Assembly (NCBI GenBank): GCA_030041415.1
Contig: JASHNX010000119.1
Location: forward strand, 1 to 35,365
Direction: 5' to 3'
DNA from: Candidatus Sulfotelmatobacter sp.
Lineage (GTDB): Bacteria > Acidobacteriota > Terriglobia > Terriglobales > Acidobacteriaceae
DNA length: 35,365 nucleotides
The translations under genes were made by a program, and so were the position numbers. Below, piece by piece: positions 1-35,365 of the stretch (within the stretch, counting starts at the first letter, position 1; every line of letters starts with the position of its first letter). The notes beneath the pieces were generated by a model. That model saw nothing but the letters and a program-made list of their open reading frames with translations. It had not been told where the DNA came from and ran no database searches.

Positions 1-1
1 G

Positions 2-46
2 AGGCGGGCCTCTGAAGAACTCATTTCCGAGGCGCTCGCGGAATGA
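2..46 (+). CDS. 3' end of an upstream gene (partial, cut by window edge)
   Basis: An open frame enters from the left edge and stops with TGA at 44-46, reading ...SEELISEALAE before the stop. The stop overlaps the ATG of the next gene (43-45) in the classic ATGA arrangement, which suggests translational coupling. Only 14 codons are visible, so no function can be given. A second frame also stops early (13-15), so this assignment rests on the overlap alone. Confidence 0.4.
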   Translation, partial: RRASEELISEALAE

Positions 47-1779
47 AGTTTTTCCCTCTTTGGTTTTTTCTGTATTTCTTCTGTGCCTGCGCGGTCAATT
101 GCTTTTCTCTCGATCGCGAAGCGTTTGCCTTCACGAACTACAAACTCGACGTTCGCATCGATCCCGCGCAGCAAAGACTCGAGGCCCGCGGCAGAATTAC
201 GTTGCGCAACGACTCGCAGACGCCCCTGAAGGTCGTTGTGCTGCAGATTTCCTCGTCGCTGCATTGGAGTGCGATTCGGTCCGGCGGCTCATCTCTGCAG
301 CTCGTGCTGCAAACTTACAACTCCGATATCGATCACACAGGTGCGCTTTCTGAGGCGATCGTCACCTTGCCCGCCGCCGTGGCTCCGAAGGGAACCATAG
401 ATCTCGATATTGCCTACGAAGGCGTGGTACCGCTCGATGCCGCGCGCCTCACGCGAATCAACTCCCCGGAAGACGCTGCTCGCGCTACCGATTGGGATCA
501 GATCAGCCCGCAATTTACCGCCGTGCGGGGTGCCGGATACGTGGCTTGGTATCCGGTTGCAACCGACGCCGCCAGTCTTGCGCAAGGCACGGATCTTTTC
601 GAGGTGTTGGGCCGCTGGAAGGCCAGAGAGACCGGCGCGTCGATGCATTTGCAACTGGCCGTATCAATGGGCAGCGATAGCGAAAAGCCCGAGCTTCTCG
701 TGAATGCGGACTCTTGCCCAATCGCTCACGAGCAAGGGCCTGAGTTCCTCGCGGACTGCACCTACCATTCGCTGGGCGCGATTGTGCCAACATTCGTGAT
801 GGCGAATTACGAGATCATCGAACGCCCGCACATCCGGGTCCATTTCCTCTCGGGGCACGACGCAGCGGCAGCGAGCTATGCCGATGCAGCGGAAAAGGTT
901 GTTCCGTTCGTTGCGGAGTGGTTCGGCACGCCTCGGGCGAAGGCGGAGGCGGTCGACCTTTCCAGTCCAGACGCCGCGCCGTACGAAAGCGGTTCCCTTC
1001 TATTGACGCCGCTGGCCGGGCTCGATTCCAAACTGGCAGGACTGGTTGCCGCGCATCAGCTTACCCATGCAGCTTGTTCCTCACCGCGTCCGTGGATCAA
1101 TGAGGGCCTAGCGCATTTTGCGCAGGTTCTGTATCTCCAGCAGCAGAAGGGACGAGAAGCGGCGCTCGATTACCTGCGAACGCACGCCGTTACCCCAGCG
1201 GCTGATGCTGGAACGCAGGTTTCATCATCCGGCACCGAAAAGAAAAATGAGGAAGTAACGGAGTCTTTGATCAATGCGTCCAGTGAACAGCTTGATCGCG
1301 GCAAAGCCATGTATGTCTGGTGGATGCTGCATGAGATGGTTGGCGATCAAGCCCTGAAAAAGGCGATCGCTTCTTATCGCCCGGAAGAAGACAAAGAACC
1401 TTCCTATATTCAACGCCTGATCCAGGGGCAGACACAGCGCGACATCGAATGGTTTTTCGATGATTGGGTTTATCGCGACCGTGGCCTGCCCGATTTCAAG
1501 ATCGATTCGGCCTTTACCCGTAAGTTGCTGCCGGAGGGCTATATGGTCACGATCACGGTTGAGAATCTCGGCACAGCTGGCGCGGAGGTTCCATTGTTCG
1601 TCAAGGCCTCGGGAGAGGAAGCGACGAAACGAGTTTTGATCCACGGAAAAAGCAATGTGGTAATCCGCGTGGAGACGGTGAACGTTCCGGAAGAAATCGT
1701 GATCAACGACGGCAGCGTGCCGGAAAGCGACATCACGAACAATACTTTCAAAATCGATCCCGGCGAGATATCCAAATAA
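43..1779 (+). CDS. Secreted M1/MA-clan peptidase-like protein with altered zinc motif (HQLTH)
   Basis: 578 residues. A hydrophobic N-terminus (residues 1-22) looks like a signal peptide, so the protein is probably exported. An N-terminal beta-rich region resembling the M1 aminopeptidase saddle domain is followed by the zinc-site region: H338-Q-L-T-H342 and W-I-N-E354-G-L-A-H. In active gluzincins the first motif is HExxH, where the Glu is the general base and the downstream NEG Glu is the third zinc ligand. Here both His and the third ligand are kept but the general-base Glu is Gln (codon CAG at 1057-1059). The C-terminal region from about residue 490 looks like a CARDB/Ig-like domain. The protein may still bind zinc but is predicted to be a poor or inactive peptidase. 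The start is the ATG overlapping the upstream stop. Confidence 0.75.
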   Translation: MKFFPLWFFLYFFCACAVNCFSLDREAFAFTNYKLDVRIDPAQQRLEARGRITLRNDSQTPLKVVVLQISSSLHWSAIRSGGSSLQLVLQTYNSDIDHTGALSEAIVTLPAAVAPKGTIDLDIAYEGVVPLDAARLTRINSPEDAARATDWDQISPQFTAVRGAGYVAWYPVATDAASLAQGTDLFEVLGRWKARETGASMHLQLAVSMGSDSEKPELLVNADSCPIAHEQGPEFLADCTYHSLGAIVPTFVMANYEIIERPHIRVHFLSGHDAAAASYADAAEKVVPFVAEWFGTPRAKAEAVDLSSPDAAPYESGSLLLTPLAGLDSKLAGLVAAHQLTHAACSSPRPWINEGLAHFAQVLYLQQQKGREAALDYLRTHAVTPAADAGTQVSSSGTEKKNEEVTESLINASSEQLDRGKAMYVWWMLHEMVGDQALKKAIASYRPEEDKEPSYIQRLIQGQTQRDIEWFFDDWVYRDRGLPDFKIDSAFTRKLLPEGYMVTITVENLGTAGAEVPLFVKASGEEATKRVLIHGKSNVVIRVETVNVPEEIVINDGSVPESDITNNTFKIDPGEISK

Positions 1780-1817
1780 GCCGCAGAATTGACCGGGCCA
1801 CCTTTTTGGTTAGAGAC

Positions 1818-2249
1818 TCAATGGGTTCGATCGCGGCTTTCCGCAACCGGCGCGGCTGGATACCGCGAAACAGCAAGTCCAATGTGCAGATTTCCCAACA
1901 TGGACAGAAGCAGGTGAGGAAACGCATCCCGCTGATAAACAACTTCTCGTTCTTCGATCGGGAAATCCAGTTCCAGCCGGTCGATCGCCGGGAAATCGCG
2001 GAGACGCATCAACTCCCGCTCATTCTCTGAAAGAAAACGAATCGCATCCTCGATCTGACCACTCAAGTCGGAAAACTCCCGCGTGCTGACGCTGACGCTC
2101 ATGCCGGAAAATTCATTTTTGCGGGTGATGCTTGAAGCTGGGAATTGAGTTCCTCCACGGTGGAAAGCTGTTAGCACGTCGAGCGTGGAAGTTTTCAAGA
2201 ATTCATCGACGTCAAAGCAGGCACCGCTCACCCGAAGCACGCAAGACAT
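1818..2249 (-). CDS. Conserved-looking hypothetical protein (possibly DUF4279-like)
   Basis: 143 residues, beginning MSCVLRVSG. It starts 6 nt after the trpD stop on the same strand, so it is probably co-transcribed with and downstream of trpD. No signal peptide or membrane segment is visible. The pattern FDVDEFL near the N-terminus and alternating hydrophobic stretches near the C-terminus (LDFPIEER, LLLSMLGNLHIGL) suggest a small alpha/beta cytoplasmic fold. It reminds me of DUF4279-type proteins, but that is a weak recollection and no function should be assumed. Confidence 0.6.
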   Translation of the reverse strand: MSCVLRVSGACFDVDEFLKTSTLDVLTAFHRGGTQFPASSITRKNEFSGMSVSVSTREFSDLSGQIEDAIRFLSENERELMRLRDFPAIDRLELDFPIEEREVVYQRDAFPHLLLSMLGNLHIGLAVSRYPAAPVAESRDRTH

Positions 2250-2255
2250 ACAACG

Positions 2256-3353
2256 CTACATCCCCACCCCTCCTGTAAAGCTTACTAGCGCTGCGAGCTT
2301 CGTGGCGGCCGACTCGGAATCGATCGATTGTGCCGCCAGAGCGATTCCATCTGCCAGATGATCGACTCGACTCGCAGCCACGAGAGCTGCTGCCGAGTTC
2401 AAAAGCACGACATCACGCCGGGCAGATTTCCTTCCGCCCAGAACGTCCCGCACTATTGCCGCGTTTTCCGCCGCATCTCCGCCGGAAATTTCTGCGAGGG
2501 TTCCTCGCCGGATGCCGAAATCTTCGGGAACAATCTCGTACGATCGAATGCTTCCATCGCGAACCTCGGCTACCCGGGTCGGTCCGGTGATGGTGATTTC
2601 GTCCAATCCGTCGAGACCGTGCACCACGAGAGCGCGATGCAAACCCAACATGCTAAGAGCCTCGGCCAGCTTTTCCACCATCTCCAGCGCGTAAACGCCA
2701 ACCACCTGGCCAGACGCGTTCGCAGGATTGGTGAGGGGACCGAGCAGATTGAACATGGTACGCAGGCGCAATTCGCGGCGCACTTTTTGTACTTGCTTCA
2801 TCGACGCATGCAGGTCGGGCGCGTATAAGAAGCAGATTCCTACTTCGCGCAGGCACTGTGCAGCCCGCTCGGGAGACAGCTGAATGTTCACGCCCAGGGC
2901 GACCATTACGTCGGCCGAGCCACATTTTGAGCTGATGCTGCGGTTGCCGTGCTTGGCCACGCGAACTCCGGCCCCCGCCGTAACAAACGCTGTTGCGGTT
3001 GAGATGTTGAAGGTCCCGGCAGCGTCCCCGCCAGTTCCGCTCGTATCGACCAGACTGTTCAAAGAAGGCTCGCCCAGCGCGTCACGCCCCGTCCCGCTCA
3101 GATCCAGCCCGGACTCGCTTGCGGGGCCGTTTGCCAGCGAAATGGGTAACGGCGTTGCCGCGGCGCGGATCGCTTCGGCGAAACCGACGATCTCTTCAAC
3201 CGTTTCTCCTTTCATTCGCAAAGCCGTTAACAGCGCGGCAATCTGCGCGTCGGTGCAGGTTCCCTGGAGTACGGATGCCATTACCTCGCGCGCTTCGGAT
3301 CGTGATAGGGGCTGGCCCTGGCCAGCAACACGTTGTAGAGCTTCGACGATCAT
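2256..3353 (-). CDS. trpD: Anthranilate phosphoribosyltransferase
   Basis: 365 residues. It transfers the phosphoribosyl group of PRPP to anthranilate, the second committed step of tryptophan synthesis. The family glycine-rich PRPP loop GTGGD is at residues 106-110, followed by [11 protein letters not shown] and [16 protein letters not shown], and later by the [11 protein letters not shown] motif, all strongly typical. It is about 25 residues longer than usual because of an insertion before the PRPP loop that contains a degenerate copy of the loop (SGTGRDALG, 86-94, against SGTGGDAAG). No other trp genes are near, so trpD is detached from a trp operon here. The start is an ATG, and the gene is divergent from sucC. 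Confidence 0.95.
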
Positions 3354-3411
3354 CTCATCGGAGATTGTACGGGATAAGTTGCCTTGAAGAAGAAATGCTA
3401 ACGAAATGCGT

Positions 3412-3439
3412 TTGCTCTAATCCGTTGCGCTTCTATAGA
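3412..3439 (+). promoter_or_regulatory. Candidate promoter of sucC-sucD-ndk
   Basis: TTGCTC (3412-3417), a 16-nt spacer and TATAGA (3434-3439) resemble a sigma-70 promoter about 80 nt before the sucC start, in the 165-nt divergent trpD/sucC spacer. It was identified by eye only. The -35 match is moderate. Confidence 0.3.
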
Positions 3440-3518
3440 ATCAAAAGTTTGCTGCCACGATGCCAGAGGCGTTTCCTGCCAACCATTAACTGGAATTAAC
3501 TGAGTTTCGAAAATCGTT

Positions 3519-4688
3519 ATGAAAATTCATGAGTATCAGGGCAAAGCAATCCTAAAAAAATATGGCGTATCTATACCGCGCGGAGCAATGGCAACCTCGC
3601 CCGAGGAAGCTGAGGGTATCGCCAGAGAACTATTCAGTTCGGGGGCGACGGGCGTTGTGGTCAAGGCGCAGATTCATGCTGGTGGCCGCGGCAAGGGCGG
3701 CGGCGTAAAGATCGCGAAGTCCGTGGCTGAGGCGGGAGAGATTGCCGGCAAGATGCTGGGCATGAAACTGATCACGCACCAGACCGGCCCGGAAGGCAGA
3801 ACGGTGCGGCGCCTGCTGATTGAGGAAACCCTGCCGATTGAAAAAGAGCTTTATCTGGGCATTCTAGTTGACCGGGCGGAGGGCAAGCCAGTGTTCATGG
3901 CTTCCGCAGCGGGTGGAATGGAGATTGAGCAGGTCGCGGCCGAAAACCCAGATGCTATTTTGAAGCAGCACATCGATCCAGGCATCGGACTCGAGCCCTT
4001 TCAGGCGCGAAAGATGGCCTTCAGGCTTGGCCTGAGCGCTCATCAGATCACTTCTGCAGTTCAGTTTCTGATGCGCCTTTATCAGGCGTTCCTGGGTACG
4101 GACGCCTCGCTCGTAGAGATCAATCCGTTCATCACGACGACTGATGGCCGCCTGTTCGCGCTCGATGCCAAGCTGACCTTCGACGACAATGCTTTGTTCC
4201 GCCACCCCGATATTCGAGAACTGCGCGATATTACGGAAGAGGACCCACTTGAAGTGGAAGCCTCGAAGTACAACCTGAACTACATCAAACTCGATGGCAA
4301 CGTGGGCTGCATGGTGAATGGCGCGGGTTTGGCAATGGCGACCATGGACATCATCAAGTACGCCGGCGGCATGCCCGCGAACTTTCTCGATGTCGGCGGC
4401 GGCGCGAATGCCGAGCAGGTGGCGCACGCATTCGAGATTCTTTTGAGCGACAAAAATGTCAAAGCGGTGCTGATCAACATTTTTGGCGGCATTCTTCGCG
4501 TTGACACGCTCGCGACCGGCGTTGTGGAGGCCGCGAAAAAAACCAATATCCAACTTCCCATCGTTCTGCGCCTTGAAGGAACGAACGTAAATGAGGGCAA
4601 GAAGATTCTGGTAGAGTCGGGATTCAATTTTGTGGTCTGCGACACCATGAAGGACGCGGCGGATAAAGTTGTCGCGGCGGCGCGGTGA
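3519..4688 (+). CDS. sucC: Succinyl-CoA synthetase (ADP/GDP-forming) beta subunit
   Basis: 389 residues, the normal length. It begins [17 protein letters not shown], the typical start of the ATP-grasp beta subunit. The nucleotide-binding segment [18 protein letters not shown] and the C-terminal ligase motifs [20 protein letters not shown] and NIFGGI are intact. With SucD it interconverts succinyl-CoA and succinate with substrate-level phosphorylation in the TCA cycle. It is the first gene of sucC-sucD-ndk. There is no strong Shine-Dalgarno before the ATG. Confidence 0.97.
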
Positions 4689-4760
4689 GCGGCAACATTT
4701 GATCGGCCAAGGAATGAAGGAATAGTTTGGGGTACTCAGAAGTTCGATTGGGAATTATTT

Positions 4761-5639
4761 ATGGCAATCCTGGTAAATAAGAAAACGCGAGTCATTGTGC
4801 AAGGCCTCACCGGCCGTGAAGGAACATTCCACGCCAAAGCCTGTGCGGCTTATGGAACGCAGATCGTCGGCGGTGTGACTCCTGGTAAAGGCGGCACGAC
4901 GCACGAGGGCTGGCCGATTTTTAATACGGTCCAGGAAGCGGTCGAAAAGACCGGCGCCGATACGACGATGATTTTTGTTCCCCCGCCGTTTGCCGCCGAC
5001 GCGATCATGGAAGCGGCCGACGCCGAACTCGACCTTATCGTTTGCATCACGGAGGGCATTCCCACGCTCGACATGGTGAAGGCATGGGAATTTCTGCAAG
5101 ACCGCCGCTCGCGTCTGATCGGCCCGAATTGTCCGGGTATCATTTCCCCCGGCAAATGCAAGATTGGAATTATGCCGGCATCGATCCACAAAGAAGGATC
5201 GATCGGAATTGTTTCAAGGTCTGGAACGCTTACTTACGAGGCCGTGCATCAGCTAACGCAGCGTGGCATTGGGCAATCGACCGCGATCGGTATCGGGGGC
5301 GATCCAATTATTGGCACGAATTTCGTCGATGCACTCGATCTATTTAATCGCGATCCCGAGACCGAAGCTGTGATCATGATCGGCGAAATCGGCGGCGACG
5401 CCGAGGAGACCGCGGCGGATTTTGTGAGACATCAAGTGAAGAAACCTGTTGTCGGCTTTATCGCGGGTCAAACCGCGCCGCCCGGTCGCCGAATGGGCCA
5501 TGCCGGGGCCATTATTTCCGGCGGCAAGGGCACGGCGGCGGAAAAGATCAAGGCCATGGAGGCTGCGGGCATTCGCGTGGCCAAGTCTCCTGCAGCTATT
5601 GGCGAGACACTCGCTGCCGCGATCGGCGTGAGCGTCTAG
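4761..5639 (+). CDS. sucD: Succinyl-CoA synthetase alpha subunit
   Basis: 292 residues. An N-terminal CoA-binding Rossmann domain ([14 protein letters not shown]) is followed by the phospho-histidine domain. The catalytic His is H247 in [11 protein letters not shown], and [19 protein letters not shown] is diagnostic of the family. It pairs with SucC, encoded 72 nt upstream in the same direction, to form the TCA-cycle enzyme. Nothing is missing or unusual. Confidence 0.97.
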
Positions 5640-5659
5640 CGCCCAGGCTGGGAAAGCAC

Positions 5660-5683
5660 GTTCCTCGCTCCGCTCGGAATGAC
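5660..5683 (+). repeat. Short REP-like intergenic repeat, copy 1
   Basis: The sequence runs GTTCCTCGCT...CTCGGAATGACA. It shares its ends (GTTCCTC and GGAATGACA) with copy 4 near 35031-35069, and in reverse complement with the TGTCAT-type ends of the elements at 6240 and 11646. It lies in the sucD-ndk spacer. A dispersed extragenic element is inferred from recurrence within this window. Confidence 0.5.
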
Positions 5684-5782
5684 ACTTCTCAAAACAAACA
5701 AATTGCGGTGTGCGGCTGGCAGCTCAGGACGTATAACCAAGAACTCATAATTCAGGAATTAGAACTGAGGACCAACGACTAA

Positions 5783-6208
5783 ATGAAAACTCTGCAACGC
5801 ACTCTTACCATCATCAAACCGGACGCCGTGGCCAAGAATGCCGTGGGCGACATCATCGAACAGTTTGAGAAGAACGGCTTTCGCATTCTCGCCATCAAGA
5901 TGCTGGAAATTTCGAAGCATCAGGCCGAGCAATTTTACGCCGTACATGCCAGCCGTCCGTTTTACAGCTCCCTCACGAACTTCATGTCGAGCGGCCCCAT
6001 CGTTACGCTGGCGCTGGAAAAGGAGAATGCGATTGCCGACCTGCGCAAACTGATGGGCGCGACCAATCCGGCAAATGCCGAAGACGGCACGATCCGCAAA
6101 AAATGGGCATCGAGCATTGAGCACAATGCAATCCACGGCTCGGATGCCGAGGAGACGGCCCGCTTTGAGCTCAGCTTCTTTTTCGCGGGATACGAACTGG
6201 CAAAGTGA
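5783..6208 (+). CDS. ndk: Nucleoside diphosphate kinase
   Basis: 141 residues, the standard length. It transfers the gamma-phosphate between nucleoside triphosphates and diphosphates through a phospho-histidine. The sequence begins [12 protein letters not shown], contains the conserved [10 protein letters not shown] and LMGATNP segments, and has the catalytic His H118 in EHNAIHGSD. It lies 143 nt after sucD in the same direction. Linkage to sucCD is meaningful because Ndk can convert the ATP or GTP made by succinyl-CoA synthetase, and physical association of the two enzymes has been described in other bacteria. Confidence 0.97.
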
Positions 6209-6216
6209 TTGCGTTT

Positions 6217-6289
6217 GGCGGGCGCCTGAGCCCGCCGCAGTCATGCTGAGCGTATCGAAGGATTTGGTTTTGCGGGAGCCGTGACCCGC
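6217..6289 (+). repeat. Palindromic/REP-like cluster after ndk, including copy 2
   Basis: A perfect 7-bp hairpin (arms GGCGGGC 6217-6223 and GCCCGCC 6230-6236) begins 8 nt after the ndk stop. It is followed by GTCATGCTGAGCG...GAAGGAT (6240-6263) and a smaller GCGGG/CCCGC hairpin (6272-6289). There is no U-run, so this is not a classical terminator, though the first hairpin could protect the mRNA 3' end. The middle segment matches the ends of the element at 11646-11704. Confidence 0.5.
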
Positions 6290-6302
6290 GTGGCAAGCAC
6301 GG

Positions 6303-6590
6303 CTATCCCAACGGTTCGAACAGGTTTCCGTCTGTGCGGTCAGCGATTTTTGGCAGGTCTTTGCGCGCGAATTGCAGAAAGTGCGGCGCGGCGCGGTGGG
6401 CTTCCAGTGCTGCGTCGTCTTTGTATTGCTCGTAGATGAAGAATCGGCGCGGCTCGGTCTTATGCCGATGTACCTGATACATCAGACAGCCCGGTTCTTT
6501 GCGCGACTCTTCGGTAAGCTTCGAAAACAGCGCAGCGACTTCCGTTTCCTTGCCAGCTTTTGCCATCCACGTTACGGCCAGAACCACCAT
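6303..6590 (-). CDS. Antibiotic biosynthesis monooxygenase (ABM) domain protein, YgiN-like
   Basis: 95 residues. MVVLAVTWMAKAGKE, EPGCLMYQVHR, FFIYEQYKDDAALEAH and APHF make the signature of the dimeric alpha/beta ferredoxin-like ABM family, which includes quinol monooxygenases and LsrG-type isomerases. The His of the AAPHF segment is typical of the putative active site. The substrate cannot be inferred. It follows purA after 50 nt on the same strand. A good Shine-Dalgarno (GGAGG, 6 nt before the ATG) supports the start. Confidence 0.85.
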   Translation of the reverse strand: MVVLAVTWMAKAGKETEVAALFSKLTEESRKEPGCLMYQVHRHKTEPRRFFIYEQYKDDAALEAHRAAPHFLQFARKDLPKIADRTDGNLFEPLG

Positions 6591-6640
6591 CGCTAGCCTC
6601 CTTGCACGCGGGCCATCCCCCTGCGATATGGAAACACATT

Positions 6641-7969
6641 CTAGGCTTTTCCAGATGAGCTTGTCTGTATTTCCCCCGCAAATTCATCGGCGAAAATGAT
6701 CTGCTCCCGGTCCGGTCCGGTCGAGACCATACCCACCCTGATGCTTGTTTCTTTTTCCACAAACGACAGGTATTCACGTGCCGCTTTTGGTAACTGCCCG
6801 AATTCAGTCGCACCTTGCGTAGATGCCCGCCAGCCCGGCAGCTTGCGATATACGCATTCGATTTTTTCGAAGCCGCTCGCTTGCGCTGGAACCTCCGCAG
6901 TTTCCTTTCCGTCGATCTTGTAGGCGACGCAAACCGGAATTTCTGCGAGTTCATCAAGCACGTCGAGTTTCGTCACTACGAGCCACGAAATGCCATTGAT
7001 CATGCCGGCATAGCGAAGCAATGGCAGGTCGAGCCAGCCGGTGCGCCGTGGACGTCCTGTAACCGCGCCAAATTCGTTCCCCCGCACCCGCAATTGCTGC
7101 CCGGCATCGCCCTTCTCCTCGCTGGGAAACGGCCCCTCGCCCACGCGCGTGCAATAAGCTTTGGTCAGTCCAATCACCGAATCAATCGCGTTGGGCGCGA
7201 TGCCCGTCCCCGTGGCTGCGCCCCCGGAGGTTGCGCTCGAGGAGGTAACGAAGGGATACGTGCCATGGTCGATGTCGAGCATCGTTCCCTGCGCACCCTC
7301 AAACAGGATCGATTCGCCGCTTCTCAATGCCTGATTCAACAAAACGGCCGTATCGGCAACAAATGGAGCGACCTTCTCGGCTGCGGCCGCGTATTCCGTG
7401 TACATTTTGTCGGCATCGAGAGGCTCAGAGTTGAACAACGCGTGCGCGATCATATTCTTCTCGCGCACCGCGTTCTCTATGTGCTTCTTCAGCAACTGCA
7501 AATCAAGCAAGTCGGCGACCCTGAGCCCGCGCCGTCCCATCTTGTCCTCATACGCCGGGCCAATGCCGCGCGAGGTGGTACCGATCTTTACTCGTCCCGG
7601 GGCATTCTCCGCCGCTAGTTCGATCATGCGGTGGTAGGGGAGAATCACGTGTGCGCGATTGGAGACGAAGAGATTGCCATCGACCTTTACCCCAGCTTCC
7701 CGCAGCGCGCTGACTTCCTTCAAAAACGCCACGGGATCGAGCACAACGCCGTTGCCGATCACACTGCGGCATTTGGGACGCAATACTCCGCAGGGAACCA
7801 ACTGCAGAACAAATTTCTTGCCGTTAATGATTACGGTGTGGCCGGCATTGTGACCGCCCGCGTAGCGCGCGACGACGGAGAAGCTCTCCGAAAGTACGTC
7901 GACTATTTTTCCTTTGCCCTCGTCGCCCCACTGTGCGCCGACGATTACCGCGGTTTTGCCTCGCTTCAA
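6641..7969 (-). CDS. purA: Adenylosuccinate synthetase
   Basis: 442 residues from the preferred start. It condenses IMP with aspartate using GTP, the first committed step to AMP. The GTP loop QWGDEGKGKIVD, the ARYAGGHNAGHTV motif and GTTSRGIGPAYEDK are all present, as is the C-terminal GTGPDRE-like segment (STGPDREQI). Two in-frame TTG codons lie at 7975 and 7969. A GGAG sits directly against the first but 6 nt before the second, so the second (M-K-R-G-K-T-A) is preferred. The ABM protein follows downstream. Confidence 0.95.
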   Translation of the reverse strand: MKRGKTAVIVGAQWGDEGKGKIVDVLSESFSVVARYAGGHNAGHTVIINGKKFVLQLVPCGVLRPKCRSVIGNGVVLDPVAFLKEVSALREAGVKVDGNLFVSNRAHVILPYHRMIELAAENAPGRVKIGTTSRGIGPAYEDKMGRRGLRVADLLDLQLLKKHIENAVREKNMIAHALFNSEPLDADKMYTEYAAAAEKVAPFVADTAVLLNQALRSGESILFEGAQGTMLDIDHGTYPFVTSSSATSGGAATGTGIAPNAIDSVIGLTKAYCTRVGEGPFPSEEKGDAGQQLRVRGNEFGAVTGRPRRTGWLDLPLLRYAGMINGISWLVVTKLDVLDELAEIPVCVAYKIDGKETAEVPAQASGFEKIECVYRKLPGWRASTQGATEFGQLPKAAREYLSFVEKETSIRVGMVSTGPDREQIIFADEFAGEIQTSSSGKA

Positions 7970-8173
7970 AGCCAACTCCGTTCCAGAGATTTCCGCGCAA
8001 CTGCGCGCGCGTTTCTTTAAGGGGACTCTAAATTAACACCGGGTCGCACACTCTTGCCGCGCGAATACTGATTTGTTCTGGGATTTAAGCGGAGAAGATG
8101 TGTACAAAACATCTTATCGTGGGGGCAGCTGGAATGGCAACGAGAGGAAGCAGACTGCCGGACTATCAGCTTT

Positions 8174-8250
8174 TGGTAGGCGCGGCAGGGATCGAACCTG
8201 CAACCCCGGGATTAGAAATCCCGTGCTCTATCCAATTGAGCTACGCGCCC
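8174..8250 (-). tRNA. tRNA-Arg (anticodon UCU)
   Basis: The reverse strand folds as a complete cloverleaf. The acceptor stem GGGCGCG pairs with CGCGCCU (one G-U), the D arm contains AGCTC..GAGC, the anticodon stem is CGGGA/TCCCG with loop TTTCTAA, and the T arm has the GGTTCGATCC consensus. The loop gives anticodon UCU, which reads AGA/AGG arginine codons. The 3' CCA is encoded (8174-8176 on the complement). It lies upstream of purA on the same strand. Confidence 0.96.
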
Positions 8251-8308
8251 GTCGAGTCTAACCGATAGCCAGAATTTATCATAAGCTCGCGCTAGGTTAT
8301 GATGGCGC

Positions 8309-9439
8309 GTGACTTCCGCCGTTCCAACCCACCGGCTCAGATACATCGACTGGATGCGCGGTCTGGCGTGCGTCCTGATGTTTCAAACTCACTGCTATGA
8401 CTCGTGGCTCAGCCCCGTCGCGCGGCAGAGCAAGTTCTTCGTGTATTCGCAGCTCGGAGGAACCTTCCCTGCCCCGCTGTTTCTTTTTCTCGCTGGAGTT
8501 TCATTTGCGTTGGTGACACAAAAGTTGTGGCAGAAGAATCTGGCTCCATCTCAAATCGCGCGGTCGACCATTCGCCGCGGAGCGGAGATCTTCGCTTTTG
8601 GCCTGCTCTTTCGCTTGCAGGAGTATGTCATCGCCTGGGGCTGGGCGCCGCTCAGCGATCTACTGCGAGTCGATATCCTCAATACGATCGGCGTTTCGAT
8701 GATGCTGATGGGCGGGCTGTGTTGGCTTGTTCTCTCGCTCGCGCGGGCAAAACAGGAGGCCGCGCTGATTTTCGCCGCAGCGGCAACCGCCCTTCTCATT
8801 TCCCTGCTGACGCCGCAGCTCTGGACTACCTGGCGCCCAGATTGGCTGCCGTGGCCTTTAGAGTCTTACATCAACGGGGTGCACAATCTCCGAACTCCGC
8901 AAGCCTGGCTCTTTCCAATTTTTCCCTGGACCGCATTTGCCTTTGCCGGATTGGCTGTTGGATTCGTGTTGCAATCCGATTGGGTGCGGAGTCGCGAGAT
9001 TGCCACTTTTCTCGCGGCGGGAACCGCTGGATTTGCACTAATTGCGATTTCACGCTGGCTTGATCATCAACCGCACCAACTCTATGCGGTTTATGATTAC
9101 TGGCATACCAGTCCCAACTTTTTCCTGATCCGTATCGGCATGTTGCTCGTCATTCTGAGCGCAGGTTACGCTTGGTGCCGCTGTGGCGCGGGTGAATGGG
9201 GTTTTAGCCCGCTGATTCAACTAGGCCAGGCTTCGTTGGTTGTCTACTGGGTTCACATCGAATTCGTTTATGGACGCGTGTCGATCCTCCCCAAGCGCAG
9301 CCAAAGTATTCGCACAGCTTCCCTGGGACTGCTGACAGTTTTTGTCGCTATGCTGGGACTCGCTTACCTGCGCACGCGCATGAAAGGCCGCGGCGCGGAA
9401 TTGCTCGGTTCGTTCTGGCGGCCAGCACGTGCCGACTGA
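8309..9439 (+). CDS. DUF1624-like integral membrane acyltransferase (heparan-alpha-glucosaminide N-acetyltransferase type)
   Basis: 376 residues with roughly nine to ten hydrophobic membrane segments. The N-terminal signature RLRYIDWMRGLACVLMFQTH is characteristic of the DUF1624/HGSNAT-like acyltransferase families, in which the first helix carries an Asp-Trp-x-Arg-Gly motif and a conserved His. These proteins move acyl groups across or at the membrane onto sugars or other acceptors; the substrate here is unknown. The start is GTG at 8309, because an in-frame stop lies just upstream (8300-8302). The gene converges on the YheT-like gene. Confidence 0.75.
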   Translation: MTSAVPTHRLRYIDWMRGLACVLMFQTHCYDSWLSPVARQSKFFVYSQLGGTFPAPLFLFLAGVSFALVTQKLWQKNLAPSQIARSTIRRGAEIFAFGLLFRLQEYVIAWGWAPLSDLLRVDILNTIGVSMMLMGGLCWLVLSLARAKQEAALIFAAAATALLISLLTPQLWTTWRPDWLPWPLESYINGVHNLRTPQAWLFPIFPWTAFAFAGLAVGFVLQSDWVRSREIATFLAAGTAGFALIAISRWLDHQPHQLYAVYDYWHTSPNFFLIRIGMLLVILSAGYAWCRCGAGEWGFSPLIQLGQASLVVYWVHIEFVYGRVSILPKRSQSIRTASLGLLTVFVAMLGLAYLRTRMKGRGAELLGSFWRPARAD

Positions 9440-9462
9440 ACGATCTGCACGCCAACAAACAG

Positions 9463-10527
9463 CTATCGAAATCGCTTCGCGAACTCCACCACCTCGCGCT
9501 CGGCCCAGCGGCCATCATAATTCGGATCACCATCACGGTCGCCAACAAACGCGCAATGGCCGCCATCTTCGGTTTCGATATAGGTAATGTTGCGGTTCCC
9601 CGTAATCTTTCCGCGGGTTTCGGGCAAAATGCGGACAAACGGATCGTTTCCAGAGTGAATGATAAACGCCGGCTTCGCAATGTGATCAATCACGTTCGCG
9701 GCGGAAGCCCGCGCATAATAATCGGCCGCGCCGGAAAAGCCACAGTAGTAAGCGGTAATTCGGTCATCGAATTCGCGTAGGGTTCGAATTCCGCGCAGGC
9801 GCGCAACATCGAAGGACTCCGGAAAAAATCCAGCCTTGCGCCGATACCTGCGAAACAACTGCCAGAGAAAATAATATTCGTAAACCCGATTCGCGGGTTC
9901 GTGCAGGGCATCGGCTCCGGCAGCAAGGTTGATTGCCGGACAAACCGCCGCGACTCCGCGAAACTGCTTAGGCGCATCACTTCCCCACTCCCCCGCAAGC
10001 TTCAGCACCAGATTGCCGCCCATGGAGAATCCTGCCAGCACGAAACTTGGAACTTGATCGTGATCGACTACGTGTTTTGCGACCGCTGCAATGTCAGCCG
10101 ATCGGCTAGAGTTGTACAGCGTGGGCGCACAATGGTCCATGCCGCCGCAGTTGCGCTGATTCATGCGGATCACATTCATGCCGGCGGCCAATCCATTGCG
10201 CGCGATCCCCATCATGTACTGCGACTCGCTCGAACCCTCGAGCCCATGAACCACGATCAGCGTCAGCGCCCGCTTATCGTTCTGCCAATGGCAATGGCAA
10301 AGAACGGGAATGCCGGACTCCACTTCGATCAACCGGCGCTCGGAGGGTGCCAGTTCAATCCGACGTGGAAGAAAGAAGGCGGCAAGGGTTTGAAGGTGAC
10401 CGCCGCGCAGGCAACGCCGCGGCCGGAAAACCGACGTTTCGTTTTTCCCTGTTCTGTCAGCCCGGCCGGATTCCAGGCTCGAATCGGCGCCGGGTTCGGA
10501 CGGCAGAATCTTTTCGGGCGTCCCCAC
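9463..10527 (-). CDS. YheT-family alpha/beta hydrolase
   Basis: 354 residues. RGGHLQTLAAFF near the N-terminus, VVHGLEGSSES, NQRNCGG and GFSMGGN are hallmarks of the YheT/ABHD1-3 group. The probable triad is Ser168 (GFSMGGN), Asp295 (GNDPF) and His324 (GGHCAF). Family members act on ester substrates, with medium-chain esters or lipids proposed. The start is GTG. It lies 50 nt downstream of another alpha/beta hydrolase gene on the same strand, so the two probably form an operon. Confidence 0.88.
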   Translation of the reverse strand: MGTPEKILPSEPGADSSLESGRADRTGKNETSVFRPRRCLRGGHLQTLAAFFLPRRIELAPSERRLIEVESGIPVLCHCHWQNDKRALTLIVVHGLEGSSESQYMMGIARNGLAAGMNVIRMNQRNCGGMDHCAPTLYNSSRSADIAAVAKHVVDHDQVPSFVLAGFSMGGNLVLKLAGEWGSDAPKQFRGVAAVCPAINLAAGADALHEPANRVYEYYFLWQLFRRYRRKAGFFPESFDVARLRGIRTLREFDDRITAYYCGFSGAADYYARASAANVIDHIAKPAFIIHSGNDPFVRILPETRGKITGNRNITYIETEDGGHCAFVGDRDGDPNYDGRWAEREVVEFAKRFR

Positions 10528-10577
10528 GAGTTAATTTTAGTGGCACACGGGCAATTCGCGTTCATTAATCACTTCAG

Positions 10578-11525
10578 CTACCGCGAGAAAAACCCAAGAG
10601 CGTCGTCATGGGTTAGAAAATCGATCAGCGCCCGATTGAACTCGTCCGGACATTCCTCGTACGGTAAATGCCCGATGCCGGGAAAAATTACGGTTCGAGA
10701 CTGCGGGAAGTATTTCGCCAAAGGCTCAGCCGAGGAAACATAGACCGCGGGATCCCTGTTACCCCATATGAAGAGCGCTGGAGTATTCGCTAGCTTTGGC
10801 AATGTCGCCTCAAGTTCGCGCAGATCCTTAGTCCAGGTACGCACGATGCTTAAAGCATGATCGTAAGAATCCGGAGTCCGCAGCGCAGAGAGATACCCTT
10901 CGAAAGAGTCGGGTGGAATAAGGCTGGGGTGCCCATACATCCTCCCATGCCAGTAGCGATAGAGGCCGCCCATCTGTGGAACAAAGAGACGAAACCAGGC
11001 TGATCCGATATCGCTCCCAATAAACGGCGCTAGGTACCGGCCATGCGCAGAAAAAGGATTCACCGGAGCAACCAGCACCAACCGCCGCACGCGAAGCCGC
11101 GATTCGACCTCCAGGCACTTGGCCGCCATCATCATCGCCACGGCGCCGCCATGCGACGTTCCCAGCAGATCGAAAGACAAAATGCCCAGGCGCTCGACCC
11201 AGCGTAGCATGCGCTCGGCCGTGCCGTGCATCGTGTGATCGAGTCCCGGCAGCCGGTCCGAAAATCCCGCGCCCGGCATGTCCGGCGCATAGGCCGTAGC
11301 GTAAGGGACCAAGGCCGGCAGCGTGAATCGCCAGGAAAAGGAATATCCGAGAAGGCCATGCAGCAGGATCAGCGGAGGCCCGGAACCGCCCCGAAGATAG
11401 CGCAAGCGGACGCCATCGAGATCAGTCCAACATTCTTCGACCCCGGGGCTGTCGCCCGGGAATGGGGTATTCCATGTATCCCGTTTCGACTCGGTCACGC
11501 GAAATCTTCTTGCCCGGTTGGACAA
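10578..11525 (-). CDS. Alpha/beta-fold hydrolase
   Basis: 315 residues. The oxyanion-hole segment LILLHGLLGYSFSW, the nucleophile elbow GTSHGGA (Ser124), an acid candidate in FIWGNRDPAVY and the catalytic His in GIGHLPYEE show a canonical, apparently active alpha/beta hydrolase of the haloperoxidase/epoxide-hydrolase-like branch. The substrate is unknown. The longest frame starts at TTG (11525), but a GTG at 11498 (VTESKRDTWN) is an alternative. It precedes the YheT-like gene. Confidence 0.85.
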   Translation of the reverse strand: MSNRARRFRVTESKRDTWNTPFPGDSPGVEECWTDLDGVRLRYLRGGSGPPLILLHGLLGYSFSWRFTLPALVPYATAYAPDMPGAGFSDRLPGLDHTMHGTAERMLRWVERLGILSFDLLGTSHGGAVAMMMAAKCLEVESRLRVRRLVLVAPVNPFSAHGRYLAPFIGSDIGSAWFRLFVPQMGGLYRYWHGRMYGHPSLIPPDSFEGYLSALRTPDSYDHALSIVRTWTKDLRELEATLPKLANTPALFIWGNRDPAVYVSSAEPLAKYFPQSRTVIFPGIGHLPYEECPDEFNRALIDFLTHDDALGFFSR

Positions 11526-11582
11526 CTTTTTTGCGGCAACGTCATTCTATGTAAAGGAACATCGCCTCTGTTCGCTTCACTT

Positions 11583-11606
11583 GGGGAGCTTCGGCTCCCC
11601 GTTTTT
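11583..11606 (+). terminator. Intrinsic terminator, plus-strand polarity
   Basis: A perfect 7-bp stem (GGGGAGC 11583-11589 with GCTCCCC 11594-11600) closes a UUCG tetraloop and is followed by GTTTTT. The C(UUCG)G loop and U-run exist only on the plus strand, whereas both flanking genes (argD and the hydrolase) are on the minus strand. Confidence 0.65.
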
Positions 11607-11645
11607 CTGGCTCCTAACTTTCACTGTCCTGAGCCTAAATTGCAC

Positions 11646-11704
11646 TGTCATCCTGAGCGGAGCATCACCTTCGCGAGGCGAAGGCCATGCGTAGTCGAAG
11701 GATC
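11646..11704 (+). repeat. REP-like intergenic palindromic element, copy 3
   Basis: It begins TGTCATCCTGAGCGG and ends GAAGGATC, with an internal hairpin (CCTTCGC 11668-11674 and GCGAAGG 11678-11684). The ends match the element after ndk (GTCATGCTGAGCG...GAAGGAT). It sits 11 nt beyond the argD stop, in the argD/hydrolase spacer. Confidence 0.55.
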
Positions 11705-11715
11705 CGTAGCCGCTT

Positions 11716-12948
11716 TCACGCCGCCTTTTTTCTAGCGTTCCGGAGCAGTTTTTTCAGCAGCCGCATACCCTTGTCCACATGCTTTTCTTCCAGCAAGAAT
11801 GGGGGAAGAAAGCGCACCACCGTATCGTGAGTGCTGTTAAATAGCACGCCTTCGCCCAGTGCCGCATCTACAATCGGCCGCGCCGGAATTTCCAAATTGA
11901 TTCCCTGGATAAATCCCCGCCCACGAACTTCCTTCGCAAGCGGGCTTTTCTCAGCGATCGCTTTCAGTTCCTGCTGCAGGTATGCGCCAACGCGATTCAC
12001 GTTCTCCAGCAGCTTTTCTTCTTCCACAATCGCCAGAAATTCCAGAGCCACGCGGCACGCCAGCGGCCCGCCACCAAATGTTGTCCCATGCTGACCCGGC
12101 GAAATCGCGTTGGCAAATTCTTCCTTCGCGATGAACGCACCGAGCGGCAGGCCTGCCGCAATCGGCTTGGCAATGGCAATGATGTCGGGAACCACACCGA
12201 AACTCTGGAAGGCAAACATGGTTCCAGTGCGCCCCAACCCGCACTGAATCTCGTCGAAAATCAAAGCCGCCTTAAACTGGTCAGCGAGCGCGCGGCATTC
12301 ACGCAAGAATTCAACCGAGCATTCATAGATTCCGCCTTCGCCGAAAATCGGCTCAAGCACAATCGCGCAAGTGTTGTCATTTACTGCCGCACGCAAGCCT
12401 TCGATGTCATTCTGCGGCACGAATGTCACTTCTTCGAGCAACGGCCCGAATCCCTTGCGATGCTTATCCTGCCCGGTCAGCGAGAGGGCCCCGAATGTTC
12501 GCCCATGATACGAGCCTTGCAGGGCCACCAGGCGCGACTTCGCATCGCCGCCAGCGCGATGTCCGGCCAGTCGCGCCAGCTTGATCGATCCCTCAATCGC
12601 CTCCGTGCCGCTGTTCTGGAAAAATGCCCGCGAATTCGCCAGAACGCCGCCCGAAGCTGCCCCTGCCAACCCACACAGCTTCTCAGCCAGTTCGCCCTGA
12701 TATTCGTTGTAATAGAGATTCGAAATGTGAATGAGCTTCGCGGCCTGTTCGCGAATCGTCTTTACAATTCGCGGGTGCGCATGCCCCAGTGCATTCACTC
12801 CAAGACCCGAAACAAAATCCAGATAGCGGCGATCATCTAGATCGTAAAGAAACACGCCCTTGCCCCGGGCAAAGGCGACAGGATAGCGATTGTAGGTTCC
12901 CAGCAAGTAACGGCGCTCAAGATCGGTAATTTGTTCGAAAGTTTTCAT
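11716..12948 (-). CDS. argD: Acetylornithine aminotransferase-type class III PLP aminotransferase
   Basis: 410 residues from the preferred ATG (MKTFEQITDLERR). The fold-type I class III features are clear: FVSGLGVNALGHAHP, FFQNSGTEAIEGSIKLAR, YHGRTFGALS, IFDEIQCGLGRTG (Asp232 contacts PLP) and the Schiff-base Lys261 in AIAKPIAAGLPLGAF. ArgD converts N-acetylglutamate semialdehyde to N-acetylornithine in arginine synthesis. Related enzymes act on succinylornithine or ornithine, so specificity is inferred. The longer frame to 13017 has no family-like N-terminus and is not favoured. No other arg biosynthesis gene is nearby. Confidence 0.9.
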   Translation of the reverse strand: MKTFEQITDLERRYLLGTYNRYPVAFARGKGVFLYDLDDRRYLDFVSGLGVNALGHAHPRIVKTIREQAAKLIHISNLYYNEYQGELAEKLCGLAGAASGGVLANSRAFFQNSGTEAIEGSIKLARLAGHRAGGDAKSRLVALQGSYHGRTFGALSLTGQDKHRKGFGPLLEEVTFVPQNDIEGLRAAVNDNTCAIVLEPIFGEGGIYECSVEFLRECRALADQFKAALIFDEIQCGLGRTGTMFAFQSFGVVPDIIAIAKPIAAGLPLGAFIAKEEFANAISPGQHGTTFGGGPLACRVALEFLAIVEEEKLLENVNRVGAYLQQELKAIAEKSPLAKEVRGRGFIQGINLEIPARPIVDAALGEGVLFNSTHDTVVRFLPPFLLEEKHVDKGMRLLKKLLRNARKKAA

Positions 12949-13094
12949 AGAAAAGATGATTGTAACGGAATGCGCGGGGCCAGAAAGTGGTCCGTTTGCA
13001 CGTAAACTTCGGCTCAAGAATCCCAGCTACCAACATCCGGTCATGACTCGTGATTCGGCAGCGTGATTCACCACAACACTTTTTCGGGTCTTGT

Positions 13095-13126
13095 GTTTAC
13101 ATCCGTGAGCGTTTACGTCCGTAGCG
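13095..13126 (+). repeat. Tandem direct repeat upstream of the lipoprotein gene (candidate operator)
   Basis: GTTTACATCCGTGAGC (13095-13110) is followed at once by a near copy, GTTTACGTCCGT-AGC. A third GTTTACGT occurs inverted at 13000-13007. All are in the divergent argD/lipoprotein spacer, so they could bind a regulator. This is inference from repetition only. Confidence 0.35.
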
Positions 13127-13160
13127 GCGGGACATCAAAATACAACGACAAGGACATGAT

Positions 13161-13451
13161 ATGAAAAAATGGCTTGCCCTTGCAGTTCTGGCACTCCCTC
13201 TATCGATTGCCGGATGTTCTCATCCTCATCCGGTCTACGACGAGCCGCCCCCGCCACCGGAATTTCCAGAGGTCGCTCGACAAGGTTTTCACGATGGATT
13301 CGCAGCGGCGCGGCGCGATATCAATCAGGGACTAGCGCCCAACGTTGAGCGCCACCCACGCTTCCGCAATCCTCCGGTCTCGCCCGACGCAGCTGAGGAT
13401 TATCGGCGCGGCTTCCGAAGAGGGTACGAAGCGTTCGTACATCGCGGGTAG
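13161..13451 (+). CDS. Small lipoprotein
   Basis: 96 residues. MKKWLALAVLALPLSIAGC is a clear type II signal peptide, with a lipobox (SIAGC) and lipidated Cys19. The mature part has a Pro-rich linker (PPPPPEFP) and then two related segments, FHDGFAAARRDI and YRRGFRRGYEAF, suggesting a duplicated short helical motif. It is probably anchored in a membrane facing the periplasm. Function is unknown. A strong terminator follows 43 nt downstream, so it is likely a single-gene unit. Confidence 0.8.
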   Translation: MKKWLALAVLALPLSIAGCSHPHPVYDEPPPPPEFPEVARQGFHDGFAAARRDINQGLAPNVERHPRFRNPPVSPDAAEDYRRGFRRGYEAFVHRG

Positions 13452-13494
13452 CCATCTCAGACGTGAGGGAGACGAAGTAATCCCAAACGACAAC

Positions 13495-13527
13495 CCACCC
13501 TTCAGGATTTCTGGAGGGTGGATTTTT
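13495..13527 (+). terminator. Intrinsic terminator after the lipoprotein gene
   Basis: An 11-bp stem (13495-13505 with 13511-13521, including one G-U pair) and a 5-nt loop GATTT are followed by ATTTTT. The position and polarity fit termination of the lipoprotein transcript. Confidence 0.85.
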
Positions 13528-13589
13528 GTCTGACCGATTGGACAATACCGAGATCTACAGCGCGATGTTTCAGGCTTCGATTTGAGCAG

Positions 13590-14858
13590 CTATCCCCGCC
13601 CTACGCCGACGTATTCAAATCCCATGGCGCGGAGACGGACGGCATCGAGCAGATTCTTCGTATCGACGATGATGGGTTTCTTGAGCAGGTGTTTAATGCG
13701 GTCGAAGTCGAGAGCGCGGAATTCGGGCCAGCCGGTGCCAACGACCAAGGCATCCATGCCTTCGGCGGCCGCATAGGCTGAATCGCAATAGCGTACCGAG
13801 CCATTCAGGCGAGTCTTAGCTTCCACGAGCGCGACTGGATCGTACGCCTTGACCCGCGCGCCTTTCGCCACCAGGGTTTCAGCTAGTCGAATCGCCGACG
13901 ATCCTGCAACAGAATTGGTGTTGGGCTTGAATGCCAGTCCAAGAATTCCGACGTCCTTGTTCTCGACCGAGTTCAACGCCGTGGCGATCTTGTCGACCAG
14001 GCGATCGGCGAGCGTGTGGTTCACATCGCGAGCAGCGCTGAGAACTTTGAGCGGCAAGCCGTTTTTCTGCGCGAGATTGGCGAGAGAATCCATGTCGGAC
14101 TCGGCAAAAACGCCACCCATGCCCGCTCCCGGCTGCAAGCAGCGCGGAGCGATTTTCTTGTCCAGTCCAAGCGCGAGAGCGAGGCTGACCGCATCGGCTC
14201 CCACTCGCTCACAAAGAGCCGCAACTTCGTTGATAAAGGAAATTTTGGTAGCGACAAACGCAGTCGCTGACTCCCGCACCAGTTCCGCGGTTGCCTGATT
14301 AGTGACGATGACCGGCACGCCGCGCATCACGAGCGGATGGAAAATCTGCTTGAGAATCTGCACCGCTTCACTGGAGGTCGAACCAAGAATGAGCCGGTCC
14401 GGCCAGTTGAAATCTTCCACCGCGCAACCATCCGTGAAAAACATGGGCTGAGAAACGATGGTTCCCAGCAGGCCGTTATCCTTGAACAATTTTTCGAGCG
14501 TGTTCGCCGTGCCGACAGAAACCGGAGTCACCACGATCAGGATTGGAGGCTTGGCAGCAAGGCGCGCGATCCGCATGGCAACATCGGTCAGATTTTCGGC
14601 TCCATCCTCAGCGAGAAAAATGACCTGAGTTTTTCGCGCGAACGATTCAATGTCGGTGGAATAAGCCAGTCGGCCGGCTCGCACGTTTCGCCGGATCACT
14701 TCCTTTAAATTCTTCTCAAAAAAGGGAATGTTCCCCTGGGCCATTTCGACCATGCGGGTTCGATCGGGATGACAACAGGAGACCGGAGTGCCAAAATCTG
14801 CCAAACATGCCGAAATCACCGTTCCGAGATAACCCGAACCGTAGACCCCGATCTGCAT
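13590..14858 (-). CDS. UDP-glucose/GDP-mannose dehydrogenase family protein lacking catalytic residues (predicted pseudoenzyme)
   Basis: 422 residues from the preferred ATG (MQIGVYGSGYLG), which has GGAGG 7-8 nt upstream; the longer GTG frame to 14888 is less likely. All three family domains are present: the Rossmann NAD-binding domain (GSGYLG), the central helical domain (FVATKISFINE) and the C-terminal UDP-binding domain (GILGLAFKPNTNS). The active site is not. The catalytic Cys in GFGGSCFPKD is replaced (GMGGVFAESD, 246-255: Phe251 for Cys, Ser254 for Lys). The NPEFLREG segment reads QPMFFTDG (137-144, Met139 for Glu). The catalytic Lys and Asn of ELxKxxxN are Arg195 and Thr199. The TDDxRxSP sugar-binding motif is TNSVAGSS. 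UDP-sugar oxidation is therefore unlikely; nucleotide binding may persist. Confidence 0.85.
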   Translation of the reverse strand: MQIGVYGSGYLGTVISACLADFGTPVSCCHPDRTRMVEMAQGNIPFFEKNLKEVIRRNVRAGRLAYSTDIESFARKTQVIFLAEDGAENLTDVAMRIARLAAKPPILIVVTPVSVGTANTLEKLFKDNGLLGTIVSQPMFFTDGCAVEDFNWPDRLILGSTSSEAVQILKQIFHPLVMRGVPVIVTNQATAELVRESATAFVATKISFINEVAALCERVGADAVSLALALGLDKKIAPRCLQPGAGMGGVFAESDMDSLANLAQKNGLPLKVLSAARDVNHTLADRLVDKIATALNSVENKDVGILGLAFKPNTNSVAGSSAIRLAETLVAKGARVKAYDPVALVEAKTRLNGSVRYCDSAYAAAEGMDALVVGTGWPEFRALDFDRIKHLLKKPIIVDTKNLLDAVRLRAMGFEYVGVGRG

Positions 14859-15087
14859 GCGCTGCCCTCCGCCTGGCCGAAAACCCACGTCCGAAGCGGC
14901 TCAGAGCGGCGTGGATTCGAGCTGTACCTAGTCCTTGTTTACAGTGCGCGTGGCACGGGCGCAACACACGGGAGGGAAATGTACCAGGGGCCATGCAATT
15001 CCGGAATTGAGTAACGTAATGGGAAAGTAACCCTTCAGAGGTTACGGTCGATTCCGTTGATTCAGCGGAAAATGCTCGCGGATGTCT

Positions 15088-15633
15088 TCAACGCGAAACC
15101 AGGCTGCCGCCGAGCGGCACGGGCGCGAGATCGACCCAACAATTGGGAGCATCTTCGCGCACGAACGTGAGGCGGTCGAGAAGAATGCGCCGGCTACCCC
15201 CGTAGCTATGCCACCATCGTCGCGCAATCTCAACCGCCTGCGCAGCCTCCTGTTCCGTCTGCATTTTCGCGATGGTGAGATGCGGAACGTACGGCCACTC
15301 TTCCGCGAACGCAAAGGTTTCCTGATTCAGCTGCCGATGCAATTCCTGCATGCGGGAGCCGCCCTGGCCAACTCCGATGTAAACCGTCCATGTGGTTGGC
15401 GCAAATGATTGCATTTCGCCAAGGGTCAGTTCGAAGGGTTCCACGCCGCCGCAGACTCGCGCCAGCAATCGCAGTCCCTCGGATTCGGTTCCGTGCAGGG
15501 GCCGCGGTGGAAGAAGCGTGAGATGGGCGTCGTGATGAGGCAAAGCTGGGTGCAGTTCCCGCCGCAGGCTCTCCACGAACGCGGTTATCGGACTCTTGAT
15601 GTAAGCAACCAACGCATACCGCACGCTCGGCAT
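15088..15633 (-). CDS. 2'-5' RNA ligase family protein (2H phosphoesterase)
   Basis: 181 residues. The two HxT motifs that define the 2H phosphoesterase superfamily are both present: H37-L-T39 (AHLTLLPP) and H118-L-T120 (PHLTIAK). Members ligate or hydrolyse 2'-5' linked RNA or cyclic phosphodiesters; the physiological substrate is unknown here. The start is an ATG at 15633. A TATAAT (15645-15650, complement strand) lies only 11 nt upstream, which would give a very short or leaderless transcript if it is used. Confidence 0.85.
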   Translation of the reverse strand: MPSVRYALVAYIKSPITAFVESLRRELHPALPHHDAHLTLLPPRPLHGTESEGLRLLARVCGGVEPFELTLGEMQSFAPTTWTVYIGVGQGGSRMQELHRQLNQETFAFAEEWPYVPHLTIAKMQTEQEAAQAVEIARRWWHSYGGSRRILLDRLTFVREDAPNCWVDLAPVPLGGSLVSR

Positions 15634-15660
15634 ATCAGCAGAAAATTATAGCTCCTTCCG

Positions 15661-15706
15661 TATAATCGCTCGATTCGTCGATTCCTTAGAGTCCGATCTC
15701 ACAGGA
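15661..15706 (+). promoter_or_regulatory. Candidate -10 box and ribosome binding site for the 124-codon ORF
   Basis: TATAAT lies at 15661-15666 and AGGA at 15703-15706, 5 nt before the ATG at 15712. There is no good -35. These signals are the main reason to take the following ORF seriously. Confidence 0.3.
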
Positions 15707-15711
15707 ATCAG

Positions 15712-16086
15712 ATGCAAAATCGGGGAGCAGCGCGGCCTGGCGGCGCACCCCGTTCGCGCAGAAAAAGGCCCATCAACGCTGTCTATCTCACCGTTCGCCA
15801 CTCTTTGTCTTCATCGTTTTCAATAGTTTGGAGAATCTGCTCTTCGTGTACAAGGTTAAACCTAAAAGGACCGAAAAAGGCAACCAGCGTCGCTCTGGTC
15901 ACGGGTCAGTCAGGTACTTCGGACGACTCTGCATCTGAGGTCCAGCCTGCTCAGCCGGGAGAAGCTAATACCTTTCCCTCTGATTATCCGTATGTCGCTC
16001 AAGACGATCGTGGCTTTGAGGGCGGACCGAGGGCGACTGCGGATTCGGAAGTGAGATACAGGAAGGTAAATGTCTCCTGTAAATAA
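15712..16086 (+). CDS. Hypothetical ORF, uncertain
   Basis: 124 residues, unrecognised. The N-terminus is very Arg-rich (ARPGGAPRSRRKRP) and the C-terminal half is Ser/Asp/Pro-rich and low complexity. The last 88 nt overlap the 3' end of the encapsulin gene on the other strand. It fills an otherwise empty stretch of 365 nt (15634-15998). In favour are a TATAAT 45 nt upstream and AGGA 5 nt before the ATG. Against are the lack of any recognisable domain and the antisense overlap. It may be non-coding. Confidence 0.3.
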   Translation: MQNRGAARPGGAPRSRRKRPINAVYLTVRHSLSSSFSIVWRICSSCTRLNLKGPKKATSVALVTGQSGTSDDSASEVQPAQPGEANTFPSDYPYVAQDDRGFEGGPRATADSEVRYRKVNVSCK

Positions 16087-16817
16087 AGGCGGACATTCGC
16101 CTCAGTGTGGCTCAAATAACCGATGGAAGCGTCCTGGCCGATGTGAAAATCAAGGTCTCCGCCGCGGGTTGTCACGACGAATGCGCCTTCAATCGCGGGA
16201 GCCCAGATGATTTTGCCTTCAACAAGTCGTTTGACGTGTTCGAGAACTGGATACCCGTAATCACTGGTCTCAGCGAGCTCGGTGTAAGCCTCGGCGCCAA
16301 GGAGAACGGCATAGGGACCGTTGACCCCGACCAGGCGCAGTTGACTTAAGGCTTGTGCAAAGGCCTCCGGATATTTACGCACGTCGCCGGGAAGAGAGTT
16401 CTTCGGATTGCTGGTGCCCTGGCGAATTCCGACAATTCCGGCTGCTTCGTATCCTTCGAAAATGGCGCGGTCTTCGGCGAAAGCCAGAGAGCGTGCGGCA
16501 TCTTTTGCGGGTTGCCAATCAGAATCGTTCGCGCCGCGTTCGACGTCGTCAATCATCTGGCGGTCAAGTTCGAAAGGAACGCGCAACTCGACGAGGGCCT
16601 TGACCTCTCGCTGTCGCGCGGTGATGCTCTTGTCGTGTGAGGCGATCGGGCTCACGTGGCCGGTGCCAATGGCTGAGAGAGCTACTCCTGCCGGTCCATG
16701 AACATCTACAACGCGGCGGCCGGCAAGATAGCGCTTGAGAGTGCGTGAAGTCTCCTCCTCGATTTGAGCCCACGCGGCATCGGAAATCGGAGCCAGCTCG
16801 CGGTGCAGGTTATTCAT
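15999..16817 (-). CDS. Encapsulin shell protein, family 1 (linocin M18/CFP29-like)
   Basis: 272 residues, the normal length for family 1. It begins MNNLHRELAPISDAAWAQIEEE and carries the characteristic GRRVVDVHGPAGVALSAIGTG, the P-domain/E-loop region ARQREVKALVELRVPFEL, and the C-terminal ASIGYLSH..NVRLYLQETFTFLYLT segment, all typical of HK97-fold encapsulins. It self-assembles into a protein nanocompartment. Its start overlaps the end of the DyP peroxidase gene by 8 nt, and that peroxidase has a targeting peptide, so cargo and shell are translationally coupled. The compartment likely protects against oxidative stress. Confidence 0.95.
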   Translation of the reverse strand: MNNLHRELAPISDAAWAQIEEETSRTLKRYLAGRRVVDVHGPAGVALSAIGTGHVSPIASHDKSITARQREVKALVELRVPFELDRQMIDDVERGANDSDWQPAKDAARSLAFAEDRAIFEGYEAAGIVGIRQGTSNPKNSLPGDVRKYPEAFAQALSQLRLVGVNGPYAVLLGAEAYTELAETSDYGYPVLEHVKRLVEGKIIWAPAIEGAFVVTTRGGDLDFHIGQDASIGYLSHTEANVRLYLQETFTFLYLTSESAVALGPPSKPRSS

Positions 16818-17907
16818 GGCAATTGTCTCCTTTCAAGGAACCGATGCCCAGCGAACCATCGTTGGATGGCGCGGTGGATGCGGAGGTTTCAGTCGACGAC
16901 GAAGAGGTCGGATCACTCTGTGCTTCAGATGATGTTGCGGGAGAAGATTGAACGGGCGAAACGCTATCGAGGAACGTGGCGGTCGGAACGAAGAAAAGAC
17001 TTCCGGTGACCGCGGTGCTGAAATCGAGGATGCGATCGTAATTGCCGGGCGGGCGGCCGATGAACATGTTTTCAAGCATCTGTTCGATGGTGCGGGGCGA
17101 GCGGCTATAACCGATGAAATACGTGCCGAATTCGCCGTGGCCGGGCCGGCCGAAGGGCATGTTGTCGCGGAGGATTTTGATTTCGCGGCCGTTTTCTTCG
17201 ATGGTGTTTAGAGCGTTGTGAGCGGAGGTGGGCTTCACGGAATCGTCGAGTTCGATGTCCGAAAGTTTGGTGCGCCCGATGATTTTTTCCTGGGCTTCGG
17301 TCGGAATATTGTTCCAGGCGTCGAGGTTGTGAAGATACTTTTGCACGATGACGTAGCTTCCACCGCCAAAAGCCGGATTTTCGTCGCCGATGAAAACCGC
17401 GTCGGAGGCCACACTGCCCGTGGGGTTTTCGGTGCCGTCCACGAAGCCAAGGAGATCGCGTTCGTCGAAGTAGCGGAAGCCGTGGACTTCGTCGGCCGTG
17501 GTAACTGCGCCCGCGAGACGCGTCATGATCTGCGTGGCGAGCTCGAAGCAGAGGTCCATGTGCTTGGCGCGAATGTGAAAGATCAAATCGCCAGGCGTGG
17601 AAACAGCATGCCGTGGACCGGAGCGAAATTCCCGAAAGGGATGAAGTTCAGCAGGTCGCGGTGAGCCGAAAAGGCGATCCCAGGCATTGGAACCGAAACC
17701 CATGATGCATGAAAGCGCCCCATCGAGGGCGCGAAAACCGACGGAACGCAGAAGGGCGGAAACATCGGCGCAAAGCGAGAGAACTGTATCGCGACTTGCG
17801 TCGCCGGGATTGATCGTGACGACAAGAAAAATTGCCGAGGCAGTGAGCGGCGATGAGACGAGCTGCGAGATCCCGGATGTCTGGCCGCTGATGGTTTCGG
17901 ACGCCAT
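16810..17907 (-). CDS. DyP-type haem peroxidase, encapsulin cargo
   Basis: 365 residues. The DyP signature GFVDGTENP (154-162, catalytic Asp157), the proximal haem ligand candidate His230 (PTSAHNA) and the distal Arg247 (KILRDNMPFG) are present, so it should be active with H2O2. The catalytic domain ends near 316. A Ser/Thr/Pro-rich linker (about 317-349) leads to GSLGIGSLKG (351-360), the canonical encapsulin cargo-loading peptide, and a short tail DNCHE. The stop overlaps the encapsulin start by 8 nt. No strong Shine-Dalgarno is visible before the ATG. A small ORF and mnmA lie upstream on the same strand. Confidence 0.95.
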   Translation of the reverse strand: MASETISGQTSGISQLVSSPLTASAIFLVVTINPGDASRDTVLSLCADVSALLRSVGFRALDGALSCIMGFGSNAWDRLFGSPRPAELHPFREFRSGPRHAVSTPGDLIFHIRAKHMDLCFELATQIMTRLAGAVTTADEVHGFRYFDERDLLGFVDGTENPTGSVASDAVFIGDENPAFGGGSYVIVQKYLHNLDAWNNIPTEAQEKIIGRTKLSDIELDDSVKPTSAHNALNTIEENGREIKILRDNMPFGRPGHGEFGTYFIGYSRSPRTIEQMLENMFIGRPPGNYDRILDFSTAVTGSLFFVPTATFLDSVSPVQSSPATSSEAQSDPTSSSSTETSASTAPSNDGSLGIGSLKGDNCHE

Positions 17908-17993
17908 TGCAATTTGATTCGCCGGCTCTGAGAGAAAATCGCCTTTCGAGAAGTACCCCCCTTGGGGATCAGAAATCGACAGCTTATCAAAGG

Positions 17994-18158
17994 TCAGTGA
18001 TTGAGGTCGACACTACGGGCGCGAATTTGGCCTGGCGCCTCCACAAGTCCGTCGTTCAAATCGGAGGCGGAAAACGCACCTTTGCCTTCGATGTTGACTG
18101 CCGGATAATGCAGAGCATCGTCAGGATGCAACTGATTTTCTCTCTGCCTTATGCCCAT
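17994..18158 (-). CDS. Small ORF between mnmA and dyp (54 residues)
   Basis: An uninterrupted frame of 55 codons starts with ATG at 18158 and stops with TGA at 17994. The protein begins MGIRQRENQLHPDD and ends RARSVDLNH. It starts 9 nt after the mnmA stop, and AGGTGA overlapping that stop gives a Shine-Dalgarno at about 8 nt spacing. The encoded protein is hydrophilic, without membrane segments or Cys. No family is recognised. It is followed by an 86-nt gap and then the dyp-encapsulin pair on the same strand. Translation is inferred, not shown. Confidence 0.4.
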   Translation of the reverse strand: MGIRQRENQLHPDDALHYPAVNIEGKGAFSASDLNDGLVEAPGQIRARSVDLNH

Positions 18159-18167
18159 GATGAGCGC

Positions 18168-19280
18168 TCACCTGATCCATCCGCCGCCAACCACGATGTC
18201 ACCGTCATAAAATACCGCGGCCTGTCCCGGAGTAATCGCGCGCTGTGGCTGATCGAATGTCACGAGAATCTCATCACTACCCGTCTTCTCGATCATTGCT
18301 GCAGCCGGCTCATGGCGATGCCGGATCTTTACTGCAACCCGCATCGGCGCATGCAGATCGGCGACCGAGATGAGATTAATCCGCGTCGCGTACAACGTTT
18401 GCGAATACAGTTGCTGGTCGCCGCCTACAACCACCTTGTTCTCCGCTCCGTTGATCTGAATTACGTAGAGCGGCGATCCGGTAGCGACCCCCAGTCCCTT
18501 GCGCTGGCCGACGGTGAAGTTGTGAATGCCGCTATGCTCGCCGATCACCTCTCCGCTGGTCGTGACCAGTTCGCCAGCCGTATCGGGCAAAGCTTCCCCA
18601 CTCTCGGCAAGATAAGCATCGATAAAGCGCTTGTAGTCGCCGCCAGGCACGAAACAGATTTCCTGCGAGTCCGGCTTCTCAGCCAGAGCGAGACCGTGCT
18701 CGCGTGCCATCTCACGAACCTCAGGCTTCGTCATTCCGCCAAGGGGAAACAGCGTGCGGCTGAGTTGCTCTTGCGTGAGACCGAAAAGAAAATATGTCTG
18801 ATCCTTGCTGCGGTCGGCGGGACGTCGAAGCAGCCAGCGTTCGCGAGCATCGTCGTATTCAACCCACGCGTAATGGCCAGTAGCAACGGCATCGGCGCCA
18901 ATCTGCCGCGCCACGACGTGAAGCTGATCGAATTTCAAATGATTGTTGCAGAGGCTGCATGGAATCGGCGTACGACCGGAAAGATACTCGGCGACGAACG
19001 GCCGCACTACATCGCGCTCGAAGCGCTCTTCATGATTCACGACGTAATACGGAATGCCGAGGTGCTGAGCCACGCGGCGCGCATCGTAAACGTCGTCGAG
19101 CGAGCAGCAGCGTCCGGTTACCTGCTCGGGCATGCCCTCGCGTCCAGCCAGACGCCGCTGATTCCAGAGTTGCATGGTGAGGCCGACCACGTTGTGCCCG
19201 TCCGCGCGCAACATGGCCGCAACGGTGGAGGAATCGACTCCTCCCGACATGGCTACCGCAATGGTGCGTTGCGAGGGCAT
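18168..19280 (-). CDS. mnmA: tRNA-specific 2-thiouridylase
   Basis: 370 residues from the preferred ATG ([14 protein letters not shown]). It thiolates U34 of Lys, Glu and Gln tRNAs. The ATP PP-loop SGGVDSS (12-18) and the two active-site cysteines, Cys111 (CSLCNN) and Cys209 (SQEICFV), are all intact, with GHYAW, DQTYFLF and [10 protein letters not shown] as further family motifs. The frame extends to a TTG at 19313, but the family normally starts just before IAVAMSGG. The cysteine desulfurase gene lies directly upstream, a natural sulfur donor. Confidence 0.95.
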
Positions 19281-19372
19281 ATGCTTAATTGTGCGCAACC
19301 ACATTTTCACCAATCATTTGGCCAGTTAGGCGTTATTCCCCGGGCTAGAGCGCAAAGATCAAACACGAACCG

Positions 19373-20557
19373 TTAGATGCTGACTGCAGTCTTGTTGTGT
19401 GTCGGTGACAATTCCCGCAACCGCGCCACCGTCTCCGGTACGAGCGCCAATGCGAAATCGACTTCTTCTCTCGTATTCTGCTTCCCTAAACTGAAACGAA
19501 TGCTGGCTCTCGCTCGATTCGGAGTCATGCCCATAGCGATCAATACATGCGATGGTTCAATTGCTCCCGAAGAACACGCCGCCCCGGTCGAGACTGCAAG
19601 TCCCTTTAGGTCGAGCGCAATGACCAGCGATTCTCCGTCGATGTGATCGAAATTAATGTTCGTCGTGTTCGCAACACGGGGCGCACCACCGCCGTTTACT
19701 GCCGCGTTTTCCACTTGAGCAAGTATTCCCTGCTCCAGCCGGTCCCTCAGCGCAATCATTGTCTTATGATCGCCGCGATTGAAACTCTCTAACGCCAACT
19801 CCGCAGCGCGGCCCAGGCCAACAATTCCAGGCACGTTCTCCGTTCCTGCCCGGCGAGAACGTTCGTGGCGCCCTCCATAAAACAGCGGGTGAAGATGCGT
19901 TCCCTTGCGAACATACAAGGCACCCACACCTTGCGGCGCGTGCATCTTATGGCCGGAAAGCGACAACGCGTGGCAGCCGATTCGCTTTACATCGATTGCA
20001 ACCTTCCCCACTGCTTGCACGGCGTCGGTATGAAAACAAGTTTCAGCTTCTGCAGCAATCTTCCCAATCTCTTCAACCGGCTGCAGAACCCCAGTTTCGT
20101 TGTTCGCCATCATGATCGAAATCAGTTTCGTATTTGGCCGCAACGCACGGCGAACATCGCCGGGATCGACCAAGCCTCGGCCGTCGACCGGAACATACGT
20201 AACCTCGCAGCCAATTTCCTCGAGATGCTTGCACGCGTGAAGAACCGCGTGAAGAACCGCGTGATGCTCGATTGGCGAAGTAATCACGTGACCGCCTGCG
20301 CTCACCAGACCGGCGATTGCAAGATTATCAGCCTCCGTCCCGCCGCTGGTAAAAACGATCTCCGACGCTCGACAACCAAGCAGCGCCGCCACCGATTCGC
20401 GGGCGTTCTCGACCGCTGCACGGGTCTCCTGCCCATAACTGTGAATCGACGAGGCATTGCCAAAGCGCTCGCCGAAGTACGGACGCATGGCTCCGAGCAC
20501 CTCGGGCAGAACCGGCGTGGTGGCGTTGTTATCGAGGTAAATGCGGGGCAAACTCAC
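19373..20557 (-). CDS. Cysteine desulfurase (NifS/IscS type)
   Basis: 394 residues. It removes sulfur from cysteine as an enzyme persulfide. MSLPRIYLDNNATTPVLPEV is the typical start. FTSGGTEADN, the EHHAVL active-site His region, NNETG, PLP Lys204 (SLSGHKMHAPQG) and catalytic Cys328 (STGAACSSG) are present. A 12-bp tandem duplication at 20235-20258 adds four residues (AVLHAVLHA) right after the active-site His. The start is GTG. It is immediately upstream of mnmA and so likely feeds sulfur to tRNA thiolation; an additional role in Fe-S assembly is possible. No iscU or sufU is nearby. Confidence 0.93.
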   Translation of the reverse strand: MSLPRIYLDNNATTPVLPEVLGAMRPYFGERFGNASSIHSYGQETRAAVENARESVAALLGCRASEIVFTSGGTEADNLAIAGLVSAGGHVITSPIEHHAVLHAVLHACKHLEEIGCEVTYVPVDGRGLVDPGDVRRALRPNTKLISIMMANNETGVLQPVEEIGKIAAEAETCFHTDAVQAVGKVAIDVKRIGCHALSLSGHKMHAPQGVGALYVRKGTHLHPLFYGGRHERSRRAGTENVPGIVGLGRAAELALESFNRGDHKTMIALRDRLEQGILAQVENAAVNGGGAPRVANTTNINFDHIDGESLVIALDLKGLAVSTGAACSSGAIEPSHVLIAMGMTPNRARASIRFSLGKQNTREEVDFALALVPETVARLRELSPTHNKTAVSI

Positions 20558-20658
20558 CCGTCTATTCTATGCGGAAACGAGGGCCAATAACGAACTGCGA
20601 TCAGTCCGGAGTAGCTGCAGTCGTCCGGCAGGAAGCACCACCCCTCCGGCGCTTAGGC

Positions 20659-21585
20659 CTAAACCCCAATTACTCCGCACAACTCTTTGACCGCCGCGGC
20701 GCTCTTATCGAGTCCCACCTTCTCTTCCGGCGTCAGCGTGATTTCGATGATCTGCTCGATTCCCTTCGCGCCCAACTTGCACGGCACGCCGACGAAGAGT
20801 CCGCTAATTCCGTATTCGCCTTGCAGATACGCGGCGCAGGGCAAGATTTTCTTTTTGTCTTTGAGAATTGCCTCAACCATCTCCGTCGCGGCCGCCGAAG
20901 GGGCGTAATAGGCGGAGCCCGTTTTCAGGTACTTCACGATCTCAGCGCCGCCGTCGCGGGTGCGCTGCACCAGAGCATCCAGCTTCGATTTCTCAATCAA
21001 CTCGGTGATCGGAATGCCGGCGACTGTCGAATAGCGCGGCAGTGGAACCATCGTGTCGCCATGACCACCGAGAACAAATGCCGTAACGTTCTCCACGCTG
21101 ACTTTCAATTCTTCCGCAATGAACGCACGGAAGCGCGCGGAGTCGAGTACACCGGCCATGCCGATAACTCGCTCGCGCGGAAATCCGCAGAGCTTGAACG
21201 CGGCCTGCGCCATGGCGTCGAGCGGGTTCGAGACCACGATAATGATGCACTTCGGCGAGTGCTTGATCACTTCGCCGACCACGGTTCTCATGATGCCGTG
21301 ATTAGTATTAAGCAAATCGTCGCGGCTCATGCCGGGCTTGCGGGGAATGCCAGCCGTGATCACAACAATGTCAGAGTGCGCAGTGTCTCTGTAATCGTTG
21401 GTGCCCATGATGTGCGAATCGCGCTTCTCGATGGGCATGGCCTCCAGCAGGTCGAGTCCCTTGCCCTGCGGCACGCCCTCGATGATGTCGATAAGAACGA
21501 CGTCGGCTAGTTCTTTGGAGGCGATCCAGTGGGCAGCCGTCGCGCCTACGTTGCCCGAACCTACTATTGTTACTTTCTTTCTCAT
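20659..21585 (-). CDS. mdh: Malate dehydrogenase (LDH-like type)
   Basis: 308 residues from the ATG at 21585 ([15 protein letters not shown]), which has AGGA at suitable spacing. The 405-residue open frame to 21876 runs back into icd in another frame and is not credible. The NAD site GSGNVGA, substrate Arg in [24 protein letters not shown] and the catalytic His in [13 protein letters not shown] are intact, as in the lactate-dehydrogenase-like malate dehydrogenases. It oxidises malate to oxaloacetate with NAD+. It lies directly after icd, so two TCA enzymes are neighbours. Confidence 0.95.
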
Positions 21586-21621
21586 AAAATTCCTCGCATG
21601 TATGAGTCCTTTCAGAATTAA

Positions 21622-21702
21622 GCGATTGCGTGATCGTGCGATCGAAGAGCGAAGCAACTGTTTCCCGCCAACAGAATCGCCCAATGACCCAATCGCCCGA
21701 TC
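21622..21702 (-). repeat. Eight-base periodic repeat tracts between icd and mdh
   Basis: Two tracts have an 8-bp period. Positions 21671-21702 hold four units that read (complement) GATCGGGC, GATTGGGT, CATTGGGC, GATTCTGT. Positions 21622-21645 hold three units (GCGATTGC, GTGATCGT, GCGATCGA). They fill most of the 125-nt icd-mdh spacer. Function is unknown; slippage-prone spacer DNA or a binding array are possible. Confidence 0.55.
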
Positions 21703-21710
21703 ACTCCGGG

Positions 21711-23129
21711 TTACACCAGCACTCCCGCTCTCATGTTCTCGATAATGCAGTCGCCGAACTGACTGGTCTTGACTTTCGTTGCGCCTTCCATCAGCCGCTC
21801 GAAATCGTACGTGACTTTCTTCTGCTGAATCGTGCGCTCCATGCCGTTTTCGATCAGGTCGGCGGCTTCGTTCCATCCCAGAAAGCGAAACATCATTACG
21901 CCTGACAGTATCACCGAGCCGGGATTGATCACGTCTTTATCGGCATATTTTGGCGCGGTGCCGTGGGTTGCTTCAAAAATCGCGTAACCATCGCCGATGT
22001 TCGCACCTGGCGCGATACCGAGCCCGCCCACCTGCGCGGCGCACGCGTCGGAAATATAGTCGCCGTTCAAATTTGGCGTGGCAAGAACCGAATACTCGTC
22101 CGGCCGCGTGACGATCTGTTGAAAGATAGAATCGGCAATTCGGTCATTGATCATGATTTTCTTCTTCCACTGGCCGTTGCCGTGTGTCGAGTAAATTTGG
22201 TCGAGGACGTCTTTCACCTCCTGCTCAACCGACGCGCGAAATGCCGGAGGTGCGAATTCCATCCCCGGCTCGACCAGTTCGGCGTTCTGCGCCACTGTCA
22301 AATTCGCATTCTTGTCCTTGTTGTCGAGAATCCAGCTCTCGCGCTCGGTCACGACTTTGTCGCGAAATTCCTGAGTGGCGAGTTCGTATCCCCATTTGCG
22401 GAACGCGCCCTCGGTGAATTTTTGAATGTTTCCTTTGTGCACCAGCGTGACTGTTTTGCGTCCTGTTTCAATCGCGTGCTGAATCGCCATGCGCACGAGA
22501 CGCTTCGTCCCCGTTATAGAAATCGGCTTGATGCCCACACCGGAGTCGCGGCGAATCTGCTTCTTGCCGCCTTTGAGCATTTCTTCATTCAGAAACTTGA
22601 TCAGTTTTGCTGCCTCGGCAGTTCCCTCTTCCCACTCGATGCCGATGTAGACGTCTTCTGTGTTCTCTCGGAAAATAACAACATCCATACGCTCGGGATG
22701 CTTCACCGGCGAGGGAACCCCCTTGTAATACTTCACCGGACGAACGCACGAATACAGATCTAAAACCTGCCGCAGAGTTACATTCAAGGAACGAAAGCCT
22801 CCGCCGACGGGCGTCGTGAGCGGGCCTTTGATGGCCACGCGAAGATCGCGAATGGATTCAACTGTATCGTCGGGCAGCCAGTTGTCGAATTTTGCCTTCG
22901 CTTTTTCCCCAGCGAAAACTTCATACCAGGCAACGCGCCGCTTGCCGTTGTATGCTTTTTCTACCGCCGCATCGAACACTCGAATTGATGCCTTCCAGAT
23001 ATCGCGTCCAGTTCCATCGCCTTCGATAAACGGAATAATCGGATTATCCGGCACATCGTACTTACCGTTGGAATAATTGATCTTCTTTCCGTCCGTGGGC
23101 ACAGCTATACCGTTATAAGACCCCGCCAT
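21711..23129 (-). CDS. icd: Isocitrate dehydrogenase (NADP type)
   Basis: 472 residues. It oxidatively decarboxylates isocitrate to 2-oxoglutarate. The family markers are [14 protein letters not shown], the substrate loop [13 protein letters not shown] (its Ser is the site phosphorylated by AceK in enterics), [34 protein letters not shown] and [11 protein letters not shown]. The long form and sequence style match the bacterial dimeric NADP enzyme. The ATG has AGGAG about 8 nt upstream. It is first in a minus-strand run icd-mdh-desulfurase-mnmA. Confidence 0.96.
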
Positions 23130-23174
23130 TCGTCATCTCCTTATGAAGTTCGAGCGATCCTGGGAAAACCCAAC

Positions 23175-23180
23175 ATTATA
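23175..23180 (-). promoter_or_regulatory. Candidate -10 box of icd
   Basis: The complement strand reads TATAAT here, about 46 nt before the icd ATG, giving a leader near 40 nt. No convincing -35 was seen at 16-18 nt spacing. Confidence 0.35.
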
Positions 23181-23272
23181 GAAAACCTGCCGGAACTGCA
23201 CACTATTAAATCCTTTTGCCTTGGCCATAATCCGCTTCTGGAACCAGGTTCTGCCGTTAGGCGCATTGCACA

Positions 23273-23503
23273 ATGCCGGTCGCGCTTCCGATTCTATGCT
23301 GCGGCCACGTTTTATCGCCTCGCGCTCGTCCTTTCACTCGCAGTCGCCGCCTTTGCTGGCGCGACTCCCAGCTACACAGAGTTTGGCCATGGATATTACT
23401 CGTCCTGCTGCTACCGTTTATGATCCTCGGCCTTCTGGTCGCGTTTGTGGTCTGGCCGGTCGGGCGATTGAGCCAGCATTCGCTACCCGCAGCTGCTGCA
23501 TAG
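23273..23503 (+). CDS. Possible small single-span membrane protein
   Basis: 76 residues. The middle contains a strong hydrophobic helix (WILLVLLLPFMILGLLVAFV) flanked by an Arg-rich segment on the N-side, consistent with one membrane span and a cytoplasmic N-terminus. It ends 5 nt from the end of the convergent hypothetical gene. No clear Shine-Dalgarno was seen and no family is recognised. The hydrophobic helix and convergent spacing make it plausible. Confidence 0.4.
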   Translation: MPVALPILCCGHVLSPRARPFTRSRRLCWRDSQLHRVWPWILLVLLLPFMILGLLVAFVVWPVGRLSQHSLPAAAA

Positions 23504-23508
23504 AAGAT

Positions 23509-24093
23509 TCACCACCGTCTCGTCCCGAAATATTTGCGCACTCCTACAGCCGCATAGCGTCCCCAGGGCCCATTGGCGCCGAGATCAGCGGGTCCCAGGT
23601 ATTTGTCGCGCGCGCCCAAGCGGTCAAACAGAAAATGCTGTGTAACGCGGAACTCAAATCCTTTCGCGATGTAGACACCCGCGCCCCACGAGTGCTCAAT
23701 GCCAATCGTATCCGGCGACCAGGTGTAGAGCGCCTGCGGAACATTCTTGCCAAACAGAAATGAGGGTGCACCGAAAACCATGAATCGCCGCAACTGGGTC
23801 CGGCCGAAAGGCCGCACCTCGAGCATCCCCGATAACATGTAGCGCGCGAACATGCTGCAAGGGGCGTCCGCGCCTCCATATTGCCTCGCCGTCGAGGCGC
23901 AGAGGTTTGGGTCGATCTCGTTATGCGGGGGAGCGAGGTCGAGCTGCGCCCATCCCCAGAACATGTCGTGAGGGAAAAACATCCGATCCTGGGTGTCGAT
24001 AATCTTCTTGTCGGTCGGGTATGAGTCACTCTGCGCGCTAACCCCTGAAGAAAAGATCAAAATCAATGCAATCACTGAAAATAGCGCTTTCAT
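23509..24093 (-). CDS. Exported protein, probable small outer-membrane beta-barrel
   Basis: 194 residues. MKALFSVIALILIFSSGVSAQ is a signal peptide with likely cleavage after VSA. The mature part alternates hydrophobic and polar residues, with aromatic-rich strands (FFPHDMFWGWAQLDL, FEFRVTQHFLFDRLG) and a C-terminal strand YAAVGVRKYFG, as in outer-membrane barrel proteins. Two Cys (LCAS, PCSMF) may form a disulfide. GGAGG 4-5 nt before the ATG supports the start. Function is unknown. Confidence 0.7.
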   Translation of the reverse strand: MKALFSVIALILIFSSGVSAQSDSYPTDKKIIDTQDRMFFPHDMFWGWAQLDLAPPHNEIDPNLCASTARQYGGADAPCSMFARYMLSGMLEVRPFGRTQLRRFMVFGAPSFLFGKNVPQALYTWSPDTIGIEHSWGAGVYIAKGFEFRVTQHFLFDRLGARDKYLGPADLGANGPWGRYAAVGVRKYFGTRRW

Positions 24094-24452
24094 TCGGCCT
24101 CCAGATAATTCGTCACTAGGTTATTCAGATCTCAATGGAACATTCCCGTTTGCAACCTGGTCTTGATTTAACCCTCGTCGCACTCGCTAAGGCGGAACAT
24201 TGTAACCCGCAGACGCCTTTTCGCATTGCCCGAAGACCTTGATGCCGAGGCCCGTTGTATTTCGCATCCCGGCGATATGAAACAATGAAACATCGAGCAC
24301 AAACTTCCAGAATTCATATCCAAAATTCTGATTTATTCCATTCGTAGGATTACTGACAAACGCTGCTGGCTAGCAAGGACTTACGGCACAACCACCTACG
24401 GTTTGGTTCGCCGATTGCACACAGCCATGTATAAGCAAGCTCAAAAACCCCA
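24094..24452. other. 359-nt intergenic region with no recognised gene
   Basis: This region separates the divergent barrel-like gene (minus) and the small hypothetical gene (plus). It is more AT-rich in its middle (about 24285-24360). I see no tRNA, no convincing terminator and no ORF with a ribosome binding site. It presumably contains the two promoters. Confidence 0.5.
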
Positions 24453-24779
24453 ATGCCCCAGGAAGTTTCTGTTTCTTATCAAGCCGTCAAAAGTAAGGTC
24501 TACCGATTAGTGGATGCGCTGGTTGTAGGTGAGAAGTCGGAGGCCGAGGTACAAGAGTCAATTCGCCGCTGGTGGGAACTGATCCATCCCGCCGACCGTC
24601 CCATCGCTCAGAAGTATTTGGCGATGGTGCTGGAGAGATCCGCGGTGGCGCTGGATGCCGTTGAAGAGGGAGTGGTCGAGGCGAATCAGCCAGAAATCCT
24701 GCGTGCGCCGGAATCCAACAAAACCCTCAAAATCATCAACCGGCTCAGCAAGCACACTTCGCTGACCAGCGCCGTTTAG
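24453..24779 (+). CDS. Small hypothetical protein
   Basis: 108 residues, predicted mostly helical, soluble and acidic in the middle (GEKSEAEVQESIRRWWELIHPADRPIAQKYL). There is no signal peptide, membrane span or Cys. It ends 152 nt before the LysR gene on the same strand. No family is recognised. The start ATG lacks a Shine-Dalgarno, so the true start could differ. Confidence 0.6.
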   Translation: MPQEVSVSYQAVKSKVYRLVDALVVGEKSEAEVQESIRRWWELIHPADRPIAQKYLAMVLERSAVALDAVEEGVVEANQPEILRAPESNKTLKIINRLSKHTSLTSAV

Positions 24780-24931
24780 ACGGGATAGCGGAAGATTACT
24801 ATCCGCGGGTCACACCCGGTCTTGCGCTTCCTCCCAACGTCCCGTTGGCTACGGTGCCACTCCGCCTTATACTTGCCTGCTTGCGCAACTCCGGGCCTGC
24901 TTTGGTCCGCAGCGGCAGCGCCCTCTGACTC

Positions 24932-25840
24932 ATGGACTTCGATCAGCTTCAGACATTTCTCGAAGTCGCCCGCCACGCGTCTTTCTCGCGGGCCGCCGAG
25001 AAACGCTTTCGCACCCAACCGGCCATCTCCTCCCAGATCCGCGCCCTGGAAGACGAAGTCGGCGCGAAGCTTTTTGACCGCTCGGGCGGTAAAGTCTCGC
25101 TGACCGCCGCGGGGAAGGCCTTTCTGAAGTACGTTCAGGAAACTCTCGACGCTCGCAAGTCAATCCTCACTACTCTCGCCGAGATGGAACACATCCCGCG
25201 TGGCGCCATCACCGTAGGAGCGAACGAGGGCACCTGCCTGCATATCCTGCCCGAAGTCTTTGCCGATTTTAAGAAGCAATATCCCAACGTTTCCGTCAAC
25301 ATCAAGAGTGCTGATTACGCTGCGATTCTTGAATCGGTGATCGACAATTCCGTGGATTTCGGCGTGGTTTCGCTGCCCGTGAAAGACAACCGGCTCACCG
25401 TGATTCTCATCCATCAGGATGAGTTGGTCATTATTGCGCCGCCGAATCATCCGTTGGAAAAAATGAAAGCCGCTATGGTGGGAGATTTGGCGAGGTTTCC
25501 GTTGGTTCTGCCCAAGGCCGGGCATACGCGCGATGCGCTCGATAACCTGTTTCGCGAGCGCGGCTTGAAACCGCACTACAGCATGGAGCTTAATTCCAGT
25601 GAGTTGCTAAAGCGCTTCGTCGCCGCCGGTGTCGGAGTGGGCTTTATCGCGCGTTCGAATGTACAGAACGATGTCCGCGGCGGAGTTCTTGCCGCCATAC
25701 CCATGGCCGATGCGCAATTGCGACGCGACCTGGCGCTTGTCTTTCGTAAAGACAAGACTCTCAGCCGCGCTGCGCTGGCTTTCATCGAAATCGCGAAGAA
25801 TCACAAATCCAGCAACGGAAGAGTGAAACCCGGCCGATGA
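24932..25840 (+). CDS. LysR-family transcriptional regulator
   Basis: 302 residues. The N-terminal winged helix-turn-helix (MDFDQLQTFLEVARHASFSRAAEKRFRTQ..., about 1-60) and the linker helix are typical. The effector-binding periplasmic-binding-like domain follows (about 90-295), with the usual GAITVGANEG and GVGVGFIARS segments. It probably binds a small ligand and regulates nearby or divergent targets. Its stop overlaps the start of the POTRA protein gene by ATGA (25837-25840), so the two are co-translated. The ligand is unknown. Confidence 0.92.
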   Translation: MDFDQLQTFLEVARHASFSRAAEKRFRTQPAISSQIRALEDEVGAKLFDRSGGKVSLTAAGKAFLKYVQETLDARKSILTTLAEMEHIPRGAITVGANEGTCLHILPEVFADFKKQYPNVSVNIKSADYAAILESVIDNSVDFGVVSLPVKDNRLTVILIHQDELVIIAPPNHPLEKMKAAMVGDLARFPLVLPKAGHTRDALDNLFRERGLKPHYSMELNSSELLKRFVAAGVGVGFIARSNVQNDVRGGVLAAIPMADAQLRRDLALVFRKDKTLSRAALAFIEIAKNHKSSNGRVKPGR

Positions 25841-27192
25841 AAGCGCATATTTCTTCGCTTCTGGCGTCCGGCCTGCTTCTTGGTCTGTTTTATTCTCCTA
25901 CGCCTTTCACGGCGCAAACTGGCTCGCGCAAAAGCGGTTCAACCGCGCCCTCCTCGTACAAGCTGATTTCCGTCAAAGCGGTTGGCAGCAAACGGTTCAC
26001 TCAGCAGGAAATCGCGACTGCCAGCGGACTTCCTGTTGGAACAGTCGCCCATGAAGAAGATTTCCAGAAAGCTGCCCGCCAGCTGGGCGAGAGTGGAGCT
26101 TTCAGCAACATCGACTACACCTATTCCTATTTGGGAGAAGGCACCGAGCTGCAGTTCAAAGTCGCGGACGCGGATAAATTCGTTCCCGTTCACTTCATCG
26201 ATTTTGTCTGGTTTAACGAGACGGATTTGATCCATAAATTGCACGAGCGCATCCCCCTCTTCGACGGCGAGTTGCCCATCAGCGGCAAATTGCCCGGCCA
26301 GGTTTCCGATGTGCTCCAGGCGCTGCTCGCTGAAAATGGAGTTCCGGGGCAGGTGCAATTTGGGGCAACTCAGAATAAGAATGGGAAAGTGGAATCGATC
26401 GATTACAACGTGGTCGGCGTCAGCATCCGCATCCACCGTGCGGACTTTCCCGGAGCTGGCGCCGCCGAACTGCCGTTGCTGCAAGCCGCGGCGGAAAAAC
26501 TGATTGACCGCGAATACTCCCGCCCCTACATGGACAATTTCACTCAGGGTTCAATTTTGCCGATTTATCGGGAACGCGGATATCTCCGCGTCTCGTGCGC
26601 GCCTGCCGAGCCTAAAGTCGTGAAAGTTACGGCTTCGGAATGGAATGGAAATGGGCAGCCGCCAACTTTTGTGGACGTCACATTCCCGGTCACTCCTGGC
26701 ATCCGCTACAAGCTCGCCGGCTGGGATTGGTCTGGAAACAAGGTAATTGCAGCTAGCGAACTGCAGCCGCTGATTCAGGCAAAGGTCGGGCAGATCGCCG
26801 ACATGGAGCAGTTGCACGACGATCTGCAAATCGTGCAGCGGCTTTACGGCTCACGCGGATACATTCTCGCCAGCGTGAAAGCCAACGCCCAATTCGACGA
26901 TGGGGCCGAATCGGTTTCCTACCATCTCGTGGTTGACGAAGGTTCGTTGTTTCGCATGGGGGATCTCGAGTTCCGCGGCTTAGATAACAATCTCACCGCG
27001 AAGCTGCGCAACGCATGGAAGCTGCGACCCGGGGACGTCTACGATGTTACGTATCTACAGGAATACCTTAAGGTGGCGCACAAGCTGCTTCCCACCAGTC
27101 TTGACTGGGATGTTGCCAGCCACGTGACCGCTATGGCGCGCGACAAAACGGTCGACGTAGACTTGCAGTACACTGCGAAAGCGCCACGTTAG
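25837..27192 (+). CDS. Exported POTRA-repeat protein without a beta-barrel
   Basis: 451 residues. The N-terminal signal peptide (MKAHISSLLASGLLLGLFYS) is followed by repeated POTRA-like units. These show the pattern of a strand, then SKRFTQQEIATASGLPVG, then a helix DFQKAARQLGESGAFSNIDYTY, and later GNKVIAASELQPLIQAKVGQ, DLQIVQRLYGSRGYILASVKA, FRMGDLEFRGL and LKLRPGDVYD-like segments. Such modules occur in BamA and TamA, where they precede a 16-stranded barrel of about 300-400 residues. Here the protein ends straight after the last POTRA-like unit, so no barrel exists. It may be a periplasmic scaffold or chaperone in outer-membrane assembly. It is overlapped with the LysR gene. Confidence 0.8.
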   Translation: MKAHISSLLASGLLLGLFYSPTPFTAQTGSRKSGSTAPSSYKLISVKAVGSKRFTQQEIATASGLPVGTVAHEEDFQKAARQLGESGAFSNIDYTYSYLGEGTELQFKVADADKFVPVHFIDFVWFNETDLIHKLHERIPLFDGELPISGKLPGQVSDVLQALLAENGVPGQVQFGATQNKNGKVESIDYNVVGVSIRIHRADFPGAGAAELPLLQAAAEKLIDREYSRPYMDNFTQGSILPIYRERGYLRVSCAPAEPKVVKVTASEWNGNGQPPTFVDVTFPVTPGIRYKLAGWDWSGNKVIAASELQPLIQAKVGQIADMEQLHDDLQIVQRLYGSRGYILASVKANAQFDDGAESVSYHLVVDEGSLFRMGDLEFRGLDNNLTAKLRNAWKLRPGDVYDVTYLQEYLKVAHKLLPTSLDWDVASHVTAMARDKTVDVDLQYTAKAPR

Positions 27193-27301
27193 CATGGCCT
27201 GCCTTCCGGCTTTGCAGCTTTCTTCCTATCACGATAAGCTAACCTGTCGGCTGAGATCGTATCTGCTCGCGAGCTCGGCCGGCTGGTCCTAGGAGAGGAC
27301 G

Positions 27302-27658
27302 ATGAATCATCCTGTCGAGTTGCGCCGTATGCCTTCATGGCTCGTCGTAGCTGTAGCCATTCTTTCGATTCTGGCGGGCGCCGGCGCCGGACCGGCTCAC
27401 AAGCAAACCTTCACCGGCGAAGTCGGCGATGCCATGTGTGGCAACAAGCACATGGAAGGCGCGCCTGCGGAGTGCACTCGCGCGTGTGTATCGAAGGGTT
27501 CGAAGTTTGCCCTGGTGGTGGATGACAAGGTCTACATTCTCAACACCGCAAATCAGACCATTTTGTCCACGCTGAACGATCAGGCTGGTAAGAAAGTTAG
27601 CGTAACCGGGACTTTGAATGGCGACACGATTGAAGTCAGTTCTGTAGCCGCAAAATGA
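27302..27658 (+). CDS. Small exported Cys-containing protein
   Basis: 118 residues. A hydrophobic segment (WLVVAVAILSILAGAGAG) acts as signal peptide or anchor. The mature domain has GEVGDAMCGNKHM..AECTRACVSKGSKFALVV, with three cysteines plus His in a short stretch, then a beta-rich OB-like tail (KKVSVTGTLNGDTIEVSSV). The pattern looks like a small secreted domain I associate with acidobacterial genomes; no function is known to me. A strong Shine-Dalgarno AGGAGAGG ends 3 nt before the ATG. Confidence 0.75.
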   Translation: MNHPVELRRMPSWLVVAVAILSILAGAGAGPAHKQTFTGEVGDAMCGNKHMEGAPAECTRACVSKGSKFALVVDDKVYILNTANQTILSTLNDQAGKKVSVTGTLNGDTIEVSSVAAK

Positions 27659-27705
27659 CCCGCGGTCGCTCTTGTTCCGGAAAGCGAAGGCCTTTCCCTT
27701 TCCTG

Positions 27706-27733
27706 TTGACCACGTCAAATGTTGTGGTAAAGT
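27706..27733 (+). promoter_or_regulatory. Candidate sigma-70 promoter upstream of the arginine decarboxylase
   Basis: TTGACC (27706-27711), a 16-nt spacer and TAAAGT (27728-27733) are a good match to consensus. Predicted transcription would begin near 27740, about 170 nt before the decarboxylase start and ahead of the hairpins at 27746-27815. Confidence 0.5.
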
Positions 27734-27745
27734 GAATCGGTTTTT

Positions 27746-27816
27746 GCCCGGGCCCTCCCCCGAAGAATCCGGGCACGGTGGCAGGCGGCCGCGCCAGCGG
27801 TGGCCTGCCATTTTTG
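27746..27816 (+). terminator. Two-hairpin leader or sRNA ending in an intrinsic terminator
   Basis: Hairpin 1 pairs GCCCGG (27746-27751) with CCGGGC (27769-27774) around a C-rich loop. Hairpin 2 pairs GGCAGGC (27780-27786) with GCCTGCC (27803-27809), with further inner pairing, and is followed by ATTTTT. Hairpin 2 is a strong intrinsic terminator. It stands between a promoter-like element at 27706 and the decarboxylase gene, so it could terminate the preceding gene, attenuate the next, or end a short RNA of about 75 nt. Confidence 0.7.
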
Positions 27817-27907
27817 CTTCAAATCGGAAATTCATCTTTCCTTTACAGACCAATGTGTTAGATTGAGCTTTCTTCCCGCAAGATTTTTTCGTCCCGGAGG
27901 CTGACAG

Positions 27908-28465
27908 TTGGGCAAAGACATGGTTCCGAAGAAGATGTTCTTTACCAAGGGTGTGGGGAAACACCGGGAACGTTTGACCTCGTTCGAACTCGCACTGCGC
28001 GACGCCGGTATTGCGGCGCAAAACCTGGTACGTGTTTCCTCCATCTTCCCGCCCAATTGCAAGATGCTTCCGCGCAAGGACGGTGTCACCTATCTCAGCC
28101 CCGGAGAAGTCGTCTTCGCCGTAGTTGCCGAAAACTCCACGCACGAACCGCATCGCTTGTTGGCGTCTTCGATTGGAGTTGCCATTCCCGCAGATCGAAA
28201 CACCTACGGGTATTTGAGTGAGCACCATTCATTCGGCGAAACCGAGGATGCCGCCGGCGAATACGCCGAAGAACTTGCGGCAGAGATGCTGGCGACCACG
28301 CTCAACGTCGAGTTCGATCCCGACCGCTCCTGGGACGAGAAGAAACAGATCTATCGCCTCTCCAATAAGATCGTTCGCACGGCAAACGTGACGCAGTCGG
28401 CCGTGGGAGATAAGCGCGGCTTGTGGACCACCGTGATCGCCTCTGCGGTGTTGATATTTGATTAG
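27908..28465 (+). CDS. Pyruvoyl-dependent arginine decarboxylase
   Basis: 185 residues. It decarboxylates arginine to agmatine using a pyruvoyl group formed by self-cleavage. The cleavage site Ser44-Ser45 in [12 protein letters not shown] is the family hallmark, and the N-terminal FFTKGVGKH plus [22 protein letters not shown] and SIGVAIP segments match PvlArgDC. The length fits. The start is TTG at 27908, supported by GGAGG with a 7-nt spacer; an ATG 12 nt further in is an alternative. Agmatine deiminase and N-carbamoylputrescine amidase about 4 kb away complete the route to putrescine. Confidence 0.93.
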
Positions 28466-28561
28466 ATTGCCTCGACCCCTCCCTCATCCACAGACTCAGC
28501 GGTTCCTCGGGCCGAATACGGCGTTACCCACCCTTGAGTCCGAGGCAGTAGACTAGCAATC

Positions 28562-29569
28562 ATGAAATTCAGAATTTTGCCAAACTTTCTTGTGGTTTTT
28601 CTGCTAGTCGCATGCGGTCTCGAAGCTCAGGAGACCCCCAACCCAGCCCTGCTCGTTCTCGCCAAGAAAGACAGCATGCTGTTGATTGTCGATCCCGCGA
28701 GCCTGAAAGTAGTGGCCAAGCTGCCGGCCGGGCCTGACCCGCACGAAGTGATTGCCTCGCCAGGCGGGTTGACGGCCTACATCTCCAACTACGGGGGCGG
28801 CGCGTACCACACACTTACCGTAGTGGACCTCGCCGCACGAAAAGTCTTGCCTGCGGTCGATCTCGGTCCCCTCCGCGGCCCACATGGGCTTGCCTACGCC
28901 GGCAACAAGGTGTGGTTCACCGCCGAGGCAGCAAAGGCGATTGGCAGCTATGATCCGGGCACGATGAAGATCGATTGGGTCATGGGCACGGGACAGAACC
29001 GCACGCACATGATTTATGTGTTTCCAGATTTGCAGCATATCGTCACAACCAATGTGAGTTCGGGCACGGTGAGCTGGATCGAGAACAGCGGGAATTCCGG
29101 GCCCATGGCCGTACCCGGGGGCGACTGGAATGAGACGGTGATTCCCGTCAGCCGCGGATCGGAAGGCTTCGATGTTTCTCCCGATAGGAAGGAAATCTGG
29201 GTCGCCAATGCCGGGAACGGCACGGTGTCAATCATCAACACCGCGAGCAAGACCGTAACCCAAACTCTCGACGCGGATGTGAAGGGAGCGAACCGGCTCA
29301 AATTTACTCCAGACGGAAAGCGCGTGCTGATTAGCAGTCTCAATCTGCCGGACGTTGCGGTTTTCGATGCCGCCAGCCGCAAAGAATTGAAGCGCGTGAA
29401 GGTTGGACACGGAGCCGCCGGAATTGAAATGCAACCCGACGGTTCACGTGCCTATGTTGCCTGCTCACCAGATGGCTACGTTGCCGTCATCGATCTGCAC
29501 TCGCTCGAAGTCACCGGCCGCATCGAAGCAGGCCAGGGACCAGACGGTTTAGCTTGGGTCGGGCGCTAG
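28562..29569 (+). CDS. Exported YVTN/YncE-type beta-propeller protein
   Basis: 335 residues. The signal peptide MKFRILPNFLVVFLLVACGLEAQ is followed by about seven repeats of 40-45 residues of the type VVDPASLKVVAKLPAGPDPHEV, IINTASKTVTQTLDAD and VIDLHSLEVTGRIEAGQGPDGLAWV, each with the D-x-x-S/T...G pattern of YVTN propellers. These periplasmic or secreted propellers bind ligands, metals or partners; no catalytic motif is visible. It follows the arginine decarboxylase by 96 nt on the same strand, but a functional link is not shown. Confidence 0.85.
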   Translation: MKFRILPNFLVVFLLVACGLEAQETPNPALLVLAKKDSMLLIVDPASLKVVAKLPAGPDPHEVIASPGGLTAYISNYGGGAYHTLTVVDLAARKVLPAVDLGPLRGPHGLAYAGNKVWFTAEAAKAIGSYDPGTMKIDWVMGTGQNRTHMIYVFPDLQHIVTTNVSSGTVSWIENSGNSGPMAVPGGDWNETVIPVSRGSEGFDVSPDRKEIWVANAGNGTVSIINTASKTVTQTLDADVKGANRLKFTPDGKRVLISSLNLPDVAVFDAASRKELKRVKVGHGAAGIEMQPDGSRAYVACSPDGYVAVIDLHSLEVTGRIEAGQGPDGLAWVGR

Positions 29570-29710
29570 CGTGGCTACCCGCACTTGGAGCCAGTCTGTC
29601 GGCAGCACCGGGACGGGGCCCTCGAAGTCCTGAACCGCCGGGTCAATGATGTTGCTCAAGCATCTTTGAAACGCGACCAATGTGGGCAAGTCTGATCCGG
29701 CCTTCGAGTC

Positions 29711-29719
29711 TGCTATAAT
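29711..29719 (+). promoter_or_regulatory. Extended -10 promoter of the DUF2934 gene
   Basis: TGCTATAAT is an extended -10 (TGnTATAAT). The -35 position (TCTGAT at 29691-29696) is weak, as is common for this promoter type. It lies about 90-110 nt before the coding start. Confidence 0.5.
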
Positions 29720-29809
29720 TAACACTTCGGTAACCTCTCCACCCCGCCGAATGTAACCTTTCTTTAACTACCTTCCCTTATCATTAGAATTGAAAAAAGC
29801 CCTTTATTC

Positions 29810-30106
29810 ATGGCTAGAGGAGTTACTTTGAATCAAGAGACGCGCCGACAAAAGCAGCAGGCACTAATGACCGAGCTGATTGAAAGGAAGATTCGCCTGC
29901 ACGCCCAGCACCTGTATGAACAGCGCGGCGAGGCTGAAGGCTCTGCCTTGCAGGACTGGGTAGAAGCCGAGTCGCAGGTGCTGGAAAACAGCATTCTTGC
30001 GCCGCTTTACCGCAAGAGCCGCGCGACCAATTTGTCGGCAGAGCTGGAGGGGACGAATCCGCCATTCAGCGCCAGCGATCCATCCGGCTCCGAGGCCTGC
30101 TCGTAG
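29810..30106 (+). CDS. DUF2934-type small protein
   Basis: 98 residues. The core IRLHAQHLYEQRGEAEGSALQDWVEAESQVL matches the DUF2934 pattern (helix, RG, then DWxxAE), a short soluble helical domain of unknown function common in Acidobacteriota and some Proteobacteria. There are two possible starts. The ATG at 29810 has no Shine-Dalgarno, while TTG at 29828 is preceded by AGAGGAG with a 5-nt spacer and may be the real start (92 residues). It stands alone and converges on the deoxyhypusine-synthase-like gene. Confidence 0.8.
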   Translation: MARGVTLNQETRRQKQQALMTELIERKIRLHAQHLYEQRGEAEGSALQDWVEAESQVLENSILAPLYRKSRATNLSAELEGTNPPFSASDPSGSEACS

Positions 30107-30138
30107 GACCATCCGGAGGCATAGCTTCGTACGTCTCC

Positions 30139-31293
30139 TTATCCCTTCCTCGCGACCGCTCCCCTCCCTTTGCCGCTCTTACTTCCCTTCTTATCCAGGC
30201 GCTCGAAAACAGCCGCGACGATGAGCGGCAAGCCAATCGTGGCGTCGACGAAAACTTCGCCGAATTTTCCACCTTCCGCCGGGGGTACGAATTTGCCCCA
30301 CGAAACCGCCTCGCTATAGGGACTGCCCGATAACCCGCCCCAATAAACCGGCTCTGGACAGATGCGCAAGCCATAGTGATAGCGCTTCAAAGGGATATTT
30401 TCACCCAGGCGCCGGTGACGCAATTCGCAGAATGGTCCGAACTGCTGCGACCAGTTGCGCGGCACTCCACCGCCAATGGTGATGATGCCGAGTTTTTTCT
30501 GCCGGAGCAGCGTGGCCGCGAAGTGCTCGAGATCTTCAAAGGGATCGAAGCGGATTTTGTATCTCCCGGTCGACTCCCGAAGCCGATTGTTCAACGCCGT
30601 GTCGAGGCCGAGCTCCGAATCCGTAAATGCCGGCACAAAGACAGGCACGCCCATATCATGCGCGGATTTCAGGATTCCCCGCTGATCGCGAGCGCGCTTT
30701 GCAAGATATGCCCCGATCGCGTGATTCAGCTTATAAGAGCACATCGTCTCGTTGTGGTCCCATCCCTCGAGCACAGCCGACATGACTTCTTCCACGTCGT
30801 CTAAATTCTGCTCTGGTTCGAGCGTGTCATAGACGCGGTTATAGCCTTGCTCGTAAAGCTCTTCGTCAGAAACTTCGGGATTGGCTCGGAAATGGGCGCG
30901 TCCGGTGGCTTCAACCAAGCCATGAGCCATCAGTGCGCCGGTCGAAACCACGGCATTGACGATGCCGCGGTCGATCATATCGGTGATGATCAGGCCCTGT
31001 TTTGCGACGGTCATCGCGCCCGACAGCGTCAACACGACAAAACATTCTTCATCGCGCGCCATCGCTTCGAGCACATCGGCGGCCTCGCCCAGCTGCCGAC
31101 CGGTGAATGCCGTTTTCGACATGGCGTGCACCAGGTCATCGATCGACTTCACCTTGCCTAGATCAAGCGGCTCGAGCGGAATCAGCCGGTCCTCGATGGG
31201 GTTATGCAGTTTGCGATCAACGCCATCGCCAGCATGCGGAGGACGATCGTGTCCTTTGCCTGCATGCGAATTGTCATGATTGCCGTGCTTCAC
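30139..31293 (-). CDS. Deoxyhypusine synthase-like aminobutyltransferase (possible homospermidine synthase)
   Basis: 384 residues from GTG at 31293, which has GAGG 7 nt upstream; the open frame extends to a TTG at 31335. Family features include LTLSGAMTVAKQGLIITDMIDRG, STGALMAHG, ITIGGGVPRNW and GLSGSPYSEAVSWGKF, whose Lys (residue 334) corresponds to the catalytic imine-forming Lys of deoxyhypusine synthase. Bacteria lack eIF5A, so bacterial relatives probably move an aminobutyl group onto putrescine or a similar amine using NAD. The first 30 residues are His-rich (KHGNHDNSHAGKGHDRPPH). It is divergent from aguB-aguA, which make putrescine. Confidence 0.88.
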   Translation of the reverse strand: MKHGNHDNSHAGKGHDRPPHAGDGVDRKLHNPIEDRLIPLEPLDLGKVKSIDDLVHAMSKTAFTGRQLGEAADVLEAMARDEECFVVLTLSGAMTVAKQGLIITDMIDRGIVNAVVSTGALMAHGLVEATGRAHFRANPEVSDEELYEQGYNRVYDTLEPEQNLDDVEEVMSAVLEGWDHNETMCSYKLNHAIGAYLAKRARDQRGILKSAHDMGVPVFVPAFTDSELGLDTALNNRLRESTGRYKIRFDPFEDLEHFAATLLRQKKLGIITIGGGVPRNWSQQFGPFCELRHRRLGENIPLKRYHYGLRICPEPVYWGGLSGSPYSEAVSWGKFVPPAEGGKFGEVFVDATIGLPLIVAAVFERLDKKGSKSGKGRGAVARKG

Positions 31294-31547
31294 AGTTTCA
31301 CCTCGATCAGAAAAATTAGAACGGCTGCCCACCAAACTGAATCTGCATTCCTCGTCCTGCGGCTTCGCCCCCGGCTAAAGTCGAGCATCTATCACAGAGA
31401 GCGCAGGACTTAAGAACGACGGCCGTTGAAAGAATCTTCATACTTCCGAACTCATCCAAAAAGCATCAGCCTATCGCTTACGATGCATTCGTTTCGCTCT
31501 GCTATTCTATCGTCTTTAGGCGAGACTGTTCACAAGGAGCACGTTGC

Positions 31548-32456
31548 TTGGCCCCTGAAAAATTTCGCGTGGCGCTGGTGCAGATGTCGTGCGGGCCAGA
31601 ACCGGAAGAAAATCTTCGCAAAGCGCTCGAGCGCGTCGCCGAGGCGGCCGGTCGCGGCGCAAAAGTCGTATGTCTGCCTGAATTGTTCCAGACACAATAC
31701 TTTTGCCAGCGCGAAGATCATTCCCTTTTCGATTTAGCCGAACCGATTCCCGGACCGGCCAGCGAGAAGCTCGCGGCTTCCGCGCGCCAGCACGGCGTGG
31801 TGCTGATTGCGTCATTGTTCGAAAAACGCGCGCCGGGCGTCTATCACAACACGGCTGCGGTCTTCGATTCGGATGGCTCTTTGCGCGGGCTTTACCGTAA
31901 AATGCACATCCCCGACGATCCGCTATATTACGAGAAATTTTATTTCACTCCGGGCGACCTTGGCTTTCGCGCGCTCGATACCACAGCCGGCAGAATCGGG
32001 ACGCTCGTCTGTTGGGATCAGTGGTTTCCCGAGGGCGCGCGCTTGACGGCTCTGCAAGGGGCTCAGATTCTTTTTTATCCGACGGCGATTGGTTGGCATC
32101 CGGCGGAAAAAGCCGAGTTTGGCGTGGCACAGCACGATGCCTGGCGCACGATTCAACGCGCGCATGCCATCGCCAACGGAGTTTATGTCGCGGTGGTCAA
32201 TCGCGTGGGATTTGAAACCGGCAACGTGCGCGGCAAATCGAGTCCAGGCCAGGGACTGGAATTCTGGGGCGGCTCGTTTTTCTGTGATCCGTTTGGCCGC
32301 GTTCTAGCCGAGGCCTCGCACGACTGCGAAGAAATTTTGATGGGCGATGTCGATGTAAAGGCGCTTGAAGAAATCCGCCGCAACTGGCCTTTCTTGCGCG
32401 ACCGGCGCATCGACGCATACGCGCCGATCTCGAATCGGCTGCTGGACGGACGATAG
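31548..32456 (+). CDS. aguB: N-carbamoylputrescine amidase (carbon-nitrogen hydrolase)
   Basis: 302 residues. It hydrolyses N-carbamoylputrescine to putrescine, CO2 and ammonia. The nitrilase-superfamily triad is complete: Glu45 (CLPELF), Lys118 (YRKMHIPDD) and Cys155 (VCWDQWFPEGARL). The segments FQTQYFCQ, YYEKFYFTPGD and PTAIGWHP are typical of the AguB group. The start is TTG at 31548, supported by AAGGAG with 8-nt spacing. The agmatine deiminase gene begins 8 nt after its stop, so the two form an operon. Confidence 0.95.
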   Translation: MAPEKFRVALVQMSCGPEPEENLRKALERVAEAAGRGAKVVCLPELFQTQYFCQREDHSLFDLAEPIPGPASEKLAASARQHGVVLIASLFEKRAPGVYHNTAAVFDSDGSLRGLYRKMHIPDDPLYYEKFYFTPGDLGFRALDTTAGRIGTLVCWDQWFPEGARLTALQGAQILFYPTAIGWHPAEKAEFGVAQHDAWRTIQRAHAIANGVYVAVVNRVGFETGNVRGKSSPGQGLEFWGGSFFCDPFGRVLAEASHDCEEILMGDVDVKALEEIRRNWPFLRDRRIDAYAPISNRLLDGR

Positions 32457-32464
32457 GCGCCCTC

Positions 32465-33646
32465 GTGGAACGCCCTCAACAAGAAAATCTGGATCGCGAC
32501 GCCCTATCGGACGACGCCGTAAGCAGCGGGAATCGCATGCCCGCTGAATGGGAGCCACATGCTGCAACCTGGCTGGCGTGGCCGCACAATCATGGCGACT
32601 GGCCGGGAAAGTTCGAGCCGATTCCGTGGGTGTATTGCGAGATCGTTCGCAATCTTGCGCGGCATGAACCGGTGGAACTGATTGTCAATGACGCTGCCGC
32701 GGAACGAAAAGCTCGCAAGCTGCTCGACCGCGCGAATACGCCATTAGAAAACGTCCGCTTTCACCGCTGGCGAACGGACCGCGTCTGGGTTCGCGATTCG
32801 GGGTGCATTTTTGTTGCCGCAAAGCCGGACTTTGCCCGGCCGGACAGCCGAGGCCGGCTGTCCCCACACAAGCATCGAAGAGTATGGCAGGAGGCCATCA
32901 ACTTTCGCTTCAACGCATGGGCGAAATATTCGAACTGGAAAAATGATGACAAGATCGGCGGGCGCATGGCCGCTGTCGCGAAGGCCGAGGAGATTCAGCC
33001 GCTCCATCGAAAAGGACACCGGAAATCTCGTGTCGTTCTCGAAGGCGGATCGATCGACGTTAACGGGCAGGGGACAATCTTGACCACCGAAGAATGCCTG
33101 CTGAGCAAGATTCAGCGGCGTAATCCTGGAATGTCGCGCAAGGATTACGAGAAATTATTCGCCCAGTATCTCGGTGCGCCGCACGTCATCTGGCTGGGCA
33201 GAGGAATAGCGGGCGACGATACGCACGGCCACGTCGATGATCTCACGCGTTTCGTCGCTGAAGATACCGTTGTGACTGTAATCGAACCCAACCGGAAAGA
33301 TCCCAATCATTCACCGCTTCGTGAGAACCTTCGCCGCTTGCGGGCCGCGATCGATCAAGACGGCAGGCCGCTGAACATCGTCGAAATTCCACTACCGCGT
33401 CCAGTCATCTTCGAAAAACGGCGCCTGCCCGCCAGCTACGCGAACTTCTATATTGCAAACGGAGTCGTGCTCGTGCCGGTTTTTGACGATCCGAACGATC
33501 GGACCGCACTTAACACCCTTTCCGAAGTGTTTCCCACGCGCGAAATCGTTCCTATCTATTCCGGCGATTTCGTTTGGGGATTGGGAACCATGCACTGCAT
33601 GACGCAGCAGCAGCCTGCGGTTTTATCCGGTCAGGCACGATACTGA
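32465..33646 (+). CDS. aguA: Agmatine deiminase with an in-frame palindrome insertion
   Basis: 393 residues from GTG; an ATG at MPAEWEPHAA (32537) is an alternative and closer to the family start. It converts agmatine to N-carbamoylputrescine. The motifs PAEWEPHAATWLAWPHN, VWVRDSG, EGGSIDVNGQGT, catalytic His in DTHGHVDDLTRF and nucleophile Cys378 in GTMHCMTQQQP are intact. After DSGCIFVAAKPDF there is an insertion of about 18-20 residues (RPDSRGRLSPHKHRRVW) not expected in the family, encoded by a perfect palindrome at 32842-32863. The gene is 8 nt after aguB. Confidence 0.94.
   Translation: MERPQQENLDRDALSDDAVSSGNRMPAEWEPHAATWLAWPHNHGDWPGKFEPIPWVYCEIVRNLARHEPVELIVNDAAAERKARKLLDRANTPLENVRFHRWRTDRVWVRDSGCIFVAAKPDFARPDSRGRLSPHKHRRVWQEAINFRFNAWAKYSNWKNDDKIGGRMAAVAKAEEIQPLHRKGHRKSRVVLEGGSIDVNGQGTILTTEECLLSKIQRRNPGMSRKDYEKLFAQYLGAPHVIWLGRGIAGDDTHGHVDDLTRFVAEDTVVTVIEPNRKDPNHSPLRENLRRLRAAIDQDGRPLNIVEIPLPRPVIFEKRRLPASYANFYIANGVVLVPVFDDPNDRTALNTLSEVFPTREIVPIYSGDFVWGLGTMHCMTQQQPAVLSGQARY
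32842..32863 (+). repeat. Palindromic element inside aguA
   Basis: Two perfect 9-bp arms, GGACAGCCG (32842-32850) and CGGCTGTCC (32855-32863), surround a 4-nt loop AGGC. They lie inside the extra segment of AguA near residues 126-133. The palindrome looks like a REP-type repeat that inserted without breaking the frame. Confidence 0.65.
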
Positions 33647-33649
33647 GGA

Positions 33650-34105
33650 TTATTTCTTGTATTGCGTCGGCTGCGGACCTTTCTCGAGTGTTTCGCGGTC
33701 CCAGATCCATCCCTGGCGGGAATAGCTGGCGAGTTCAAAATCCTGCGTGAGTTCGAGCGCATCGACCGGGCAGGCATCCTCACATAAACCGCAGAACATG
33801 CAGCGGCTCAAATCATAGGTGAAATTGGTGAGTTCTTTGCGCCGCGTATGTTCGTTGCGCGCGCTGGAAACCACGATCAAATTCTCCGGGCAGGCCAGCG
33901 CGCAAAGATCGCAGGCAATGCACATGGTTTCGTTGGTATCGGAATTCACGTTCAGCCGCGGCGCGCCCCGGTAGCGCTCGGCAACCTGTGGCCGCTCCAA
34001 GGGATATTGCTCGGTGTAGATTTCCTTCGGGTCCTGATAGCGAAACGTGACTTTCAATCCCTGCAGGAGGTCGACGAGAAAAATCTTACGTAGCAGCGTG
34101 GGCAT
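33650..34105 (-). CDS. nuoI: NADH-quinone oxidoreductase subunit I (NuoI), solitary
   Basis: 151 residues from the ATG at 34105; ATG at 34111 and GTG at 34129 are alternatives. Two 4Fe-4S cluster motifs are complete: C62-IA-C65-DL-C68-ALA-C72-P and C102-MF-C105-GL-C108-EDA-C112-P. Flanking sequence (LLQGLKVTFRY, EQYPLERPQVAERYRGAPRLN) is specific to the Complex I subunit that carries clusters N6a and N6b. No other nuo gene is next to it. It converges on aguA with a 3-nt gap. Confidence 0.9.
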   Translation of the reverse strand: MPTLLRKIFLVDLLQGLKVTFRYQDPKEIYTEQYPLERPQVAERYRGAPRLNVNSDTNETMCIACDLCALACPENLIVVSSARNEHTRRKELTNFTYDLSRCMFCGLCEDACPVDALELTQDFELASYSRQGWIWDRETLEKGPQPTQYKK

Positions 34106-34234
34106 CCCCATACCCGCGTAGCATACCACCGGGCATCTTCCGGTGACCAGTGGGTGGTCGTGGCCATGTCGTCCTCCAAAATCGTAGGGAACTTTCCGGC
34201 CGGTTACATCGTACTTACTGCCAATGAGGATGTT

Positions 34235-34390
34235 ATGCGAACCTATTTCGCCAGTCTGACGCCGACCGCCAAGCTGCTGCTGGCTTTGCCAATCCTTGCC
34301 ATCGCATATCCGGTGGTGACGATTGTTCTTCCCAACGTGATTCGGGCAATCGTCCCCGAAGTTGTACGCTCTGTGCTGAGCCTGATCTAA
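34235..34390 (+). CDS. Small single- or double-span membrane protein
   Basis: 51 residues from the ATG at 34235, chosen because GAGG lies 5 nt upstream; the open frame extends back to a GTG at 34154. The chain is dominated by a hydrophobic stretch (KLLLALPILAIAYPVVTIVL) followed by an amphipathic helix (NVIRAIVPEVVRSVLSLI). It is divergent from nuoI and has no recognised family. Confidence 0.5.
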   Translation: MRTYFASLTPTAKLLLALPILAIAYPVVTIVLPNVIRAIVPEVVRSVLSLI

Positions 34391-34510
34391 CTTCGCAGCG
34401 GGGAGCGTGAGGCTTCACTCTGGTAGCAATTCAGCGCGGCCCGCTTCTTCGGTGGTTTCGCCCCTGTGACAATGTGCGTCAGTGATACCCTGCTGCCTTG
34501 GCTATTTGAG

Positions 34511-35005
34511 ATGGCTGACGAGCAACACGCGAACCGAAGCGCTCCGCAGGATGAAGACAGCCGGGACGAGCTGTGGATGCAGGAAGCCCTACGTTCGGCG
34601 CAGCGTGCCCTGGAAGCAGGAGAAGTCCCGGTCGGAGCGGTCGTTGTCTGCGATGCCGAAATCGTTGGCCGCGGTTGGAACTGCAATATCGAGAAATCCG
34701 ATCCAACTGCACATGCGGAGATCATCGCGCTGCGCGAGGCTGGAGCAAACATTGGTAACCATCGTCTGGGCCAGTGCGATCTGTTTGCTACAATTGAGCC
34801 GTGCGCCATGTGCGCCGGAGCGCTGGTCCACGCAAGGGTTCGCCGCTTGGTCTACGGGGCAGACGACCCCAAAGCAGGGGCCGTTCGCTCAGTAATGCAG
34901 GTGCTGAATCATCCGCAACTAAATCACCGAGTCGAAGTTCGCAGTGGAGTTCTGGCCGGTCGCTGCGCGGAACTGCTGCAGGAGTTTTTCAGGAATCGCA
35001 GGTAG
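34511..35005 (+). CDS. tadA: tRNA-specific adenosine deaminase
   Basis: 164 residues from the ATG at 34511; the frame extends to a GTG at 34466. It deaminates A34 to inosine in tRNA-Arg(ACG), allowing wobble reading. The zinc site is complete: His68-Ala-Glu70 (TAHAEI) and Cys98/Cys101 (PCAMCAGAL). WMQEALRSAQRALEAGEVPVGAV matches the family N-terminus. It lies 120 nt before tRNA-Ser. The Arg tRNA in this window has anticodon UCU and is not its substrate. Confidence 0.93.
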   Translation: MADEQHANRSAPQDEDSRDELWMQEALRSAQRALEAGEVPVGAVVVCDAEIVGRGWNCNIEKSDPTAHAEIIALREAGANIGNHRLGQCDLFATIEPCAMCAGALVHARVRRLVYGADDPKAGAVRSVMQVLNHPQLNHRVEVRSGVLAGRCAELLQEFFRNRR

Positions 35006-35030
35006 CCGGCGCGTGGTTGGCCAAGAAGCA

Positions 35031-35069
35031 GGTTCCTCACGCGCCCTCAGCGCGTGTTCGGAATGACAT
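35031..35069 (+). repeat. REP-like intergenic palindromic element, copy 4
   Basis: The ends GGTTCCTC and GGAATGACA match copy 1 at 5660-5683. Between them is a perfect 7-bp hairpin (CACGCGC 35038-35044 with GCGCGTG 35050-35056). It lies between tadA and tRNA-Ser. Confidence 0.55.
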
Positions 35070-35125
35070 CAATTGCGGTTGATTGCCGGCAACTGACGCG
35101 AAAAGCACGGGCACTTGTACGGCGC

Positions 35126-35215
35126 GGAGAGGTGCGTGAGCGGTTGAAACGATCCGCCTCGAAAGCGGACATACCTTAACGGGTATCGGGGGTTCGAATC
35201 CCTCCCTCTCCGCCA
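35126..35215 (+). tRNA. tRNA-Ser (anticodon CGA)
   Basis: 90 nt with encoded CCA. The acceptor stem GGAGAGG pairs perfectly with CCTCTCC. The anticodon stem TCCGC/GCGGA holds loop CTCGAAA, giving anticodon CGA, which reads UCG. A long variable arm (ATACC...GGTAT) identifies a class II serine tRNA. The T arm has the GGTTCGAATCC consensus. Confidence 0.96.
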
Positions 35216-35365
35216 TTCCTTCCACTAACAAACCCCTCTATCTTCGCCGGGCTCTCATTCCGTGCGCCTCACACGCTCCGATCAGGAACACGGCTCCCGG
35301 AATTGCTAGGAATCATCGTGGGATATAACATGAGCGCGCGTCCAAACTCTGCCTAACCCAGCGAT

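Follow-up and report, generated by a model that had tools for sequence, protein, structure and literature searches.

A nucleotide-sugar dehydrogenase homolog of Terriglobales with a replaced and fixed active site, linked to a 2H phosphoesterase gene

A gene in the window, the whole stretch of 35,365 nucleotides analyzed here, encodes a protein that belongs by sequence to the nucleotide-sugar dehydrogenase (NDP-SDH) family and in which the nucleophile and the Lys, Asn, Thr, and Glu close to it have been exchanged for other residues. The replacements are fixed among its orthologs and held under selection, they are restricted, within the genome samples searched, to one family of soil bacteria, the window's own in Terriglobales, and the gene is linked to an upstream gene encoding a 2H phosphoesterase. 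The reading we favor, with a probability of roughly 0.55, is that the protein is a lineage-specific, repurposed non-dehydrogenase with a rebuilt nucleotide-sugar pocket that shares a process with the phosphoesterase.

The gene lies on the minus strand (14858..13590) and encodes 422 residues without an internal stop, from an ATG at 14858..14856 to a TAG at 13592..13590, with the sequence GGAGGG located 6 bases 5' of the ATG. The first-pass annotation, which left the strand unstated, had given the coordinates 13590-14858 correctly, and its description of a clean frame of 422 codons behind a good ribosome binding site was also accurate. The source is a draft genome of 4.8 Mb that is 95.6% complete. 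Three Pfam domains were identified in the order typical of the family, all scoring above cut-off, namely the NAD-binding (PF03721; 87.6 bits, cut-off of 27), central (PF00984; 86.7 bits, cut-off of 25.4), and UDP-binding (PF03720; 102.7 bits, cut-off of 30) domains. The protein also exceeded the cut-off of TIGR03026, the NCBIfam model for the nucleotide-sugar dehydrogenase subfamily (280.3 bits versus 189.8), and fell below those of the equivalog models for TuaD (325.8 versus 700 bits) and AglM (249.1 versus 670 bits). Among solved structures, it is closest to UDP-glucose dehydrogenases (UGDHs), with 4a7p the top match (E = 1.5e-86). The three-domain fold and the dinucleotide motif GSGYLG, both described as kept in the first-pass annotation, are indeed retained, as seen from the three Pfam domains and from Gly7 and Gly9, each present in 113 of 114 orthologs (one row has a gap). 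The features of the gene and of the adjoining phosphoesterase gene are listed in Table 1.

Table 1. Coordinates of the homolog, its altered and retained sites, and the linked gene in the window
Feature	Position	Strand	Basis
Putatively repurposed NDP-sugar dehydrogenase homolog	13590..14858	-	Three Pfam domains and TIGR03026
2H phosphoesterase (LigT/YjcG-like), 181 residues	15088..15633	-	PF13563, 84.6 bits (cut-off, 27)
Dinucleotide-fold motif GSGYLG, residues 7-12, kept	14823..14840	-	G7 and G9 in 113/114, G12 in 87/114
Site of shortened VGTPPxxDGxADL loop, residues 84-87 (E-D-G-A)	14598..14609	-	D85 fixed; Gly in relatives
Pro112, replacing catalytic Thr118 (S. pyogenes UGDH)	14523..14525	-	114/114 orthologs
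Residues 137-145, QPMFFTDGC replacing NPEFLREG(S/T/A); C145 new and invariant	14424..14450	-	Ortholog alignment
R195 and T199, replacing catalytic Lys204 and Asn208	14262..14276	-	Ortholog alignment
CLQPGAGMGGVFAESD, residues 240-255	14094..14141	-	C240 for Phe; F251 for nucleophile Cys260
Residues 240-255, continued	14094..14141	-	E253 for Pro; S254 for Lys263; D255 (Asp264) kept
Residues 311-320	13899..13928	-	K311 (UDP-diphosphate Lys320) and S320 retained; NAD-pyrophosphate Arg327 replaced by A318
K401, replacing Arg of DxRN motif	13656..13658	-	Alignment to canonical sequences

Residue counts refer to 114 distinct orthologs, and positions in the family follow the numbering of the S. pyogenes UGDH. 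According to PMC4794789, 18 residues, for which roles are given, are invariant across 229 NDP-SDHs. Eleven of the 18 are kept in the window protein, and seven (Thr83, Ser117, Thr118, Glu141, Lys204, Asn208, and Cys260) are replaced; all 18 are retained in each of 37 canonical relatives, taken as the best matches within the family itself and in others of the phylum. Thr118, Glu141, Lys204, Asn208, and Cys260 were not found in any of the 114 orthologs, and Thr83 and Ser117 were found in only 19 and 5, respectively. The nucleophile Cys260, present in 37/37 canonical relatives, is Phe251 in all 114 orthologs. Asn208 and Thr118 have likewise become Thr199 and Pro112 in every ortholog, and Lys204 is Arg195 in 113, with His in the remaining one. 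For the corresponding human enzyme, PMC3184952 assigns roles to Thr131, Lys220, Asn224, Cys276, and Asp280 and describes residues 265 to 280 as wrapping UDP-glucose. Other family residues have been kept, including Pro140, Glu201, Asn219, and Gly258 (114 orthologs each), Gly257 (112), Asn287 (110), and Gly12 (87). The statement in the first-pass annotation that every catalytic motif is altered therefore held for motifs but not for individual residues, since the general base Asp264 (D255 here) is kept in 102 orthologs, Lys320 on the UDP diphosphate (K311 here) in 114, and Tyr10 in 104.

The motif changes first annotated were all present on alignment to solved UGDHs, a check that had been proposed with them: GFGGSCFPKD reads GMGGVFAESD, NPEFLREG reads QPMFFTDG, ELxKxxxN reads ELVRESAT, and TDDxRxSP reads TNSVAGSS. 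The VGTPPxxDGxADL loop is approximately nine residues shorter than in canonical relatives. At Arg244, through which the partner subunit contacts the sugar, 101/114 orthologs have Lys and 13/114 keep Arg, and Glu145 is mostly lost. Over the 18 invariant positions, the losses cover the nucleophile and the pair of residues at the reacting carbon, together with the Glu that assists in positioning one of this pair and the contacts to the nicotinamide ribose. Retained are the general base, the UDP-diphosphate Lys, the turn adjoining UMP, and the fold. Orthologs that had regained the catalytic residues, the counterexample raised in the first-pass annotation, were sought, and none of the 114 has Cys at position 251 or Lys at position 195. 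An alternative alignment placing the catalytic Cys and Lys elsewhere was also ruled out, as residues 236 to 255 align with canonical sequences without gaps, other than a one-residue gap in a few orthologs, and the motifs stay replaced. Two new cysteines are near-invariant (C145 in 114/114 and C240 in 113/114, with Ser in one ortholog); they occupy columns other than that of the nucleophile, and it is possible that one represents a moved nucleophile.

To compare conservation, 35 canonical sequences were set against 34 orthologs; 119 columns of the canonical set had a conservation of at least 90%. In the orthologs, 62 of these columns were kept, 43 were unfixed, and 14 were fixed as another residue (V11L, L13T, F66Y, G85D, T112P, R142T, K195R, N199T, V226L, G229A, F240C, C251F, P253E, and R401K). 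Six of 10 catalytic or ligand positions were among the switched columns, compared with 8 of the 109 others (Fisher's exact test, P = 1.4e-4, for a list of positions chosen by the authors); the presence on this list of Phe265 and Arg442 of the human enzyme relies on roles that we partly assume. Across all 114 proteins, D85, P112, C145, R155, T199, Q242, F251, and K311 are invariant; E253 is present in 106 and varies in 8, and D255 varies in 12. Mere decay would drift, and by this pattern of fixation the pocket was rebuilt and then held. Using the Nei-Gojobori method on all 78 pairs of 13 close orthologs, dN/dS ranged from 0.011 to 0.068 (median, 0.042); these values are rough because dS was close to saturation (median of 1.23 in the same pairs). 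The claim that the gene is not decaying was thus strengthened by the proposed dN/dS check and by the 114 distinct orthologs that share the replacements. A pseudogene or sequencing artifact would account for the loss of catalytic residues and for nothing else; with frames open in the ortholog rows listed, dN/dS values of about 0.04, and 114 distinct orthologs from many assemblies, it was ruled out, and we regard its likelihood as negligible.

The homolog has diverged between genomes nearly as the live UGDH has. Among 10 genome pairs (including 89.3% identity for the homolog versus 88.3% for the UGDH, 59.2 versus 61.2%, and 58.4 versus 65.7%), it diverged slightly faster, its identity being lower in seven pairs with a gap that did not exceed 7.3 points. 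A maximum-likelihood tree of 71 rows places the putatively repurposed proteins in a clade with support of 100/100 on a stem of 1.42 changes per site, and all of the changes would appear to have arisen on this single branch. The nearest canonical relative of the clade is unsettled in the tree, where L187 has support of 81/26 and L143 sits on a long branch. The latter (G025:C5) is a divergent NDP-SDH with Cys and Lys intact that is encoded in a carrier genome, and its position near the clade could be due to long-branch attraction or could mark a real sister.

To identify how widespread the homolog is, 150 genomes of the window's family within Terriglobales were searched. At least 69 carried an ortholog, with 57 to 100% identity or as a contig-edge fragment with 62 to 79% identity; the other matches listed in these genomes were at 40% identity or less, and carriers were told apart by eye. 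A profile of 33 orthologs gave 720 to 794 bits for full-length members, 542 and 587 bits for two contig-edge fragments, and at most 435 bits for everything else. In a phylum sample of 396 genomes, of which at least 44 belong to the window's family, no ortholog was found outside that family, the best outside match reaching 434.7 bits versus 720 or more for members, and the catalytic motifs were all intact in the 26 best nonfamily matches. A sister family in the same order yielded canonical-level matches only and no ortholog in 14 of 14 genomes (54 to 98% complete). In a pattern scan of named records, the one search that extended beyond the phylum, the best 80 of 113 relatives were all Acidobacteriota by title, with near relatives among Terriglobales that included "Candidatus Sulfotelmatobacter"; of the 114 distinct orthologs, 80 occur in named records that have no family label. 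One carrier (L138) is a closed genome of 5,650,368 bases.

The two sides of the ligand site have fared differently. In PMC4794789, the NAD+ side-chain contacts of NDP-SDHs include Asp29, Thr83, Lys263, and Arg327; Thr83, Ser117, Thr118, Lys263, and Arg327 are placed on the nicotinamide ribose and pyrophosphate side and Asp29 at the adenosine ribose. The window protein keeps none of the four contacts Asp29, Thr83, Lys263, and Arg327, and these are kept in 22, 19, 0, and 0 of the 114 orthologs, respectively. From this we infer that normal NAD binding has been lost; NAD binding of some kind is less likely, though still conceivable because the GxGxxG fold is kept. NAD sensing, as offered in the first-pass annotation, sits poorly with these counts and with those for Ser117 (5) and Thr118 (0). 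On the other side, Lys320 at the UDP diphosphate (K311) and Gly257 at the 3'-OH of UMP, which is G248 in 112/114 orthologs, are necessary and not sufficient for nucleotide-sugar binding. Such binding has probably been retained; it is not assured, because the sugar site is altered at Arg244 and Glu145. A predicted AlphaFold model, for which 38 close sequences (the window protein and 37 orthologs) were used, had a mean pLDDT of 76.3 and a pTM of 0.63, with pLDDT below 50 at residues 140 to 152, 231 to 239, 243 to 252, and 311 to 320, i.e., the pocket loops. The 50 best Foldseek matches shown were UGDHs (best E = 4.6e-34). Against solved UGDHs, the rmsd was approximately 20 Å and the TM-score approximately 0.4 to 0.5, the domain arrangement differing in this low-confidence model.

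The gene directly upstream of the homolog, on the same strand and separated from it by 229 bases in the window, is a 2H phosphoesterase on the basis of two HxT/S motifs and a PF13563 score above cut-off. Both motifs take the HxT form (HLTL and HLTI), and both His residues are invariant in 30/30 aligned sequences. Linkage was examined at 101 loci, taken from distinct orthologs with at least 6,000 bases, a set that leans to the window's genus. The phosphoesterase gene was found upstream, on the same strand and within 9 kb, at 86 loci: within 600 bases at 79 (one of these adjoining pairs overlaps since frames were taken from stop to stop) and at 0.9 to 4.5 kb at the other seven. Four of the 15 loci without it have at most 508 bases of upstream sequence. 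Because of the lean toward one genus, the count was repeated by genome. Both genes occur in 61 genomes; in 52 of these (39 of 41 genera) they lie within 600 bases of each other, in 2 they share a contig at a greater distance, and in 7 they sit on different contigs. The 150 family genomes comprised 61 with both genes, 8 with the homolog only, 10 with the phosphoesterase only, and 71 with neither, a co-occurrence with a Fisher P value of 2.3e-22 that ignores shared descent. The link is therefore strong and not obligatory, as 8 of 69 carriers lack a strong phosphoesterase match and 10 of 71 genomes with the phosphoesterase lack the homolog. A remnant of the homolog was sought within approximately 6 kb on each side of the phosphoesterase gene in 9 of these 10 genomes; none was found, and the surroundings varied.

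The phosphoesterase resembles two solved proteins in profile matches and in its pair of HxT motifs, namely, Bacillus subtilis BSU11850 (2d4g; E = 2.5e-12), which is listed as a hypothetical protein and which we take to be YjcG, and a plant cyclic phosphodiesterase (1fsi; E = 2.1e-6). It differs from the YjcG and LigT/ThpR types (E. coli LigT presumably being ThpR) in scoring below the equivalog cut-offs of PRK13679 (53 versus 129 bits) and of TIGR02258 (27.9 versus 65.7 bits), the latter being the RNA 2',3'-cyclic phosphodiesterase equivalog. Six genomes were searched with PF13563, and all five that have the linked gene carry a second family member elsewhere; in the window's genome, this second 2H phosphoesterase lies at G000:C278:27293-27721 (59.1 bits). 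Each of two phosphoesterase frames (G021:C56:3049-3576 and G145:C314:5085-5612) contains one TGA, with the G021 homolog open, and the phosphoesterase may be breaking down in these two genomes. In another genome, the sequence upstream of the homolog includes a short match to the phosphoesterase end (G041:C200:8024-8188), and a nearly full copy is found on another contig; this could be either a broken-up ancestral pair or an assembly gap.

The window's genome also contains a canonical UGDH (G000:C147, locus L002). It belongs to the same family as the homolog and shows similar divergence between genomes; it differs in that its motifs are intact, the two proteins are only 37% identical, and they stand apart in the tree. 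One form that the regulatory role considered in the first-pass annotation could take is that of a dead paralog acting on this live enzyme through mixed oligomers, in the manner of a prozyme. The canonical UGDH with intact motifs in the same genome suits this idea, and dead paralogs acting on a live partner are described for other systems (PMC5201418). The homolog resembles one of these, the T. brucei AdoMetDC prozyme, in being a conserved homolog that has lost catalytic residues. It departs from such paralogs, however, in occurring in two genomes without a live NDP-SDH above cut-off. These were found among six carriers picked for low earlier counts and searched with TIGR03026: in G060 (2.2 Mb, 100% complete) and G091 (98% complete), the homolog was the only match above cut-off, the others scoring 19 to 23 bits, and the remaining four carriers each have at least one canonical-level match. 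As G060 and G091 are near-complete drafts, it is possible that a gene was missed, but it would need to have been missed in both. Homolog and canonical UGDHs are also just 34 to 37% identical. With two near-complete drafts in which the homolog is the sole NDP-SDH above cut-off, acting on a live UGDH does not explain the protein in general, and we consider this role improbable. About equally improbable, to us, is a dehydrogenase whose chemistry or cofactor has changed, such as one performing a two-electron oxidation, where the family's working enzymes carry out a four-electron oxidation of an NDP-sugar with NAD+, or one using NADP in place of NAD: the dinucleotide fold is kept and D255 and Y10 mostly so, but the NAD contacts are almost entirely gone, with Thr118, Lys263, and Arg327 absent from all orthologs and Ser117, Thr83, and Asp29 present in few.

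In the reading we favor, an ancestor on one long branch would have lost the catalytic Cys, its Lys, Asn, and Thr partners, and the NAD contacts, and would have acquired a new fixed pocket set consisting of Pro112, Arg195, Thr199, Cys145, Cys240, Gln242, Phe251, Glu253, and Lys401, a rebuilt pocket since held under strong selection in Terriglobales. NAD-dependent oxidation of UDP-glucose would thereby have been lost. With the NAD side gone and with both the UDP-diphosphate Lys and the glycine turn near UMP still in place, the protein may bind a nucleotide sugar, or something closely derived from one, and leave it unoxidized, acting as a sensor, carrier, or scaffold. Some redox activity or NAD binding is still conceivable because D255, Y10, and the GxGxxG fold survive. 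That the homolog and the upstream 2H phosphoesterase act in one process is a guess. The fixed new polar residues would suit an enzyme of other chemistry equally as well as a binding protein, and it is possible, with a lower probability than we give the favored reading, that the rebuilt pocket acts on a nucleotide sugar by chemistry independent of NAD. For example, C240 or C145 could serve as a nucleophile, or R195, E253, and D255 in acid-base roles, and the product could perhaps be one that the 2H phosphoesterase opens. The pocket is as fixed as catalytic residues would be (C145, Q242, T199, and F251 in 114/114, C240 in 113, and E253 in 106), D255 is mostly kept, and the phosphoesterase upstream has both HxT motifs. 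Fixation also fits ligand binding, however, no match points to a reaction or substrate, position 240 is Ser in one ortholog, and variation is seen at E253 (8 of 114) and D255 (12 of 114). More doubtful still is a specific non-redox enzyme class on the UGDH scaffold, built on C240, C145, R195, E253, D255, and K311 with the NAD chemistry gone. As 2H enzymes act on cyclic phosphates, one could guess that a sugar cyclic phosphate is made and then opened by the phosphoesterase; if true, the homolog and the phosphoesterase would constitute a two-step pathway of nucleotide-sugar processing or repair in Terriglobales.

Over its whole length, the window protein is homologous to UDP-glucose 6-dehydrogenases of the TuaD/UgdG type (NF047673; 4a7p, 3gg2, and 2y0c-e), from which it differs in falling below the TuaD cut-off, in the replacement of the catalytic Cys, Lys, Asn, Thr, and Glu and of the NAD contacts, and in its shorter VGTP loop. 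It is thus of the same family by sequence and, by its defining residues, not a working member. Naturally inactive or repurposed proteins of the UGDH family were sought in open-licence literature and none was found, which is weak evidence of absence. Calling the homolog a sugar dehydrogenase, as is usual, is probably incorrect, because the reaction center has been swapped for a different and equally fixed set of residues. Family models would nonetheless assign the name nucleotide-sugar dehydrogenase to these proteins, as the window protein and the listed orthologs exceed the TIGR03026 cut-off with the nucleophile absent, and deducing UDP-glucuronate synthesis from the homolog would be a mistake, most clearly in genomes that offer no other candidate. 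The homolog appears to offer a clean natural example in which one active site has given way to another, likewise fixed, with the family sequence kept and many live relatives at hand, and would make a good subject for studying how a catalytic pocket is reused.

No further neighbor family was found at more than 18 of the 101 loci, leaving aside open reading frames that overlap the homolog gene. Linkage to the window's other neighbors was rejected, as the encapsulin, the DyP peroxidase, an aminotransferase, and two hydrolases were each matched at 0 to 7 of the 101 loci. A known defense system was likewise set aside, neither the homolog nor the phosphoesterase having a PADLOC match, and a promoter and terminator scan of the pair of genes gave nothing above chance. 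The encapsulin shell protein (Linocin_M18) and the DyP-type peroxidase, which together were near the homolog at 0 of the 101 loci of other genomes, lie side by side at 15999-17907 on the minus strand of the window and form an ordinary nanocompartment pair.
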